DNA from: Candidatus Cloacimonetes bacterium HGW-Cloacimonetes-3
Lineage (GTDB): Bacteria; Cloacimonadota; Cloacimonadia; Cloacimonadales; Cloacimonadaceae
Length of the DNA: 64,000 nt
Assembly (NCBI GenBank): GCA_002840645.1
Contig: PHBO01000009.1
Location: 62,001 to 126,000 of the forward strand
Direction: 5' to 3'
Both the position numbers and the translations under genes were made by a program. The notes beneath the pieces were generated by a model that worked only from the letters and a program-made list of their open reading frames with translations, was not told the DNA's origin and ran no database searches. Position 1 is the stretch's first letter, and each line of letters opens with the position of its first letter. Below are positions 1 through 64,000 of the stretch, one piece after another.

Positions 1-86
1 TCGGCACTTACGGGAAGCGAGAAGGAAAGCTGCATCTTGCCGTCGTTTAGGGTGTCCCCATAGGGGCGGATAATGTTCTTGTTCAT
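1..86 (-). CDS. kamE: lysine 5,6-aminomutase beta subunit, 5' end only
   Basis: Only the first 28 codons are inside the window; the gene runs off the left edge. The peptide begins MNKNIIRPYGDTLNDGKMQ, which fits the start of the KamE/OraE-like beta subunit that carries the cobalamin-binding Rossmann domain of D-lysine (or beta-lysine) 5,6-aminomutase. The cobalamin and PLP-lysine motifs lie outside the window, so the call depends mostly on the neighbour. The ATG overlaps the TGA of kamD by four bases (ATGA), a strong sign of translational coupling of the two subunits. Confidence 0.8.
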   Translation of the reverse strand, partial: MNKNIIRPYGDTLNDGKMQLSFSLPVSA

Positions 87-1639
87 AGTCCCAGCTCCTG
101 TTTCATCTGCTGCATGAATGGGTTGTAATAGTCCTTATCGCACAGGAATACGCCGTCCAAGCCCTTACCTCCGTTCTCAGGACGCTTTATCTCCGCGAAT
201 TCACCCTTTGCCATGGCGGAGAATAAGCCATCCTCTGCCACGCGCTCCAGAAAGTCCACCGCCTGTTTCAGCACTTCATTGGCGCGCTGGTTCACGAAGC
301 TGTCGGGAGCCAGGCACAGGCTTTGGTTCAGGTCTTTCACCGCTTTAAACAGGTATTGGGCGTTCTCGATAGCCAAAGAGCGGTCTGCCAGATGCGGGGT
401 GTGGATAGCCTCGGTCATCATGCCCAGCAGTTGCACGCCCTGCCCGGTAAGCTGCCCCATGAAGTTAAACATGGCATCCATCAGGTGGGTCTTGAAGATG
501 TTGCCGCTGGCGAACTTGGTGGGGGGCATATATTTAATGGGTGCATTGGGGAAAAGCTCTTTGGTAAGAAGCGCGTGGGCAAGCTCGTAAACAAAGCTGT
601 TTTCCAGCTCGGGATCTATCTCGTAGGCGTGCCCCAAGCCCATTTTGTCGGGCTTTATGCCGCTGATGAGGGCAAAGCTCTCGTTGATAAGCTGGCTGGC
701 AGTAACCGTGAAAGCCTTATCTATGGCGTCGGATGTGGTTAAATAGTTATCTTCTCCGGTCTGTATCTCTATACCGGCATAGGCGTTTATCATGCGGGCA
801 AAGTATTGGTCTAAAAGCGTGCGTTTGGGGTTTATATCCCGGAACAGAATGCCGTACATGGCGTCATTCAGCATCAGGTCCAGGCGTTCTATGGCACCCA
901 TCACGGCTATTTCCGGCATGCACAAACCGCTGGCATAGTTGGTAAGGCTAATGTAGCGCTTTTCCTCTGCGGATACCTCGTCCAGCGCGGCACGCATAAT
1001 ACGGAAGTTCTCCTGCGTGGCGTAAGTTCCACCAAAGCCAACCGTTGTGGCTCCGTATGGCACATAATCCAGCAGGGATTGCGCGGTGCTGCGGATCACG
1101 GCGATGATGTCCGCACCTTCACGGGCGGCAGCACGCGCCTGAGTTACATCTTCGTGGATATTTCCCGTGGCTACGATTACATATATGGCGGGCTTGCGGC
1201 GTTCGCCATACTTGGCAAACATTGCTTCCCGTTTTTGTTTCTGTTTTCTTATGTGGCTAAGCATAGTTTTGGTGAGGGGATTAAGGATAGATAGCAACTG
1301 CTCTGCAGATGCCAGCGGTAAGTCTGTTAAGCATAGGCTGTGCCCAGCAACCTGCTCTGCCACTTCCTGAGCACTTAAGCCTTTGGCAAGCATGGCATTA
1401 GCCACCCATACGGCAGCACCTTTATTCAGGGCAGATTTTGCTTTCAGGTGGTCAACCACCACGTTTGGCAGGGGTTCGCCACCTTTGATGGCACCGTCTA
1501 TCCCCATCAGACGCAGCACAGTACGCTCTATGGAAACCGAGCTGTAACCATCAAACAGCCAGCTAAAAGCACCGGTGATCTGTTGGGCGGCGATGCGGCT
1601 GCGGGAAACCAGTTCTTGATTTAGTTCGAGTTTAAGCAT
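83..1639 (-). CDS. kamD: lysine 5,6-aminomutase alpha subunit
   Basis: A 518-residue protein, the usual length of KamD (about 516). With KamE it forms the adenosylcobalamin- and PLP-dependent mutase that moves the terminal amino group of beta-lysine or D-lysine from C6 to C5 in lysine fermentation; the alpha subunit supplies the TIM-barrel body. The sequence opens MLKLELNQELVSRSR and keeps the strongly conserved central stretch around YVIVATGNIHEDVTQA. The frame is open 41 codons further upstream, but the ATG at 1639 has a GGAG eight bases before it and matches family starts, so I chose it. No gene precedes it within 248 bases, so it could open this part of the operon. Confidence 0.93.
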   Translation of the reverse strand: MLKLELNQELVSRSRIAAQQITGAFSWLFDGYSSVSIERTVLRLMGIDGAIKGGEPLPNVVVDHLKAKSALNKGAAVWVANAMLAKGLSAQEVAEQVAGHSLCLTDLPLASAEQLLSILNPLTKTMLSHIRKQKQKREAMFAKYGERRKPAIYVIVATGNIHEDVTQARAAAREGADIIAVIRSTAQSLLDYVPYGATTVGFGGTYATQENFRIMRAALDEVSAEEKRYISLTNYASGLCMPEIAVMGAIERLDLMLNDAMYGILFRDINPKRTLLDQYFARMINAYAGIEIQTGEDNYLTTSDAIDKAFTVTASQLINESFALISGIKPDKMGLGHAYEIDPELENSFVYELAHALLTKELFPNAPIKYMPPTKFASGNIFKTHLMDAMFNFMGQLTGQGVQLLGMMTEAIHTPHLADRSLAIENAQYLFKAVKDLNQSLCLAPDSFVNQRANEVLKQAVDFLERVAEDGLFSAMAKGEFAEIKRPENGGKGLDGVFLCDKDYYNPFMQQMKQELGL

Positions 1640-1887
1640 TATTTTACTCCAAGTTCTTGTATAAAGAAGTGTTGACGAGCTTTTTGGTTGTGGGGTTTTG
1701 GTCAAGGCTTTTCCTGCTATTGTGGGTTCCTGTGGTACGCGATGATAAATATGTAGTAGCACGTTGCATTTTCAGGGCAGGGAATGCTACCACCTAATAT
1801 AGCAAAGCCCCGAACCATAAGTCCGGGGCTTGTATTATATTGGTAAACAGGCTATACGATTAACTCGCTAAGCCATTAACCGGTTAA
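1640..1887. other. intergenic, kamD upstream region
   Basis: This 248-base gap lies between the kamD start and the end of the LamG gene, both on the minus strand. It holds the terminator hairpin at 1805-1831. The kamD promoter should lie in 1640-1790, but I see no convincing -35/-10 pair. A frame continuous with kamD enters it, but reads like non-coding sequence. Confidence 0.5.
1801..1831 (-). terminator. rho-independent terminator after LamG gene
   Basis: An eight-base perfect stem, AAGCCCCG with CGGGGCTT (1805-1812 and 1824-1831), closes an 11-base loop. Read on the minus strand it is followed by TTTGCTATATT. It lies 57 bases past the stop of the LamG gene at 1888. It would also insulate kamD from that gene. 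Confidence 0.75.
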
Positions 1888-3699
1888 TTATTTGATAATT
1901 ACAGCTTTACGAATACCGCTGTCTCTACCGGCTTGCATCTTGATAAAGTAGATGCCGGTGGGGCAGCTGTTACCTTTGCTATCTTTGCCGTTCCAGCCTG
2001 TGTTGTGATCGCCATCGCTCATGAAGCCATTATTGAAGCGGTTTACAAGCTGCCCGCGGGAGTTGTAAATTTTGAAACTTACATCGGTTGCCTTGGTCAG
2101 GTTGTAGCTAATAACGGAATAGGGTGTAATGGGATTGGGGAATATGGATTGAATTCCCGAAACCTGCACCACTCCGGGTGTTTCCTGCCCGGAACCGGTG
2201 CTGTAATTCACTGAAATAGGTCCATGGCTGATGGTGCTTCCATCCAAATCCTGAATTTGCAGCCAATAGTAATATGTGCCATCATCTTCAAGCTCATTAT
2301 CTGTGTACTGGTAAACCTGCTGAATGGGAGAATTGGCAGAGGGAATCATACTGCTAATTGCCATGGCATTCATCCATTCATTATCTAATGAGCGGTAAAC
2401 ATAGTATCCACCAACCCCTGTTTCGGATTGAGTTACCCACTTAACAGTTACATAGTTTTCCACAGTAAGAACTGCAGTAAAGGATGAGAGTTCTACAGGA
2501 AGTGGGATGTCGAAAGTTTGTAAGCCACCCGCGGAGGAAGTTCCTGTTTTAAACCTGCTGGTTACAGATAAATCACTTGTCATGATGGCATTCACATATA
2601 TGGTGTTACCTCCGATAGCAGTTGCCGAGACATCCGATGCAATCCAGAAATAACGTGTTGCTCCACTTGCAAGAGCTTGAGAAATCGCTGTAAAAGTATG
2701 GCTCCCTGCTCCTAAGGAGCTTGTGATGGTAGTGCCAATTTGCGCAGCAGTGGAGAAATTATCTGTGGTGTTGTAATACAGCTTGAAATTCTCTATATCC
2801 GAGGCAATATAGGTACCGGAGGTAGTGAAGGTAAGAGTATTCAAGGTAGAGGCATCTCCATTAGCAGCCAATGTTAAGCGAGTTAATGGCAGATCATCAG
2901 TGCCTTGAGCAACTGTGGTTGCAGCAACGGAAGGATTGGTGCTGGTAATGTTCACATAAGGCATCCCGGATGTCCATGCAGGATCATAGCCGGAAGCAAC
3001 AGAACTCAAGATGCCGTTGTGTGGGGTTGAGGTAACTTGATCATAGGCAGTTGTGCCACTACCTTCGCTGAATGGCCAATAACCTATAAGGCCTGATTCA
3101 TTACCAACAAGGTCATTATTCATACCATATATGATCTGAGCAGGAGTTAAAACAGAATTCCAAATCCTTACGTCGAGTATTTTTCCAAAAAACCCAAGAA
3201 GTCTCCCAGGTCTTAGCTCTCCAACGGTGAATATATTATTCCAATTGGTGCCTTGACCCAAATTAGTAAAACTCAATTTCTCCACTCCATCCACATATAG
3301 CTTAGTAGTGCCACCTTTAACTGTGGTGACGGCAACATGGTACCAGGTGTTAGTGGTTAAACCCAAACCAACAGTAGCATGTCCGCCAGTGTCTTGGTTA
3401 GTGGAATATGACCATACTTTAAGGTTAGTTCCAGTGGTACCTATCCAAATAGGATATGAGCCTGCAACCTGTGAAGAAGCCAGTATGGTGCGGGCGTAAG
3501 GTATATTTGGGTCCACCATAGCTGGAAGGGCAGTGGGGTATATCCAGCATTCTGCTGTATAGCTCGTTCCCGTAAACGCCAAATTACCCATAGAGACGGC
3601 ATCATTACCATCGAAATCAAGTGCCCATGTTTGAGCAAAAAGCCCGGCACTGATTCCCAAAAGCAATAAGAATAAAAGTAACATTCTTGTGTGTTTCAT
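1888..3699 (-). CDS. secreted LamG-domain surface protein with C-terminal sorting module (paralogue A)
   Basis: 603 residues. A signal peptide (about 1-23, ending LFAQ) is followed by a concanavalin/LamG-like jelly-roll domain (about 25-215, with the GLIGYWPFSEGSGT segment typical of LamG_3), then a beta domain of about 130 residues that I cannot name, then a fibronectin-like segment (starts ELSSFTAVL) and a FlgD-like Ig module with IFPNPITPYS, ending GIRKAVIIK. Such C-termini direct secretion and anchoring through type IX-like machinery. The ATG at 3699 has GGAGG six bases before it; an 11-codon upstream extension is unlikely. The last ~200 codons are almost the same as those of the neighbour at 4098-5924. 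The ligand is unknown; a carbohydrate or surface polymer is plausible. Confidence 0.85.
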   Translation of the reverse strand: MKHTRMLLLFLLLLGISAGLFAQTWALDFDGNDAVSMGNLAFTGTSYTAECWIYPTALPAMVDPNIPYARTILASSQVAGSYPIWIGTTGTNLKVWSYSTNQDTGGHATVGLGLTTNTWYHVAVTTVKGGTTKLYVDGVEKLSFTNLGQGTNWNNIFTVGELRPGRLLGFFGKILDVRIWNSVLTPAQIIYGMNNDLVGNESGLIGYWPFSEGSGTTAYDQVTSTPHNGILSSVASGYDPAWTSGMPYVNITSTNPSVAATTVAQGTDDLPLTRLTLAANGDASTLNTLTFTTSGTYIASDIENFKLYYNTTDNFSTAAQIGTTITSSLGAGSHTFTAISQALASGATRYFWIASDVSATAIGGNTIYVNAIMTSDLSVTSRFKTGTSSAGGLQTFDIPLPVELSSFTAVLTVENYVTVKWVTQSETGVGGYYVYRSLDNEWMNAMAISSMIPSANSPIQQVYQYTDNELEDDGTYYYWLQIQDLDGSTISHGPISVNYSTGSGQETPGVVQVSGIQSIFPNPITPYSVISYNLTKATDVSFKIYNSRGQLVNRFNNGFMSDGDHNTGWNGKDSKGNSCPTGIYFIKMQAGRDSGIRKAVIIK

Positions 3700-4097
3700 G
3701 ATTCCTCCATAAACACGTCTATCATTATTCAATATTTTTCACTTAGTGTTTCCTAAATTAGGACACACATGACAAGTTCACGATCGTCACAATCTTTCTA
3801 TTTGTCAAGATTTATTTGATGCATAATTCCATTCCTAAATCTACTTCCCGGTAAGCGCATTTGAAGCAGCAATCGCTGAATACCTGTGTAACAAGGTTCC
3901 GGCTATCCTGAGAGAAAATATCGGCAGTCTAATTTGTGGAATTACTTCAACAAGCAGGGTGAATAATTAAAAAAAGTAGCCTCTGGTGTTTATCGGAATC
4001 TGCTAACAAAAGAAAAACCCCGAACTAAAGCTCGGGGTTCATATCACTTAAGGTACACAGACAGCAAGAATTACCCGCTATCTGCTAACCCAATAAT
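3700..4097. other. intergenic between LamG paralogues
   Basis: A 398-base AT-rich gap. It holds the terminator of the upstream paralogue at 4011-4039 and the presumed promoter of the downstream one near 3710-3800. No coding potential or RNA gene was recognised. Confidence 0.5.
4011..4039 (-). terminator. rho-independent terminator after LamG gene B
   Basis: Read on the minus strand, AACCCCGA pairs with TCGGGGTT (4016-4023 and 4032-4039) around an eight-base loop and is followed by TTTTCTTTTG. It lies about 60 bases past the stop of the gene ending at 4098. It has the same architecture as the terminator of the paralogue at 1801-1831, in keeping with duplication of the 3' region. Confidence 0.85.
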
Positions 4098-5924
4098 TTA
4101 ATTTACGATCATCGCTTTACGGATGCTGCTGTCTCTTCCGGCGTGCATCTTGATAAAGTAGATGCCGGTTGGGCAGCTGTTACCTTTGCTATCTTTACCG
4201 TTCCAGCCAGTGTTGTACTCGCCATCCATACGGTAACCATCATTGATGCTGTTTACAAGCTGCCCGCGGGAGTTGTAAATTTTGAAACTTACATCAGTCG
4301 CCTTGGTCAGGTTGTAGTTAATTACAGAATAAGGGGTAATGGGGTTGGGGAATATGGATTGAATTCCCGAAACCCTTACCACTCCGGGTGTTTCTTGTCC
4401 GGAACCGGTGCTGTAATTCACGGAAGTAGGTCCATGGCTGATGGTGCTTCCATCCAAATCCTGAACTTGCAGCCAATAGTAGTATATGCCATCATCTTCA
4501 AGCTCACTATCTGTGTACTGGTAAACCTGCTGAATAGGTGAATTGGCAGAGGGAATCATACTGCTAATTGCTATGGCATTCATCCATTCACTATCTAATG
4601 AGCGGTAAACATAGTATCCACCAACCCCTGTTTCGGATTGAGTTACCCATTTCACAGTTACATAATTTTCCACTGTGAGAACAGCAGTAAACGAGGAAAG
4701 CTCCACAGGAAGTATTTCTTCGGAATATTGTTCTCCGCCGTCATAAGCGCTGCCTGTCTTTGCACTTGCAGCATATACAAATGAGCTTAAATTCAATGCG
4801 GGGATAGTTAGGGATTTCGAGCCGGATAAAGTGCTCGAGACATCTATAGTAATCCACAAATAGCGGGGAGTACCGTTGGCTATGGTTTGGGTAAGAGAGG
4901 TAAAGGAATGAGTACCAATACCCAAGCCTGTGTTTATTGTACCAAGCAGAGAAGCAGTTGATAAATCATCGGCTGTATTCTGCCACAGCTTGAAATTATC
5001 CAGATCAGAGGCATCATATAAGCCGGTGGTGCTGAAATTAAGCTGGGTCAGAGTAGCTGCAAGCCCGGTGGTGGAAAGCGTGAACTTGTAAGCAGGTACT
5101 TTGGTATCATTGGCGGCAATAACTGCAGAAGCAACTGCGGGATTTGTGGATGAAAAAGTAACTTCGCTGAAAGGTGCTCCGCCGGTTGGGACATTCCAAG
5201 ATGCGCCATTGGTAAGCACTCCTGTATGTGCAGGAGTAGCCAGATCAGGAGCATTGCCAACAGTTTCGTTTAGCTGCCAGTAACCCTTCAAGGATGCAGG
5301 AACAGTTGCAATTTCGCGATACATATCAGCTTGGATATCAGCCTGGGTTCTAACCACATTCCAAATTCTTACTTCATCAATCAGACCATGGAAGGGAATC
5401 AAGCTGTTAGTTCTGGAACTCCTCAAAACACCAATTGTGAAAACGTTATTCCAGGTTCCATAATTCTCATTAGCATATGTTAGCTTCACTGCACCATTAA
5501 CATATACTGTTGTGGTGCCGCCCTTTACTGCCGTAACGGCAATGTGGTACCAGTTATTTATCGTAAGCCCGGCACCTGAGGTTGTATGTGCAACCGGGGC
5601 TGAACTTGTATAAGACCAGATGTTTAGTTCCGTTCCCTTGGCGGTAACCCACAAAGGATAACCACCCACTACCGTGGACGATGCAAATACAGAGTAACCA
5701 TACTGAAGTTGGTCTGCGTTGCCGCCGGTTAACTGAGTTGGTCTGATCCAGGCTTCCGCTGTGTAGGTAGTAGTTACACCGGCTGTCAAATTACCAACAG
5801 CGATATGATCTTCGTTAGGAGCTCCGGTTAGTCCGTCGAACTTTACGCTGTTCGGTATAGCAAAGAATGTTGACACTGCGAATACGAGCAGTATGATAAT
5901 TATTAAAACATTTTTGTGTTTCAT
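4098..5924 (-). CDS. secreted LamG-domain surface protein with C-terminal sorting module (paralogue B)
   Basis: 608 residues with the same architecture as the protein at 1888-3699: signal peptide (about 1-22), LamG-like jelly roll (AEAWIRPTQ through GYWQLNETVGN), a beta domain of about 130 residues starting near VTFSSTNPAV, a fibronectin-like segment and a FlgD-like module ending SSIRKAMIVN. The N-terminal halves of the two proteins are clearly related but diverged, whereas from about ELSSFTAVL onward they are nearly identical. The ATG at 5924 is preceded by AGGAGG at ideal spacing; six upstream in-frame codons are excluded. The protein is probably exported to the cell surface. It has its own terminator and leader, so it is transcribed alone. 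Confidence 0.85.
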   Translation of the reverse strand: MKHKNVLIIIILLVFAVSTFFAIPNSVKFDGLTGAPNEDHIAVGNLTAGVTTTYTAEAWIRPTQLTGGNADQLQYGYSVFASSTVVGGYPLWVTAKGTELNIWSYTSSAPVAHTTSGAGLTINNWYHIAVTAVKGGTTTVYVNGAVKLTYANENYGTWNNVFTIGVLRSSRTNSLIPFHGLIDEVRIWNVVRTQADIQADMYREIATVPASLKGYWQLNETVGNAPDLATPAHTGVLTNGASWNVPTGGAPFSEVTFSSTNPAVASAVIAANDTKVPAYKFTLSTTGLAATLTQLNFSTTGLYDASDLDNFKLWQNTADDLSTASLLGTINTGLGIGTHSFTSLTQTIANGTPRYLWITIDVSSTLSGSKSLTIPALNLSSFVYAASAKTGSAYDGGEQYSEEILPVELSSFTAVLTVENYVTVKWVTQSETGVGGYYVYRSLDSEWMNAIAISSMIPSANSPIQQVYQYTDSELEDDGIYYYWLQVQDLDGSTISHGPTSVNYSTGSGQETPGVVRVSGIQSIFPNPITPYSVINYNLTKATDVSFKIYNSRGQLVNSINDGYRMDGEYNTGWNGKDSKGNSCPTGIYFIKMHAGRDSSIRKAMIVN

Positions 5925-6271
5925 GGTTCCTCCTATGAACACTTATGTAAATTCTGTCTATTTATCACTTCTATAAATCCCCGAAGGGTCTTACGAGCAC
6001 AGTTACAAGTTACTCGTTTCGCTCAAAATGGCAAGCGAAAGTTTCCATTGTTTTCTTGTTTTTCCCGTAGTAACTAATGTGTGCTTCGAAGCACGTTTCG
6101 GCGAAGTGCATTTTTACTTGTATTAACCGCATTTTAAGAGCAGTAACACTTGCAAAGCGGTGTGGAAATAAATCCTCAAACGCAGATAATATATATATTC
6201 TGACTTTTAAAAAACTGAGTTTAGAGCTGAAATCAACTTTCGTAAATTAATGGGTAACAATATCATCGCAG
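5925..6271. other. intergenic upstream of LamG gene B
   Basis: 347 bases, AT-rich. The only structure I see is a 14-base perfect palindrome, GTGCTTCGAAGCAC at 6081-6094, followed by a second small dyad (GCAC...GTGC) to about 6108. No gene was recognised. Confidence 0.45.
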
Positions 6272-6499
6272 TCATATGGAAGCTCTTCCTTGCAACAGAC
6301 TAAGCATGTTACCTCGAGTTTGGGTTATCAGGCAAAGGGTGGATTCATAATCATCTTTGCTTTCTATGATGTTTTCAAACACTCCATTGCTATAGGTGAT
6401 TGTGAATCCCATGGCAGGTTTATCACCCATCATAGCTGAATTTACCGTGTAGATATCGCTAATATCCTGTATATACACCGAGTTCTGATTATTTATCAT
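6272..6499 (-). CDS. small protein of unknown function
   Basis: 75 residues from the ATG at 6499; a GTG one codon upstream is an alternative. I do not recognise it. The composition is protein-like, with a predicted beta-hairpin N-terminal half (VYIQDISDIYTVNSAMM, GFTITYSNGVF) and a helical C-terminal half (DDYESTLCLITQTRGNMLSLL). There is no signal peptide, membrane segment or cysteine pair. An AGGG about ten bases before the start is a weak ribosome site. It stands alone between two secreted-protein genes. It could be a cytoplasmic small regulator or a chance frame; I lean towards real because of the even hydrophobic patterning. Confidence 0.45.
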   Translation of the reverse strand: MINNQNSVYIQDISDIYTVNSAMMGDKPAMGFTITYSNGVFENIIESKDDYESTLCLITQTRGNMLSLLQGRASI

Positions 6500-6632
6500 C
6501 ACTGTACCCTATCCAAGTAAGGAAAGTTGTTGTTCCACGCAAGAGTTTATCTGCGCATGGAAACAACAAGCTTCCTCACGGCGGAGCCAATTCAAACCGT
6601 TAAAGTTGAATTTAAGCACGGGGTTATTTCCT

Positions 6633-9600
6633 TTATTTGCTCAAGACGGTTTTTCTGGTAAACACATCTTTACCAACGAATAGCCTGATGGTGTACAAAC
6701 CGGAAGAGCAGTTCTGTCCGTCATTGGATTTACCATCCCATTGGATTCTTTTTGTGCCGGGTTGCACTAATCCTTGGTTGATACTACGTACAACCTGCCC
6801 GCGAAGGTTGTATATTTCTAACCTCACGTCGCTTGCAGCTTTAATGCCGTATTCGATATGCAACACCGGATTAAAGGGATTCGGGTAGAGATTGCTTATT
6901 CCGTTCACAATGGGAACCGGTGGAGTTGTATGCCCGAGATTTGTATTATAGGATACTTGCACAGGTCCGTGATACTCAGTATTCCCATCCAGATTCAGGT
7001 TTGCCAACCAGTAATAATACACACCATCTTCTGAAAGCTCGGTGTCTTTATACAGATAGCTCTGAGATTGCGATGTGTTTGTGGCAGGGATAAAGAAATT
7101 CAGTAGTTCCGCATCCTGGAAATCATCGCTTAAACCGCGATAAATGTTAAATCCTGCGCAGTTGGTTTCAGATTGAGTAACCCACTGCAATTGCACATAA
7201 TTATAGGAATTAATTGCTGCGGTAAAAGAAGATAGTTCCACAGGCAATGTCTCATCCTTGGGAGTAACGCCATATTGGCTTATAATATCAGCCTTTGTCC
7301 CAAAGGTAACATCAAAGCTCACCATCATTCTGGTAGCTCCGTCTGCTACGGGAACACCGGCTGTGGCTACTGTAACCCATTCCGAACCGTTAAATCTCCA
7401 AATCCTGGAACCGGCAGAGAAGTCTAAGTCCGTACCTTGTTCATTGTCCCAGTGGAGGTATATTTTTGTGGTTGTGTTAGCTGCACCGCTAAAAGTCCAT
7501 TTACGTGCTACCGAATTCGGCAAAGCAGGAGCTTCTACGTATGTTTCGGGAGAGAAGGCTGTGATAGTAGAAGTACCGCCCACACTAACGTATTTGAAGG
7601 GGAAGAACATCCTGTATCCGGCAAGGTCTAACGAAGCACCAACCTGAGTTGTAAAGGTCTCATTAACGTCTATGTTACCACCCAGATCAAACTCTGTAGA
7701 GGCGGAGTTTAACACCAGATTCTGATAAACAAAGGGGCTGGGCAGGGTAACATCATTGGTATATTCGATGATGGCTCCCCAAGGTTGAGAAAATGTTCCT
7801 GTGGTAACCGGATCAGAAACAGTGGATACTACTTCTCCCGTATTGATAAATGTGCCGGAACCGGTAATGTAATATGTTCCGGAAACCAGAATGCCGTTGT
7901 TGTTGAAAGTGCCGGAATATCCGGTCTTATCCTCATCAACGACTACCCCAACGTTGTTGTTATTGGTGATGTCAATAGCAAGCGTGGAAGGCCATTCCGC
8001 ACCTACTGTCTGGCTTGCAGTGCCGCTGTAGATAAGTGCTGCCTGCGAACCATAGCTAATGGTTGCTCCGGAGTTAAAGGCTAATACGCCACCGATGTTA
8101 AGAGTTCCATTCACGGCTAAATCTGTGCCTGCGCCATTATTCAGGGTAAGAGTGGAGCCACCTGCGATAAAAAGTGTTCCGCCTAAGTTCACCACAACTT
8201 CATCTGCGCTTACATTAGCAGCCACAGTAACGGTATGGCTTGTCCTGATGGTTGTAGTGAGGGCGAATACATCAGTGGGTGCAACAGTAGCACTGAACCA
8301 GGTAGAATTATTGTCAGAGCATTCCCATATTGCAGGATTAGCCCAATTGCCGCTTGCGATGGTGCGATAGTAGAAAGGACCTGCCGGTGTAACAGCATAC
8401 TTACCGGTGCTGGAACCCAGGGTAATAGGGAAACTAACCATCATGCGCGTGCCGCCATCTGCGACAGGTGCACCTGTGATTGCTACCGCTACCCATGAAC
8501 TGCCATTATACTGCCAGATCTTGGAGCCAAGCGGGAAACTAAGACCACTGCCCTGGGCATTATCCCAATGCAAGCTTACGCTGGAAGTTCCGCTGCCACT
8601 ACCTGTAAATGTCCAGGTTCTGCCCACGGCATTTGTAAGCGAAGGTGTTTCCACATAGGTTGCAGGAGAAAACGCGGTAACATTGGAAGTTCCACCCACA
8701 CTTACATACTTGGATGGGAAGAACATTCTGTAGCCGCTGGGGTTAAGCGATGCGCCGTTGGACGATGCAAAGGTTTCATTCACGTTTATAATCCCCGATT
8801 GAGGGAAAACAGAAGAGCTTGAGCTTAACAACAAGTTCTGATATGTATAGGGTGTGGGCAAGGTAACCAAGCTGCTATATTCTATTATCGAACCGGTTGC
8901 CTGGGTGAAGGTGGAAGTTGTTACAGGGTTTGCTACTCTGGATACCACCCGTTTGTTATTAATCACGGTGCCTGTTCCGGCGATAGAATAAGTAGCAACA
9001 TTAAGTATCTGATTATTGGTAAGGATGCCGGAATAAGCAGTTTTATTACCATTAAGTGTTACTCCGCTTGCGCTGGTGTTGTTGTTGGTAATGTTCTTTG
9101 TCATGGTGGAAAGCCATTCGCCGCTAACTGTTTGAGCGGTTGTGCCGTTATACTCAAGGGTGGCACTGGTGCCATAAGCAAGAGTATATGCTCCCAGAGC
9201 AAGAGAACCGCTTGTCATGGTAAGCTTGGTATCAACAGCCAGGTTTGCGGAAAGGGTAAGGCCTGCAGGATTGTTGATTACCAGATTATACACGGTAGGA
9301 GCAAAGCCGCTGCCGGTAGTTTGTGCAGTGCTGCCATTGTAGGTAACCGTAGTTCCGGAGCTACAGGTCATGGAGGCTCCGGTATTGGTAAATGTGCCGG
9401 CTATATTCATATTGCCATTGAGTTTAAGGTCGATTCCGTCACCGTTAGTACCATTATTCAGCGTAAAGGTCACGCCACTGTTAATCGTAAGCGTGCCGCC
9501 GGTGTTTACCACTACTTCATCTGCGGTTGTATTGGCTGCCACGGTAACAGTGTGCCCGCTAAGTATAGTTGTGGTAAGTGCACCCGAAGCGGAAGGAGGT

Positions 9601-10202
9601 ATGTTTGCAGCATACCAGGTGGTTCCATTGCGAGTGTATTCCCAGGTAGTGGGGTCATTCCAGTTGCCACTTTTTACAGTTCTGTAAGTGAATAGAAAAT
9701 CCGTGGGAGTAATAGTAATATTGTCCATTTGAATATCTGTGCCTTGACCACCGCCAGGACCTCTGTATGATATTTTTAAAAATACATCAGTTAAGCCAAC
9801 TGATACAGTTTGGGTCGTCCATCTGTCATTAGAAATATTTGTAAAGGTGTCCACTGTTGTCCAGGGTCCCGTAAGTGAATTAGACCAATAAAACAGAGGC
9901 GCACAAAGACCATTACCGATTTGAAATGATGATATGGTAAGAGTGTAGGGATTAGCCATCTTGGGAGCTATCAAACCCTGCGTATATTCTGTAAACAGCA
10001 CAGAATAATTTCCATATAAATTTGCCGGTGATGGTGCCGGGCTGCCCACAAGAGGGGTAGCTCTTGTTACTGCACCTTCGATGTTCCAGCCTGCAGGGGG
10101 GAAGGTAGTACCTTCAAAACCCTCGTTGTTAATCATCTGGCTCCATAGTGATCCAAGTGCCATAAAGCACAAAACTGCGATTAATCCTAATCTGTTCTTC
10201 AT
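6633..10202 (-). CDS. large secreted repeat protein with C-terminal sorting module
   Basis: 1189 residues. A signal peptide (about 1-22, LGSLWSQ) leads into a choice-of-anchor-J or cleaved-adhesin-like domain (EGFEGTTFPPAGW, about 26-165). Two long tandem modules follow, each opening with a motif like SGNWNDPTTWE and continuing with HTVTVAANTTADEVVVN and strings of short beta strands (GGTLTINSG, NGTLNIGG) that suggest a right-handed beta-helix. A fibronectin-like segment (ELSSFTAAI) and a FlgD-like module with YPNPFNP close the protein. AAGGAG seven bases before the ATG supports the start. It is probably a surface adhesin or shield protein; no enzyme motif is visible. The module resembles one in the protein at 34908-37457. 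Confidence 0.85.
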   Translation of the reverse strand: MKNRLGLIAVLCFMALGSLWSQMINNEGFEGTTFPPAGWNIEGAVTRATPLVGSPAPSPANLYGNYSVLFTEYTQGLIAPKMANPYTLTISSFQIGNGLCAPLFYWSNSLTGPWTTVDTFTNISNDRWTTQTVSVGLTDVFLKISYRGPGGGQGTDIQMDNITITPTDFLFTYRTVKSGNWNDPTTWEYTRNGTTWYAANIPPSASGALTTTILSGHTVTVAANTTADEVVVNTGGTLTINSGVTFTLNNGTNGDGIDLKLNGNMNIAGTFTNTGASMTCSSGTTVTYNGSTAQTTGSGFAPTVYNLVINNPAGLTLSANLAVDTKLTMTSGSLALGAYTLAYGTSATLEYNGTTAQTVSGEWLSTMTKNITNNNTSASGVTLNGNKTAYSGILTNNQILNVATYSIAGTGTVINNKRVVSRVANPVTTSTFTQATGSIIEYSSLVTLPTPYTYQNLLLSSSSSVFPQSGIINVNETFASSNGASLNPSGYRMFFPSKYVSVGGTSNVTAFSPATYVETPSLTNAVGRTWTFTGSGSGTSSVSLHWDNAQGSGLSFPLGSKIWQYNGSSWVAVAITGAPVADGGTRMMVSFPITLGSSTGKYAVTPAGPFYYRTIASGNWANPAIWECSDNNSTWFSATVAPTDVFALTTTIRTSHTVTVAANVSADEVVVNLGGTLFIAGGSTLTLNNGAGTDLAVNGTLNIGGVLAFNSGATISYGSQAALIYSGTASQTVGAEWPSTLAIDITNNNNVGVVVDEDKTGYSGTFNNNGILVSGTYYITGSGTFINTGEVVSTVSDPVTTGTFSQPWGAIIEYTNDVTLPSPFVYQNLVLNSASTEFDLGGNIDVNETFTTQVGASLDLAGYRMFFPFKYVSVGGTSTITAFSPETYVEAPALPNSVARKWTFSGAANTTTKIYLHWDNEQGTDLDFSAGSRIWRFNGSEWVTVATAGVPVADGATRMMVSFDVTFGTKADIISQYGVTPKDETLPVELSSFTAAINSYNYVQLQWVTQSETNCAGFNIYRGLSDDFQDAELLNFFIPATNTSQSQSYLYKDTELSEDGVYYYWLANLNLDGNTEYHGPVQVSYNTNLGHTTPPVPIVNGISNLYPNPFNPVLHIEYGIKAASDVRLEIYNLRGQVVRSINQGLVQPGTKRIQWDGKSNDGQNCSSGLYTIRLFVGKDVFTRKTVLSK

Positions 10203-10335
10203 TCTATTCTCCTTAAAAATAACGATATGAATTTGGTTTACTCTATTATAGGAAGCAATCTACGAGCCAAACAATCTATAATTTCAGTATTGCTGTAACT
10301 GTATGGCTATGATACAGATGCGAAACTTACCGATT

Positions 10336-10429
10336 TTGCATTTAGAGCAAAATAGCGATTGCATGCTGCAATCTTGCATATTTGCAATTGCATTTCTGCA
10401 ATTCTGCCCTGTTTTGCATGAGTTTTACT
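10336..10429. promoter_or_regulatory. cluster of TGCA-containing boxes
   Basis: About eight TGCA tetramers lie in roughly 95 bases, several in dyads: GATTGCA at 10357-10363 pairs with TGCAATC at 10367-10373, TGCATATTTGCA follows, then TGCAATTGCA. The cluster sits about 130-230 bases upstream of the start at 10202 and about 550 bases upstream of the NuoE-like gene. Repeated half-sites of this kind can be regulator-binding sites; which regulator is unknown. Confidence 0.3.
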
Positions 10430-10471
10430 TCCTGTTTACTCTCTCGGCACTTGCTGGTATCTTTAGTATTG

Positions 10472-10532
10472 CCATAACAATTCCCTAACAATTCCCTAAC
10501 GCCATTAGGGAATTGTTAGGGAATTGTTATGG
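10472..10532. repeat. 28-bp perfect inverted repeat, hairpin element
   Basis: Arms 10472-10499 and 10505-10532 are perfect complements around a five-base loop (CGCCA). Each arm is itself made of two copies of an ACAATTCCCTAA unit, so the hairpin is a double direct repeat facing its own inversion. The element at 54094-54198 has the same design with different bases. There is no T-run, so a simple terminator is unlikely. Confidence 0.85.
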
Positions 10533-10683
10533 ATGCATTAGAGAAATAAGCAAGAGCCATGGTCTTAACTTATCAGCGAGATTGACATTATCAGATTATA
10601 GTAAACAAACAGATGCACCTTTGCAAGTCTGGATTCGATAACGCCTCTGCAACTTTTACTTTATAAAACATCTCAGCGGCGTT

Positions 10684-10762
10684 ATGGACTACAGCGTCTC
10701 CCGGCTAAACCCCCCTAAGTTATACGGCATCTATCCCGGTTGCTTGTGTCGCTGTAGTCCAT
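10684..10762. repeat. 13-bp inverted repeat, 53-base spacer
   Basis: ATGGACTACAGCG at 10684-10696 is exactly inverted at 10750-10762. The spacer contains two CCCGG boxes (near 10700 and 10736). It could be an ends-defined small element or a regulatory loop upstream of the NuoE-like gene. Nothing in the spacer codes. Confidence 0.55.
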
Positions 10763-10976
10763 CAGGCTAAGAAAGAAAACTCAGAAGCTAAGGATTATTT
10801 AAGCCTGATCGACTCCAGTGTTCCAATCGTAGGCATCAGACTTAGAATTTGGTGAAAAAAGCAGCCCGGCTAAGATTTTGTTTGACAATCCCACACAGCC
10901 TAAAATATGTAATCCGTGGCGTAAAAAGCATGTTGTGAAGAGGTATGCCACCAAATTTGAACAAGAGGAAGCTTTA

Positions 10977-11441
10977 ATGGAACAGGACTACAGCAAAGTT
11001 GATGCCATCTTAGCCTCATATCGGGGAAAAAAGGGCATTCTCATTCCCATGTTACAAGAAGTTCAGAACGAAATGGGTTATCTATCACGGGACTGCATGA
11101 AATACGTGGCGAAAGCAATGCAAATCCCTGCTGCCGAGATATTTGGGGTTGCCACTTTTTACTCTATGTTCCGCTTAAAACAGCAAGGAAAGCACATCGT
11201 GCGAGTGTGTAAGGGAACTGCCTGCCACGTATCTGATGCGGATGGAATAAAATCCGCTTTGGTAGAAGCATTGAAGCTCCCTAAGGATGAGAATACCACC
11301 GAAGATATGATGTTCACCTTAATGGAAGTGGCGTGTTTGGGCTGTTGTAGCCTTGCTCCGGTTATTATGATAGACGATATGACCTTTGGGAAGCTTGTTC
11401 CTGAAGCGATACCGGCGATTCTGGATAAGTTCAGGTTTTAG
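10977..11441 (+). CDS. NuoE/HydC-type [2Fe-2S] subunit of an electron-transfer complex
   Basis: 154 residues, the usual length for the 24-kDa NuoE family. A helical N-terminus (VDAILASYRGKKGILIPMLQEVQNEMGYL) is followed by a thioredoxin-like [2Fe-2S] domain with its four cysteines in CKGTACHV and CLGCC. The start at 10977 has AGAGGAAG upstream; the 33 preceding in-frame codons do not match the family. The stop touches the ribosome site of the NuoF-like gene seven bases on. In such complexes this subunit passes electrons next to the NuoF flavin. Its role here (hydrogenase, formate dehydrogenase or bifurcating oxidoreductase) depends on the partner subunits. Confidence 0.92.
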   Translation: MEQDYSKVDAILASYRGKKGILIPMLQEVQNEMGYLSRDCMKYVAKAMQIPAAEIFGVATFYSMFRLKQQGKHIVRVCKGTACHVSDADGIKSALVEALKLPKDENTTEDMMFTLMEVACLGCCSLAPVIMIDDMTFGKLVPEAIPAILDKFRF

Positions 11442-11447
11442 GAGGGG

Positions 11448-13220
11448 ATGATGAGCGAAATTACCGTTAAAGTTGGGCTTGCCAGTTGTGGCATAGCTGC
11501 CGGAGCAATGGATGTGTACCGCACTCTGGAAGAGCATCTTGCTACCTCCCCGAAGCCGGTGAAGTTACTGCGTACCGCCTGTATCGGCATGTGTTTCGAA
11601 GAACCCGTGGTGGAGTTCAACGGCTCCGCTTTGGGGCAGATGCACATCGGAAAGGCTGATTCTGAAAGTATTATAAAGATTTTGGACGATTACATAGCGG
11701 GCAACCCGCCGGAAACAAACATTATTCTGGCAGAAAAGATGCACGGCAGGCACAATGAATTGCTTGCCAACCAACAGCGTATCGTGCTGCGTAATTGCGG
11801 TGTGATAGACCCCAAGAGCCTGCTTGATTATGAGGCTTTGGGCGGCTACACGGCACTGCGCAAAGCCCTTGCCATGGAAAGAGATGAGATAATCGCCGTG
11901 GTGAAGAATTCCGGCTTGCGCGGACGCGGCGGAGCGGGCTTTTCCACCGGCTTGAAATGGAGCTTTGCCGCACAAGCCGTCTCGGATAAGAAGTTCGTGG
12001 TATGCAATGCGGACGAAGGCGATCCCGGTGCTTTCATGGACAGAAGTGCGCTGGAAGGTGATCCGCACAATGTGATAGAAGGCATGATAATCGGTGCCTA
12101 TGCCATGGGAGCGGATGAAGGCTATATCTACTGCCGTGCGGAATACCCCATGGCAATTGAACACCTCAAAATAGCCATTGAAGCAGCCGAAGCTAAGGGC
12201 TATCTGGGCAAAAACATCATGGGCACTTCCTATAGCTTCGAGATGCACATCAAGGAAGGTGCCGGCGCATTTGTCTGCGGTGAAGAAACCGCTTTGATGC
12301 AGTCTATAGAAGGCAAACGCGGCATGCCCACCATACGCCCTCCCTTCCCTGCGGAAAGCGGGCTTTGGGGCAAGCCAACCAATATAAATAACGTGGAAAC
12401 CTGGGCGAATATCGCCTGGATTATAATAAACGGTGCTGATGCCTTCAAAGCCTTTGGCACAGAGAAATCTCCCGGCACCAAGGTCTTTGCTCTGGCGGGG
12501 AAAATTGCCGGTAGCGGGCTGATAGAAGTCCCCATGGGCATTCCCATCCGGGATATTATCTACAAGGTTGGTGGCGGGATGAAGACCGAGAAGCCATTCA
12601 AAGCCGTGCAGATGGGCGGTCCATCCGGCGGGTGTATTCCTGCCTCGCTGCTGGATACCATTGTGGATTACGATTCCATCACGGCTACCGGCGCCATCAT
12701 GGGCTCCGGCGGTATGGTGGTGATGGATACGGGTACTTGCATGGTGGATGTGGCACGCTTTTTCCTTAATTTCACTCAGAACGAATCCTGCGGGAAATGC
12801 ACTTTCTGCCGGATTGGAACGAAGCGCATGCTGGAAATCCTTACCCGCATCACGGAAGGCAAGGGTAAACTGGAAGATATAGATACCCTGCAAGAACTGG
12901 CGGATAACATTATCAAAGGTTCACTGTGCGGCTTGGGACAAACTGCACCAAACCCGGTGCTTACTACCCTACGCTATTTCAAGGATGAATACCTCGCCCA
13001 TATTGTGGACAAACGCTGCCCCGCGGGTGTATGTATTCCGCTGCTTACCTACAGTATAGATCCCGAGAAATGCATAGGCTGTACGGCTTGTGCCAGGAAG
13101 TGTCCTGTTTCCTGCATTTCAGGAACTGTGAAGCATGCTCACGAGATAGATCAAAGCCAGTGCATCAAGTGCGGTGCCTGCCAGAAAGCATGTAAATTCG
13201 ATGCAGTAACCAAGGCATAG
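11448..13220 (+). CDS. NuoF/HydB-type NAD(H)- and FMN-binding subunit
   Basis: 590 residues in the order typical of HydB: an N-terminal thioredoxin-like domain with few cysteines (C14, C45, C49), the NuoF core with the NADH/FMN motif GRGGAGFSTGLKW and the following NADEGDPGAFMDR, the N3-type 4Fe-4S motif ESCGKCTFCRIGTKRM, and a C-terminal 2x[4Fe-4S] ferredoxin domain (CIGCTACARKCP and CIKCGACQKAC). It oxidises or reduces NAD(H) at FMN and feeds electrons to the NuoG-like partner. The ATG at 11448 directly abuts GGAGGGG, so the adjacent ATG at 11451 is at least as likely. It is the middle gene of a three-gene operon with 6- and 10-base gaps. Confidence 0.93.
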   Translation: MMSEITVKVGLASCGIAAGAMDVYRTLEEHLATSPKPVKLLRTACIGMCFEEPVVEFNGSALGQMHIGKADSESIIKILDDYIAGNPPETNIILAEKMHGRHNELLANQQRIVLRNCGVIDPKSLLDYEALGGYTALRKALAMERDEIIAVVKNSGLRGRGGAGFSTGLKWSFAAQAVSDKKFVVCNADEGDPGAFMDRSALEGDPHNVIEGMIIGAYAMGADEGYIYCRAEYPMAIEHLKIAIEAAEAKGYLGKNIMGTSYSFEMHIKEGAGAFVCGEETALMQSIEGKRGMPTIRPPFPAESGLWGKPTNINNVETWANIAWIIINGADAFKAFGTEKSPGTKVFALAGKIAGSGLIEVPMGIPIRDIIYKVGGGMKTEKPFKAVQMGGPSGGCIPASLLDTIVDYDSITATGAIMGSGGMVVMDTGTCMVDVARFFLNFTQNESCGKCTFCRIGTKRMLEILTRITEGKGKLEDIDTLQELADNIIKGSLCGLGQTAPNPVLTTLRYFKDEYLAHIVDKRCPAGVCIPLLTYSIDPEKCIGCTACARKCPVSCISGTVKHAHEIDQSQCIKCGACQKACKFDAVTKA

Positions 13221-13230
13221 GAGGGATAAA

Positions 13231-16200
13231 ATGATAGAAGTAATTTTAAACGGAAATATGATAGAGACCGAAGCCGGAATCACTATCCTCGAGCTTGCCA
13301 AACGCAATGGCATAAAGATACCCACCCTGTGTCATGATGAAGAACTGAAGCCTTATGGCTCTTGTTGGGTATGTGCCGTGGAAGTGGTGGGGCGTCGCGG
13401 CTTTGTAACCTCCTGCGGGACGATTATCAGCAGTGGTATGGAAATCCACACAGATTCTGAAGCCATACGCAAAGCTCGTAAGATGGCACTGGAACTGCTG
13501 ATCTCAGATCACTATGCGGATTGCGTGGCACCTTGCACGGTGGCATGCCCGGATCATGTGGATATCCAGACTTATGTGTCCCTAATTGCCAATGGGCAGT
13601 ACCACGAGGCAGTGAAAGTGATAAAAGAAACCTTGCCTCTGCCGCTATCAATCGGGCGTGTATGCCCTGCTTTCTGCGAGAAGGAATGCCGCCGCCAGAT
13701 AGTGGAAGAGCCAATTGCTATCCGCCAGCTTAAGCGCTTTGCAGCGGATGAGGACTTGGGCGATGTGTGGAACTATGTCCCCGAAAAGCTGCCGGCAAAA
13801 GGCAAGAAAGTTGCTATCATCGGTGCCGGTCCAAGCGGACTTACCTGCGGTTATTATCTTTCCAACCAGGGTTATGAAGTAAAAGTGTTCGAAGCTGCTC
13901 CCGCTGCGGGTGGCTGGCTGCGCTATGGCATCCCGGAATACCGCCTGCCAAAAAATACCCTTGATGCAGAGATAGCACTTATGTGCAGCAACGGCATGCA
14001 GATAGAATATGGCGTGGAACTTGGCAAAGATATCTTTATGCAGGATTTGGCAAAAGAGTATGATGCCGTGTATCTTGCCATTGGTGCCCAGAAGGCAGTG
14101 CCCATGCCTGTTCCCGGCAGCGACCTTAAAGGTTGTTTGTTGGGAGTGGACTTCCTGAAAGCCCACGCTTTGGGTAATGCTCCCGAGCTGGGCGAACGCG
14201 TTGCCATAGTTGGGGGGGGAAACACAGCTATAGACTGTGCCCGCACCGCCATCCGCAAGGGTAGCAAAGTAAGCCTGATCTACCGCCGCACCAAAGAAGA
14301 AATGCCTGCTGAAGCCTTTGAAATTGAGGCTTCGGAACATGAGGGCGTGGAGTTCTTTTACCTCAGCAACCCTGTGGAATACATTGGCGAGAATGGCAGT
14401 TTGAAAAGCGTGAAGATAGAGAAGATGCACCTCGGCGAGCCGGATAACAGCGGACGCAGACGCCCCGAGCCTACCGGTGAATTCTTCGAGCTTTCCTTTA
14501 ACAGTATTATTGCTGCCATCTCTCAAGTGCCCGAAGTGCAGCTTTTTGGCGAAGAGCCAAATCACATAGATGGCAAAGTACTGCCTCTTTCCCGCTGGCA
14601 GACAGCTATCGTGGACGAGGCGACTATGTACTCCGGGCTTTCAAACGTCTTTGCCGGGGGTGATTTCCGCCGTGGTGCCGCCACTGCTATCGAAGCTATA
14701 GCCGATGGACGCATGGCTGCCACTGCGATGGCGAAGTATCTGGAAACAGGAGTGATAAGTGCCGAGCTTGCTCCCTTTGATTCCAAGAAAGCCAAGAGCA
14801 TCACAGAAGTAAGCCCGGAAGAATACTCTATCTTTGCCGAAGCCAAAAGACTTATTATGCCGGAATTGCCCATTGCAGAAGCAAAGAGCAGCTTTAAAGA
14901 AGTGGAGCTTGGCTACAGCGAAGCAGACGCCATTGCAGAGGCAACGCGCTGTCTGGAATGCGGTTGTCAGGTGAACGAAACCTGTTCCCTGCGTGAGTAT
15001 TGCACAGATTATCAGGTGAATGCCGCCCACTTTATCGGTGGTATAAACAAGCACCCTATAGATTACAGCCATCCCTTCATCGTGCGCGATGCCAACAAGT
15101 GCATCAATTGCGGACGCTGTATCCGTACCTGCACGGAAGTGCAAGGCGCAGCAGTACTTGGCTTTATCTACCGGGGTTTCTCGGCTATCGTGGGACCGGA
15201 ATTTGGCGAATCCCTCACCCAAACCACCTGCCTATCCTGCGGTAAGTGCATAGACGTTTGCCCTGTGGGGGCTTTGGTGGAGCGTACTGCCTATTACAAA
15301 CAAAACCCGCACCTAAAAGATATATCCGTGCAGAACTGCGGCATCTGCGGAGTTGGCTGTGTGATTCAGACCGAAACCCAAGCCGGCATGGTAACCGCAG
15401 TTACCTCCGCACAGGAAGAGCCGGGTTTCAACGGCAAAAACCTGTGTTTCAAGGGACGCTTCGGCTGGCAATGCTACTATGGGAATGACTGGCTGGACAG
15501 CCCTAAGCTTAAGACAGCTAACGGGTTCAAGAGCATTAGCTGGCAGGAAGCCGCCACCCTGATGGCAGAAAAAATGAAAGAAACCGGCAGCAAGCGTTTT
15601 GAGATAAGCCCCAATATAAGCCTGGAAGAGATGCTTATGCTGCAAAAAGCCGCCGAAAGCTGTTCTCAAACCTTGTATGCCAATCCTGATTACTGCCACT
15701 TCAGCGATGCTTATAGCGCAAATATACCGGCTGAAAACCCCTATGATATACTGGACAAATACGAAGAATACGTGGTGTATGGTGAACTGGCGCAGACACT
15801 TGCCACAATGCTACGCCTGAAGCAGAGGGAAGGCAAAAAGCTAATCCTGGTGAATTACCCAGATGGTGCATACCGCCATTTCGCAGACGAGGTTCACAGC
15901 AACCTGTGGGATGTGAAAACAAGCGAGAATACCCTGTTTATCTACAACCAGAACAGGATCACGGAAACCAGGGCATTCGAGCTGTGGAAGCTTGCAGCAA
16001 GCGCGGGCAAGGATAACATCTTGCTAAGCACGGATTTCCGAAATCATAAGGGCATGCTGGCGATGCAGCCAAAGCTTAGTACCTGTGCAGCGGCAGATTT
16101 CGTGCTGGGCTATGGTGTTTACCCCCAAAAAGCTGATCAGGCGAAGTTCAGCGTAGCGCTAATGAGTTTCTACGACGAGCATGCACCGGTGGATTTACTG

Positions 16201-16545
16201 CTGCCTGCTCCCGGATACATGGAGCTGGATGGCACTGCCCTGGCGGATTTGGGGCAGACGACACATAGCAAGAATCCTGCTGCATCCGTAACCATGAACG
16301 AGCTGATGCGCTTGTTCTACACCCTTGGCTGGATTCACCCCAATAGTGCCGAGATCCCATATTGGAATGCCAAAGCAGCCGATTTCCTGGATACCCTAAG
16401 CAGCACTGTACTGCCAAACTTCAATAGCGAAGCAGTGGATACTGCCAAGCTGAAACAGGCGATACCCGCCTTACAAACACAATTGGAGCTTAGGATTGCC
16501 AAGCTGTTCGAGACAAGAACAGATGTACATAAGTTCGAAGCCTAA
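13231..16545 (+). CDS. NuoG-GltD-molybdopterin-oxidoreductase-like fusion subunit
   Basis: 1104 residues with four modules. Residues 1-90: NuoG-type [2Fe-2S] domain (C34, C45, C48, C62). About 95-510: GltD/NfnL-like part with a cysteine-rich N-terminus (C98, C102, C106, C145, C149, C153), FAD site GAGPSG (198-203), nucleotide site GGGNTAID (328-335) and the YRRTKEEMP motif common in NADPH-using members. About 570-690: 4Fe-4S ferredoxin part (C624-C634, C667-C677). About 700-1104: NuoG/FdhA-like part with a 4Fe-4S motif (C703, C706, C710, C739) and a shortened, degenerate molybdopterin domain. No [FeFe]-hydrogenase H-cluster motif is present. I infer a cytoplasmic NAD(H)/NADP(H)/ferredoxin oxidoreductase, possibly bifurcating; a formate dehydrogenase role is less likely. 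Confidence 0.85.
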   Translation: MIEVILNGNMIETEAGITILELAKRNGIKIPTLCHDEELKPYGSCWVCAVEVVGRRGFVTSCGTIISSGMEIHTDSEAIRKARKMALELLISDHYADCVAPCTVACPDHVDIQTYVSLIANGQYHEAVKVIKETLPLPLSIGRVCPAFCEKECRRQIVEEPIAIRQLKRFAADEDLGDVWNYVPEKLPAKGKKVAIIGAGPSGLTCGYYLSNQGYEVKVFEAAPAAGGWLRYGIPEYRLPKNTLDAEIALMCSNGMQIEYGVELGKDIFMQDLAKEYDAVYLAIGAQKAVPMPVPGSDLKGCLLGVDFLKAHALGNAPELGERVAIVGGGNTAIDCARTAIRKGSKVSLIYRRTKEEMPAEAFEIEASEHEGVEFFYLSNPVEYIGENGSLKSVKIEKMHLGEPDNSGRRRPEPTGEFFELSFNSIIAAISQVPEVQLFGEEPNHIDGKVLPLSRWQTAIVDEATMYSGLSNVFAGGDFRRGAATAIEAIADGRMAATAMAKYLETGVISAELAPFDSKKAKSITEVSPEEYSIFAEAKRLIMPELPIAEAKSSFKEVELGYSEADAIAEATRCLECGCQVNETCSLREYCTDYQVNAAHFIGGINKHPIDYSHPFIVRDANKCINCGRCIRTCTEVQGAAVLGFIYRGFSAIVGPEFGESLTQTTCLSCGKCIDVCPVGALVERTAYYKQNPHLKDISVQNCGICGVGCVIQTETQAGMVTAVTSAQEEPGFNGKNLCFKGRFGWQCYYGNDWLDSPKLKTANGFKSISWQEAATLMAEKMKETGSKRFEISPNISLEEMLMLQKAAESCSQTLYANPDYCHFSDAYSANIPAENPYDILDKYEEYVVYGELAQTLATMLRLKQREGKKLILVNYPDGAYRHFADEVHSNLWDVKTSENTLFIYNQNRITETRAFELWKLAASAGKDNILLSTDFRNHKGMLAMQPKLSTCAAADFVLGYGVYPQKADQAKFSVALMSFYDEHAPVDLLLPAPGYMELDGTALADLGQTTHSKNPAASVTMNELMRLFYTLGWIHPNSAEIPYWNAKAADFLDTLSSTVLPNFNSEAVDTAKLKQAIPALQTQLELRIAKLFETRTDVHKFEA

Positions 16546-16566
16546 GAGATAAGCTATATGTTGTCA

Positions 16567-16598
16567 GCCGGCGGTGCTGCACGTGCATTACCGCCGGC
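16567..16598 (+). terminator. GC-rich hairpin after electron-transfer operon
   Basis: GCCGGCGGT (16567-16575) pairs perfectly with ACCGCCGGC (16590-16598), 22 bases after the stop of the NuoG-like gene. There is no T-run (ATGATAAAG follows), so it may stop transcription weakly, protect the 3' end, or be an intergenic repeat. Confidence 0.5.
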
Positions 16599-16709
16599 AT
16601 GATAAAGCATTGCCGTCGAGGACGTCTGTTATGCCTTTCCCACGAGGACGCAGGAATTCCAGAGCATTCTCAATTCATGCGTTGCTTTCCTTTTCACCCC
16701 CCTCATTTT

Positions 16710-16803
16710 GCTGATATTTTTATATACTTCCCAACTCATACACCTGTAACGCGATAGGTGGTGTATATGGCTGGGAATTTGGGGTGATGTAAAAATATAT
16801 AGC
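16710..16803. repeat. long imperfect hairpin, MITE-like
   Basis: The left half (GCTGATATTTTTA, TTCCCAACTCATACACCT) is mirrored by the right half (AGGTGGTGTAT, GGCTGGGAA, TAAAAATATATAGC) around an ACGCGAT-like centre near 16750. The whole 94-base stretch could fold into one interrupted stem. It abuts the dispersed repeat at 16807-16844. No coding capacity. Confidence 0.5.
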
Positions 16804-16806
16804 AAA

Positions 16807-16844
16807 TCTGTCCCAAAAACAGGAATTTGTCCCCCACACTACTA
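16807..16844 (-). repeat. dispersed repeat B, copy 1
   Basis: The reverse complement of these 38 bases matches 40328-40365 at 35 of 38 positions by eye (TAGTAGTGTGGGGGACA at one end, TTTTTGGGACAGA at the other). Both copies are intergenic and both lie next to a hairpin element. Function unknown. Confidence 0.8.
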
Positions 16845-17280
16845 TGAAGGGCTGTTTCAATTAAGAATGGAGAATGGAGAATTGAGAAGACCATTGCACA
16901 AAGAACGGAACGTTTGCTTAAGAGGCTACGAAAAAACCACAGAATAGCGAAAGATTATAGCCTGGGCGTGAGCCCCAGGGACAGTGTGCAGTCCTAAAAG
17001 CTCTTTATGGGTGGCACAATTAGTTGCGGGACAAGAAATTATGTGTCACCCCCAAGAGATTTGCTGAACTGCTGCATGCTAACCCAGGGATTCGCTTATG
17101 CTTCACCCTATGCTATAATCTTTCATCCTTGTGGGATTTTCCCAGCCTCTATGCCAGCGGTCCAGATTATTTAACTGTCTTTGGGGGTTTCCTGATTTAT
17201 GTTGACTAAAAAAGAGCTTTCACTTAGATTGGCTAAAAGTTGTATTTATTAACTACAAAGATAGATAACTGGAGGTTATT

Positions 17281-18156
17281 ATGCTGCAAGGAACATACGT
17301 AGCTTTGGTTACGCCCTTCAAAGACGGAAGTATAGATTGGACTGCTTTGGAAGGCTTGATTCAGTATCATATCGATAATGGCACCACCGGTATTGTGCTG
17401 TTGGGAACTACCGCAGAGACAGCCGGATTGGCTTCAGACGAAAAGGATGCGCTGTTGCGTTTTGCCATAAACAAGATTGGCGGAAGGCTGCCGGTAATGA
17501 TAGGCACAGGCACAAATAACCTGCATCAGACCCTTGCTGCCACTGCCAAGGCAAAGGAACTGGGAGCGGATTATGTCCTGGTGATCACGCCTTATTATAT
17601 TAAGCCCACCCAAAACGGGATGATTGAATACTTCGGTACCATCGCCAAAAAAGTAGATATCCCGATTGTGTTGTATAACGTTCCGGGACGCACCGGTATA
17701 AATATGACAGCTGCCACCACGGTGCAGCTTGCAAGGGAGCACATGAACATAATTGGCATCAAAGAAGCCAGTGCAAATCTGGTGCAAGCTACGCAGATTA
17801 TTCGTGATGCTCCTGCTGGTTTTGCCCTGATGAGCGGCGAGGATGCCCTGAACCTTCCCTTGATGGCGTTAGGGGCGAGGGGAACCGTGTCTGTTACTGC
17901 AAATGTTGCGCCCAAGCTGGTGAGCGACCTGATTGCCACCTGTCTGACAGGGGACTATGCCGCCGCCGCAAAACAGCATTTGGCACTGGCAAAACTGAAT
18001 GACCTGATGTTTATAGAAACCAATCCCATCCCTGCCAAAGAAGCCCTGCACATGATGGGCATGCTGAATCTGGAATTCCGCAGTCCGATGTGCAAATTGC
18101 AGGATGCAAACCGCGAGATATTAAAAAAGGGACTAAAAGAATACAGCTTTATTTAA
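17281..18156 (+). CDS. dapA: 4-hydroxy-tetrahydrodipicolinate synthase
   Basis: 291 residues, the standard DapA length. It condenses pyruvate with aspartate semialdehyde at the branch point to lysine and meso-diaminopimelate. Visible family features: GTTAE (42-46) carrying the catalytic threonines, PYY at 104-106, YNVPGRT with Tyr132, and the Schiff-base lysine K161 in GIKEAS. The usual GTTGESPTL reads GTTAETAGL here, a modest departure in the substrate loop, so another aldolase of the N-acetylneuraminate-lyase superfamily cannot be fully excluded. The start has GGAGG at ideal spacing. The M16 peptidase gene follows nine bases after the stop. Confidence 0.88.
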   Translation: MLQGTYVALVTPFKDGSIDWTALEGLIQYHIDNGTTGIVLLGTTAETAGLASDEKDALLRFAINKIGGRLPVMIGTGTNNLHQTLAATAKAKELGADYVLVITPYYIKPTQNGMIEYFGTIAKKVDIPIVLYNVPGRTGINMTAATTVQLAREHMNIIGIKEASANLVQATQIIRDAPAGFALMSGEDALNLPLMALGARGTVSVTANVAPKLVSDLIATCLTGDYAAAAKQHLALAKLNDLMFIETNPIPAKEALHMMGMLNLEFRSPMCKLQDANREILKKGLKEYSFI

Positions 18157-18165
18157 GAGGAACTA

Positions 18166-21099
18166 ATGAAAAAGCATGAGACAAAGCACGGATTCGAACT
18201 GATAGAAAGCCGTGAGATTAAAGAGATTAAGACCATAGCCCACCGTTACAAACATCTGAAAAGCGGTGCTGAGCTAATTCACTATGCCTGCGAAGACAAT
18301 AACAAGGCGTTTATGGTAGCCTTCAAAACCATTCCTGAAGATGACACGGGATGCCCGCATATTCTGGAGCACTCGGTATTGAACGGCTCTAAAAACTTCC
18401 CCTCCAAGAACACATTTATGGAGCTTATTAAGGGGAGCATGAACACCTTTATCAATGCTATGACCTCTTCTGACACCACTATGTATCCTATCGCAAGCAC
18501 CAATAGCAAGGACTTTGTAAATCTGATGCGGGTGTATATGGACGCCGTGTTCTTTCCTAAGATTTACACCGAACCAAATATACTAAATCAGGAAGGCTGG
18601 CATTACGAGCTTACTTCTGAAGATGCAGAGCTAAACTACCGCGGTGTGGTTTACAACGAAATGAAGGGTGCATTCTCATCCCCTGAGAGCATAATTAGCC
18701 GCAAATGTATGCATGCGCAATTCCCGGATAGCCCATATGGCTTTGAAAGCGGCGGCGATCCCGAAGCAATACCGGAACTTAGCTACGGGAAGTTTTTAGA
18801 CTTTCATACAAAATATTACCATCCCTCCAACAGCAAGATTTCCCTATATGGTGATCTGGATGCAGACGAGGCTATGGCTCTATTGGATGATGAATACCTG
18901 AAGCATTTCAGCGATCCCGGGCAAAGCATCAGCTTTCCACTGCAAAAGCCCTTTGGCAAGCCAAAGCATCTGGAGATAGACTATCCCATAGACGAGCAAA
19001 AAGATGCTGCGGGGCAGTATTATCTGGCATTAAACTGGACTTATGGCAGTGTTACAGATACTTATCTGCCACTTGCACTGGATCTTTTAGTAGAGATTCT
19101 GATGCGCACTCCCGCCTCCCCGCTTAAGAAAGCCATCCGAGAATCCGGTTTGGCGCAGGATTCTTATGCCACTGCAGATAATGAAATCTTGCAGCCTACC
19201 ATCAGTCTGGTGTGTAAGCAGGTTAAGCAAGAGGACATTGAGCCATTGGCAAAGCTGATTAAGTCAGAACTGAAACACCTCGCCAAAGAAGGACTGGACA
19301 AGAAGCTGGTGGAAGCAGTGCTGAACAGCCGCGAGTTCTTCCTGCGGGAAGCACAGATACAGCGTTTCCCCAAAGGTTTGTATTATATTATGTCCACCAC
19401 CGGCGCATGGCAGCATGGTGGCGACCCCCTGGCGACACTTGCATTTGAACCATTACTGGCAGAAATGCGTAAAGGCTTAACAGAGCCATATTTTGAGAAG
19501 CTGATAGAGGATGTGCTGCTGAACAACAAACATGCCAGCCAGATACTGTTTAAGCCGGTTCCGGGGCTTATTGCGGTGCAGGATGCTAAGACAACTGCCA
19601 AGCTGAAAACCATGAAAGCAGGCATGAGCAAAGCAGAAATATCTGAGCTGGTAAAATTCAATAAAGATCTTACCGCCTGGCAGGAAGAGATTCCTACCGA
19701 AGAAGAGCTGGAAAAGATACCGCTATTGAGTTTGGAGGATATGAACCCCAACGCATCACTTTATCCTGTGGATGTAGAGAAAGCTGTGGATTATACTCTG
19801 CTAAAGCATGAAGTGGTTGCAAATGGCATTGTTTATTTGAAGGCTTACTTCGATCTGGCGCATGCTGAAGAAGTGGATTTACCGTGGCTACGGATATACA
19901 CCTATCTGGTGGGTTGGATGAACAGCCAGAACTATGGCTTTGGAGAGCGTTCCAATGAAATAGACACACATACCGGCGGGATATCATTGATGCTGGATAT
20001 GTTTAACAGCTATCAGGACCCGGATTATATTATGCCGAAGTTTGTGATTAAGGCTAAAGCGGTTAAGGATAAAGTGGGCAAGATGATGGAACTGGCTGCC
20101 GAATTTGCGATGAAACCGATGTTTGATGATCACGAACGAATAAAGACACTGATTCGTGAACTGAAAGCCAAGGTTGAAGCATCTATGATGCACGGTGGAT
20201 TCCAGGTAGCGGTTACACGGATGCTTAGCCCTATGTCTCAGCTTCACCATTGGAAAGACATTACAGGTGGGCTGGGTTTCTACCACTTTTTGGTGGATTT
20301 GGCAGCAAAGCTGGATACAGGCATTGATCACGTAATTGAGCAGCTTGAAGCTGTGAAGAGAACCTGTTTCACAAAGCAGAACCTTATCATTAGCATTACT
20401 TCCGACAAGGAAGCAATTGCAGTTACCTTGCCTCAACTGGGAATATTGCTTCAGCCAGTTGCAAATGAAGTGTATGAACCGGTGGAGAACCATTATGCCC
20501 TCCGTAACTTTAACGAAGGAATCTATGCCCCTGTGCAAGTGCAATTCTGCGCCAAGGGCGGGAACTTCTTCCGCAAGGGCTACTCCTATTCAGGAAAGCT
20601 GCTGGTGCTAAACAGCATCATAAGTAATAACTATCTGTATCAGGAGTTGCGCGTGAAAGGCGGAGCTTATGGAGCTATGAGCAGCTTCACTCCCAGCGGG
20701 TATCAGTATTTTGCCTCCTATCGCGATCCCAACCTGCCGGAGACGCTGGAGACCTATAACACAGTGGCGGATTTCCTGCGCAGTTTCAGCTGTAGTAAGC
20801 GTGAAATGGATAAGTATATAATTGGTGAGATATCTAATCTGGATTATCCCAATACTCCCGAGATGTTAGGAACGAAAGCTGATGAGGATTATATTACCGG
20901 CTTTTTGGCGCAAGACCGCCAGCAAATTCGCGATGAAGTGCTATCTACTAAAGTGGAAGATATCCGTGCTTATGCAGATATGGTGGAAGCAATTATGAGT
21001 AAGAATCACTTCGCAGTGTTCGGTTCGGAAGCCAAAGTGAAGGATAATGCTACATTGTTTAACGGCATAACCCCCTTATTCAAAACCGAAGGCGTCTAA
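18166..21099 (+). CDS. presequence-protease-type zinc metallopeptidase (M16C)
   Basis: 977 residues, right for the PreP/Cym1 subfamily. The inverted zinc motif HxxEH is HILEH at 65-69 (ligands H65 and H69, catalytic E68), with the third ligand E165 in YNEMKGAFS, and the chamber-forming C-terminal half includes the GGAYGA motif near residue 830. The enzyme degrades short unstructured peptides inside its closed chamber. No signal peptide, so it should be cytoplasmic. The ribosome site GAGGAAC precedes the ATG. It is probably co-transcribed with dapA. Confidence 0.92.
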   Translation: MKKHETKHGFELIESREIKEIKTIAHRYKHLKSGAELIHYACEDNNKAFMVAFKTIPEDDTGCPHILEHSVLNGSKNFPSKNTFMELIKGSMNTFINAMTSSDTTMYPIASTNSKDFVNLMRVYMDAVFFPKIYTEPNILNQEGWHYELTSEDAELNYRGVVYNEMKGAFSSPESIISRKCMHAQFPDSPYGFESGGDPEAIPELSYGKFLDFHTKYYHPSNSKISLYGDLDADEAMALLDDEYLKHFSDPGQSISFPLQKPFGKPKHLEIDYPIDEQKDAAGQYYLALNWTYGSVTDTYLPLALDLLVEILMRTPASPLKKAIRESGLAQDSYATADNEILQPTISLVCKQVKQEDIEPLAKLIKSELKHLAKEGLDKKLVEAVLNSREFFLREAQIQRFPKGLYYIMSTTGAWQHGGDPLATLAFEPLLAEMRKGLTEPYFEKLIEDVLLNNKHASQILFKPVPGLIAVQDAKTTAKLKTMKAGMSKAEISELVKFNKDLTAWQEEIPTEEELEKIPLLSLEDMNPNASLYPVDVEKAVDYTLLKHEVVANGIVYLKAYFDLAHAEEVDLPWLRIYTYLVGWMNSQNYGFGERSNEIDTHTGGISLMLDMFNSYQDPDYIMPKFVIKAKAVKDKVGKMMELAAEFAMKPMFDDHERIKTLIRELKAKVEASMMHGGFQVAVTRMLSPMSQLHHWKDITGGLGFYHFLVDLAAKLDTGIDHVIEQLEAVKRTCFTKQNLIISITSDKEAIAVTLPQLGILLQPVANEVYEPVENHYALRNFNEGIYAPVQVQFCAKGGNFFRKGYSYSGKLLVLNSIISNNYLYQELRVKGGAYGAMSSFTPSGYQYFASYRDPNLPETLETYNTVADFLRSFSCSKREMDKYIIGEISNLDYPNTPEMLGTKADEDYITGFLAQDRQQIRDEVLSTKVEDIRAYADMVEAIMSKNHFAVFGSEAKVKDNATLFNGITPLFKTEGV

Positions 21100-21137
21100 C
21101 TTCTAACGTCTAACGCTTAACTTCTAACGTATAAAGT

Positions 21138-22205
21138 ATGAAACAAAGAGATAAAAAACAGGTTAAACGCCATACCGGCAGGCTGCGAAATATCAGCCTG
21201 CCGGATATTGATATTCTGGACGATATAAAAGACCAGGCACTATACAAAACTGCCCGCACTCACGATAAAAGCAAAATCTCTTACAAGGGCAAAATGAGCC
21301 TGGTGGAAGGGCGGATAACCGAGATAAAAAGCAATTACCTGTATCTGGTGGAAGTGAATGGAATTATGCACGCCTCCAGTATGAGCGGCAGATTGAAGCA
21401 ATTTCTGTATAAAAGCCAGGCCTTGGCTGCCGTGGGAGATACGGTCTCTCTGGATATGTCTGCAGAGCCTGATAGCCGCATCGAGCATGTTTTACCGCGT
21501 AAAAATGCGCTGATCCGTTACGGTGACGGCAGCTTTCAAAAAGAGATAGTACTGGCAGCAAATATAGACCAGGTGATTATAACTTCCTCTTGGCGAATGC
21601 CGATATTCAAGCCGGGGCTCATAGACCGGTATCTGTGCATCGCCGCGATTCAGGGGATTAATGCCATCATATTGATAAACAAGATAGACCTGCTGGAGTT
21701 TCCGGATGAACTGGAAGAAGAAACCGCCTACTACCGGCAGCTTGGCATCCCGCTGATCTGCACCTCAACTGTGGATGGCACGGGAATGGAAGAGCTGAAG
21801 GAAGAACTGAAAGACAAGGATTCTGTATTCACAGGGCACTCCGGAACCGGCAAAAGCACACTGATAAACTATCTGGAGCCGGGGCTGAACCTCGCCACTG
21901 CCGAAGTTAGTGAATCGAATGAAAAGGGTAAGCACACCACAACTCAGGCAGTGCTTTTACCATGGAGCTTTGGCGGACACCTTCTGGATACCCCGGGGAT
22001 CAAAACCATCTCCCTGCATGCAGATCATAAGGTTCTTATTCCCAAGGTGTTTCCCGGTTTTGACCTGTATTATCCCCATTGCCGGTTTAGAGATTGCAGC
22101 CATACCCACGAAGCAGAATGTGCAGTGTTGCAAGCTGTGGAGGACGACAAGATACCCATAGACCGCTATGACAGCTATATTAGCATTTATGAGGGCTTAT
22201 CATGA
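21138..22205 (+). CDS. rsgA: ribosome small-subunit-dependent GTPase A
   Basis: 355 residues with the circularly permuted GTPase order typical of RsgA: OB-fold (about 50-125), NKID (181-184), Walker A GHSGTGKST (233-241), DTPG (284-287), and a C-terminal zinc knuckle with C315, C320, H322 and C328. It checks late 30S subunit maturation. It carries a longer than usual basic N-terminal tail (1-50). The start has no clear ribosome site, only a TAAAG; the 38-base leader is instead made of TTCTAACGT-like direct repeats. The 3' end overlaps nadK by four bases. Confidence 0.93.
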   Translation: MKQRDKKQVKRHTGRLRNISLPDIDILDDIKDQALYKTARTHDKSKISYKGKMSLVEGRITEIKSNYLYLVEVNGIMHASSMSGRLKQFLYKSQALAAVGDTVSLDMSAEPDSRIEHVLPRKNALIRYGDGSFQKEIVLAANIDQVIITSSWRMPIFKPGLIDRYLCIAAIQGINAIILINKIDLLEFPDELEEETAYYRQLGIPLICTSTVDGTGMEELKEELKDKDSVFTGHSGTGKSTLINYLEPGLNLATAEVSESNEKGKHTTTQAVLLPWSFGGHLLDTPGIKTISLHADHKVLIPKVFPGFDLYYPHCRFRDCSHTHEAECAVLQAVEDDKIPIDRYDSYISIYEGLS

Positions 22206-23068
22206 AGAATTTTGCTATTTGCATAAATCCGGATATCAGCGATAAACAAAGCATCTTTTCTCTACTGGAGTCCTTGCGCGAGGGCGGGGAGATTAACTTT
22301 TACAGTGCCATTGCCGGGCAAGCGCTTATACCGGGGATAATAAAACCCTTGCCCCAAAGGAACGGCAGGCATCCAGTCTGCCCAAATATAGACTGCATTT
22401 TGGTGTTTGGCGGAGATGGCACCATTTTAAGAGCTAAGCAACTCGCACTGGATACCGGGGCACCAATTTTGGGAATAAACCTTGGTTATCTTGGCTTTCT
22501 GTCCGAAAGCGTGCTACCGGAAATTGCCTCATCCATGCAAAACCTGAAGCTTGGCAAATATAAATTGCTGCACCGCATGCTGATAAACTGTCAGCTTAAG
22601 CGCAATGGGCAGGTTATATTTAAAGGCTTGGCACTAAATGATGCGGTTATCTACAAAGCAAACAGCCCCGGCTTGATTCATGTGCGGATCAAGGCTTCGG
22701 GTCGCTATGTGTTCGACACCCGTTGTGATGGGGTGGTTGCCTGTACTCCCACCGGTTCCACGGCTTATTCGCTTTCTGCGGGAGGACCTATCCTTGCTCC
22801 CCAAATGAAAGCAATCGTGCTTAGCCCGCTTAATCCCCACATTCTTTCCATCCGTCCGATGGTTTTTCCCTCTTCCGAGCGTCTTATGATGAAAATACAT
22901 GGCTTGCAGCAAACTGCTATGTTGCAGATTGATGGCGAAAATTCCTGCCCCATCATGGAAGGGGATGAGATTCATGTAACCGCCTCAGAACGCAGTGTTC
23001 CCTTCATAAAGCTGTCTAACCGCACCTTCTATCAGATTCTTAGAAACAAGCTTCATCTGGGTAAATAA
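22202..23068 (+). CDS. nadK: NAD kinase
   Basis: 288 residues, normal for ATP-NAD kinase. It phosphorylates NAD to NADP. The catalytic GGDGT motif is at 70-74, followed by the glycine-rich GINLGYLGFL and the substrate loop CTPTGSTAYSLSAGGPI. Translation is coupled to rsgA (ATGA overlap) and to recN (the stop and next start share one base). The pairing nadK-recN is widespread in bacteria. Confidence 0.95.
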   Translation: MKNFAICINPDISDKQSIFSLLESLREGGEINFYSAIAGQALIPGIIKPLPQRNGRHPVCPNIDCILVFGGDGTILRAKQLALDTGAPILGINLGYLGFLSESVLPEIASSMQNLKLGKYKLLHRMLINCQLKRNGQVIFKGLALNDAVIYKANSPGLIHVRIKASGRYVFDTRCDGVVACTPTGSTAYSLSAGGPILAPQMKAIVLSPLNPHILSIRPMVFPSSERLMMKIHGLQQTAMLQIDGENSCPIMEGDEIHVTASERSVPFIKLSNRTFYQILRNKLHLGK

Positions 23069-24771
23069 TGCTAACTGAAATATACATCAAGAACTACCTG
23101 ATGCTGCCTGAAATCAGGCTTTCTTTCGAAGCCGGTTTAACCGTGCTTAGCGGAGAAACGGGTGCAGGAAAATCTATTCTGGTAGGCTCTATATCTCTGA
23201 TATTTGGGGATAGTCAGCCAGGTTTGGAAGCTTACGACAAATCACAGCCTATCTATCTGGAAGCAAGCTTCAGGCAGAATGGCGATCCCATGCTGCAAAG
23301 CTTGTTGTCTGCCAGCGGAGTGCAACCCGACGAGGAAGTGATCCTTGCCAGGGAAATTAGCCCTGCCGGGAAATCTACATATTATCTGGGTGGGCGTAAA
23401 GTAAGCTCCGGGGTTTTGAAAGAACTGAAGCCATTTATGATAGACTTTCACCACCAGCGAGACCAACAGCGCTTACTTAGCCAGAGCTACCAGCTTGAAT
23501 TGCTGGATGCTTTTGCCGAAGCTGATGCCCTGCGGGAAGAATTCTCCATCCTCTACCATAGAACAAAAGAGAATATGAAGAGCTTACAGGGCATGAAAGC
23601 AGAAGCAGAAAAGCAAAAGCAACTTCAGGAACTATATCAGTTTCAGTTTGAAGAGCTGGAAGCCGCCAAGCTGAGTAGCGGAGAAGATACAGCTTTGATG
23701 CAAGAGTATGATTTGCTTTCGCATGTGCAGGAGATAAATGAGATATCCCAAAGCATAAATATCAGCTTGTTTGAGCAAGAAAACAGTGTTTATGATCAAG
23801 TGAATTCTTCCCTTTCGCAAATAAGCCGTTTCGAGAACCTGAATCCTCATCTGCAAGAAGCCTCCAAGAGCTTAACACAATCTCTGGAAGCAATGCAGGA
23901 GGCTGCCGCTCATTTGAGTTCGATGAGTGAGACACTGTCCACGGATCCTGATAGAATGGAAGCAATACAAACCCGTCTGGACACGATTAACACATTGTTG
24001 TACAAGCACAAGGTGCGTAGCATTGAAGAGCTGTTGGAGCTTTTCACCCAGCGTTCCATTCAGCTTTCCTCGCTAAACAGCCGGCAAGATGCTATTTCCG
24101 GATTAGAAAAACAGCTTCAGGAAGACTTTTTGTTGCTACAAGAAAAAGCTGATGAGTTATCCGATAAAAGGCATTCAGCAGCGGTTCTACTGAAGGTGGA
24201 GCTTGAAAATGGCATCCGCGATCTCAGCATACCCAATGGGAGATTTGAGATTAGGATTGACAAAAAAAGCAAAGCTGAAAAGATACTGTCGGAGTTTATC
24301 TCTGCTGTTTCTGAAACTGGACAGGATACCTTGCAGTTTATGTTCTCGGCTAATCCGGGCTTCGATTTAAAGCCTCTGGCTGCTGTTGTAAGCGGTGGCG
24401 AGTTATCACGGATACTGTTGGCTATCAAGAAAGTTCTTGCCAGCAGGATACCGGAAAAGCTGATTATTCTGGACGAGATAGACTCGGGAATTGGCGGTAA
24501 GACAGCCGGAAATGTAGCTGAGTTTATTGCCAGCTTGTCCAAACGCCAGCAGATATTATGTATAACACATTTGGCGCAGATCGCAGCTGTGGCAGATTGT
24601 CATATTGCGATTACCAAGGATAAAGTGGATGCCCGTAGTAGGATTAGTATGCAAATACTGGATTCTGACAAGCGATTACAAGAGATTGCCAGAATGCTTT
24701 CAGGCAGCCTTAGTTCCACAGCAGTGGAGCATGCGAGAGAGTTATTAAGTGAGATAAAACAAAGAGGTTAA
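23068..24771 (+). CDS. recN: DNA repair protein RecN
   Basis: 567 residues, the usual RecN length. An SMC-like ATPase for double-strand break repair: Walker A GETGAGKS (29-36), long coiled-coil arms (about 155-380), the ABC signature region VSGGELSRILLAIK and Walker B LIILDEIDSGIGG near residue 470, then the H-loop CITHLAQIAA. Overlaps the nadK stop by one base. The next gene starts one base after its stop. Confidence 0.96.
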   Translation: MLTEIYIKNYLMLPEIRLSFEAGLTVLSGETGAGKSILVGSISLIFGDSQPGLEAYDKSQPIYLEASFRQNGDPMLQSLLSASGVQPDEEVILAREISPAGKSTYYLGGRKVSSGVLKELKPFMIDFHHQRDQQRLLSQSYQLELLDAFAEADALREEFSILYHRTKENMKSLQGMKAEAEKQKQLQELYQFQFEELEAAKLSSGEDTALMQEYDLLSHVQEINEISQSINISLFEQENSVYDQVNSSLSQISRFENLNPHLQEASKSLTQSLEAMQEAAAHLSSMSETLSTDPDRMEAIQTRLDTINTLLYKHKVRSIEELLELFTQRSIQLSSLNSRQDAISGLEKQLQEDFLLLQEKADELSDKRHSAAVLLKVELENGIRDLSIPNGRFEIRIDKKSKAEKILSEFISAVSETGQDTLQFMFSANPGFDLKPLAAVVSGGELSRILLAIKKVLASRIPEKLIILDEIDSGIGGKTAGNVAEFIASLSKRQQILCITHLAQIAAVADCHIAITKDKVDARSRISMQILDSDKRLQEIARMLSGSLSSTAVEHARELLSEIKQRG

Positions 24772-24772
24772 G

Positions 24773-25669
24773 GTGGACAAGAAAACAAAGAACAGAGTGA
24801 AAGGCATAGCGATATTTATCGTGTTTTTGGCGATTGCAACATCCATTATCGATTATAAAAATAAAGAAGGTAAACCCCAGAACTTTAACTTCAAGCCTTC
24901 GCAACAAGAATATCGTGATCTGAAGTTTATAAATAAGGCTCAAGTGAATTTTGCCGCTTCGGATGTACGTAAAGCCCAGGATGAAATTAGCTCGATAATC
25001 TCTGAAAAGTCTGTAAAACAAGTGCGTAAACAGAATGAACCCTCTTTTGGGGCTTACCTTTTCAGCGTTCCTCAGAAGCAACTGCCTCAGCTTATAGAGA
25101 GACTCCGCAGTTTCGGCGTAGTGGGTTCTCAAACAGAGCAGATTGATACTTCATTGGTTAATATTGATTATGACAGCGAAATAGCCCGTTTGGCATCTTA
25201 TGAGAAAGAACAAGCAGATTTGAATGCAATTCGTTTTCCCGCAGACTCTCAAAATAGGCGCAAAGAGGCTTTGCATAGCCTGATTCATCAGTCTCGGCAG
25301 AATCTGGATAAACTGAAAGATGCCGAAAACGTGTTATTGTACATAGCCTTATCACCTTTACAAAAGGATAGCAACGCTCTGCTAATCATAAAGATTATGT
25401 CCCTCAGCTTCTTTTCCTGGCTGGGGATATTTTCAGTAGGCATGGTTATTGTATATTTCGGAACAAGAATGTTGATGTATTTCCTTGCCGCAATAGGTAT
25501 TAAAGGGCTTAATGCCAACGGTGTGGGTGGTGGATACCAGTACAGTGGCTATGGCACATACGGCAGCAAATACACGGGAAGATACAGCTCCGGTGCCGGA
25601 AAAAGAAAAGTAAAACGCGTGTACAAGGACAAGCAATCCACTCCAACTTCTACAGAAGATGATAAATAA
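24773..25669 (+). CDS. membrane protein with DUF4349-like domain
   Basis: 298 residues starting at GTG 24773, with GAGG seven bases upstream inside the end of recN. One membrane segment or uncleaved signal at 10-27, then an extracytoplasmic part (about 55-195) with an alternating beta/alpha pattern and a coiled stretch that resembles DUF4349 (INKAQVNFAASDV; VNIDYDSEIARL), then a second membrane segment (about 205-235), then a Gly/Tyr/Ser-rich tail ending in a basic patch. The similarity is by eye. It may be a mechanosensing or envelope-stress factor; the function of the family is unknown. Translationally close to recN and upstream of the NfeD-like gene. Confidence 0.6.
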   Translation: MDKKTKNRVKGIAIFIVFLAIATSIIDYKNKEGKPQNFNFKPSQQEYRDLKFINKAQVNFAASDVRKAQDEISSIISEKSVKQVRKQNEPSFGAYLFSVPQKQLPQLIERLRSFGVVGSQTEQIDTSLVNIDYDSEIARLASYEKEQADLNAIRFPADSQNRRKEALHSLIHQSRQNLDKLKDAENVLLYIALSPLQKDSNALLIIKIMSLSFFSWLGIFSVGMVIVYFGTRMLMYFLAAIGIKGLNANGVGGGYQYSGYGTYGSKYTGRYSSGAGKRKVKRVYKDKQSTPTSTEDDK

Positions 25670-25692
25670 ACCTTGAAACTACAGGAGATAGT

Positions 25693-26139
25693 ATGATCTT
25701 ACTTGCCTGGCATGTATGGATGATGATCGGGATCGGTTTTGTAATAATCGAGATATTTGATCCCGCTTTCTTTTTTATCTCATTGGGAATTGGTGCCATT
25801 CTAACCGGATTGTTTAGCATGTTACCATTGGTGGGAAATAGCATTCCTTTGCAAATACTTATCTTTGCTATTATCAGCTTCATCGCTTTTCTTTTCATGC
25901 GCAAACTGGGAAAAAAGATGCTTACCAATACCGGTGGAGAAACCAATGTTTACGCCCTGAAAGGAAAAACCGGAACCGTCACCAAAGAGATTCCCCGTGA
26001 AGGCAAAGGATTTGTGAAGGTAGGCGGAGAAGAATGGTCTGCCGTGGAAGAAGACCAACAAGCAATTGAACTTGGAGCCAAAGTTTTAGTACAGGGAATA
26101 GACGGAAACAAGCTTATTGTAGTAAAAAAAGTTACTTAA
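25693..26139 (+). CDS. NfeD-like membrane protein
   Basis: 148 residues, the short NfeD type without the protease part. Two to three membrane segments (about 3-30, 33-47, 53-72, with IIEIFDPAFFFISLGIGA) precede a C-terminal OB-fold (about 88-145: LKGKTGTVTKEI, GFVKVGGEEWSA, GAKVLVQGIDGNKLIV). Such proteins act with stomatin-like (SPFH) partners in membrane quality control. No SPFH gene is next to it here; the plus-strand operon ends after this gene. A CAGGAG precedes the ATG. Confidence 0.88.
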   Translation: MILLAWHVWMMIGIGFVIIEIFDPAFFFISLGIGAILTGLFSMLPLVGNSIPLQILIFAIISFIAFLFMRKLGKKMLTNTGGETNVYALKGKTGTVTKEIPREGKGFVKVGGEEWSAVEEDQQAIELGAKVLVQGIDGNKLIVVKKVT

Positions 26140-26211
26140 CTCTCGCACCATACAGATAACCCCCCACATACGTTTTTGGCAGATCAGCCTTGCCTGTATC
26201 TTCCTTGCTCG

Positions 26212-26274
26212 AATTGCTTATGCATTACGCATGAATTACGGATGCGATGCGTATTTCATCCGTAATGCATAAGC
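26212..26274 (+). repeat. dispersed hairpin repeat A, copy 1
   Basis: The first 40 bases (26212-26251) occur exactly, inverted, at 40413-40452. The copy folds on itself: 26216-26236 pairs with 26254-26274 with two mismatches (GCTTATGCATTACG against CGTAATGCATAAGC at the base). It lies in the gap between the convergent NfeD-like gene and nth. It may also stop transcription from either side, but it has no T-run. Confidence 0.85.
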
Positions 26275-26334
26275 ATTTCCAGCATGGGAAAGCACTTTCT
26301 GCTGTGTTTGCAGGATTAGCCAATTGAGAGATTA

Positions 26335-27000
26335 TTAAACACCAATTCTAAGGCAGAATTCATGGATGGGACAATCAGCACAACGGGGTTTGCGAGGGGT
26401 GCAGAGATTTTGCCCAAAGGCAACCACATAGGAATTGATGTTCAGCCAGTGTTTCTTAGGTAGTTTTGCTCTTAAAGCCATCTCGCTCTCGAAAGGATTC
26501 TGTGTTTTTATATATCCCCAGCGGTTACAAATGCGATGAACATGAACATCCACGCATATCGCAGGCAATGAAAATGCTACCGCTCTAACCAGATTGGCAG
26601 TTTTGCGTCCTACCCCTGGGAGGAGCAGAAGATCATCAATCTCACTGGGAATAATCCCGTTGAAGTGTTCGTTTAACACAGCGGGCAGTGCTTTCAAGTG
26701 CTTGGTCTTGGCATTGTGAAAGCCCACCTGATAGATGATGGAATCCAGTTCTGAAATACTAAGTTTATCAAAGTCATTTGCGTTATGTACGGTTTGGAAT
26801 AGCACATTCACTACTCTGGCAGTGGTTTCATCCTTGGTTCTGGCACTTAAGATGGTGGCAACAAGCACCTTAAACGGATCTTTGGTCTTGGCTTGGATAA
26901 GATCAACGATGGGGGTTTTCACGCTGTTGAAGTGCTTCTCCAGCCTTTTCATTACTATATCGATGTCGGTTGTATGCATTTCATCACCCGCTTTTTTCAT
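26335..27000 (-). CDS. nth: endonuclease III
   Basis: 221 residues (214 if the internal ATG at 26979 is used, which has the better ribosome site, GGGTGA). A DNA glycosylase/AP lyase for oxidised pyrimidines. The helix-hairpin-helix LLLPGVGRKTANLV contains the catalytic lysine, the catalytic aspartate is in AICVDVHVHRICNRWG, and the C-terminal iron-sulfur loop is CTPRKPRCADCPIHEFC (C-x6-C-x2-C-x5-C). Divergent from the HMCES-type gene with only about 75 bases between starts, so the two DNA repair genes may share a promoter region. Confidence 0.95.
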   Translation of the reverse strand: MKKAGDEMHTTDIDIVMKRLEKHFNSVKTPIVDLIQAKTKDPFKVLVATILSARTKDETTARVVNVLFQTVHNANDFDKLSISELDSIIYQVGFHNAKTKHLKALPAVLNEHFNGIIPSEIDDLLLLPGVGRKTANLVRAVAFSLPAICVDVHVHRICNRWGYIKTQNPFESEMALRAKLPKKHWLNINSYVVAFGQNLCTPRKPRCADCPIHEFCLRIGV

Positions 27001-27076
27001 ATTTGCATGACATGTGAAAAATATGTTGCATGAAATGTAGGGGTGATAAATCTTGTCAACAGCAAAGGAGATTTTG

Positions 27077-27775
27077 ATGTGCGGACGCTTTGCACAGGTT
27101 ATTGTGCATACGGAGCTAAAAAAACTGCAAGACGAGCTAAAACTGATCAGCCAGTCTGATCAGATGGAGCTATCCTTCAATGTGGCACCTACTCAGATGG
27201 TGTCTGCAGTTGTGGCAAAGGGAAACATCCGCTATATCGGCTTTTTCCGCTGGGGTCTGATCCCTTCCTGGATGAAAGAAATACCTGCGCATGCCATGAT
27301 AAACATCCGCAGCGAGACAATAACAGAGAAGCCAAGTTTCAGAGTATCCTTCCTGCGCAGACGCTGCATAATACCTGCTAATGGTTTCTATGAATGGCGC
27401 AAGCAAGATAAACAGCCCTTTTTTATCCATGCAGCCGATGGAGATTTGTTATACATGGCAGGAATATACGACACATGGGAAAGCCCGGATGGCAGTTATG
27501 TGCCATCTTTAGGGATAATTACTACTGCTTCAGATCGCACAATAGGAGCAATACACGATCGGATGCCTCTGCTATTAAGCTCACAAACAAGAAATGTTTG
27601 GTTAAACCCCGGCATTCAGGATATAGCTACCCTTAGCCCTATTCTTGCACCTGATTTTGAAGTAAAATTATCCATGTACCCCGTAAGTAGAAAAGTGAAT
27701 AGCATCAAAAATAATGATGCCGAGTGTATGCAAGAACTGGAGAATGCTTCGCAACAAACGGAGATATTCCCATAA
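27077..27775 (+). CDS. SOS response-associated DNA-protein crosslinker (YedK/HMCES)
   Basis: 232 residues from the ATG at 27077. I prefer this start to one eight codons upstream because AAAGGAG is at ideal spacing and because family members need Cys2 exposed after methionine removal (MCGRF). The active-site set is complete: C2, N76 (INIRSE), E106 (NGFYEW) and H160 (AIHDRMP). The protein crosslinks to abasic sites in single-stranded DNA and shields them. Its placement opposite nth suggests a small base-damage module. Confidence 0.95.
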   Translation: MCGRFAQVIVHTELKKLQDELKLISQSDQMELSFNVAPTQMVSAVVAKGNIRYIGFFRWGLIPSWMKEIPAHAMINIRSETITEKPSFRVSFLRRRCIIPANGFYEWRKQDKQPFFIHAADGDLLYMAGIYDTWESPDGSYVPSLGIITTASDRTIGAIHDRMPLLLSSQTRNVWLNPGIQDIATLSPILAPDFEVKLSMYPVSRKVNSIKNNDAECMQELENASQQTEIFP

Positions 27776-27791
27776 TAACTCAGGACAAAAG

Positions 27792-28874
27792 ATGGATTCT
27801 AATGTAAAGCAAATACTTGTGATAGATGATGAAATGGCAATACTGGATTGTGTGCGTATGAGCCTGAGATCTGTGCCGAACTACCATGTAAGTGTGTGTA
27901 ACAATCCCGGAGAAGCTCTGGAAATCATGCAAGCCAAGGTATTCAATCTGGTGATATCCGATATCCAAATGCCTGGTTTATCAGGGCTTGATGTGCTTAG
28001 TTCAGTGGTGAAGATGGATCCAAACCTGCCTGTGATTCTAATGACCGGCGAAGCTGATCCCGATAAAATGAGAGCTGCCATCCAGTTAGGGGCTTTTGAT
28101 TTCCTGCGCAAACCTTTTGAGATTGCAGAACTGCATGTGGCAGTGAAACAAGCCCTGCAGAAAAACCAGTTGCTAATTCAAAATGAAAACTACCGCAACC
28201 ATCTGGAAAGCCTGGTGGAAGAGCGTACAAGCGAGCTTGTGGAAGCACAAAAGAAACTGGAAAAACACTATCTTAATACCATATATGCCATGGTATATGC
28301 CATGGAAGCAAACGATATTTATACGAGAGGTCATTCGGAAAGGGTTACGGTAATCAGCCTCATGCTTGGCAAGCTAATGAAGCTGGACCAGGAAGAACTG
28401 AAGCTGCTGCGCATTGGAGCACTGCTTCATGATCTGGGTAAAATTGGAATATATAATTCTCTGCTGAGTAAAGACCAGGCTCTTACTATCAGCGAATACG
28501 AGATTATAAAGCAACACCCGGTGATTGGCGAGCGCATCATAGGCCCCATAGGTTTGCCGGCACCGGTGCATGAGATCATCCTCCAGCATCACGAGTGGTA
28601 TGGTGGGGGAGGTTATCCAAACGGGCTAAAAGGGGAAAGCATATCTCAGTTTGCGCGGATTGTTGCCATCGCAGATTCCTTTGATGCCATGACCAGTCAA
28701 CGACCATACCGGATGAATCTTGATCCCTATTCTGCCAGTGTGGAAATTAGAGATAATGTGGATACGCAGTTTGATCCTGAAATAGGAATGCTCTTCTATG
28801 AAAACTACAGAGCAATTATCGAGCCTGTGGAGAACGGTCATGCAACCAGGGAACTGTTGTTTGATATGTTTTAG
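27792..28874 (+). CDS. response regulator with HD-GYP phosphodiesterase domain
   Basis: 360 residues from the ATG at 27792. Receiver domain 1-120 with D12/D13, phospho-acceptor D57 and K107; a coiled linker (135-160); then an HD-GYP domain with HD at 213-214, HH at 266-267 and GGGGYP at 271-276, where the usual Asp/Asn of the HHExxDGxGYP signature is Gly. The likely output is hydrolysis of cyclic di-GMP or a related dinucleotide, controlled by an unidentified kinase. An in-frame extension into the preceding gene is unlikely. It starts 17 bases after the HMCES stop, so the two may be co-transcribed. Confidence 0.92.
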   Translation: MDSNVKQILVIDDEMAILDCVRMSLRSVPNYHVSVCNNPGEALEIMQAKVFNLVISDIQMPGLSGLDVLSSVVKMDPNLPVILMTGEADPDKMRAAIQLGAFDFLRKPFEIAELHVAVKQALQKNQLLIQNENYRNHLESLVEERTSELVEAQKKLEKHYLNTIYAMVYAMEANDIYTRGHSERVTVISLMLGKLMKLDQEELKLLRIGALLHDLGKIGIYNSLLSKDQALTISEYEIIKQHPVIGERIIGPIGLPAPVHEIILQHHEWYGGGGYPNGLKGESISQFARIVAIADSFDAMTSQRPYRMNLDPYSASVEIRDNVDTQFDPEIGMLFYENYRAIIEPVENGHATRELLFDMF

Positions 28875-28929
28875 CAGCAAGCTGCAATCAGTAATAATAA
28901 AGTAATCTTATACATATAAAGGAGTTAGC

Positions 28930-29586
28930 ATGGTAAAGCTGATTACTGCCGATGAGGCAGCATCCATGATCAAACCCGGAAGTAGGGTTGCAATCGGGGG
29001 CTTTCTTGCTGCCGGTGCACCGGAGACAATAATTGACGCCCTTGTGCTGAGAAAGGTTGGCGATTTGCACATGATCGTAATCGCCTCGGATTGGGAAGAC
29101 AGAGGCGTAGGGAAGCTCGTGGTAAATCATTTGGTTACAAGTGCTCAGGTTTCGCATCTGGGTACAAACAAAGCTATTCAAGCGCAGATGAATGCCGGAG
29201 AAATAGCCATCGAGCTGGTACCCCAGGGAACGCTGATGGAAAGAGTTCGTGCTTTTGGAGCAGGTTTGGGCGGAGTGTTAACCCCCACCGGCTTAGGCAC
29301 TGTGGTGGAAGAAGGCAAGCAGATAGTTTCCTGCAATGGAAAGGATTACATCTTAGAGCCTGCTATCGCATCCGATTTTGCCATAATACGAGCGCATAAA
29401 GCGGATAAAATGGGTAACCTGACCTTTAGTAAAACCTCCCGCAACAGCAATCCCATCATGGCTATGGCGGGTAAAATCACCATCGCTGAAGTGGATGAAA
29501 TTGTGGAAAAGGGCGAGCTTCATCCGGAGCAGATTGCCTGTCCAGGTGTGTTTGTGAATTTCCTGGTTAAAACAAAGGAGAGCTAA
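28930..29586 (+). CDS. 3-oxoacid/butyrate-acetoacetate CoA-transferase subunit A
   Basis: 218 residues, the standard length of the A subunit (AtoD/ScoA-like). Visible: IKPGSRVAIGGFLAAGAPETIIDAL for CoA binding and GVLTPTGLGTVVEEGKQ. It transfers CoA between acyl-CoA and acetoacetate or short-chain acids. The start has GGAG eight bases upstream and the B subunit follows two bases after its stop. In a lysine or amino-acid fermenter it would handle acetoacetyl-CoA/butyrate turnover, which links it functionally to kamDE at the left edge. Confidence 0.92.
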   Translation: MVKLITADEAASMIKPGSRVAIGGFLAAGAPETIIDALVLRKVGDLHMIVIASDWEDRGVGKLVVNHLVTSAQVSHLGTNKAIQAQMNAGEIAIELVPQGTLMERVRAFGAGLGGVLTPTGLGTVVEEGKQIVSCNGKDYILEPAIASDFAIIRAHKADKMGNLTFSKTSRNSNPIMAMAGKITIAEVDEIVEKGELHPEQIACPGVFVNFLVKTKES

Positions 29587-29588
29587 AG

Positions 29589-30242
29589 ATGGCAAACGAT
29601 AAAAGAGCAATTATTGGGGCACGTATTGCCAAAGAACTGAAAGACGGTGATTACGTTAACCTTGGCATAGGGCTGCCTACTGAAGCAGCGAATCACATTC
29701 CCCCCGGCGTGCATGTAGTATTTCAGTCTGAAAACGGTATGCTGGGTGTGGGTCCAACCCCTGAAGCAGGGAAAGAGGATAAGGATTTGGTGAATGCGGG
29801 TGGTGGGCACATAACTGCACTACCCGGAGCAAGTTACTTTGATTCGGCTACAAGCTTTGCCATCATTCGGGGCGGGCATATAGATATCACCGTGCTGGGA
29901 GCTTTGCAGGTGGATCAGGAAGGGAACCTGGCGAACTGGATGATCCCCGGTAAGATGGTTCCGGGTATGGGTGGTGCTATGGACTTGGTAACAGGGGCGA
30001 AAAAGGTAATCGTAGCCATGGAGCATTGCGATAAATATGGTAACCCTAAGGTTTTGAAACAATGCAATCTGCCCCTTACAGCCAAAGGGAAAGTAAGCCT
30101 TATCATTACCGATATGGCTGTGATGGAATTGCGCTCGGAAGGCTTGGTACTGTGCGAGATAGCCGAAGGACTTACTGTGGAAGAAGTTGTTAAAGCCACA
30201 GAAGCGGACTTGGTTATTCCCTGTGTGATTAATAGGTTTTAA
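29589..30242 (+). CDS. 3-oxoacid/butyrate-acetoacetate CoA-transferase subunit B
   Basis: 217 residues. The catalytic glutamate that forms the glutamyl-CoA intermediate is in QSENGMLGVG, preceded by GIGLPTEAANHIPPG. It forms the heteromeric enzyme with the A subunit just upstream. The TAA stop overlaps the stop of hflX on the other strand within one TTAA, so there is no intergenic space for a terminator. Confidence 0.93.
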   Translation: MANDKRAIIGARIAKELKDGDYVNLGIGLPTEAANHIPPGVHVVFQSENGMLGVGPTPEAGKEDKDLVNAGGGHITALPGASYFDSATSFAIIRGGHIDITVLGALQVDQEGNLANWMIPGKMVPGMGGAMDLVTGAKKVIVAMEHCDKYGNPKVLKQCNLPLTAKGKVSLIITDMAVMELRSEGLVLCEIAEGLTVEEVVKATEADLVIPCVINRF

Positions 30243-31561
30243 ACTACGAAATCTCTTACTATATAGGCGTCGTCCTTGCTGATCTCTATTTCTATATGGA
30301 TGCCGTCTTCCAGATACTCTTCTGCCTTGATCTGAGCTATTTCGTGTAGCTTGCTGATCAGGGCAGATTTTGTATAAGGGAGCAGCAGGTTTAAGGTCTG
30401 ATTGCCCAATATACGTGCTTCCACCTTGGCAAGCAGGGTGTCTATATTCCTGTCTCCCAATGCAGAAATGAAGGCAGCTTCCGGGAAGCGGCGCACTAAG
30501 AGGCTTAAAAGCTGATCGTTTATATTGTCAATCTTGTTAAATACCAGTATTTGGGGTATATCTATTGCCTTGATCTGGGCTAAAACGGAGTTAACTTCCT
30601 GGATATAGTATTCGAAGCGGTCATCCGCAACATCCACCATGTGCAGCAGTAAATCTGCATCCTGAACTTCCATCAGCGTGGCTTTGAATGATGCCACAAG
30701 ATGGTGGGGGAGCTTGGAGATAAAGCCCACGGTGTCCGAAAGCACTACCGGACTGCCGGTAGAAAGCTTAAGTTGACGTGAGGTGGAATCCAGGGTGGCA
30801 AACAGCTTATCTTCTACCAAAACCCCGGCTTGGGTTAGGCGGTTAAAGAGGGTGGACTTGCCGGCATTAGTATAGCCTACCAGGCAGATTTTGCGGGTTT
30901 TGTCGCGCTGTTTACGCTGGGTTTCTTTCTGGGCGGTAATACGTGCGATGGCGTGGTTGATCTTGCTGATATTGGTGCGGATAAGGCGTTTGTCTATCTC
31001 AATCTGCTTTTCTCCCATGCCCCTGGATGCAGCTCCGCCCACGCTTCGGGCACCGCCGCGTTCCTTGTCAAAGTGCCCCCACAGTCTTTTCAGGCGGGGC
31101 AATTGGTATTGTAATTCTGCCAGTCCCACCTGCAGTTTAGCTTCTTTGGTCTTCGCATGGTCGTGGAAGATGCCGAGGATAACCTCTGTGCGGTCGATAA
31201 CTTTTATGCCGAATGTCTTCTCGATGTTTCTGCCTTGCATGGGGCTAAGCTCTTCGTTGATGATAAGCAGCTCTGCCTGAGCTTGCAGCATCTTTTGGGC
31301 AATATCTGTTAAAAAACCCTTGCCAAAGAATGTGCTTCGGTCGGGGCAATTCTTCTTTTGTGTATAGCTGCCCAGAACATCAATACCTGCCGTATCTGCC
31401 AAACGTTGCAGTTCGTTTAAGGTGTCTTTGGTCTCGGCTTCTGTTTCGCCCTGGCGTATTATGGCAGCTATAAAGGCTGTCTTTTCAACGCGCTCCAGTT
31501 CTTCCCAGGAGTCCGACTCCAGTTCTATATCATCCAGTTCGTCATAATCTTCAAAACTCAT
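30239..31561 (-). CDS. hflX: ribosome-rescue GTPase HflX
   Basis: 440 residues. N-terminal HflX domain (about 25-200, with the GGARSVGGAASRGMGEKQIE glycine-rich linker and coiled region), then the GTPase domain: VGYTNAGKSTLFN, DTVGFISKLPHHLVASFK and NKID. It splits stalled or hibernating ribosomes. An acidic N-terminus (SFEDYDELDDIELESD) is longer than in many homologues. AAGGAC precedes the ATG. Its stop overlaps that of the CoA-transferase B gene (convergent). It may be co-transcribed with the gene set upstream on the minus strand. Confidence 0.95.
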   Translation of the reverse strand: MSFEDYDELDDIELESDSWEELERVEKTAFIAAIIRQGETEAETKDTLNELQRLADTAGIDVLGSYTQKKNCPDRSTFFGKGFLTDIAQKMLQAQAELLIINEELSPMQGRNIEKTFGIKVIDRTEVILGIFHDHAKTKEAKLQVGLAELQYQLPRLKRLWGHFDKERGGARSVGGAASRGMGEKQIEIDKRLIRTNISKINHAIARITAQKETQRKQRDKTRKICLVGYTNAGKSTLFNRLTQAGVLVEDKLFATLDSTSRQLKLSTGSPVVLSDTVGFISKLPHHLVASFKATLMEVQDADLLLHMVDVADDRFEYYIQEVNSVLAQIKAIDIPQILVFNKIDNINDQLLSLLVRRFPEAAFISALGDRNIDTLLAKVEARILGNQTLNLLLPYTKSALISKLHEIAQIKAEEYLEDGIHIEIEISKDDAYIVRDFVV

Positions 31562-31570
31562 AAAGTCCTT

Positions 31571-32434
31571 CTATGGTGTTAATTTTGTCCCGCGGGCATC
31601 TTTTCTGCCGGGAGAACTATCGTAAACCTCTACACTATAATAAATCACAGCGATGTAATCCCGTGGGAACTTGCCGTGGAAGTAGCTGTGCATTAGGTTC
31701 ACATAATGGCAAGCCTGTTTCTCATAATCGCTAAGATTGGGATCTTCAGGGTGGATAAGCCGGGCAATCTGCTTCACCTTATAGGTAGGGATATCCAGAA
31801 AAACAGTTACACAGGCGGGATTAACCATCTGATTCAGGAAAGTCTGGGTGGTGAAGCCCGGTTCCGAATATAGTTCCAAAGACACGAGGCGGTCGGCTGC
31901 AAACACTTCCTCTGCCTGTCTGTACAAACTATCCAGTACCGCAAGTTTCTCGCTTAAGGGAGCTTCGATGGTGGATTCCAGAAGTGCAGTTATTTCCGCC
32001 ATTCTGGATGCTTTGGGCAGGAAGCCCATGCCTTTCACAGCGTTATTCAGCTTAAACCGGCTATCCTTGCGCGCAGCACCATAGGTGGCAACCATACCAT
32101 TATGCGGGCCGGACAGCTGGGGTTGACGCGTGCTTTCAGCTCCTTTTTCCAGCATTTCTCTAAAGATATCAAGGTATTCCAAACGGCGGCTGCGGTTCCA
32201 CTCCCAATAGGACGGAGGGAAATCTACAAGGGGAAAGTTCTGCCATTTGCCATCCACTTGTGCTTTGATAAACTTGGTATCGGCTAAGGGAGGCTTAACA
32301 CTTTTCTGCACACAGTATGCCCCATCCCAGAAATCATCGGGGTTTACGCTGCTCTTAGCAAGCAACATACCACCACAATAAAACAGCATGAATGCGATAA
32401 GAATTATTACTTTATCCATTTCAACCTCTATCAT
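31571..32434 (-). CDS. exported protein of unknown function
   Basis: 287 residues if started at the ATG overlapping the upstream stop (ATGA), 282 if at 32419, which has the better ribosome site (GAGG). One N-terminal hydrophobic segment (VIILIAFMLFYCGGMLLAKS) looks like a signal peptide or anchor. The rest is mixed alpha/beta with no motif I recognise; it contains SPHNGMVATYG-like and SYFHGKFPRDYIAVIYYSVEVYD segments and is rich in aromatic residues. It is coupled to the propeller gene upstream and lies ten bases before hflX. A partner in export or display of that propeller protein is one guess. Confidence 0.6.
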   Translation of the reverse strand: MIEVEMDKVIILIAFMLFYCGGMLLAKSSVNPDDFWDGAYCVQKSVKPPLADTKFIKAQVDGKWQNFPLVDFPPSYWEWNRSRRLEYLDIFREMLEKGAESTRQPQLSGPHNGMVATYGAARKDSRFKLNNAVKGMGFLPKASRMAEITALLESTIEAPLSEKLAVLDSLYRQAEEVFAADRLVSLELYSEPGFTTQTFLNQMVNPACVTVFLDIPTYKVKQIARLIHPEDPNLSDYEKQACHYVNLMHSYFHGKFPRDYIAVIYYSVEVYDSSPGRKDARGTKLTP

Positions 32435-34674
32435 TTAAGCCTTATAAGCCTGCGGGTGCTGGTGCCATCGGATGTGGTAAGCCGGCATAGGTAAACACCC
32501 TCTGCGGTTTTCCGTTGTCGGTTATCCGTTCCATCCCAGCCAAGCTGTTGTTGTCCTTTGTTTAACACTTCATTACACAACGTTTTTACCAATTGCCCTT
32601 TCAAGTTGTAAATATGCACTTCGGCAGGTTCCGTTTTATCCAGCGTGAAAGTGATATTTGTAGCATCGCAAAAGGGGTTTGGGTAACTGGCAAGCATAAA
32701 TCTGTCTGTGGGCATCTGGTTGTAATCATCCTCGTTATGCACAAACCCTTCGTAATAGAAGATGAGTCCGATGTTATCATCCGTGGAAGCAAGCCATTTG
32801 TTCCCAAGGGGATCAATGCTTATCAGGTTAAAAGTTCTGCCCATTGGCACAGCATCATAGAAAGCACTAAAGACGGTTCCCGAAAGTCTGACAAGGTCTG
32901 ATCTCCAGCCGGAAACTGAAGAGCTAGATATCCACTTATCTCCCAGGGCATCAATGGCGATAGCGGTTACACAGTTGTTTGGCAGAGCAGAGTTTGTGCT
33001 GTTGTAAACAGTCCAGGTGCTGCCACTCAAGCGTGCCATGCCATTATCGGTGCCAATCCATTTACTACCCATGGCATCGATAGCTATGCAATGAACATTA
33101 TTACCCGGCAGAAGGGAATTTGTGCTATTATAGTTTGTCCAATTGCTTCCGTCATATTTTGTAATGCCAGTAGCCTCAAAATCGTTACTTGTAGCCACCC
33201 ACAGCACCCCCTGAGCATCACATGCTACTTGGTTCACGCGCCTCCCCGGTAAGCCGGAATTCTCTTCATTGTAGATAAGCATGCTTCCGCCATAAAAGCG
33301 GATCAAGCCGCCAAAATAGCTATCTTCCACCCCAATCCATTTGATGTTTTGGCTGTCTATAGCAATACTGGTTAGGTCGCTAAAGTATTCCATCTCTGTG
33401 TTCCATGTAACTCCATTATAGCTTACCAGATTGCTGCCTACGCCCAGCCATAAAATCCCCTGTGCATCAAAAGCCATGCAATTAACAGAGCCATAGGGGA
33501 TACTTGAGTTTACCATGGTATAAGTATTCCAAGTAAAACCATCAAAGCTTACCAGTCCTTCGTCTATCCCCATCCATTTTACGTTTGCGGCATCTACTGT
33601 TAGGCAATTCACCATGTTAGCCGGTATGCCGGAGTTTGAGGGACTGATAACTGACCACTCTGTTCCGTTAAAGCGGATAAGCCCACCGTCATCAAGGACA
33701 TTCCCGTTCCCAAGCCATTTGATTCCCTGTTCATCTATGCTTATGTTACCAATAGCGTTGCTCTCGAACATAGCAGCAGGGGCGTTATACACCGTCCAGG
33801 TAGTGCCGTCGAAGCTGGCAAGTCCGTCACTTGTCCCAATCCACTTTATTCCGCTGGGAGAGAAGGTTATGCAGTTTACATTGTTATTCGGCAGGTTACT
33901 GGTTTCGCTGCTATAAACCGTCCAGTTTATGCCATCGAAGCAGGACAGCCCGCCCTCGATTATCTCTAAATTGGCATTGGTTCTTTCAGAATGGCATAGC
34001 CACAGCTTTCCAGTAGCGTCCATGTTGAGGTTGCTTACAAAATTGCCGCCAATGTCACTGTTTTCTGTGGTGTAACTACTCCAGCTCTCGCCGTTAAAAC
34101 TAACTAAGCCGCTTACAATGTCTTCATTCCTGATGGGGATTGTTCCCATCCATTTCACGCCTTCGGAATCTATCACAATGCCGGTAACCATAATGTTTTG
34201 TAAATGAGTAGCAGCTGTGTTATAAGTAGTCCAAGTCCCGCCATCAAACTTAATCAGGCATTCATTTCCGCCAATCCATTTGTTTCCCATCTCATCAATT
34301 GCTATAGCTGAGATATAGTCTGTTGCTATCGCAGAATTGGTGGTATTAAAAGCCGTCCAGCTTTGTCCGTCGAACTTTGCCACGCCAAAACCGGTACCAA
34401 TCCATTTCACTCCCAAGGCATCTATAACTATACAGCTAATATGATTATCCGGTAAGCCGGAATTCAGGGCATTAAAGAACGTCTTTTCATTGGTAAAGCG
34501 GTTCATTTTTACCAGCCCGCCTTCTGTACCTATCCAGATGTTTTCCCCATCAATAGCGGTACAGCTAACCCCCATGCCATTGGTATAGTTCATGCTTTGT
34601 GAAGGGTCTGCAAAAAGCTGGATTGCTTGAAGCACAAAAAACAAGCATATCATGATTATCGTCGTTGACTTCAT
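32431..34674 (-). CDS. secreted 14-repeat beta-propeller protein with sorting module
   Basis: 747 residues. A signal peptide (about 1-22) is followed by 14 repeats of about 43-48 residues with the consensus (K/L)WIGTxxGLxxFDGxxWTxYNxxNSxLPxNxVxxIAID. This is the two-component-regulator propeller (Reg_prop) type, and 14 units fit two seven-bladed propellers as in the sensor part of hybrid two-component systems. There is no membrane or kinase part; instead a FlgD-like module (SYPNPFCDATNITF, VHIYNLKGQLVKTL, GWDGTDNRQ) ends the protein. So it looks like a free or surface-anchored binder. GGGGAG precedes the start; the stop is coupled to the next gene. Confidence 0.88.
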   Translation of the reverse strand: MKSTTIIMICLFFVLQAIQLFADPSQSMNYTNGMGVSCTAIDGENIWIGTEGGLVKMNRFTNEKTFFNALNSGLPDNHISCIVIDALGVKWIGTGFGVAKFDGQSWTAFNTTNSAIATDYISAIAIDEMGNKWIGGNECLIKFDGGTWTTYNTAATHLQNIMVTGIVIDSEGVKWMGTIPIRNEDIVSGLVSFNGESWSSYTTENSDIGGNFVSNLNMDATGKLWLCHSERTNANLEIIEGGLSCFDGINWTVYSSETSNLPNNNVNCITFSPSGIKWIGTSDGLASFDGTTWTVYNAPAAMFESNAIGNISIDEQGIKWLGNGNVLDDGGLIRFNGTEWSVISPSNSGIPANMVNCLTVDAANVKWMGIDEGLVSFDGFTWNTYTMVNSSIPYGSVNCMAFDAQGILWLGVGSNLVSYNGVTWNTEMEYFSDLTSIAIDSQNIKWIGVEDSYFGGLIRFYGGSMLIYNEENSGLPGRRVNQVACDAQGVLWVATSNDFEATGITKYDGSNWTNYNSTNSLLPGNNVHCIAIDAMGSKWIGTDNGMARLSGSTWTVYNSTNSALPNNCVTAIAIDALGDKWISSSSVSGWRSDLVRLSGTVFSAFYDAVPMGRTFNLISIDPLGNKWLASTDDNIGLIFYYEGFVHNEDDYNQMPTDRFMLASYPNPFCDATNITFTLDKTEPAEVHIYNLKGQLVKTLCNEVLNKGQQQLGWDGTDNRQRKTAEGVYLCRLTTSDGTSTRRLIRLK

Positions 34675-34907
34675 TTATTACTCCCCTTCAGGGTATTACT
34701 CTGCTTATGAAAGCGCACAAACCAAGCATGAGCTATACGATCATTAGCCGAGATTTAAGTCAAGTATAATCTTCTTAGTGTTATGTCAAGATACTTATGG
34801 GGGTATGCCTGTGTCTAAGTAAGGTTGACAAGACACCAAGACACTTACCCAAGAGGGTTAATTATGAATGTCTTTGAAGGTTGGGCATAGATTAATATTC
34901 TGCTCTC
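34675..34907. other. intergenic with dispersed repeat
   Basis: 233 bases between two surface-protein genes on the minus strand. It holds a short copy of the dispersed repeat C at 34811-34836. No terminator with a clear T-run was seen for the downstream-oriented gene. Confidence 0.4.
34811..34836 (+). repeat. dispersed repeat C, short copy
   Basis: GTGTCTAAGTAAGG is followed by TTGACAAGACAC. It matches the inner part of the longer copies at 39529-39566 and (inverted) 37632-37669. This copy lacks the GCGGGAAA end. It is followed by CAAGACACTTAC, so TGTCT and AGACA form a small dyad. Confidence 0.6.
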
Positions 34908-37457
34908 TCATTTCAACATTGTAACTTTTTGGGTATAAACCTCACTACCAATTTCAAGACGAATGGTATATATCCCAGAAGTATCAGAGATTGCACCAGC
35001 ATCCCACACGTATTTATGGTTTCCTGATTGTTGCATACCCAGAAGAGCTTCATGTGCCAATTGACCTTTAATGTTGTATATCTTCATCCTTACGGGAGCT
35101 GCGTTTTTCAGGCAGAAGCAGATGTTCAGACTTGGGTTGAAGGGATTGGGATACAGCTTATCTATGCCATTAAACAGAGGAACTTCAGGATTGCCCGGTT
35201 CTTGCGGGTTGTATGAATATTGTGCAGGTCCAAAGAACTGGTCTTCACCACTAAAATCAACAATCTGGAGCCAGTAGTAGTATTCTCCCACATCCTCCAA
35301 ACCTTTGTCTATATAGCTGTATGTGTAGCCATGAGACATGTTTACAGCATCAATCAAAGAGCTAATGGGCTTCGCTTCTGTCACATTCGAATTGGAGCTC
35401 CGATAAACATAATAGCCCATAAGTCCCGTCTCAGATTGAGTCATCCATTTCAGCAACGGATATGCATTCTGGGTTGGCACGGCAAAAAAAGCTGACAAGA
35501 CCACAGGAAGCGTTTGTCCTTCTCCGGTAATTGTATATTCATCAGCAGCATCTGCCTTGCCGCCAAGATTCAGATAGCAGCTAATCTCATGTATTTCTCC
35601 ATTATTACTAACTGTAAGAGCTTCCTCCACCACTTCCCAAGCGTGCCCATTATAACGCCAAAGAGTAGCCCCGGAACTAAAATCACCGCCATTGTCAAGC
35701 TCTACAGGCCAGAAAAATGAGCATAGCACCTCGCTTGAAGAAGAGCCCTGAATTAACCATTTACGCTCGATGGACTCCAATCCGTCACCTTGAGTAGCTG
35801 CTTCATTCGAAAGGGACAAGTTCATATTAGATAGCGATGTATCACCGGAAAAACTGAGATCGAGCATACTTATACTAAGCTCATAGCCACTTAGGTCTAA
35901 GAATCCATTGTGAAAAGTTAAACTGCCATTTACCACAATATCCTTGTTCATTTGCACACCATTGAGGGTGTTGATGACTAAGTTTTGCACAATATCTGTA
36001 TCCGGTACCTCATTTCCCATAACAATTATATCCGGATTTTGCAGATAGCTTAGGTATATGCTGCTTCCAAAACTAGGGGAACTACTAAGGTTTCCTCCCT
36101 TACGAGACAAAAGTATTTCATTTGCCAGATTCAGCGCTTTGCCGTTAAGCCCCAAGGTGCCTGCACTCAGGCTTAAATTGTCAATGATGGTCTTTGCAGT
36201 GGAGAGTTTTACCCCGGCAGGATTGGACACATTTAGAATCTTAATCAGGTTTCCCGATACCGGCCAGGCACTATAGCCACTCGGCAGTGATGCTCCGCCT
36301 AATCCATTTATCGTATACTGCTCAGTTTCTGCACCGTAGGTCTCACTGAGGCTGGTTACACTGGAAGTTCGATAAAAAAACAATCTGCCTACCCCTCCCG
36401 GATCTGCTGAGAGACTACCTCCGGTTAGAATCACGTTTTGATCCCCACTGCCATTAAAAAAGATACCTGCTTTGGTGGTAGAAAGCCCCGGATTGTTTTT
36501 CAAGGTACCGCCATTCATGACCAAAGATCCTGATATGTATACTTGTCCGGTACTTTTTGAGGCTGAGCTTCCCGCATTGAGTTCGAATACACCTGATTCA
36601 ATAGTGACGTTTTTTGCTTGCACGGTATAATCCCTTTGCACCGCATCTCCAAGCTCAGAAACAACAACTGTGCCAGATTCAAGCGTAAGATTATTGCGAA
36701 TAGTAACACTAGGAATTGCATAGCCTCTGCTTACTACAAACTTCCCTCCGTTTATCGTAAGATTGTTTACGTTAAGATTACTTGCACTGATGCCTGTTCC
36801 AACATACAGATTCCCGGAGAGTAGGCTTAGAGTACCTCTTACATCAATTGGATCATTAGCAGCAAAGGCGCGATAATCCGAAACAAATGATCCATAATCC
36901 AGGGTAAGATTATAGAAATCCTGTTTCATGCATGCATAACTCAGGTTCGTGAGTTCTGCTACAGTGTAAACTCCGGTAAGTAAACAGGTGGAACCATCCT
37001 CCCAGGTCGCAGAAATAATGGGCGCATTTAACGAACGATCATGTTCGTAAGTGCTACCGGAAGCAAAAACTGCCACAGCCCCAGAAGATAGACTCATGGT
37101 GTTGTTTCTTAAACGTAAATAACCATTTACTAATAGATCTGTCCCTGCCCCATTGGCGATGGTGAAAGCTCCCGCTGTAATGTGTAGCTGAGCAAGGGGT
37201 TCAATAATTAACTGATCAGCACTCAGATCAGCAGCAATGTTTATCACAGCTCCATTACGAATAACTACCTGCTCCGCGCTTGCTGCCGTGGGAGAAGCAA
37301 CGGCTTGCACCCATTGAAATCCATTCCAACGCTGCCAGGCAGTGCTCTCGCTCCAAAGCGCATTAGCACTATCCACAGTTTGGTAATCATTCATGTTTTG
37401 GGCAAAGACACTACTAACGAAGATAATAAACAATAGCGTGACGCACTTTCTTTTCAT
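34908..37457 (-). CDS. secreted repeat protein with C-terminal sorting module
   Basis: 849 residues from the ATG at 37457 (GGAG upstream; an earlier ATG four codons away is less likely). Signal peptide to about residue 20 (VSSVFAQ), then a module like those of the protein at 6633-10202 (ESTAWQRWNGFQW, VINIAADLSADQLIIEP), then a long run of short beta strands with Asn/Gly turns (GTLSLLSGNLYVG, LTLESGTVVVSE) that suggests a beta-helix, then a fibronectin-like segment (PVVLSAFFAV) and a FlgD-like module with YPNPFNP. Probably a surface adhesin or structural protein. No catalytic motif seen. Its gene stands alone, with repeats on both sides. Confidence 0.83.
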   Translation of the reverse strand: MKRKCVTLLFIIFVSSVFAQNMNDYQTVDSANALWSESTAWQRWNGFQWVQAVASPTAASAEQVVIRNGAVINIAADLSADQLIIEPLAQLHITAGAFTIANGAGTDLLVNGYLRLRNNTMSLSSGAVAVFASGSTYEHDRSLNAPIISATWEDGSTCLLTGVYTVAELTNLSYACMKQDFYNLTLDYGSFVSDYRAFAANDPIDVRGTLSLLSGNLYVGTGISASNLNVNNLTINGGKFVVSRGYAIPSVTIRNNLTLESGTVVVSELGDAVQRDYTVQAKNVTIESGVFELNAGSSASKSTGQVYISGSLVMNGGTLKNNPGLSTTKAGIFFNGSGDQNVILTGGSLSADPGGVGRLFFYRTSSVTSLSETYGAETEQYTINGLGGASLPSGYSAWPVSGNLIKILNVSNPAGVKLSTAKTIIDNLSLSAGTLGLNGKALNLANEILLSRKGGNLSSSPSFGSSIYLSYLQNPDIIVMGNEVPDTDIVQNLVINTLNGVQMNKDIVVNGSLTFHNGFLDLSGYELSISMLDLSFSGDTSLSNMNLSLSNEAATQGDGLESIERKWLIQGSSSSEVLCSFFWPVELDNGGDFSSGATLWRYNGHAWEVVEEALTVSNNGEIHEISCYLNLGGKADAADEYTITGEGQTLPVVLSAFFAVPTQNAYPLLKWMTQSETGLMGYYVYRSSNSNVTEAKPISSLIDAVNMSHGYTYSYIDKGLEDVGEYYYWLQIVDFSGEDQFFGPAQYSYNPQEPGNPEVPLFNGIDKLYPNPFNPSLNICFCLKNAAPVRMKIYNIKGQLAHEALLGMQQSGNHKYVWDAGAISDTSGIYTIRLEIGSEVYTQKVTMLK

Positions 37458-37631
37458 CTCTCTCTCCAATAATAATTTACTCCATATAGAATACTATAAA
37501 CATAATTGGACATATGTCAAGCTAAATTATGTGCTTTTATATGAACTGTTGAATACGGTTTTTGCTGAAATCGAAAAACCAGCACGATAAACTTACAGCT
37601 TTCAGCAGCGGAACCCATGAAAATCATCCTG

Positions 37632-37669
37632 ATGTCTCATCAGTCTTACTTAGACATTGTATTTCCCGC
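37632..37669 (-). repeat. dispersed repeat C, copy 2
   Basis: The reverse complement matches 39529-39566 at 34 of 38 positions: GCGGGAAA, then ACARTGTCTAAG, AAGRCTGATGAGACAT. The GCGGAGGCGGG flank continues the similarity to the TTCCCGCCTCCGC palindrome family. Confidence 0.8.
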
Positions 37670-37759
37670 CTCCGCTGGAAATATAGGAGGGGCTGCGACT
37701 TCACAATCTTGATATAGCTTTAATTTGTTAATGTGAGAATTCCAAAACCAAGAAATTTG

Positions 37760-37788
37760 TTGACACCCAGACACTCACTTCATTTATT
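37760..37788 (+). promoter_or_regulatory. possible speD promoter
   Basis: TTGACA at 37760-37765 is followed after 17 bases by TTTATT (37783-37788), a weak -10. Transcription from here would give a leader of about 330 bases before speD that includes the structured region. Other promoters cannot be excluded. Confidence 0.3.
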
Positions 37789-37916
37789 GGCATCATACAA
37801 AATAATAACGGACGGAGTCACCGTGAAATACCTGAAGTTTTTCCGAATCCATTCAGTACAATCTGCTTTGTATGGTGTAAAAACCATGCGTGCACCCCTA
37901 TGCGTTGATGATGAGG

Positions 37917-38085
37917 AGGTTTTAGCTAAGCTTTTTGCATACAGCGCAACATTGACACCTCTTATCTAACAAGGTTTTACAGCTTATATATCATGCTGCT
38001 TCGTGACTCCGGCAGTATGTTTTCCGGTACTAACCGTGGACACTAAAAAAGCTTAGCAACCTTGTTCTGCATTTTAGCCCCCCGG
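37917..38085 (+). ncRNA. candidate structured 5' leader of speD
   Basis: GCTAAGCTTTTT (37925-37936) is perfectly complementary to AAAAAGCTTAGC (38046-38057). Next to that right arm, AACCTTGTT (38058-38066) is perfectly complementary to AACAAGGTT (37968-37976), while AACC can also extend the first stem by pairing with GGTT (37919-37922). The second pairing crosses the first, so either a pseudoknot or a switch between two folds is possible. Inside, CATGCTGC pairs with GCAGTATG (near 37993-38019) and CGGT with ACCG. It does not match a riboswitch class I know by sequence. It lies 40-200 bases before speD. Confidence 0.4.
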
Positions 38086-38124
38086 GGCACATCAAACAAA
38101 ATTTAAGAATAAGAGGTTATAAAC

Positions 38125-38514
38125 ATGCAAGCACTTGGACGACAAATACTCGTGGAATTCTATGACTGTGATCACGAATTGCTAAAAGACGAAAAGTACA
38201 TTGCCGAAGCCATGGTAGAATCCTGCCACATTGGCATGGCAACCGTGGTGGCAAGCACCTTTCACAGTTTCAGCCCCTATGGAGTTAGTGGAGTGGTGGT
38301 GATCGCCGAATCCCATGTAGCAATCCACACCTGGCCAGAATACGGCTATGCTGCCGTGGACATCTTCACCTGCGGAGAGACGATTGAACCCTGGAAGCTG
38401 TTTCACTTCCTGAAAGATGCCCTCAAAAGCCAGCATGCCAGCAATATGGAGATTAAGCGCGGACTTTTTGATCTGGGCGAGGAAAAGCTACTTCACAAAC
38501 CTGATGGAGCCTGA
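38125..38514 (+). CDS. speD: S-adenosylmethionine decarboxylase proenzyme
   Basis: 129 residues, the short bacterial class. Self-cleavage between E62 and S63 (AESHVAIHTWPEYGYAAVD) gives the pyruvoyl cofactor; H68 and C83 (FTCGE) are the processing and catalytic residues. It makes decarboxylated SAM, the aminopropyl donor for spermidine. AAGAGG precedes the start. The end overlaps the start of speE by 11 bases, so the two enzymes of the pathway are coupled. Confidence 0.95.
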   Translation: MQALGRQILVEFYDCDHELLKDEKYIAEAMVESCHIGMATVVASTFHSFSPYGVSGVVVIAESHVAIHTWPEYGYAAVDIFTCGETIEPWKLFHFLKDALKSQHASNMEIKRGLFDLGEEKLLHKPDGA

Positions 38515-39355
38515 TGTGCAAAACTGGCATATAGATTATCACAGCCCCCACCGCGGTTTAACCTTCGAAGTGCAGGAATTGCTATATACCGAGCGGAGTA
38601 TGTATCAGGAAATCAAGATCGTACAAACCCCGGAGTTTGGCAAGGTTATGCTGCTGGATGGCGTGCTGATGCTTACCGAAGCAGATGAATTCGTTTACCA
38701 CGAAATGCTTTGCCATCCGTCCCTCATCACCCATCCTAATCCCCAAAAAGTGCTTATCATCGGGGGAGGGGATTGTGGAACCCTTAACCGCGTGCTGGAA
38801 CATCCGGGCGTGCAGCAGGTAGTTCAGGTGGAGATAGACGAAATGGTTACAAGAGTGTCTAAGCTGTACTTTCCCGCCTTAACCGCTGCGACAAAAGACC
38901 CGCGTGCAGAGCTGATTTTTGCGGATGGCATTGCCTACCTGAAACAGCAAGAGAGCACCTTCGATGTTATTCTGGTGGATTCCACAGATCCTGTGGGTCC
39001 GGCGGAAGGGCTGTTCAGACAAGAGTTTCTGGCAGATTGTCACAAAGCTCTTAAAGACGACGGCATCCTGTGCCTGCAATGTGAAAGCCCGTGGATAGCT
39101 TCGTTACAGCCGGTTATTCAACAGGTAAACCGTGATCTGCACCAGCTTTTTCCCATCGTGGCACCATACACCGCCGCCATCCAGACCTATCAGGCAGGCT
39201 TGTGGATGTTCCAGCTTGCCTCCAAACAATATAATCCCCTTGCAGTGGATGCCAAAGAACGCTTTTACGCGCGTAAGCTAAACTGTAAGTATTATAATGC
39301 CCCCTTGCACAATGCCGCTTTTGCATTGCCCCAGTTTGTGTTAGAGCTTTTCTAA
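38504..39355 (+). CDS. speE: spermidine synthase
   Basis: 283 residues from the ATG at 38504; a GTG at 38516 with GGAG just before it is an alternative start. It transfers the aminopropyl group from decarboxylated SAM to putrescine. Motifs: the N-terminal beta part ending LLDGVLMLTEADEFVYHEM, the SAM-like binding loop IIGGGDCGTLNRVLEH, EIDEMV, and the catalytic DSTDPVGPAEGLF. No putrescine-forming gene is in the window. Confidence 0.95.
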   Translation: MEPDVQNWHIDYHSPHRGLTFEVQELLYTERSMYQEIKIVQTPEFGKVMLLDGVLMLTEADEFVYHEMLCHPSLITHPNPQKVLIIGGGDCGTLNRVLEHPGVQQVVQVEIDEMVTRVSKLYFPALTAATKDPRAELIFADGIAYLKQQESTFDVILVDSTDPVGPAEGLFRQEFLADCHKALKDDGILCLQCESPWIASLQPVIQQVNRDLHQLFPIVAPYTAAIQTYQAGLWMFQLASKQYNPLAVDAKERFYARKLNCKYYNAPLHNAAFALPQFVLELF

Positions 39356-39395
39356 GCAAAAAAAAGACAATAACAAAGAGCAAAAGAGTAAAGAG

Positions 39396-39542
39396 ACTGT
39401 CTTTCCCGCGGAGGCGGAAATCCAGACCAGGCTATACCCTCTAAAGGTGACAACTCTATTATATTGATTGACATAGGTTAACTATCTTATTTGCAGCAAT
39501 TGTTTAACAGTGCTGGATTCCCGCCTCCGCGGGAAAGACAGT
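39396..39542. repeat. 30-bp inverted repeat with 87-base spacer
   Basis: 39396-39425 and 39513-39542 are inverted copies with one mismatch in 30 (ACTGTCTTTCCCGCGGAG... and its complement). Each arm is itself palindromic in its centre (TCCCGCGGAGGCGGGA-like). Degenerate single copies of the same unit are seen near 16628-16655, 37661-37680 and 44318-44336, so this is a family of intergenic palindromic repeats. Confidence 0.85.
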
Positions 39543-39566
39543 GTCTAAGCAAGGCTGATGAGACAT
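39529..39566 (+). repeat. dispersed repeat C, copy 1
   Basis: 38 bases shared with 37632-37669 (inverted, four mismatches) and in part with 34811-34836. It continues directly from the right arm of the 30-base inverted repeat, so the palindrome and repeat C form one composite unit. Confidence 0.8.
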
Positions 39567-39791
39567 TAGTGTCTTGTTAAGCTTTGCATATCGCACCTGA
39601 CATTGATTTGGCAATATTGGGGTGGAAATCTCCTGTTTGCCACAAGCCGATCCGGAGATCGGCTTCCTTCTCCAGAATGAGACAGAATAATCGTAATTGC
39701 ACACGCCCCGTGTGCAGGCAGCCGAGGGCGGCTGCCATTACAGCGATGTGCTTTTTCTATCCGGATGTTGTATTAACCGAATCGTCAAAAA

Positions 39792-40241
39792 CTACAATTC
39801 TGCCCTAAACCTGTCATATCCCTTCACCAACGGCAGCAACCCCGCCTCAATCGCGGTTTTCAGGCTTCTGCAAGGCAGGTTTTGCTCCACTATCTGCCGG
39901 CGGGTAATGGTGCTTAAGTCCACCGTTTCCGGCATGGCTTTCTGCATGGCATACATCATCTTATTGAAAAGATTTGTCCAGGCATGCACTCCCCTCATGT
40001 CGTTTTCCGGCAGCTTGTTATACAGCCACAGGTAGTCCTTTAAGTTTTGGATGTACTCCTGCGATGGCTTCAGGGCAAAGATTGCCTGCTGCACATTGCG
40101 GAATCTGGGGTGCTGCGGATGGTTCCTGAACTCCCACTGCTTACGGGCATACAGCTTTCCCGTTTGTCTGCTGCGGTAATAAATTAGCCCATCCAGCTTG
40201 CCGGTGAACTCTCCCAATAAGTTTGCTCGTGTTGCTTTCAT
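39792..40241 (-). CDS. small protein of unknown function
   Basis: 149 residues with an excellent ribosome site (AAAGGAG eight bases before the ATG). I do not recognise the family with confidence. The N-terminus (GEFTGKLDGLIYYRSRQTGKLYARK) resembles the opening of DUF6266-like proteins, which begin with a GxxxGKxG...Y.R pattern. The remainder is helical and basic (PQHPRFRNVQQAIFALKPSQEYI; LWLYNKLPENDM). No signal peptide or membrane segment. It sits alone in a repeat-rich, disturbed stretch, so it may belong to a mobile or recently moved segment, although no integrase or transposase is seen. Confidence 0.7.
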   Translation of the reverse strand: MKATRANLLGEFTGKLDGLIYYRSRQTGKLYARKQWEFRNHPQHPRFRNVQQAIFALKPSQEYIQNLKDYLWLYNKLPENDMRGVHAWTNLFNKMMYAMQKAMPETVDLSTITRRQIVEQNLPCRSLKTAIEAGLLPLVKGYDRFRAEL

Positions 40242-40327
40242 GTTTTATCTCCTTTGTAGGGACAAATCCCCGTGTTTGCCCTGATCTTGTTTGTGCAGAG
40301 CAAACGCTTCAGCAATTTCTCCCTCTA

Positions 40328-40365
40328 TAGTAGTGTGGGGGACACATTTCAGTTTTTGGGACAGA
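40328..40365 (+). repeat. dispersed repeat B, copy 2
   Basis: Matches the reverse complement of 16807-16844 at 35 of 38 positions. It is followed after 47 bases by repeat A. It lies just upstream of the 149-residue gene, in opposite orientation. Confidence 0.8.
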
Positions 40366-40412
40366 ATTGCCATTTTTCTTGCATCAACTGCAAAATAATT
40401 ACGCATGAACTG

Positions 40413-40452
40413 CGCATCGCATCCGTAATTCATGCGTAATGCATAAGCAATT
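40413..40452 (-). repeat. dispersed hairpin repeat A, copy 2
   Basis: An exact 40-of-40 inverted match to 26212-26251. The similarity continues more loosely into both flanks (TTGGAGCAAGG; TTACGCATGAACT). This copy lacks the good right arm of the copy at 26254-26274. Confidence 0.85.
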
Positions 40453-40689
40453 GGAGCAAGGGTGAAGGAGTATTGAAGTGATGAAGTGATGAAGTGATGA
40501 GGGGCATGCTAACAGGAGTTGCAGATGTCTCGTCTGCACTGGGGTAGCAGGCATTTTGCCTGAGTGAGTGGAGAGGTTAGCAGTTCTGTGACGTAGGCGT
40601 GACGACTACTTAGCCGGTGCATGCGGGACGTATGCAAATCTAGGGCGGAGGTAGGCTACAGTAATGGGTACACCCCTACCTATATCGCA

Positions 40690-40858
40690 AACTAGAAGTA
40701 TAGGGATTTCCTCTCCCAGCACACCCATAGGTTTGATAATGTTGTCCGTAAAGCCGGACATAAACAGGATGTTTTGCCCCGGTATCTTGTCTGCAATCCT
40801 CACAGCAAGTTCCTTTCCGTTCATCCCCAGCATATAATATCAGTAAGCACCAGATCAG
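40690..40858 (-). pseudogene. receiver-domain fragment, frameshifted
   Basis: Read on the minus strand, DLVLTDII, then after a one-base shift MLGMNGKELAVRIADKIPGQ and NILFMSGFTDNII match the middle of a response-regulator receiver domain as found at the C-terminus of hybrid histidine kinases (phospho-site D in LTDI; the MSGYTD-like segment). Neither the start of the receiver nor its final helices are present, and the frame is broken, so it is a remnant. It is joined directly to the GLUG remnant. Confidence 0.75.
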
Positions 40859-41345
40859 TTTCCTGACCAGTTGTCCCCGCAGGTTATAGATCATCAAATC
40901 CACCTTTTCCGTATTCTGTGGGAGATAAAAGCAGATCGTGGTTTGGGGATTGAAGGGATTGGGGTAGTTGCGTATGGTCGGAACCAGAGAAACCGATGAA
41001 ACCGAATCGGTATATTCTTCTATAGACACCGGCATCTGCCTCAGATAAGGATAACTATCATTGATCGTATGATCCGCATCTACTGCCCAGATATTGGTAA
41101 AGTCCCAGCCCACATAGGTATTGGCATCATAAGGATAGGTCATTTGTTCCGTGGTTCTACCCTCTCCACCGGCACTGGTAGATTGACCTGAGATCCCTGT
41201 ATCCCAATAACTTGAAGTTGATGAGGATTGATATCGCCCTCCCACCAAACCACCCACAGCAAGATTTCCACTTACGTTCCCAGTACTATAACAGTCGTTG
41301 ATGAAAGATTCCTGCTGACTGCCCACCAAACCTCCAATTGTTCAA
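40859..41345 (-). pseudogene. GLUG-repeat surface protein, C-terminal remnant
   Basis: Minus-strand frame with the last GLUG-type repeats (IGGLVGSQQESFINDCYSTG, NVSGNLAVGGLVG), the usual SSYWDTGISGQSTSAGG segment, and the first half of a FlgD-like sorting module (NYPNPFNPQTTICF, MIYNLRGQLVRKL). The 5' side stops at an in-frame TGA just before IGGLVG, and the module breaks off after RKL where receiver-domain sequence begins. A complete protein of this kind would have a signal peptide and many more repeats. It is therefore a truncated gene. Confidence 0.8.
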
Positions 41346-41615
41346 TAAACTTCTCGGCTGGAAATACTCGATAACCGTTTATAAACGAGATTACTTTATA
41401 ACTCTGGTGAAAACTGACATGCAGAAGTATCCGCTTATTTCTGGCTTTCCCGCTCTGCCGTCCAGCCTTTTTGTATAGGGCATCAGGCAGGATACATCCG
41501 CTATAGCAGTGGAATGAGACTTTATCTTAAGGGAAATGGTATTTATTTGTAGTTGACATATTATCATACTGATATTGACTGTAACCATCCAATAAAAAAC
41601 CCCATAGGAGAAAGC

Positions 41616-42395
41616 ATGAAACACTTTTACTTCGTGATCGTCGTCCTGTTATATGCAACGGTTCTTTTCGCTCAGGAAGCCAAGCCTGAGATATTATTCC
41701 CGGATCATCACCTCTGTCTGGAAGCATCCGGTAAGATTGTGCTGGCAGCAGATCAGGCTATATTTTCGTTTGATACTAAGAGCTTTGGTCCTACCTTGAG
41801 GGAAGCAGTAAGAAAAGCTAAGGATGCCACAGGTGATATCTGCGCTTCTCTGGTTGCGATAGGCATAGACAGCAAGAGCTTTGCCACCAGCAGCTTCGCT
41901 TCAGGTAAGAACTCCGGTGCATTCTTTTTAACTGATAAAAAGGACTATTGCGCCATGCTAAATACCGTTGTTACCCTAAGGGATATGACTAAGCTGGATG
42001 ATGCGATCCTGATCCTTACCGATAAGAAGGTGGAAAACCTTAGCGGGGTAAGCTTTAGCCTCAGCGACCAGTCCCACGCCCGGCAACAGGCACGGGAAAT
42101 TGCCCTGAACCGCATTGTGGAACAGCGTGAGACGATCAGCCGCATTCTGGGAGTAAAGATCACTGATGTGCAGCTTATAGACGAAGCTCCCTTCGAAAAG
42201 CTCCCCTGGAGTGACAACTATGTTTATTATGATAAAGGCATTAGATCCGGTGTAATGAACTCCGTAACAAACTATGATAGATCAGGTGAAGCCATAGATT
42301 TACCCCAGCAAAAAAGCGGATTCTTCTCCCCCGAAATAACTATAGAAACCCAGGTTAGAGTAGTTTACCGGATAGGATTGTTAGCAGAAAACTAA
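41616..42395 (+). CDS. exported SIMPL-domain (DUF541) protein
   Basis: 259 residues from the ATG at 41616 (TAGGAG upstream). Signal peptide about 1-19 (LLYATVLFAQ). The rest fits the SIMPL/DUF541 fold: an N-terminal KIVLAADQAIFSFDTKS, a central helix-rich part, and DQSHARQQAREIALNRIVEQRETISRILGVK followed by a C-terminal VRVVYRIG strand, as in periplasmic or outer-membrane-linked SIMPL proteins. Function of the family is poorly defined (envelope stress, signalling). Transcribed alone. Confidence 0.8.
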   Translation: MKHFYFVIVVLLYATVLFAQEAKPEILFPDHHLCLEASGKIVLAADQAIFSFDTKSFGPTLREAVRKAKDATGDICASLVAIGIDSKSFATSSFASGKNSGAFFLTDKKDYCAMLNTVVTLRDMTKLDDAILILTDKKVENLSGVSFSLSDQSHARQQAREIALNRIVEQRETISRILGVKITDVQLIDEAPFEKLPWSDNYVYYDKGIRSGVMNSVTNYDRSGEAIDLPQQKSGFFSPEITIETQVRVVYRIGLLAEN

Positions 42396-42494
42396 CCCGG
42401 AAAGCAGCTACTTGGCGTAACATATCCCTTGCTCTATCCTTCCTTTGGGTTAAGCTATCAGTAAGAAATGTAGCAATAAAAGGAGCGAGATAGA

Positions 42495-43331
42495 ATGAAT
42501 GGAATAGTGTTTTTTAAGACTGCCGACCTCCCGATAATTAAAGAGTTCTATGGCAAGGTGTTGGAATTGCCACTGTGGTTAGACCAAGGCACTTGCGTTA
42601 TATTCAAAAATGGCAACATGCTGTTGGGATTCTGCCAGGCAGACATAGCGGAAACTGCAGGCACAATAACGTTCTTTATGCCTACCCGCAGAGATGTGCA
42701 GGAAAGGTATGAAACGCTGAAAAGCTTAGCTGCTGATGCTCCAAAGGAAAACCCTAAGTATTCCATTTATCATTTTTGGGCAAAGGATCCCGAAGGGCGG
42801 GAGCTGGAGTTTCAAACTTTTGAGCATGCACTGGAACCGCATATAAGCATAGACGAAGGTTTGATGATGCGACGCAGTATCCGCCATTATTCTCCGAAAG
42901 AGGTGCCACAGGAGATGCTGAGCAAGGTGTTTGAGCTATGCCGCTATTCTCCCACGGCACGTAACCAGCAAAGCTATTACTACGTAGTGATTAAACAGCG
43001 GGAAGTGCTGGAGAAGATTGTAAGCTTGCGAGGTCCTGCCGGAGACCCCATCCTTGCTTCGCCCTATGCCATAGCAGTGGCTGCCCGGGGAGAGCTTTCC
43101 CGGCGCAAGGTGCAGGATGCCTGCATCGCAGCATATCATTTGCTGCTGGCTGCCAAGGCTTATGGTTTGGGCACTTGCTGGGTTACGGATATGGATAGAG
43201 ACGAAGTGAAGGATTTGCTGAATATCCCGCACGATGACTATCTTGCCTGCCTCACTCCCATTGGCTTCCCCGCAGAGGGTTTTCCCCTGCCCAAACGGCA
43301 CGAAGTGGATAGCTTTGTGAGGTATGTATGA
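42495..43331 (+). CDS. VOC/glyoxalase-like and nitroreductase domain fusion
   Basis: 278 residues. About 1-118 is a vicinal-oxygen-chelate (glyoxalase/bleomycin-resistance) domain: FFKTADLPIIKEFYGKVLELPLW, then FWAKDPEGRELEFQTF. About 125-278 is a compact nitroreductase: MMRRSIRHYSPKEVP, RYSPTARNQQSYYYVV, and GLGTCWVTDMD, which bind FMN and form the dimer. The substrate is unknown; the fusion suggests the VOC part either binds the same small molecule or stabilises the dimer. The stop overlaps the start of the dehydrogenase gene (ATGA), so both probably serve one route. AGGAG precedes the start. Confidence 0.88.
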   Translation: MNGIVFFKTADLPIIKEFYGKVLELPLWLDQGTCVIFKNGNMLLGFCQADIAETAGTITFFMPTRRDVQERYETLKSLAADAPKENPKYSIYHFWAKDPEGRELEFQTFEHALEPHISIDEGLMMRRSIRHYSPKEVPQEMLSKVFELCRYSPTARNQQSYYYVVIKQREVLEKIVSLRGPAGDPILASPYAIAVAARGELSRRKVQDACIAAYHLLLAAKAYGLGTCWVTDMDRDEVKDLLNIPHDDYLACLTPIGFPAEGFPLPKRHEVDSFVRYV

Positions 43332-44284
43332 AGCCCAAACTGCTGCTTACGCGTATGATACCTGATGCAGCCATAGTCAAACTGGAAGAATACTTCGATG
43401 TAAGCGTTAATCCCCACGACAGGGCAATGACTGATGCGGAAATATGCGCACAAATAGCAGGTGCAGAAGCTCTTGTGTGTCTGTTGACGGATAGCATAGA
43501 TAAAAAGGTGATAGATGCAGCCCCCAAATTGAAGGTTATTTCTGCCTACGCCGTGGGTTTTAATAATATAGACGTGGAATACGCCACTTACAAAGGGATA
43601 GCCGTGTGCAATACTGCAGGAGTGTTAACGGAATCCACAGCAGACCTCACCTGGGCTTTAATTATGGCAACCTGCCGCAGAGTAACCGAAAGCGAGGCAT
43701 TCCTGCGGGAAGGCAAGTTTAAGGCATGGGAACCGATGCTGATGTTGGGGCAGGATGTATTTGGCAAAACCCTGGGTATTCTGGGCATGGGCAGGATCGG
43801 GCAAGCGGTTGCCAAACGTGCACTGGGCTTCGATATGAAGATTATCTACCACAGCACTACCCCGCAAACCCTAAGCTTTCCTGCGCAACAGGTTGATCTG
43901 GACACTCTGTTGCAGGAAGCGGATATCCTTTCTTTGCATGCCCCGCTTACACCAAAAACCATGCATTTAATCGGGAAAGCCGAGATAGAGAAATTGAAGC
44001 CTACCGCCGTGCTGATAAACACCGCCAGAGGTGCCATTGTGGATGAGGAAGCCCTGATATCAGCTCTTTCCGAAAAGCGTATCTTCGCCGCAGGGTTTGA
44101 TGTGTATGAGCACGAGCCCTCTATTCCGGGGGCTTTATTAGCACTAAAAAACGTGGTTCTGCTTCCGCATATAGGCTCTGGCAGCATTGCTACCCGCACC
44201 AATATGGGCATCATGGCAGCAGAAAACGCCATTGCTGTTTTGGAGGGGAAAAGCCCACTTTCGCAGGTAAACAAACTGAACTAA
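43328..44284 (+). CDS. D-2-hydroxyacid dehydrogenase (glyoxylate/hydroxypyruvate reductase type)
   Basis: 318 residues. NAD-binding GMGRIGQAVAKRA (about 156-168) and the catalytic triad Arg in INTARGAIVDEEAL, Glu in VYEHEPSI and His in LLPHIGS. It reduces a 2-keto acid to the D-hydroxy acid; glyoxylate or hydroxypyruvate is the common substrate of close relatives, but specificity cannot be read from sequence. Coupled to the VOC-nitroreductase gene. Confidence 0.9.
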   Translation: MKPKLLLTRMIPDAAIVKLEEYFDVSVNPHDRAMTDAEICAQIAGAEALVCLLTDSIDKKVIDAAPKLKVISAYAVGFNNIDVEYATYKGIAVCNTAGVLTESTADLTWALIMATCRRVTESEAFLREGKFKAWEPMLMLGQDVFGKTLGILGMGRIGQAVAKRALGFDMKIIYHSTTPQTLSFPAQQVDLDTLLQEADILSLHAPLTPKTMHLIGKAEIEKLKPTAVLINTARGAIVDEEALISALSEKRIFAAGFDVYEHEPSIPGALLALKNVVLLPHIGSGSIATRTNMGIMAAENAIAVLEGKSPLSQVNKLN

Positions 44285-44450
44285 GATGATGGAGGAAAAA
44301 GTAAAATATCTGCTGTCTTTCGGAGGTAGGAATCCAAACATGCAACGGCTCTTAAATAGCGAAATGCAAATTGCAGCTTGACAGATTTTGTGGAGTAGGA
44401 ATCAATTCACTTGCGGAGATTAACAGAGGGATCAGCTACAAGAGGTAACG

Positions 44451-45566
44451 ATGCAAAAAGAACATAAGTGCGTGAACATTGGCATCTTTAACGGTCTTAG
44501 CGAAGATGTGGTAAACAGCTTTGCTAAAGACCTTGAAAGGATCAATGTCTCCCAGGGGGATGCAATAATATCAGAACATTCCTGGGGGGACAATCTCTTT
44601 TTTGTATGCAAAGGCAAGGTGGAAATCAGCAAGGGATTAAACAACCCCGAAACACCTTTTGCACAGCTATCAATATTGGAACCGGGCGAGTTTTTTGGAG
44701 AAATGGGCATTATTAACGATGAACCCCGCTCTGCCAGTGTAATAGCCCTGGAAGATGTGGAGCTGCTTGTTATCCCCCGCGAAGTTTTCACTCGGATCAC
44801 CTTCTCTTATCCAATTGTGATGTTTAATCTGATGCGTACGATTTCCGGGCGTTTGCGTGAAACTAATGAGCGGTTTGTGGATGTGATGAACCAGATGCTC
44901 AGCAAAAACCGTTTAATGGCGATTGGGCTGGCTGCCAGCAAGATTATCCACGATATAAAAACACCGCTCACAGTTATTGTGCTTACGGCGCAATTGATAG
45001 AAAGCATATACCCCGGGAGCAATGAATTCACCGATAGCATAGTGAAACAAACTAAACTTGTAGATCAGTTAGTACGCGAAGTGTTGGATTTTGCCAAAGG
45101 AACAGAGACGCCACCGCTGATTCAAATGATAGATTTGGACGTGTTTTTCCGCGAGATAAATGAAGTGTATGTATCAGCCTTGAAGGGACGCAATATCAAC
45201 TTTATTGTGGAAAACAAGATTCGGGATTACGTATATTTTGATGAAGGTAAAATACGACGGGTGTTGATCAACTTGATAAAGAACTCCTCAGAAGCCATAC
45301 CGGCAGATGGGGAATTGAAGATAGTTACAGGAATGTCCTCCGGGTGGTTGCAGATATCAGTTATAGATAACGGACCGGGTATTTCGGCAGCTATCAGGGA
45401 AGATTTGTTCCAGCCCTTCATTTCGGAGGGTAAACCACATGGCACGGGACTTGGCTTAGCGATATGCAAAAAACTGGTGCAGGAGCATCGGGGACGCTTG
45501 GAATACATCCCTGTAGAGCCTCATGGCAGCAGGTTTGATATTCGTATTCCCCAAAATATGAAATAA
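44451..45566 (+). CDS. cyclic-nucleotide-binding-domain histidine kinase
   Basis: 371 residues. A CNMP-binding/Crp-like sensor (about 15-130: EHSWGDNLFFVCKGKVEIS, EPGEFFGEMGIINDEPRSASV) is followed directly by a histidine kinase: H-box SKIIHDIKTPLTVIV (about 162-176), N-box INLIKNSSEAI, and ATP motifs DNGPGIS and GTGLGLAICKKL. No membrane segment, so a cytosolic kinase sensing a small molecule. The sensor keeps the FGEMG phosphate-binding-like loop. No response regulator lies next to it; the receiver/HD-GYP protein at 27792 is a possible partner only by guess. AGAGG precedes the start. Confidence 0.92.
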   Translation: MQKEHKCVNIGIFNGLSEDVVNSFAKDLERINVSQGDAIISEHSWGDNLFFVCKGKVEISKGLNNPETPFAQLSILEPGEFFGEMGIINDEPRSASVIALEDVELLVIPREVFTRITFSYPIVMFNLMRTISGRLRETNERFVDVMNQMLSKNRLMAIGLAASKIIHDIKTPLTVIVLTAQLIESIYPGSNEFTDSIVKQTKLVDQLVREVLDFAKGTETPPLIQMIDLDVFFREINEVYVSALKGRNINFIVENKIRDYVYFDEGKIRRVLINLIKNSSEAIPADGELKIVTGMSSGWLQISVIDNGPGISAAIREDLFQPFISEGKPHGTGLGLAICKKLVQEHRGRLEYIPVEPHGSRFDIRIPQNMK

Positions 45567-45631
45567 ATGCTTGTCAAAATCGTGGCTTAGTTTTCTTTGG
45601 TTCAAACTAACAATAATTAGGGAAGTGAACC

Positions 45632-45829
45632 ATGTCAAGAATATGCGATATCTGTGGAAAAAGCGCTCAGGTTGGCAATCATCGCAGTCATGCATTAAAT
45701 GCCACCAAGCGTCGTTTCTATCCCAATTTGCACGAAATCCGCGCTATCTTCGAAAGCGGGATCAAACGTGTGAAGGTATGCAGCTCCTGTCTGAAAGCTA
45801 ATAAAGTCCGTAAAGCCGTAACCAGATAG
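45632..45829 (+). CDS. rpmB: 50S ribosomal protein L28
   Basis: 65 residues, a normal length. Contains the L28 hallmark [19 protein letters not shown] and two zinc-knuckle-like pairs, CDIC (5-8) and CSSC (50-53), so it is the zinc-binding (C+) form. GGGAAG precedes the ATG. It is transcribed alone and followed by a terminator at 45897. Confidence 0.97.
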
Positions 45830-45896
45830 TATAGGCAAAAGCACCAGCGATTTAGGGGTGCACGGTAAAAAAGCTGAACTTATATACAGCCGCTTT

Positions 45897-45933
45897 TCGG
45901 GAATTACGGTTAATGCCGGATTCCCGATTTCTT
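45897..45933 (+). terminator. terminator after rpmB
   Basis: TCGGGAAT (45897-45904) pairs with ATTCCCGA (45920-45927) and is followed by TTTCTTACTTT. It lies 67 bases after the rpmB stop and 53 bases before the moxR start. Confidence 0.75.
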
Positions 45934-45979
45934 ACTTTGTGGCAGAAACAATAACAAGACTACCTGAACTGGGGGTTAT

Positions 45980-46966
45980 ATGCTAATAGAAGAAATACAA
46001 AACAGAGTGGAACAAAGCTCTGCGGTGCTAAATGATGTCCGCAGGGAAATTGGGAAAGTTATAGTTGGTCAGCAGGAGATCATCGATCGCTTGCTGATAG
46101 GGATAATTGCCAATGGACATATCCTGATAGAAGGTGTTCCTGGCTTGGCTAAGACCCTGATAATCTCATCCCTGGCGGCGGTGTTTGATGCCCAGTTTGC
46201 CCGCATCCAGTTTACTCCGGACTTGTTGCCTGCCGATATTACGGGAACTTTAATCTATAACCAGAAGAGCGGGGAGTTTACTGCCAAGCGGGGTCCTATC
46301 TTTGCCAATTTCATCCTTGCGGACGAGATAAACCGTGCGCCCTCGAAAGTGCAATCTGCCCTTCTGGAAGCAATGCAGGAACGTCAGGTTACCCTTGGTG
46401 ACAAAACGGAAGCTTTGCCCAGCCCATTCTTTGTGATGGCTACCCAGAATCCCATAGAGCAGGAAGGAACCTACCCTTTGCCTGAAGCACAAGTAGATCG
46501 TTTCATGATGAAGCTTAAGATTAAGTATCCTACCTTCGATGACGAACGCCTGATTCTGGATAGAATGGTGGAGGACAAGCCCATAGCCTTAAAAAAAGTG
46601 TTGAACCCTTCGGACATCGGCAAAATGCGCGAAGTGATAAACCTGGTGCACATGGAAGAAAAGCTGAAGGACTATATATTGCATCTGGTGCAGGCTACCA
46701 GACATCCGGAGCGCTATCCGCGCATCAGTAATCTGCAAGGCTTGATAGAGTTCGGTGCATCTCCACGGGCTACCATATACCTTGCCAGAGCCGCAAAAGC
46801 CTATGCCTACATCTCTGGACGTGCCTACGTGATACCGGATGATATCAAGGCAATCGGACGTGATGTACTGCGGCACAGGATTATCCTTTCTTACGAAGCT
46901 GAAGCCGAAGAGCTTAGCAGTGAGACAATTATTAACCGCATTCTGGACGAGATTGAAGTTCCCTAA
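45980..46966 (+). CDS. MoxR-family AAA+ ATPase
   Basis: 328 residues. Walker A variant GVPGLAKTL (about 51-59), Walker B and MoxR signature FILADEINRAPSKVQSALLEAMQE, sensor ATQNPIEQEGTYPLPEAQ and the arginine-rich lid. A chaperone-like ATPase that acts with von Willebrand proteins; here it opens the Bat operon. The DUF58 gene follows ten bases after its stop. Confidence 0.95.
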   Translation: MLIEEIQNRVEQSSAVLNDVRREIGKVIVGQQEIIDRLLIGIIANGHILIEGVPGLAKTLIISSLAAVFDAQFARIQFTPDLLPADITGTLIYNQKSGEFTAKRGPIFANFILADEINRAPSKVQSALLEAMQERQVTLGDKTEALPSPFFVMATQNPIEQEGTYPLPEAQVDRFMMKLKIKYPTFDDERLILDRMVEDKPIALKKVLNPSDIGKMREVINLVHMEEKLKDYILHLVQATRHPERYPRISNLQGLIEFGASPRATIYLARAAKAYAYISGRAYVIPDDIKAIGRDVLRHRIILSYEAEAEELSSETIINRILDEIEVP

Positions 46967-46975
46967 AGAGGACTA

Positions 46976-47869
46976 ATGTTCACCCAAAGTGCTTCAGACA
47001 TCCTGAAAAGAATACGCAGGATAGAGATTCGCACCCGCAACTCAGTTAATGAGCTGTTCAGCGGAGAATACCACAGCCGTTTCAGGGGGCAGGGACTGGA
47101 GTTTGCCGAAGTACGCGAATACCAGCCGGGGGATAATCACCGTGATATAGACTGGAATGTATCCGCCAGAATGGGACAGCTTTTCATCAAGAAGTTTAAA
47201 GAAACCCGCGAATTACGTGTGATGTTTCTGGTGGATATCAGCGCATCCGGGAACCTGGGAACGGTTTCCATGTTCAAGCGGGAGCGCATTGCAGAGCTTG
47301 TGGCAGGGCTTTCCTTTTCGGCAATTGCCAACGGCGATCATGCCGGTTTGATAATGTACTCGGACCAGGTAGAGAAGTATATCCCCCCGCGTAAAGGACG
47401 CAATAACGCTCTGGCAATCTTGCGGGATGTTCTGTACTTGCAGCCAAAAAGCCCCAGAACTTCCCTTGCTTCGGCATGCAGCTATGCCCAAAGGATGCTG
47501 AGGAAACGCTGTATTATCTTTGTTATTTCGGATTGGATTGATACGGGCTTCGAGAAACCGCTAAAAATATTAGCACAAAAGCATGACCTTATCGCCATGC
47601 AGATCCTGGATAAATGCGAGCTGGAGCTTCCCGATGCAGGTATTTTGCGCTTGCATGATCCCGAAACAGGGCAGGAAACCTGGGTGAATAGCTCCGATCC
47701 TAAACTACGCAACGCATATAAGAACATGGTGCAAAAGCAACAGACCGAACTGAAAAGCTTCTTCCGCAAATGCAAATGCGACTATCTGTTAATTAAGACA
47801 GAAGATTCTTATGTACAAGCCCTGCGCAAGTTCTTTGCCCTTCGCCAGAAGCAGAGATGGGGTAAGTGA
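46976..47869 (+). CDS. DUF58 domain protein of the Bat operon
   Basis: 297 residues. The DUF58 core REYQPGDNHRDIDWNVSARM is followed by a vWA-like fold with FLVDISASGNLG (a degenerate metal-site motif). It regularly follows MoxR in these operons and is thought to bridge the ATPase and the BatA/B proteins. The stop shares one base with the next start (TGATG). Confidence 0.92.
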   Translation: MFTQSASDILKRIRRIEIRTRNSVNELFSGEYHSRFRGQGLEFAEVREYQPGDNHRDIDWNVSARMGQLFIKKFKETRELRVMFLVDISASGNLGTVSMFKRERIAELVAGLSFSAIANGDHAGLIMYSDQVEKYIPPRKGRNNALAILRDVLYLQPKSPRTSLASACSYAQRMLRKRCIIFVISDWIDTGFEKPLKILAQKHDLIAMQILDKCELELPDAGILRLHDPETGQETWVNSSDPKLRNAYKNMVQKQQTELKSFFRKCKCDYLLIKTEDSYVQALRKFFALRQKQRWGK

Positions 47870-48786
47870 TGCAGGTGTTTCGCACATTTAACCCGCTGCC
47901 TCTTTCCAAACTTATCTTGCTCATCATGTTGCTGATGTGTATAATGCCTTTTATGCTGCAAGCTACCATAACACAGGAACTTTCCGGGGTGGACAGCCTC
48001 ACGGTGGGAACACCCTTCAAATTCACAATCCACAGTGACTATCCCATACAAGGAGTCTCCATTCCCGATACGTTGGAGAGCTTTGCCATCATTAACAGCA
48101 CAGCCTTGCAGGATGACAAAAGCTGGCAGCTTAGCATTGCAGTTCTCAAAACCGGAGCTTTATCCTTCCCCCGCTTGCAGGTTCAGCATGCGGGAAGCTC
48201 TGTTAAGCCGGATTCCACGGATGCTTTTCGGGTGTATGTTCTATCCGTCTTGGCAGAAGGAGATACTTTGCTAAGGGATATCAAGCCTCTGGAACGCTAT
48301 CCTTTGCAGCCGGCACTGTGGCTTTATGTGTTATTGGCACTTGTAGCTATGATCTTAGCGATATATTTAATAGTGAACAAGCAAAAGAAAGCTCCCAAAC
48401 CCATAGCTCCTTCGCCGGTCTTGATTCCGAAAGCTACCCCCGCCTGGCAGGTGGCACTTTCCGAACTTGAAACCCTTATCTCCGGTGGCTTACTTGGCAG
48501 TGGAGATATCCTTGCCTATCATTTTCGCTTGTCGGAGATACTGCGTAGCTTCCTGGAGCTAACATACCACTTTCCTGCTATGGAAATGACGGGTACCGAG
48601 ATAGTAATAGTTCTAAAAAAGCACAAGATTAGCAGAAGTGACGAACTCCGCAGTTTTATCGTCTTTTGTGACATGATAAAGTTTGCCAAAGCAGAGCCTG
48701 CAATGCCTGAGATAGAGGAGCGGACACAATGGCTGAAGGATTACTTTATCAGCTTTAGCCCGCCTTCATCAGGAGTTAGCGGGTGA
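47869..48786 (+). CDS. Bat-operon membrane protein (DUF4381/BatD-like)
   Basis: 305 residues from the ATG at 47869. N-terminal signal or anchor (about 12-32), an exported beta domain (about 35-145), a membrane segment (about 150-172, LWLYVLLALVAMILAIYLIV) and a cytoplasmic helical domain (about 200-300, with YHFRLSEILRSFLELTYHF). This layout is that of the DUF4381-type protein usually found between DUF58 and BatA. The stop overlaps the GTG start of batA. Confidence 0.78.
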   Translation: MQVFRTFNPLPLSKLILLIMLLMCIMPFMLQATITQELSGVDSLTVGTPFKFTIHSDYPIQGVSIPDTLESFAIINSTALQDDKSWQLSIAVLKTGALSFPRLQVQHAGSSVKPDSTDAFRVYVLSVLAEGDTLLRDIKPLERYPLQPALWLYVLLALVAMILAIYLIVNKQKKAPKPIAPSPVLIPKATPAWQVALSELETLISGGLLGSGDILAYHFRLSEILRSFLELTYHFPAMEMTGTEIVIVLKKHKISRSDELRSFIVFCDMIKFAKAEPAMPEIEERTQWLKDYFISFSPPSSGVSG

Positions 48787-49778
48787 TAAGATTTGAAAAC
48801 CCCTGGCTCTTGCTGGGTCTATTGTTAATCCCTCTTTATCTTTGGTGGGAAACCCGGCGAACCCAAAACCGCAAGCTTTCCCTGCCACATTCTCGGGTAC
48901 AGCAGTTAGTGAAGCTAAGCGCAGGAAGCTTGCCCTATCGGTATCTGTATCCCGGATTGCGCAGCGCAACTATCCTGTGTCTGGTTATTGCCATAGCCCA
49001 GCCCAGATGGGGAGTTCAAACCAGGGATGTAAACACCAAGGGTGTGGATATTGTGCTTGCTATTGATATCAGCGGGTCTATGCTGGCGATGGATTTTGCC
49101 CCTGAGAACCGCCTGGGTGCTGCTGTAAAAGTCGCCATGGATTTTGTTTCCCGCCGTCCCAATGACCGCTTTGCTCTGGTGGCATTTTCCGAATATGCTT
49201 TAACCCAAATACCCATTACTTTTGACCAGAATGCCATGATGAACAGCCTGAAGCAATTAAGGGTAAATGAAAAAGCTTCCGGCACAGCCATCGGTTTGGG
49301 TCTTGCCAAAGCGGTTGCCAGGCTGAAAGACAGTAAGGCAAAATCCCGCGTGGTTATCCTGATCACCGATGGTGTGAACAACACCGGCGAGATAGATCCG
49401 CTAAGTGCGGCACAAATGGCGAAAGAGCTTGGCATAAAAGTGTATCCCATAGGGGTTGGTAGCGGGGGAATGGTTCCTTTTCCATTCTACGATCCCATCT
49501 TTGGCACACGCTATATAAATACCCTGATAGAGCTTGATATGCTTACCCTGAATAAAATCGCCGCTGCTACCGGAACCGGCAGGGCTGCCCTGGCTACGGA
49601 TGCCAACAGCCTTAGTAATATCATGTTACAGATAGACAAGCAGGAAAAAACTACTTTCACAGCTCAGTTCAGCTACAGATTCAGTGAACGCTTCATGCCT
49701 TTCCTGTGGCTTGCTTTCCTGTTGCTACTAATAGAGTTAGTCCTTAAAACTTATCTTATCCCAATTCTACCGGAATAA
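48783..49778 (+). CDS. batA: BatA, von Willebrand factor A membrane protein
   Basis: 331 residues starting at GTG 48783, overlapping the upstream TGA. Two N-terminal membrane segments (about 6-22 and 55-73), a vWA domain with an intact metal site DISGSM (near 95) plus the following TD...N segment (LITDGVNNTG), and a C-terminal membrane segment (about 306-326). Periplasmic or cytoplasmic orientation is not certain from sequence. Involved with BatB-E in oxygen tolerance and envelope functions in anaerobes. Confidence 0.92.
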   Translation: MIRFENPWLLLGLLLIPLYLWWETRRTQNRKLSLPHSRVQQLVKLSAGSLPYRYLYPGLRSATILCLVIAIAQPRWGVQTRDVNTKGVDIVLAIDISGSMLAMDFAPENRLGAAVKVAMDFVSRRPNDRFALVAFSEYALTQIPITFDQNAMMNSLKQLRVNEKASGTAIGLGLAKAVARLKDSKAKSRVVILITDGVNNTGEIDPLSAAQMAKELGIKVYPIGVGSGGMVPFPFYDPIFGTRYINTLIELDMLTLNKIAAATGTGRAALATDANSLSNIMLQIDKQEKTTFTAQFSYRFSERFMPFLWLAFLLLLIELVLKTYLIPILPE

Positions 49779-49780
49779 GC

Positions 49781-50776
49781 ATGAATTTTGTAAATCCGCA
49801 TCTGTTAGTACTGTTAGTTATCTGCCTCGCATTGTTCGGGCTAATCCTTAGCCGTGGGAAAAGGATGCAAAAGCGTTTTATGCGCTATGCTCAAAGCCAC
49901 ATGTATAGCCACTACTTCCGCAGCCATTCCGCTTTTTGGGTTAGCTTCAAGCTATTTGTTCTCTGTCTGGCGTTGGCAGCAATCATTGTCGCCATCGTGC
50001 GTCCCCAGTGGGATTATGTGCACAAAGAGACAGAGAGCAGCGGCATGGATATTATTTTTGCCATCGATGTTTCCAAAAGCATGGATGCACAGGACATGAT
50101 GCCAAGCAGGCTGATGCGGGCACTTATCCAGATATCGGCATTTCTGGATCAGGTGCAGACAGACCGCATCGGAATAATCGCCTTTGCCGGTGTGGCAACC
50201 CTTGAATGCCCCCTCACCGATGATTATGAAGCGGTTAAGATAGTTCTCGGCAGCATCTCCACCAGCAATATCCCCAAGCCGGGAACAAACATCGGCGCAG
50301 CTCTGCAATTGGCTGCTGACGCCTTTGTAACCGGGCAACAGCAAAACACCTTAATCCTGATCTCCGATGGGGAAGATCTGGAGGGTGCTGCCAACGCACA
50401 AACCAAGCTACTAAAGTCCAAGGGCATTCGTATCCATACGATGGGTGTGGGAAGTCCGGAAGGATACGTTATTACCCACCCGGAAACCGGACAGGAAGTG
50501 ATAAGTAAACTGGACGAATCCTCCCTTGCTGAATTGTCCCGCATCACCGATGGAGATTACTATCGGGTAACTCCCGGTGGTGAGGAAATTCAGCTAATCC
50601 TAAAACGCATCTACGATAGCGAAGAAAAGCGCATCAACCGCAAGCGCATAAATGTATTACAAGAGCAGTACCATCTTTTTGCAGGCTTGGCTTTGATCCT
50701 GCTTTTGTTAGAGAGCATAATTGATCCCCGACGCAAGAAAGGGATACTGGCTGCGGAGAACACTAATGAAGCTTAA
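49781..50776 (+). CDS. batB: BatB, von Willebrand factor A membrane protein
   Basis: 331 residues, the same length and layout as BatA but diverged. Membrane segments at about 6-24 and 55-75, metal site DVSKSMDAQD (near 95-104), LISDGEDLEG, and a C-terminal hydrophobic stretch (about 298-315). It starts two bases after the batA stop. Likely to form a complex with BatA and BatC. Confidence 0.92.
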   Translation: MNFVNPHLLVLLVICLALFGLILSRGKRMQKRFMRYAQSHMYSHYFRSHSAFWVSFKLFVLCLALAAIIVAIVRPQWDYVHKETESSGMDIIFAIDVSKSMDAQDMMPSRLMRALIQISAFLDQVQTDRIGIIAFAGVATLECPLTDDYEAVKIVLGSISTSNIPKPGTNIGAALQLAADAFVTGQQQNTLILISDGEDLEGAANAQTKLLKSKGIRIHTMGVGSPEGYVITHPETGQEVISKLDESSLAELSRITDGDYYRVTPGGEEIQLILKRIYDSEEKRINRKRINVLQEQYHLFAGLALILLLLESIIDPRRKKGILAAENTNEA

Positions 50777-51353
50777 GCATAAAAAGATAGCCCTGTTTAT
50801 CCTGATATTAATACTCCTTAGCTTCATCTTCGAGCTAACAATGCGCCCCAAGGTGCTTTCGCAGAGTTGGGCTGATATGCAGTACAGGGGTAAACGTTTT
50901 AGCAGTGCGGAAAAGGTATTCGCCCGCAATGCTAAGAAAGACGATGCCACTGCCTCGGCAAACCTGGCAAAAAGCATGTACAAACAGGATAGAATAGAGG
51001 ATGCAGAAAGGCAATCTGATAAAGCCTTAGCACTATCTCCCCATAAGAGCAATCTGAACTACGACAGAGCTAATATTGCCTATAAACAAGGTGATTATAC
51101 AAAAGCACTGGAGCTGTACCGGAAAGCTATGCTGGAAAAGCCCAAGGATACCGATATTAAAGCTAACTATGAGCTTACCCTGAAGAAGATGCAAAGCCAA
51201 GCCCCAAAACCGCAGCCGGAAAAGGAAAAAGAGCAAGACCCCGATAAACAGGAAGAAATACGTAACATCCTGGGTGGTCTGGATAACAAGGAAAGCAGCG
51301 ACCGGAAACAACAGAATCCCCAACAGGGATTGCCCCCAACCAAATGGTGGTAA
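50766..51353 (+). CDS. batC: BatC, membrane-anchored TPR protein
   Basis: 195 residues from the ATG at 50766, overlapping the end of batB by 11 bases. An N-terminal anchor (about 8-22), two to three TPR units (ANLAKSMYKQDRIEDAERQSDKAL and ANIAYKQGDYTKALELYRKA), and a charged, low-complexity tail (PKPQPEKEKEQDPDKQEEI) ending in GLPPTKWW. The W-W ending is the common BatC terminus. Frames further upstream overlap batB more and are unlikely. Confidence 0.87.
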   Translation: MKLKHKKIALFILILILLSFIFELTMRPKVLSQSWADMQYRGKRFSSAEKVFARNAKKDDATASANLAKSMYKQDRIEDAERQSDKALALSPHKSNLNYDRANIAYKQGDYTKALELYRKAMLEKPKDTDIKANYELTLKKMQSQAPKPQPEKEKEQDPDKQEEIRNILGGLDNKESSDRKQQNPQQGLPPTKWW

Positions 51354-51356
51354 ATT

Positions 51357-53255
51357 ATGGATAAACTTTTAGCTCATGCTTACAATGAAAGCACTGCCAA
51401 TGCAAAAAAAGGGAAGCCGAATTCCGCATCAGACTCTGGAATCCGGGACAAGTTCCCCCTTTCTTTTCTCTTTCCGCTATTCCTCTTTGTAAGCCTGTTC
51501 ATGCTGCTACCTCTTATGCTCGGTGGCGTTAAAGTGGATGTATCGGTGAACAAATACGTGGTCTCTATAAACGACCAGCTAACCCTTACCCTAAGGATCA
51601 GCGATTCATCACGCCTAAACATATCAGAGCCTCCTGCTCCCGCGGTTAATTTGTTCAGCTTCAGGAACATGACCAGTTCTTCCTCCAGTTCTGTATCCAT
51701 ACAGGGTGGCAAGATGGTATCCGTTTATTCCCACAACTATTCTTACATCTATTTCCCCCAGAAAGAAGGGCAAACTTCCATTCCCTCGTTTACGGTAAGA
51801 GTAAATAATCAGGATTACAAAACCCGTCCCATAGATATCAGCATCATAGCTTCCACCACAAACAGCACTCAACCAAGGCAATCTTCTCCTGCTTTCCCGG
51901 GACGTGATCCTTTTGGTTTCACCATTCCTAATGACTGGAATGGTGATAGCTCTACAAGCGGCAACACCATGCTTATCGCACTGCCGGAGAATCAGTATGT
52001 TTATCAGGGCTTTCCTGCGGTAGTATCCTACTACCTTTATACAGACGAAATGGTACGCAGCTTCAATCTGGAAGATGAGAAGGACTACGAGGGCTATGGT
52101 AAAAGCACTTTCGAGCAGCCTACCATGCTGAACTATGAGGAAGTACGCTATCAGGGAAGGAACTATAAACGTGCTTTGATAAAGCGACTGGCGATTATTC
52201 CCAATAAAGATGGAAACCTGCAAGCACCGCAGATGCAGGGCATTGCCAGGCTGTATAACTTCGGCTATCTGAACAAAGACCTTAAAAGCAGTGGGGGAGC
52301 TATCGTAGTACGTCCCCTGCCCCGCGAAAAGCAGCCTGCCGGCTTTAGTGGAGCAGTGGGTAACTTTAAGGTGAGCCACAGCGTCTCCAAAACCGAATTA
52401 GCCTTGGGAGAAGCACTTACCTTTACTCTCAAAATCCAAGGAAGGGGAAACTATAACCGCTTCTCAGCTCCGGTTTTTATTGCCGGGAAGGGCTTCCAAG
52501 CGTCCAGCGCGGTTGTGATGGATAACCTGAATGCGGGTATTGACGGCACCAGAACTTATTATTACACGCTTATTCCCCAAACTAAAGGTGAGTTAAGGCT
52601 TCCTGAGCTACCCTTTGCCTGGTTCGATCATGACCAGGGGGAGTTCCGCAGCTTTGTTATGCCGGAACAAGTTATCCAGGTGAAGGCAGCCAACGTGTTA
52701 AGCTATCTGAACCGGATTTGGGAACCGCAGTCTCCCCGCACCATGCACCCCAGACTGAAGCGGGATAAATATCCGGTTTACAAAGCTTACCCCAGCCAAG
52801 CCTGGTATTGGGTGCCGGTACTGCTGATCGTGATTTTCTGCCTGCTTATCTCTGTGCTGTCCTACAATGTGAAGCTGAAGCGCAAATCCCCGGAGCTTTA
52901 TGCTCAAAGGCAAGCCGGACGCATCCTGCAGAGATATATGAAACATGCTACCGTCGCTGCTGAAAACCTGTCCACCGAGTTTTACCCGCTGGCAGAGAAG
53001 GCGTTGTTCGACTATCTTGCTACCAAATATAAGCTTGCCAACCACCTCTCCACAGAGGAGAAGATATCCAATCTAAGGGAAAAGAGCATCCCGCTGGAAC
53101 TTATAGCCGAGATGCAGAGCTTCCTGCAAAGCTGCCAGCAGGCACGCTTTATGCCCGAAGCGGATAGAGCTATTAATCTGAGGGAAGATTTGGAGCTATT
53201 GCAAAGGATTATCGCCGGATTCAGCCGGATTAAGAACAATGGAGTTAAGCGATGA
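51357..53255 (+). CDS. batD: BatD, oxygen-tolerance membrane protein
   Basis: 632 residues. After a stretch of about 35 polar residues comes a signal or membrane segment (about 36-56), then a long exported part of Ig-like beta domains (for instance VDVSVNKYVVSINDQLTLTLRI; YSYIYFPQKEGQTSIPSFTVRV; FKVSHSVSKTELALGEALTFTLKI), a second membrane segment (about 480-500) and a cytoplasmic helical tail. This is the BatD/DUF7507-like layout. The unusually long N-terminus before the signal may mean that a later start is used, although no better ribosome site is apparent. Overlaps batE by four bases. Confidence 0.9.
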   Translation: MDKLLAHAYNESTANAKKGKPNSASDSGIRDKFPLSFLFPLFLFVSLFMLLPLMLGGVKVDVSVNKYVVSINDQLTLTLRISDSSRLNISEPPAPAVNLFSFRNMTSSSSSSVSIQGGKMVSVYSHNYSYIYFPQKEGQTSIPSFTVRVNNQDYKTRPIDISIIASTTNSTQPRQSSPAFPGRDPFGFTIPNDWNGDSSTSGNTMLIALPENQYVYQGFPAVVSYYLYTDEMVRSFNLEDEKDYEGYGKSTFEQPTMLNYEEVRYQGRNYKRALIKRLAIIPNKDGNLQAPQMQGIARLYNFGYLNKDLKSSGGAIVVRPLPREKQPAGFSGAVGNFKVSHSVSKTELALGEALTFTLKIQGRGNYNRFSAPVFIAGKGFQASSAVVMDNLNAGIDGTRTYYYTLIPQTKGELRLPELPFAWFDHDQGEFRSFVMPEQVIQVKAANVLSYLNRIWEPQSPRTMHPRLKRDKYPVYKAYPSQAWYWVPVLLIVIFCLLISVLSYNVKLKRKSPELYAQRQAGRILQRYMKHATVAAENLSTEFYPLAEKALFDYLATKYKLANHLSTEEKISNLREKSIPLELIAEMQSFLQSCQQARFMPEADRAINLREDLELLQRIIAGFSRIKNNGVKR

Positions 53256-53941
53256 AAAGGCTTGCCTTCCTGCTGTTTATGCTTTTGGTTTTGTGGCTTC
53301 CTGTTGCAGCTCAGGTGGATTCGTTAGCCGCAGATGCGGATGTACATAATGCAGATTATTATTATAACAAGGCAGTGGATTACTTTGCCTCCGGAAATCA
53401 TGGCTATGCTAACCTTTACTATTTAAAGGCATTAAGGCTTAACACCGCTCACAAATATGCCCGCGCCAACCTGGATTTGGCGATCAGGATGAGTCCCGAT
53501 AGTAAGCTATACCCAGAGCGTCTGTTTCTGGTGCGAGTGCTGTTTCAGGGCTTGGATTTCCTGTCCGTGAACCGCCTGGCGATGCTAAGCCTGGTGCTGT
53601 TGTTGCTAACCGCCCTCAGCCTTGCCTGGCTGCTGTTTTATGATCCCGACAAAGAGCGCGCTCTGCCTATCCTCAGCCTTGCCCTGCTTGGCATTCTTTG
53701 CCTCAGCTCTTTCTCCCTGCTGGGAGTAAAAAGCTATCGCCAAAGGCATAATCAACTTGCGGTATTGATAGCCGGTAACGAGCAATTGCTTCCGCTTTCC
53801 GATACTGCCACCAAACCCCTTGCCGAGATTCATGCCGGCTTAATTGTAACTATTATGGAGACAAAAGGGGAGTACGTGATTGTACGCCTTCCCAACGGGC
53901 AAGTTGGCAAACTGCCTGCTAAAGCCATCGCCAAAGTGTAG
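53252..53941 (+). CDS. batE: BatE, TPR and SH3-like membrane protein
   Basis: 229 residues. Signal peptide (about 1-20), a TPR-like unit (YYYNKAVDYFASGNHGYANLYYLKALRL), two membrane segments (about 108-130 and 138-155) and a C-terminal SH3-like strand set (AGLIVTIMETKGEYVIVRLPNGQVGKLPAKAI). Standard BatE order. It ends the seven-gene operon. Confidence 0.9.
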   Translation: MKRLAFLLFMLLVLWLPVAAQVDSLAADADVHNADYYYNKAVDYFASGNHGYANLYYLKALRLNTAHKYARANLDLAIRMSPDSKLYPERLFLVRVLFQGLDFLSVNRLAMLSLVLLLLTALSLAWLLFYDPDKERALPILSLALLGILCLSSFSLLGVKSYRQRHNQLAVLIAGNEQLLPLSDTATKPLAEIHAGLIVTIMETKGEYVIVRLPNGQVGKLPAKAIAKV

Positions 53942-54339
53942 CTACAGATATCTTGTCTGTATGCACATCAGCAGACGGAATATCCGCTGCTACCTTCAAA
54001 TTAATGGCAAATATTTCACCATTTACACTCCAACCCAATAAATGAGCAACTACTTGTACTACAACAATATGCATGCTCCCTGCTTACTTCTTCCTTGCTT
54101 CACAGTGTTAATCAAGCGTTAATCCCCCCTTAATCAAGCGTTAATTATTAACGCTTGATTAAGGGTAGATGAAGATGTGATGAACGCTGTGAAGCAAGTG
54201 CCCAAAGCAGAGATTACAGGAAGAAGGAATTTATGCGAGTGGTGGAGGACTATAAAAAAGGAATATACAAAGGTTTTCTGCAAGACGAGTATTATAATGC
54301 CAGAAGCTATAGACCCTTGAGGTGAGTGCTGCTGCGTGG
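53942..54339. other. intergenic after Bat operon
   Basis: 398 bases. Directly after batE are two small hairpins, ACAGATATCTTGTCTGT (53943-53959) and AGCAGACGGAATATCCGCTGCT (53969-53990), which resemble the pair at 40521-40561. The large nested hairpin at 54094-54198 follows. No gene was recognised in 54199-54339. Confidence 0.5.
54094..54198. repeat. nested inverted repeat element
   Basis: Outer arms CTTGCTTCACAGTGTT (54094-54109) and AACGCTGTGAAGCAAG (54183-54198) match at 15 of 16. The inner arms 54127-54144 and 54148-54165 are 18-base perfect complements (TTAATCAAGCGTTAA core) around a three-base loop. The same TTAATCAAGCGTTAAT unit is also present once in direct order at 54108-54123. Similar in plan to 10472-10532, where CTTGCT also flanks the hairpin. 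It may end Bat transcription, but its complexity points to a repeat element. Confidence 0.85.
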
Positions 54340-55872
54340 TTATCCATTTATCTTCCTTTTGAATTCCCTAGTAATATAATAAGAAGAAGCCCTTGCTTTC
54401 CCATGTAATTCAACAATCGCAGCTTCTTTCAGGGTTTTGAAATAACGCTCAAGAGTTGCAGCAGAAAGGTTTAATTGTTCTCTGTAGTATTCGGCATTAT
54501 TACCTTCTGCATTCAGTATTGTGCACACTAAGTCTTGTATATGTAATCGGGCAGTTTTATTCTTAACTTTTATTATTTGGGTTATCAACCTGCTAATCTC
54601 ATCATTCATTGGAGTATCTCCCTCACTTTTTAGAGTATCTCCCTCACTTTTTAGAGTATCTCCCTCACTTTTATCGATGTCTTTATAGGGAAACCGTATC
54701 GGTGCCATGAGGGGGATGATTGTTTTAAAACGATAGTCCTCAGAAAATTCCGGTTTGGTGCCAGGGGTGTATATGGGCAGGTATTTATTTACTCTTTGCA
54801 CACCAGAGCCTAGTTCTTCCGCTCTGCCCATTTGGATAAAGAACTTCGCAATAAGAGGGTTCTTGGAGAAGGGGATATAGTTGTTAAGCTGTATTATTCC
54901 GCTTCCATGCGGGTTATTAGCGTTTTCAGTTTCAACCCTGTCTGTATAGATTATCAGCCTAGCCGGAGCTGCATTAGTAAACTCTCTGTGGATTAATAGA
55001 TTGCCGATTACCTCTCTGAAGATGTGGGTGCGTAAGCTTATTCTTTGCTCACCTTCGTAAAATGGTTTATCCGGCAGGTGTTTCGCTATGAAAGCCATAG
55101 CCTTATCATAGGCTTCTATCAGATTGGAGGTAACATATTCCCGGTCATCATACCTTTGCAGGTCTGTTCTTCTTACAAGCAAGTCTGTTTTGTAATGCGG
55201 CAGGATAGATTGGATTACCTCATCCCTGCCAAACAACAGAACAGCTGCAAGAGTTAAACCTTCTTCACCCGTTTGCATATCCCTGCGATATAGCCCGGAA
55301 ATCCTTAACAAGCCCATATCATCCAAAGTAAGCCAAGGGTGATTGGGGATATTGCTTCTGATTAAGGCACGTGAATATTGGAACATGTCTTGTTTCAAGT
55401 CGCTAACTGTTGCCTTTGGATAGATAATGCCCTCTGTATAAAAGCTCCTTTTACGGTTATACATCTCTGCTATTAAATATGCTTCTTTTACCAGGTAGTC
55501 ACCTTCATTGCCCCGATCATAGATTCCTTTGTTGGTTCTGTGAACCTGGGAACTGCATGGCACCTGGATTTGCAAAACATGCAGACCATCTATCTCATAA
55601 CTAATGGGGTTTAGCAGGAAAGGAGGATTTAGCTTCTGTGGGTTATTGGTACTGTTTACTAAGTTCTGTATCATGCTTTCCAACTCTGTTTGGACAATAC
55701 CTGTTACATTGCTATTATCATCAACCCCTAAAAGAATGTCACCCCCATCTCTGTTTAGCATTGCACAGATAGTTTCATACACATTATCCGGAACGGCTGC
55801 CTTCGCTTCTTTAAATTCAAGGTGCATGCTCTCGGTTTTGTTTAGTAGTTTGCTTAGTCTTTCAATACTCAT
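54340..55872 (-). CDS. AlbA/Schlafen-type regulator with winged helix
   Basis: 510 residues. The N-terminal AlbA_2 (Schlafen AAA_4) domain (about 10-130) shows LEFKEAKAAVPDNVYETICAM and GGDILLGVDDNSNVTGI; the middle (about 240-395) is the HATPase-like/RecG-related C-terminal domain with HREFTNAAPARLIIY, NNPHG and GRAEELGSGVQRVNKYL; the end is a winged helix (YYREQLNLSAATLERYFKTL). Such proteins are transcription regulators or parts of defence islands. A 21-base in-frame tandem repeat (three units) makes the linker SEGDTLK x3 between them. No defence genes adjoin. No good Shine-Dalgarno is visible before the ATG. Confidence 0.85.
   Translation of the reverse strand: MSIERLSKLLNKTESMHLEFKEAKAAVPDNVYETICAMLNRDGGDILLGVDDNSNVTGIVQTELESMIQNLVNSTNNPQKLNPPFLLNPISYEIDGLHVLQIQVPCSSQVHRTNKGIYDRGNEGDYLVKEAYLIAEMYNRKRSFYTEGIIYPKATVSDLKQDMFQYSRALIRSNIPNHPWLTLDDMGLLRISGLYRRDMQTGEEGLTLAAVLLFGRDEVIQSILPHYKTDLLVRRTDLQRYDDREYVTSNLIEAYDKAMAFIAKHLPDKPFYEGEQRISLRTHIFREVIGNLLIHREFTNAAPARLIIYTDRVETENANNPHGSGIIQLNNYIPFSKNPLIAKFFIQMGRAEELGSGVQRVNKYLPIYTPGTKPEFSEDYRFKTIIPLMAPIRFPYKDIDKSEGDTLKSEGDTLKSEGDTPMNDEISRLITQIIKVKNKTARLHIQDLVCTILNAEGNNAEYYREQLNLSAATLERYFKTLKEAAIVELHGKARASSYYITREFKRKING
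54609..54673 (-). repeat. 21-bp coding tandem repeat, three units
   Basis: Units of AGAGTATCTCCCTCACTTTTT (plus-strand reading) occur three times, the first and last imperfect at the edges. They encode the (K)SEGDTLK heptad in the linker of the regulator. Being a multiple of three, slippage changes linker length without a frameshift. Confidence 0.9.
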
Positions 55873-56092
55873 CTTGTTTCTATTCTCTGTTATTTGGATT
55901 TTGTTCTTTTCATAAGCTTCTCTATCAAGTGGTCTGTAGAATAGTCTATAAGATTAACAACAGTTCTTTGATCTCATCCATGAACTCCTTACTTATCCTC
56001 TGGTTCAGATATTTCTCTCTATGCTTTCATGCTTATTTTGCAGAAACAAATCTACTTTAGTTATAATAATAGCTCTGCTTTATCTGTCAATG
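55873..56092. other. intergenic, no gene seen
   Basis: About 220 bases of AT-rich sequence upstream of the AlbA-type regulator. It should carry that gene's promoter. I see no RNA gene or repeat. Confidence 0.4.
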
Positions 56093-56119
56093 AAAAAAGC
56101 GGGAATAAATCCCGCTTTT
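56093..56119 (-). terminator. rho-independent terminator after PpiC-type gene
   Basis: AAAAGCGGGA pairs with TCCCGCTTTT (56095-56104 and 56110-56119) around a five-base loop. Read on the minus strand it is followed by TTCATT. It lies 27 bases after the stop of the foldase gene. Confidence 0.92.
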
Positions 56120-56145
56120 CTTATACTATGTGATCAGGGCTTTAC

Positions 56146-58179
56146 TTAATCTTCAATTGCTTCAATGATGTCGGGAAGGTTTCCTTCCAGGCTATCTATC
56201 ATGAAACGGGCGGATTCATTAAGATCACCGGTGGGGAATTGAACAAGGAAGTCTTTAAACAGTTGCAATGCCAAATCGGTATTCTTCATTTCCTCGGCAA
56301 TCAGGAAGGCTTTCATGAAGGAAGCCTTGTAATCGTCCGAGCCATTCTTAAAGCTTCTGATGATCTGATCATAGAAGGTAATGGCGTCTTTGAAGTTACG
56401 CTGTCTGGCGGCATCATCGGCATTGGTGAAAAGTTCATCGGCAGTAAGAAGGCTGTTTACGCGTTCCGGATATTTGCGCATATTGAATTCCACAAATAGC
56501 TGTTCGGTAACTTCGTCCTGACGGGTCTTCTCTTTTTCTTTCTTTATTGCAGCTTCTATCTTGGTTTCGTTTTCGGCAAGGGGTTTATAGGTTTTGGGGC
56601 TTTCATTCAGAATCCGGAAGAAGACCAGATTACCCTTTGCGGAAGTGAATACGGGGCTTAGGTATCCAATCGGATTATCCCAGATCATTTTGGAGAAATC
56701 TGCATCAGGACCGATACCGGTAACGATGCCATTCTTATACTGAAAGTCCAGAAAAGCATTATCGGGCATTTTGGAGTATTTGGTGATGAGGGCTTTCATT
56801 TTCTTTTCATTCTTGCTCTTGTTGGCGAGGTTATACTGTCTCCAAGCGCGGTCTGCGGTTTTCTTGTCTTCGAAGAATAAGGCTTCTATAGCGCGATAAC
56901 CGGGAGTGGTGTATTGCTCGATATCTTTATCATATCTTGCCTGAATATCATCTTTACTAACCGAAACTGTGTTTACAACCAGTAGTTCGTATGCTTTGCG
57001 GAGGATGGTGGAGCGTTTTATGGCATTTAGTTCTTCATTATCGGCAAGATACTGCCCATAATTTTCTGTTAGGGCTTCCACATAGATTATGTTCTGCATC
57101 AATTCCTGCTCCACCAGCTGTTGTGCACCGCCCCCTTTAGTGATGAATACTTGCTCCTGGGGAGGGATTTTGTCGTAAGTTTCCAGCAATTGCTTTACGG
57201 TTATGCGAAGGGACTCATGGGATGAGTTAATCACAAGGCTGTTAAGAATGGAATCGTTATTAGCTCGCACTTTTATATCTATCAAAGCTGCCAAATCGTT
57301 GTCAACAGTTACGTTGTATTTGGTTTTGAGCTTATCGATCAAAGCATCCAGCATGCTGCGTTCTTTGATGGGACGATAGCGTTGTTCAAGCTCGGGAATC
57401 ACTTCTTCATAATCTTTTTGTCTGCCGGGAATGGATTCGGTTACACGGAAGATGTGCCAGCCTGTTTCAGTTTGAACCGGTCCGGTGAATGTTTTAGGGT
57501 TCACAGCGCTTTTACCTATCATATCCTCGAGCGTGGCGTCATTACCCACCCCGGGAATGTTCCCGTTCATGCGGATGTTCTTAATAATCCCTTTCAAGCC
57601 TTTGGAATAGGTGTTTTGGTTGTATTTGTCCGATACCGAGGCTAATGCACTACCATTCTTTAACTCAGCCATAGCTTTTTTGCCTTCTGCTTCATCGGTA
57701 ACCTGAATGTATTCGATACTAATGTAGGGATTGAGATAGAAGGATGCCAGGTTTTCATTGTAATAGGCACGCAGATCTTTCTCGGAAAGCATTGTCAACT
57801 CAGTTACATTTCTTTTATAGTATTCCTGAATCAGGTAGCGTTTCTCGACACTCTTTATGCGCTCCAGCACACTCGCATCGTTATTAATACCCATTTGCAG
57901 AGCTTTCTGATAAAATACTTCTTCAGTAGCAGTAATATTTAACACTTCAATCTGGCCATCTATTGTGCGATAGCGAGGTTGATATGTGGGGGGTAGCTTC
58001 GAAATCTTAGTGTCAATATCCTTGCGCAGGATAACGCCACCATCGTACTCTGCCAAAACATCGGATTCGCTGACACCATTTCCTGTAGATACTTTCACAG
58101 GAATGGGATCGGCAGCCACCAAAGCGAGGCAAACCAACAAGAAGATCAGCCCAAAGCTGAAACGCAGATGTTTAGACAT
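56146..58179 (-). CDS. exported PpiC/SurA-type peptidyl-prolyl isomerase
   Basis: 677 residues. Signal peptide about 1-23 (LVCLALVAADP). An N-terminal SurA/PrsA-like helical region (35-130), one clear parvulin domain (about 148-262: EYIQVTDEAEGKKAMAELKNG ... SAVNPKTFTGPVQTETGWHIFRV), a second, degenerate parvulin-like part (about 420-540: YRAIEALFFEDKKTADRAW), and a C-terminal TPR-like segment (about 590-665: AARQRNFKDAITFYDQIIRSF). A periplasmic foldase for envelope proteins; the double-parvulin plus TPR layout is not the plain SurA one. GGAG precedes the ATG. Divergent from the pilus operon (58352). Confidence 0.85.
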   Translation of the reverse strand: MSKHLRFSFGLIFLLVCLALVAADPIPVKVSTGNGVSESDVLAEYDGGVILRKDIDTKISKLPPTYQPRYRTIDGQIEVLNITATEEVFYQKALQMGINNDASVLERIKSVEKRYLIQEYYKRNVTELTMLSEKDLRAYYNENLASFYLNPYISIEYIQVTDEAEGKKAMAELKNGSALASVSDKYNQNTYSKGLKGIIKNIRMNGNIPGVGNDATLEDMIGKSAVNPKTFTGPVQTETGWHIFRVTESIPGRQKDYEEVIPELEQRYRPIKERSMLDALIDKLKTKYNVTVDNDLAALIDIKVRANNDSILNSLVINSSHESLRITVKQLLETYDKIPPQEQVFITKGGGAQQLVEQELMQNIIYVEALTENYGQYLADNEELNAIKRSTILRKAYELLVVNTVSVSKDDIQARYDKDIEQYTTPGYRAIEALFFEDKKTADRAWRQYNLANKSKNEKKMKALITKYSKMPDNAFLDFQYKNGIVTGIGPDADFSKMIWDNPIGYLSPVFTSAKGNLVFFRILNESPKTYKPLAENETKIEAAIKKEKEKTRQDEVTEQLFVEFNMRKYPERVNSLLTADELFTNADDAARQRNFKDAITFYDQIIRSFKNGSDDYKASFMKAFLIAEEMKNTDLALQLFKDFLVQFPTGDLNESARFMIDSLEGNLPDIIEAIED

Positions 58180-58351
58180 GTCTATGCTCCTTACAATAAC
58201 TTATTATGAACAAGAACCCAAAAATGTGATATAGGTCAAGACGTCAAGACTTTTGTATGTGCCCGGTGAATAGTTAATATTTCATCTCTGTTTGGCACAT
58301 AATGTGCATACGTTGTTCATAACGAAAAAAAGATCCCGTAGGAGGATACAA

Positions 58352-58789
58352 ATGCTCAGGAAACTGAATAACCAGAAGGGTTTTACCCTTATCGAAGTCT
58401 TGGTGGTGGTTATCATCGTAGCTATTTTGGCTGCACTTGCGGTGCCACGTTATCTGCGTTATGTGGAAAAATCGCGTAGTACAGAAGCTCAAACAGCTAT
58501 CAGCACCCTTCGTAAAACTTTCGACGTTTACATGCAAACCAATGGTTCCACCGATGGTTTTAGCCTGGAACAAGCCCAGAAAGAAGCTCGTTTAGGTGAA
58601 AGCACCAACAAAAACTGGAAGTTCGAAGTAGTTGGCAATCCCCCCAAGAAATATATTGCCACATCTACTCAGGAATTCGCCGGCGGTGAAGGCAAGCAGG
58701 TTTGGTACGACGTTACAGAAGCCAAATTTCATGGCTATGGTATTGACACATGGACAAACCCGGAATCCGGAGGAACAGAAAGCGACTAA
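58352..58789 (+). CDS. type IV pilin-like protein
   Basis: 145 residues from the ATG at 58352 (GGAGGA upstream). A short leader of ten residues ends at KG, with the prepilin peptidase site G|FTLIE and the essential Glu5, then a hydrophobic helix (LVVVIIVAILAALAVPRYLRY). The globular part is small and ends in GGTESD without cysteines. The GspG-like core (KSRSTEAQTAISTLRKTFDVYM; NWKFEV) suggests a major pilin or major pseudopilin. It opens the pilus operon and would be the most abundant product. Confidence 0.9.
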   Translation: MLRKLNNQKGFTLIEVLVVVIIVAILAALAVPRYLRYVEKSRSTEAQTAISTLRKTFDVYMQTNGSTDGFSLEQAQKEARLGESTNKNWKFEVVGNPPKKYIATSTQEFAGGEGKQVWYDVTEAKFHGYGIDTWTNPESGGTESD

Positions 58790-58806
58790 CCCAGGAGGAT
58801 GGCAAA

Positions 58807-59862
58807 TTGACAATCCATGAACTATTACGCTTTACCGCTGAGGCGGGAGCATCTGACCTTCATATTGCTGCCGGCTCGCACCCTATGGTGCGAGTCAATG
58901 GTCGCATGAAGAAACTAAACCTTCCTATCCAAACCGTGGAAGATGTGGAAGTCCTTGTTTTTGGGGTGATGAACGAATCACAACAAGAGCTGTTCAAAAA
59001 GAATCTGGAAATAGACTTTTCCACGAAACTAAGTAATGAAGTTCGTTTTCGTGTAAACGCATTTCACCAGATAAATGGTATATCATGTGCGTTCCGTGTG
59101 ATCCCAAACGAAATCAAGTCTTACGACGAGCTTCATCTGCCGGAAATACTAAAACGGTTGACAATGAAGGAAAAGGGATTGATTTTGGTTACAGGTCCCA
59201 CCGGTAGCGGTAAATCAACAACTCTGGCTACAATGATAGACTCTGTAAACGAAAATCGCAATTGCCACATAATTACTGTGGAAGACCCCATCGAATTCGT
59301 GCATCGCAGTAAAAACAGCCTGATCAACCAACGCGAGTTGGGACATGATACATGGAGCTTTACTGCCGCTCTGCGCAGTGCTTTACGTGAAGACCCGGAC
59401 GTTATTCTGGTGGGTGAAATGCGTGATTTGGAGACGGTGTCACTTGCGTTGACAGCTGCCGAAACAGGACACCTTGTTTTTGCTACACTGCACACAGGAA
59501 GTTGCACGAAATCCATAGATCGTATCATAGACATGTTCCCCAAAGAACAACAACAACAGGTACGTTCTATGCTTTCCGAATCTCTGGAAGCAGTGATAGC
59601 TCAGACCTTACTGCCAACAAAAGATGGTAAGGGCAGGGTTCCTTCTGTAGAGATAATGATTGCCAATACAGCCGTGAGAAACCTGATTCGTGAAGAAAAG
59701 ACTTATCAGATTCCCTCGGTTATTCAAGCCAGTACAAAAGAAGGTATGCAAACCAGAGATCAATCTCTGTATAACTTGGTGATGAACAACCTGATCGAAC
59801 GCACAATTGCCGAGGAGTTTGCAGAGAATCCCAAGCAGTTTGCCACAGGAGCCGGTTTCTAA
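58807..59862 (+). CDS. pilT: twitching motility ATPase PilT
   Basis: 351 residues from a TTG at 58807, preceded by AGGAGG at good spacing; the family starts here (L/MTIHELLRFTAEAGASDLH). A frame extending to an ATG at 58750 overlaps the pilin gene and reads unlike the family. Walker A GPTGSGKSTT (about 128-137), the Asp box TVEDPIEFVH, Walker B LREDPDVILVGEMRD and the His box TGHLVFATLHT are intact, and the C-terminal AIRNLIRE-like motif reads AVRNLIREEKTYQ. It powers pilus retraction. Confidence 0.95.
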   Translation: MTIHELLRFTAEAGASDLHIAAGSHPMVRVNGRMKKLNLPIQTVEDVEVLVFGVMNESQQELFKKNLEIDFSTKLSNEVRFRVNAFHQINGISCAFRVIPNEIKSYDELHLPEILKRLTMKEKGLILVTGPTGSGKSTTLATMIDSVNENRNCHIITVEDPIEFVHRSKNSLINQRELGHDTWSFTAALRSALREDPDVILVGEMRDLETVSLALTAAETGHLVFATLHTGSCTKSIDRIIDMFPKEQQQQVRSMLSESLEAVIAQTLLPTKDGKGRVPSVEIMIANTAVRNLIREEKTYQIPSVIQASTKEGMQTRDQSLYNLVMNNLIERTIAEEFAENPKQFATGAGF

Positions 59863-59864
59863 TA

Positions 59865-60419
59865 ATGAAGGTTAAGAGCTTGAAGCAGATTGCTTGTCCT
59901 TATAGTTTGGCTGATGATAGTACAAACAAGTGTTCTGGCATTCTTGCCGATGCTTTTCAAGAGCGTAAAGCAAGCCATTTAGCTGGCTTGCTTAGAAACC
60001 AGCGAGGTTTTACCCTGATCGAGGCAATGGTGGTAACCGTTGTATTAGCAGCAATGATAGCAACCATTTATACGGGGGTTATGTATGCAGAAAAGCAAAC
60101 GCGGATGAACTACAGACACAGAGTTGCCACCTTGATAGCTTCCGGTGAGGTTGAAAAGCAATATACAATGTATATGAAAGTAAATATGATGCGCCCCTTC
60201 ACAGGCAAACAGGTAGTGATAGATGACACCTCCGAGAACATTGTTCGAGGAGCTGTAACTGTTAGTACGAAAAGAGATGTAGAATATAACATTACAAAGC
60301 AATATGGCTATACGTATGTTACTGCTGAAGTAAGCTGGATAGATCCTGCTTCAAAGAACACGCACAAGGTGAAAGTAAGAGAAGACTTCTACGATGTTGA
60401 AGGTAAGGTGAATAATTGA
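59865..60419 (+). CDS. minor prepilin with long leader
   Basis: 184 residues from the ATG at 59865, two bases after pilT. The prepilin site RG|FTLIEA occurs after a 48-residue leader, unusually long for type IV prepilins; no ATG lies closer, so either the leader is real or a TTG or other start near 59970 is used. A hydrophobic helix follows (MVVTVVLAAMIATIYTGVMY) and then a mixed globular part (YGYTYVTAEVSWIDPA). Likely a minor pilin that starts assembly. The leader contains two cysteines and is hydrophilic. Confidence 0.85.
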   Translation: MKVKSLKQIACPYSLADDSTNKCSGILADAFQERKASHLAGLLRNQRGFTLIEAMVVTVVLAAMIATIYTGVMYAEKQTRMNYRHRVATLIASGEVEKQYTMYMKVNMMRPFTGKQVVIDDTSENIVRGAVTVSTKRDVEYNITKQYGYTYVTAEVSWIDPASKNTHKVKVREDFYDVEGKVNN

Positions 60420-61090
60420 TCAACTATCGTAAATATCTTAAAGCTCCGGTGGCAAGGCTAAAAAGCCAAAAGGGCTTCACTCTTATTGAACTGATAAGTG
60501 TGGGGATTATTTCTTCATTATTAATCGTTATCGCCGGTGTGGGATTAAGCGTATTTTTCTCTAAGTATCAAGAGATTAATGCTTTTGTGGAACTTCAAAA
60601 AGATGCGCTGGAGTGCTTGAACTACCTGAAAAACGGCTATAATGTAGGTTCAGGCGGATATATCCAGTTCAATGGAGTTGCCAGCGCAAAAGCCCTTGAG
60701 ATAACCGGCAGAACTGACGAAGCAGGTAAAGGCAACGGATTGAAGATAACTCCTCCATTTATGGAAGAATTTCCCAACGATTTTGTCCATTTCTACCTTC
60801 AGGATAAGATAATCCGGGTTAATTACATGTATAATGGTGTTCAGGTTAACACACCCTTATATTTGTTTCCTAAGCGGGCAGAAAGGAGCAGAGTTACTAT
60901 CGAGAGCTTCAAGGTTAGTGATGCCAATGCCTATAGTGCCTTGTTTGTTAACAAAATTGATGAGCCACTGTGTGCTGTGAATGTTGAGCTAAAAGCTAAA
61001 GTAGAAACTTCTAAGAACAAATTCCGCTATATCAATTTCAATACTGTGATGGCGATGAAAAACATGTCAAGACCATTGGGGGTTAAATGA
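60416..61090 (+). CDS. minor prepilin (PulJ/PilW-like)
   Basis: 224 residues from a TTG at 60416 that overlaps the upstream stop (TTGA), with AAGGTGA upstream. The 20-residue leader ends QKG before FTLIELISVGIISSLLIVIAGVG. The globular part (FVELQKDALECLNYLKNGYN; GNGLKITPPF) fits a GspJ/PilW-type minor pilin that begins by handling Leu/Asp-rich repeats. The stop overlaps the next start (ATGA). Confidence 0.85.
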   Translation: MINYRKYLKAPVARLKSQKGFTLIELISVGIISSLLIVIAGVGLSVFFSKYQEINAFVELQKDALECLNYLKNGYNVGSGGYIQFNGVASAKALEITGRTDEAGKGNGLKITPPFMEEFPNDFVHFYLQDKIIRVNYMYNGVQVNTPLYLFPKRAERSRVTIESFKVSDANAYSALFVNKIDEPLCAVNVELKAKVETSKNKFRYINFNTVMAMKNMSRPLGVK

Positions 61091-63039
61091 TTAGAATAGT
61101 CAAAAACCAAAGTGGTAACATTGCATTGGCTATGCTGATTGCTGTGATAGCTGTGATGAGCGGGCTTAGTATATCCAGTATGAGCCTGCGCGATACTATT
61201 GCAGCGCAAGCTGAGCTGGAAAGCATACAGAGCTTGCATCTTCTGAGAGCTGAAACATTACGGGGACAGTCTTATTTAGAGATTGCAGCAAAAACTGACC
61301 AATCACTTGGCGGTGGTTTACGCACACCTTTGCGAAACGTTCCGATATCTGGAAGCCACTATGCTAAAACATATACGATGCAATCTTCCATTTCACGCAA
61401 GGTGTCGGAAATAGAAGGATATCAGGTTGGTCAAGACACCGGTACAACCGGTGCAAGCGAGACCGAGTATGTTGTACGGTCACTTGTGGAAACAAAGACA
61501 GGGATAGGTCAGGTAGCTTATTTCAATAATAACAAGTCCATAGTTAGGAAGTATAGCGAACTGCAAGTGTTCCAAAGCACTGGGCCGATATTCATGTACT
61601 TCACCGATAACGAGTTGGATCCTCTTGGGGAGCCTGTAAGATTTGATGGTAAAGACTACTTTAATGGACCCGTACACAGCAATACAGATATTTGGATCAG
61701 GCAAACCACTGGAGACAACCAAGGATGGCCATTGTTCGAGTCTTTAGTAACTACCAGCGGTACGATAAAAGTGTACCCCGATGGTGGGGATGTATATCCT
61801 GAGGAACTTATTTTTCAGGGCGGCTTGATCGAAAATTATCAAACTTATGAATACCCAACCCAAATGACATCTGTCCGAAATAACGGAACAATAGTTGGTC
61901 CTCCCAGCTACGATCCCAATAATATTATCATGGTTGAAGTGAACAATTCCGCCTACAGCGGCATGTGGGGAAACGTGCAGACACCCAGGCGCGTTTTTGC
62001 GGATGTGTGGCCCAATTATCCATATGGTACGACTGCACCTCCCAGTTATCGCAATAATTTCACGGTAAAGGATACTATTTGGACACCGTTACCGGCAGGT
62101 ACAAGCGCTAACCGGTCAAATTTTGTGAATGCCAAACTCTGGATCCGAGGTCAGTTTGCAGGCTACCAAACTTGGGGTGCTGCCGATACTCTTTCCATCA
62201 TAGGAGATATCCTGATAGTTGGCACAACTCCTCCCGCGAGCCCTGTCACAAACAAATATTCAATGGTGGGCTTGATTTCAGAAAGATCTATTGTGCTAAA
62301 ATACGGCTTTTACAACCCTATAGACACGATTCGGGAACACACCAATATGGGTGCTGACGCTGATTATGCTGCTCCTGCAGGCGGGGGTGTCTGGATTTAT
62401 GCAGCCATGGCAGCCTTGGGTGTGGGAGGTGGCAACCCCTTTAATGATGGTGTTTTCACTTTCGAATACCAGCATCCGCATGGCTCTATTCCAGCAACGG
62501 TTATTAACGTACCATCTCCTACAGGTCCGATACCCACCCTGTTTGATTGGATAGATCTGCACCGCAATAAATGGCCACAAACCGCAAGTCAACCTTGGCC
62601 ATCGCTATTGGACTACCCTTGGTACAATCCCCTTTGGCCTGAAAACCGTCCATACTTAATGAGGGGTACGATTAATATCTGGGGTGGAGTGAACCAACGG
62701 CGAAGAGGTTTTGTGCGCAGAAATTATATCAATCAGCCGAACAACAATCCGCTATTCATATGGGATGTTCCAACAGATAAATGCGGGGGCACGAGCGCAC
62801 CGAATGCAACTACCGTACAGCTTTATCAAAACCCAAATGTTTTTGTTACACTTCAAGGAAGAAATTACCCGGGAGCGAACTCAAGTGCACAGGTTGGTTA
62901 TGCAAAGAATTACAACTATGATACACGCATGTACAAGAGAAAACCGCCGGATTGGCCAGAATTTAAAAAGCAGGGAGAGAAACTTCCCATGGAGCAAGGG
63001 AACTGGTTGCTTAAGAGACCCCCTCGTTCATTAGTATAG
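61087..63039 (+). CDS. pilus-associated exported protein with N-terminal anchor
   Basis: 650 residues. An N-terminal hydrophobic anchor (IALAMLIAVIAVMSGLSISS) like a PilX-type protein but without an FTLIE site, then a long exported part. The middle shows a DUF4900-like segment (FTDNELDPLGEPVRFDGKD, NGPVHSNTDIW) and the rest is rich in Pro, Trp, Tyr and Asn (WPNYPYGTTAPPSY; NWLLKRPPRS) with beta-strand character. A likely large pilus-tip or assembly protein. I cannot assign a family with certainty. Overlaps the upstream gene by four bases; pilM starts 33 bases after its stop. Confidence 0.75.
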   Translation: MIRIVKNQSGNIALAMLIAVIAVMSGLSISSMSLRDTIAAQAELESIQSLHLLRAETLRGQSYLEIAAKTDQSLGGGLRTPLRNVPISGSHYAKTYTMQSSISRKVSEIEGYQVGQDTGTTGASETEYVVRSLVETKTGIGQVAYFNNNKSIVRKYSELQVFQSTGPIFMYFTDNELDPLGEPVRFDGKDYFNGPVHSNTDIWIRQTTGDNQGWPLFESLVTTSGTIKVYPDGGDVYPEELIFQGGLIENYQTYEYPTQMTSVRNNGTIVGPPSYDPNNIIMVEVNNSAYSGMWGNVQTPRRVFADVWPNYPYGTTAPPSYRNNFTVKDTIWTPLPAGTSANRSNFVNAKLWIRGQFAGYQTWGAADTLSIIGDILIVGTTPPASPVTNKYSMVGLISERSIVLKYGFYNPIDTIREHTNMGADADYAAPAGGGVWIYAAMAALGVGGGNPFNDGVFTFEYQHPHGSIPATVINVPSPTGPIPTLFDWIDLHRNKWPQTASQPWPSLLDYPWYNPLWPENRPYLMRGTINIWGGVNQRRRGFVRRNYINQPNNNPLFIWDVPTDKCGGTSAPNATTVQLYQNPNVFVTLQGRNYPGANSSAQVGYAKNYNYDTRMYKRKPPDWPEFKKQGEKLPMEQGNWLLKRPPRSLV

Positions 63040-63072
63040 ATGTAATTAATACAAGAGATATAAAGAGGAAGA

Positions 63073-64000
63073 ATGAAGAAGAAAACCGTTCGATTCAAAG
63101 AAACTGTGGGTATTGATATTGGTAGTCACAGTGTTAAAATCGTTCATCTCAAGAAGCTGCACGAAGGCTTTAAGCTGCTGAATTATGAGATTCGCCCTAC
63201 AGTGCCTACCGGCATTGAGTATATACCCAGCGATCTTCGTCCGGAGCGATTTGCCCCAGTGATTATCGAAATGTTGAAGACCCTGAGGATAAACCCCAAG
63301 AGCATTAAACATTTGGTTACTTCCATCGGTGGAGACAATACCAGTATTAAGCAGATAAAAACCATATTTCTGCCTGAGGATGAGCTGGAATCCGCCCTCT
63401 TCTTTGAAGCTAAAAAACACATTCCGATTAGCGGCACTGATATGGTGCTGGATTATCAAGTTTTAAGCGTAGAAGAAAAAACGAATAACATGAATATCCT
63501 ATTAGCCGCAACTTCCAAAGATGTTCTGAACGAACACTCAAACATATTGGTTAGCGCTGGTCTTAATCCGAACTTAGTGGATATCGATTCCCTTGCAGTA
63601 GCAAATAGCTTCGCATTGAATGCTTTTGCTGAAGATGGTGTGTATGTGCTTCTAAATCTTGGTGCGCATCGCAGCAATATGGTTATTTGGGGTCCAGATT
63701 CCAAACTGTTTGCCCGCGACATACCTTATGGCGGCTATAACTTTACCAGGGATATCATGCGCAGACGCCAACTTGAATGGGAAGATGCAGAAAAGCACAA
63801 ACTGGAATATGGACTTTTGGACAATCCAGATGTGGCTAACGTGCAAACGATTTCTATGCTTGATATCTCTGAGAAATCTACAGAAGATTCCATTGTGGAT
63901 GAAGTCCGACGTTCTTTACGTTTTTATGTGAAAGAAGCAGGGAACAGCGATTTCCGCAAATTATACCTTATGGGTGGCACTGCCAAGCTGAAAGGTTTGC
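63073..64000 (+). CDS. pilM: type IV pilus assembly protein PilM, 3' end missing
   Basis: 309 codons are inside the window, and the gene runs off the right edge. MKKKTVRFKETVGIDIGSHSVKIVHL carries the actin-like phosphate loop (VGIDIGSHSVK), followed by GLNPNLVDIDSLAVANSF and GAHRSNMVIWG (second phosphate loop region), all typical of the actin-like PilM/FtsA fold. AGAGGAAG precedes the ATG. PilN, PilO, PilP and PilQ usually follow and are probably beyond the edge. Confidence 0.95.
   Translation, partial: MKKKTVRFKETVGIDIGSHSVKIVHLKKLHEGFKLLNYEIRPTVPTGIEYIPSDLRPERFAPVIIEMLKTLRINPKSIKHLVTSIGGDNTSIKQIKTIFLPEDELESALFFEAKKHIPISGTDMVLDYQVLSVEEKTNNMNILLAATSKDVLNEHSNILVSAGLNPNLVDIDSLAVANSFALNAFAEDGVYVLLNLGAHRSNMVIWGPDSKLFARDIPYGGYNFTRDIMRRRQLEWEDAEKHKLEYGLLDNPDVANVQTISMLDISEKSTEDSIVDEVRRSLRFYVKEAGNSDFRKLYLMGGTAKLKGL

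Follow-up and report, generated by a model that had tools for sequence, protein, structure and literature searches.

SAM decarboxylase catalyses the step that commits SAM to spermidine synthesis, and the leader of its gene, speD, in Candidatus Cloacimonetes bacterium HGW-Cloacimonetes-3 raises the question of whether this RNA acts as a regulatory switch and, if so, what does the sensing. The stretch of DNA analysed, hereafter the window, comprises 64,000 nucleotides of contig PHBO01000009.1, and the features of the leader described below lie on its + strand. speD (38125-38514, + strand) encodes an S-adenosylmethionine decarboxylase proenzyme of 129 amino acids, whose matches to PF02675 (6.6e-42) and TIGR03330 (5.5e-43) identify it as a genuine member of the AdoMet decarboxylase family, and it is followed by speE (TIGR00417, 2.1e-92). 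A fusion of speD and speE, suspected from long open frames, was not present. Within Cloacimonadota, speD was found in 26 of 125 genomes and was missing from the other 99; incomplete assemblies aside, most members of the phylum lack this speD or make triamines by another route. We also observed a repeat (ATGTCTCATCAG...) in inverted copies (37630-37700, + strand, and 39530-39570, - strand) on either side of the unit formed by speE, speD and the upstream open reading frame (ORF) described below; more partial copies occur elsewhere in the genome, and the repeat looks like an interspersed repeat family.

An earlier note on this DNA had described the speD leader as an RNA able to switch between folds by means of two crossing pairs of arms. 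The coordinates and complementarity that it gave were exact: left arm L1 (GCTAAGCTTTTT, 37925-37936) is a perfect 12-base complement of right arm R1 (AAAAAGCTTAGC, 38046-38057), left arm L2 (AACAAGGTT, 37968-37976) is a perfect 9-base complement of right arm R2 (AACCTTGTT, 38058-38066), and the two pairs do cross. A small spacer hairpin, which had been placed near 37993-38019, was recovered in the predicted fold at 37992-38019. Among 2000 dinucleotide-shuffled versions of the 208-nt region, 0.2% contained a perfect inverted repeat of at least 12 bases and 8.6% one of at least 9 bases, and the leader folded better than shuffles (z -2.6). The 64-kb window contains 11 perfect inverted repeats of at least 12 bases within 160 nt, so that pairs like L1:R1 are expected from a whole-window scan. 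L1 corresponds to upstream-ORF codons A-K-L-F and is conserved as codons, whereas its partner R1 is not. As a conserved helix L1:R1 had to be discarded, since it was absent from all 25 speD-bearing relatives, where the longest perfect complement measured 4-6 nt (p 0.16-0.99 against shuffled spacers).

A true riboswitch, in which the leader RNA would bind SAM, decarboxylated SAM or a polyamine and use L1:R1 versus L2:R2 as its expression platform, would be in keeping with the alternative folds that exist in the models and with the spermidine riboswitches that occur 5′ of spe genes as SAM-I variants (PMC10853860). However, scanning the window with the Rfam 15 covariance models gave no match at gathering score and, at a permissive threshold, only a chance snoRNA match on the other strand (E 1.6), which agrees with the earlier view that the leader resembles no known RNA class. 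Moreover, the spacer between the upstream ORF and speD is unconserved (53-60% identity within the genus), what is conserved is mostly coding, none of the 25 relatives has L1:R1, and no conserved structured aptamer with compensatory changes was found among them in the non-coding leader. A riboswitch at this locus is thus very improbable.

The description of the arms had omitted two elements of the leader, namely a short upstream ORF and a third pair of complementary 9-mers. The ORF (37823-37969) starts with GTG, is preceded by a Shine-Dalgarno (SD) sequence, GGAG (37814-37817), which recurs in relatives in the form GGAGTCRYC-start, and encodes a leader peptide of 48 amino acids (MKYLKFFRIHSVQSALYGVKTMRAPLCVDDEEVLAKLFAYSATLTPLI*). 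Such an ORF, ranging from 42 to 55 amino acids, lay immediately 5′ of speD, in the same orientation and with its own SD, in 26 of 26 speD-bearing Cloacimonadota genomes, and a profile built from the 26 peptides recovered each of them (E 3.6e-12 to 1e-25). No convincing copy was detected with this profile in the 99 speD-less genomes of the phylum; other phylum-wide matches had E values of 0.003 or worse, several of them being short stretches within long ORFs, and the window's own genome gave no second match of note. Homologues were found neither 5′ of speD at 74 loci in other phyla nor in 34 whole genomes from such phyla, the genome search lacking its own positive control, and no Pfam or NCBIfam family scored above cut-off for the peptide. 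A putative -35 box, TTGACA (37760-37765), is located 63 nt before the ORF start. Because TTGACA is found 57-67 nt before the start in all 26 (in L033 the script gave a nearer copy, and the copy at -60 was read from the sequence), the upstream ORF probably opens the transcript. The window's own -10 box before the ORF is weak; in L029, a sigma-70 match of 12/12 lies upstream of the ORF. As in leader-peptide attenuators, a short ORF with a coding signature, an SD and predicted translation therefore lies between a putative promoter and the regulated gene in every one of the 26 loci.

Several measures indicate that the upstream ORF evolves as protein-coding sequence. Mismatches at codon positions 1, 2 and 3 numbered 119, 76 and 184 in the window's genus and 379, 330 and 618 in genus g6, pairwise dN/dS ranged from 0.10 to 0.69 (0.10-0.49 within the genus), and identity within the genus was 72-84% for the ORF versus 53-60% for the spacer. 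Two blocks are conserved in the peptides, F.RIHS..EALY near the N-terminus and DDEEVL..LS.FSATL.PL at the C-terminus, and the tails that follow the C-terminal block vary in length among the 26 peptides.

The third pair of 9-mers joins the end of this ORF to the ribosome-binding region of speD: an anti-SD sequence in the last ORF codons (ACCTCTTAT, 37957-37965) is the perfect complement of the speD SD region (ATAAGAGGT, 38109-38117). It was the sole one of the three perfect pairs that is conserved in relatives. Across 22 distinct family sequences, 83.8% of anti-SD:SD cells were paired versus 38.9-58.1% in slid registers; double-change cells numbered 22 against 11.9 expected and covariation reached 0.265 versus 0.112, with none of 500 shuffles as good on either measure, although kinship of the sequences can inflate such shuffle controls. 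Partner changes between anti-SD and SD included CTT/AAG, CTG/CAG, CG/CG and others. The mean duplex energy was -13.9 kcal/mol with own partners versus -10.7 kcal/mol with permuted ones (0 of 20,000 permutations as good), and a scan of whole leaders for the segment pairing best with the speD SD placed it at the upstream-ORF end in 22 of 26 genomes, where about 5 were expected. In L020, L027 and L031 the anti-SD match comes from the variable tail, where CCTC occurs a second time; pairing near the ORF end is weak in L017, L021, L036 and L037. A covariation analysis of Cloacimonadota, which the earlier note had proposed as a check, thus found no counterpart of L1:R1 in the 25 relatives but did find covariation in anti-SD:SD, the only helix found to carry compensatory changes. 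An RNA structure masking the downstream ribosome-binding site, another hallmark of attenuators, appears here both as this covarying helix and in the MFE fold.

These results bear on the nature of the sensor. Because L1:R1 is specific to one genome, L1 lies within a coding ORF and the sole compensatory helix joins the ORF end to the speD SD, sensing is most likely performed by the translating ribosome or the nascent peptide and not by an aptamer; on the same grounds, the SAM- or polyamine-sensing RNA that had been suggested for these arms found no support. They also bear on the possibility that the ORF simply encodes a small functional protein, such as a regulator or partner of SpeD or SpeE, with SD pairing as secondary tuning. 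Conservation of both the N-terminal and the C-terminal block and dN/dS values below 1 are what such a protein would show; indeed, the N-terminal block counts against a pure arrest-peptide reading, and a small functional protein explains it equally well. Nevertheless, the ORF was found only directly 5′ of speD and never convincingly elsewhere, and the C-terminal tail varies in length and sequence, yet keeps its anti-SD complementarity, as the second copy in L020, L027 and L031 illustrates. We therefore regard a small protein acting in its own right as improbable.

Constraint on the ORF was also visible in its codon choice. Leu44 was encoded by TTG (37952-37954) in 26 of 26 genomes versus 10.6% usage of this codon in speD, Thr43 by ACA in 21 of 23, and the proline at the anti-SD by CCT in 22 of 23 versus 23% usage in speD. 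Further upstream, an SD-like GAGGAGGT inside the ORF (37913-37920, codons E31-E32-V33) is constrained at the nucleotide level: its glutamate codons were GAG in 41 of 42 cases, though GAG makes up 25% of the glutamate codons in speD. The fixed TTG44, ACA43 and GAG codons go beyond protein conservation or the anti-SD helix, and could reflect codon- or tRNA-dependent stalling or an SD-driven pause. A second conserved helix, between the SD-like GAGGAGGT and the anti-SD, was rejected, own partners being no better than swapped ones, and a +1-frame ORF over the SD-like stretch proved, when read from the sequence, to be closed in the window's genus.

Folding models were then used to follow the leader with a ribosome masking different parts of the ORF. 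The predicted fold hides the speD SD in the anti-SD:SD helix, inside which L2:R2 is nested in this sequestered state. For the window leader, the model gave anti-SD:SD a value of 0.92 without a ribosome, and values of 0.91-0.93 when the masking ribosome stood at the start, in the middle of the ORF or over the Glu-Glu-Val codons (0.93 at the last of these). With the ribosome masked at codons 44 or 46, anti-SD:SD fell to 0.00, L2:R2 was also abolished, L1:R1 rose from 0.00 to 0.98 or 0.90, and accessibility of the speD SD increased from 0.13 to about 0.52. Over all 26 leaders with the ribosome masked at the motif, mean SD accessibility rose only from 0.19 to 0.35, the gain being absent in several genomes, above all in genus g6. 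The models thus suggest that, in this genome, the crossing helices are the two states of a switch operated by the ribosome, the lineage-specific arm R1 being predicted to pair when a ribosome covers the anti-SD and L2. Unlike L1:R1, the anti-SD:SD helix is the general part of the proposed switch. The notion of alternative L1:R1 and L2:R2 folds accordingly survived in the models for this genome, but 25 of 25 relatives lack L1:R1. All in all, the speD leader is very probably regulatory, with mutually exclusive folds.

We consider it likely that this leader is a leader-peptide translational attenuator, in which speD is switched on when a ribosome halts at the C-terminal motif. The putative promoter just upstream would yield an mRNA on which the ORF for the 48-amino acid peptide (37823-37969) comes first. 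The last ORF codons, acting as anti-SD (37957-37965), would pair with the speD SD (38109-38117), with L2:R2 stacked inside, and speD would be off. A ribosome held at F-S-A-T-L-x-P, with its P site at about codons 44-46, would cover the anti-SD and L2, so that the SD would be at least partly freed, L1:R1 would form, and speD, then speE, would be translated. The conserved peptide would arrest the ribosome in response to a signal. Within this scheme, the comparisons directly support the ORF, its conservation and selection as coding sequence, its restriction to speD loci, and the covariation between anti-SD and SD. Peptide conservation points to stalling, arrest being the most likely role of the leader peptide; folding suggests codons 44-46 as the stall position. 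As a guess from the target gene, the stalling signal would most plausibly be a polyamine or a polyamine precursor, or else SAM. As to the direction of control, we infer that a ribosome pause at the end of this mini-gene probably turns spermidine synthesis on. Because the Leu44 codon is invariant, arrest would perhaps also require a UUG-reading Leu-tRNA. We give about even chances to the more specific proposal of a new, Cloacimonadota-specific family of arrest peptides that sense polyamine, precursor or SAM status in the ribosome tunnel and control SAM decarboxylase through an anti-SD in their own last codons.

The evidence for the anti-SD:SD helix needs no stalling, and ordinary translation of the ORF might transiently open the helix with no ligand being sensed by the peptide, in the way that translation of orf34 helps to open an inhibitory structure that covers the speF ribosome-binding site (PMC6386406). 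Simple coupling of this sort, however, has no need for a conserved peptide, a near-invariant C-terminal motif or an invariant leucine TTG, and we judge it rather unlikely. Alternatively, the upstream ORF might control an intrinsic or Rho-dependent terminator, instead of or besides translation. SpeFL and MdtU act partly through Rho (PMC7815308), and in 8 of 10 genus g6 spacers a terminator-like hairpin of the ATCCG..CGGGT/CGGAT type precedes a T-rich stretch; against this, a search for an intrinsic terminator in the window's spacer found none, no terminator-like site being present there on the + strand, and roughly half of the spacers in the 26 genomes had no such site according to the script. 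Transcription attenuation is accordingly an unlikely account of the leader. For genus g6, the hairpins suggest an added or different output by transcription attenuation. We note that the terminator-like hairpins of L018, L022, L023, L024, L029, L030, L032 and L033, all from genus g6, show compensatory changes (AAAATCCGG..CCGGGTTTT, AAAATCCGA..TCGGATTTT) and are T-rich thereafter.

Translational attenuation by the leader peptide, the reading that we favour, can be set beside several known systems; a bacterial speD leader peptide was not found in searches of the open-access literature. In Enterobacteria, SpeFL/orf34 is an ornithine-responsive leader peptide of speF, whose ORF translation opens a structure hiding the ribosome-binding site (PMC6386406) and on which ribosomes stall near the stop codon (PMC7815308). 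The speD leader resembles it in that a polyamine-synthesis gene is preceded by a short leader ORF. It differs in its target, speD rather than speF (ornithine decarboxylase), in the remoteness of the phylum and in its peptide, to which E. coli SpeFL (MENNSRTMPHIRRTTHIMKFAHRNSFDFHFFNAR) appeared unrelated in a comparison by eye only. The anatomy is very similar to that of MdtU, the spermidine-responsive, C-terminally conserved upstream ORF of E. coli mdtJI; this ORF stops 106 nt before the gene, and base-pairing between its 3′ part and the ribosome-binding site downstream has been predicted (PMC7815308). MdtU, however, controls an exporter and not a biosynthetic enzyme, and homology was rejected, as MdtU scored -1.2 bits against our profile. 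In toiL/topAI, a stalled ribosome on the leader ORF frees a sequestered ribosome-binding site (PMC12121999); erm- and topAI-type attenuators would share this release by a stalled ribosome, but they sense antibiotics, and we claim no sequence relation. By analogy, the speD leader would work like SpeFL and MdtU while standing outside those peptide families, and would represent a known kind of regulation. The spermidine riboswitch, a SAM-I variant, also provides leader control of speD/speE-type genes (PMC10853860), but it is an RNA aptamer, whereas the speD leader has no SAM-I or other Rfam match. Peptide- and ribosome-based control of the same enzymatic step is known from the upstream ORFs of eukaryotic SAM decarboxylase genes (PMC3426882) and from the arrest peptide of the AMD1 C-tail (PMC13025110), in plants and animals; those peptides are unrelated and involve no SD pairing, so that the likeness would be one of convergence. 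If our interpretation is correct, polyamine synthesis would here be controlled by a nascent peptide independently of the known cases, in a phylum that is almost uncultured, and by a compact arrangement in which one set of nucleotides both encodes the end of the peptide and masks the downstream SD; the leader would parallel, in bacteria, the control of eukaryotic SAM decarboxylase by peptides.
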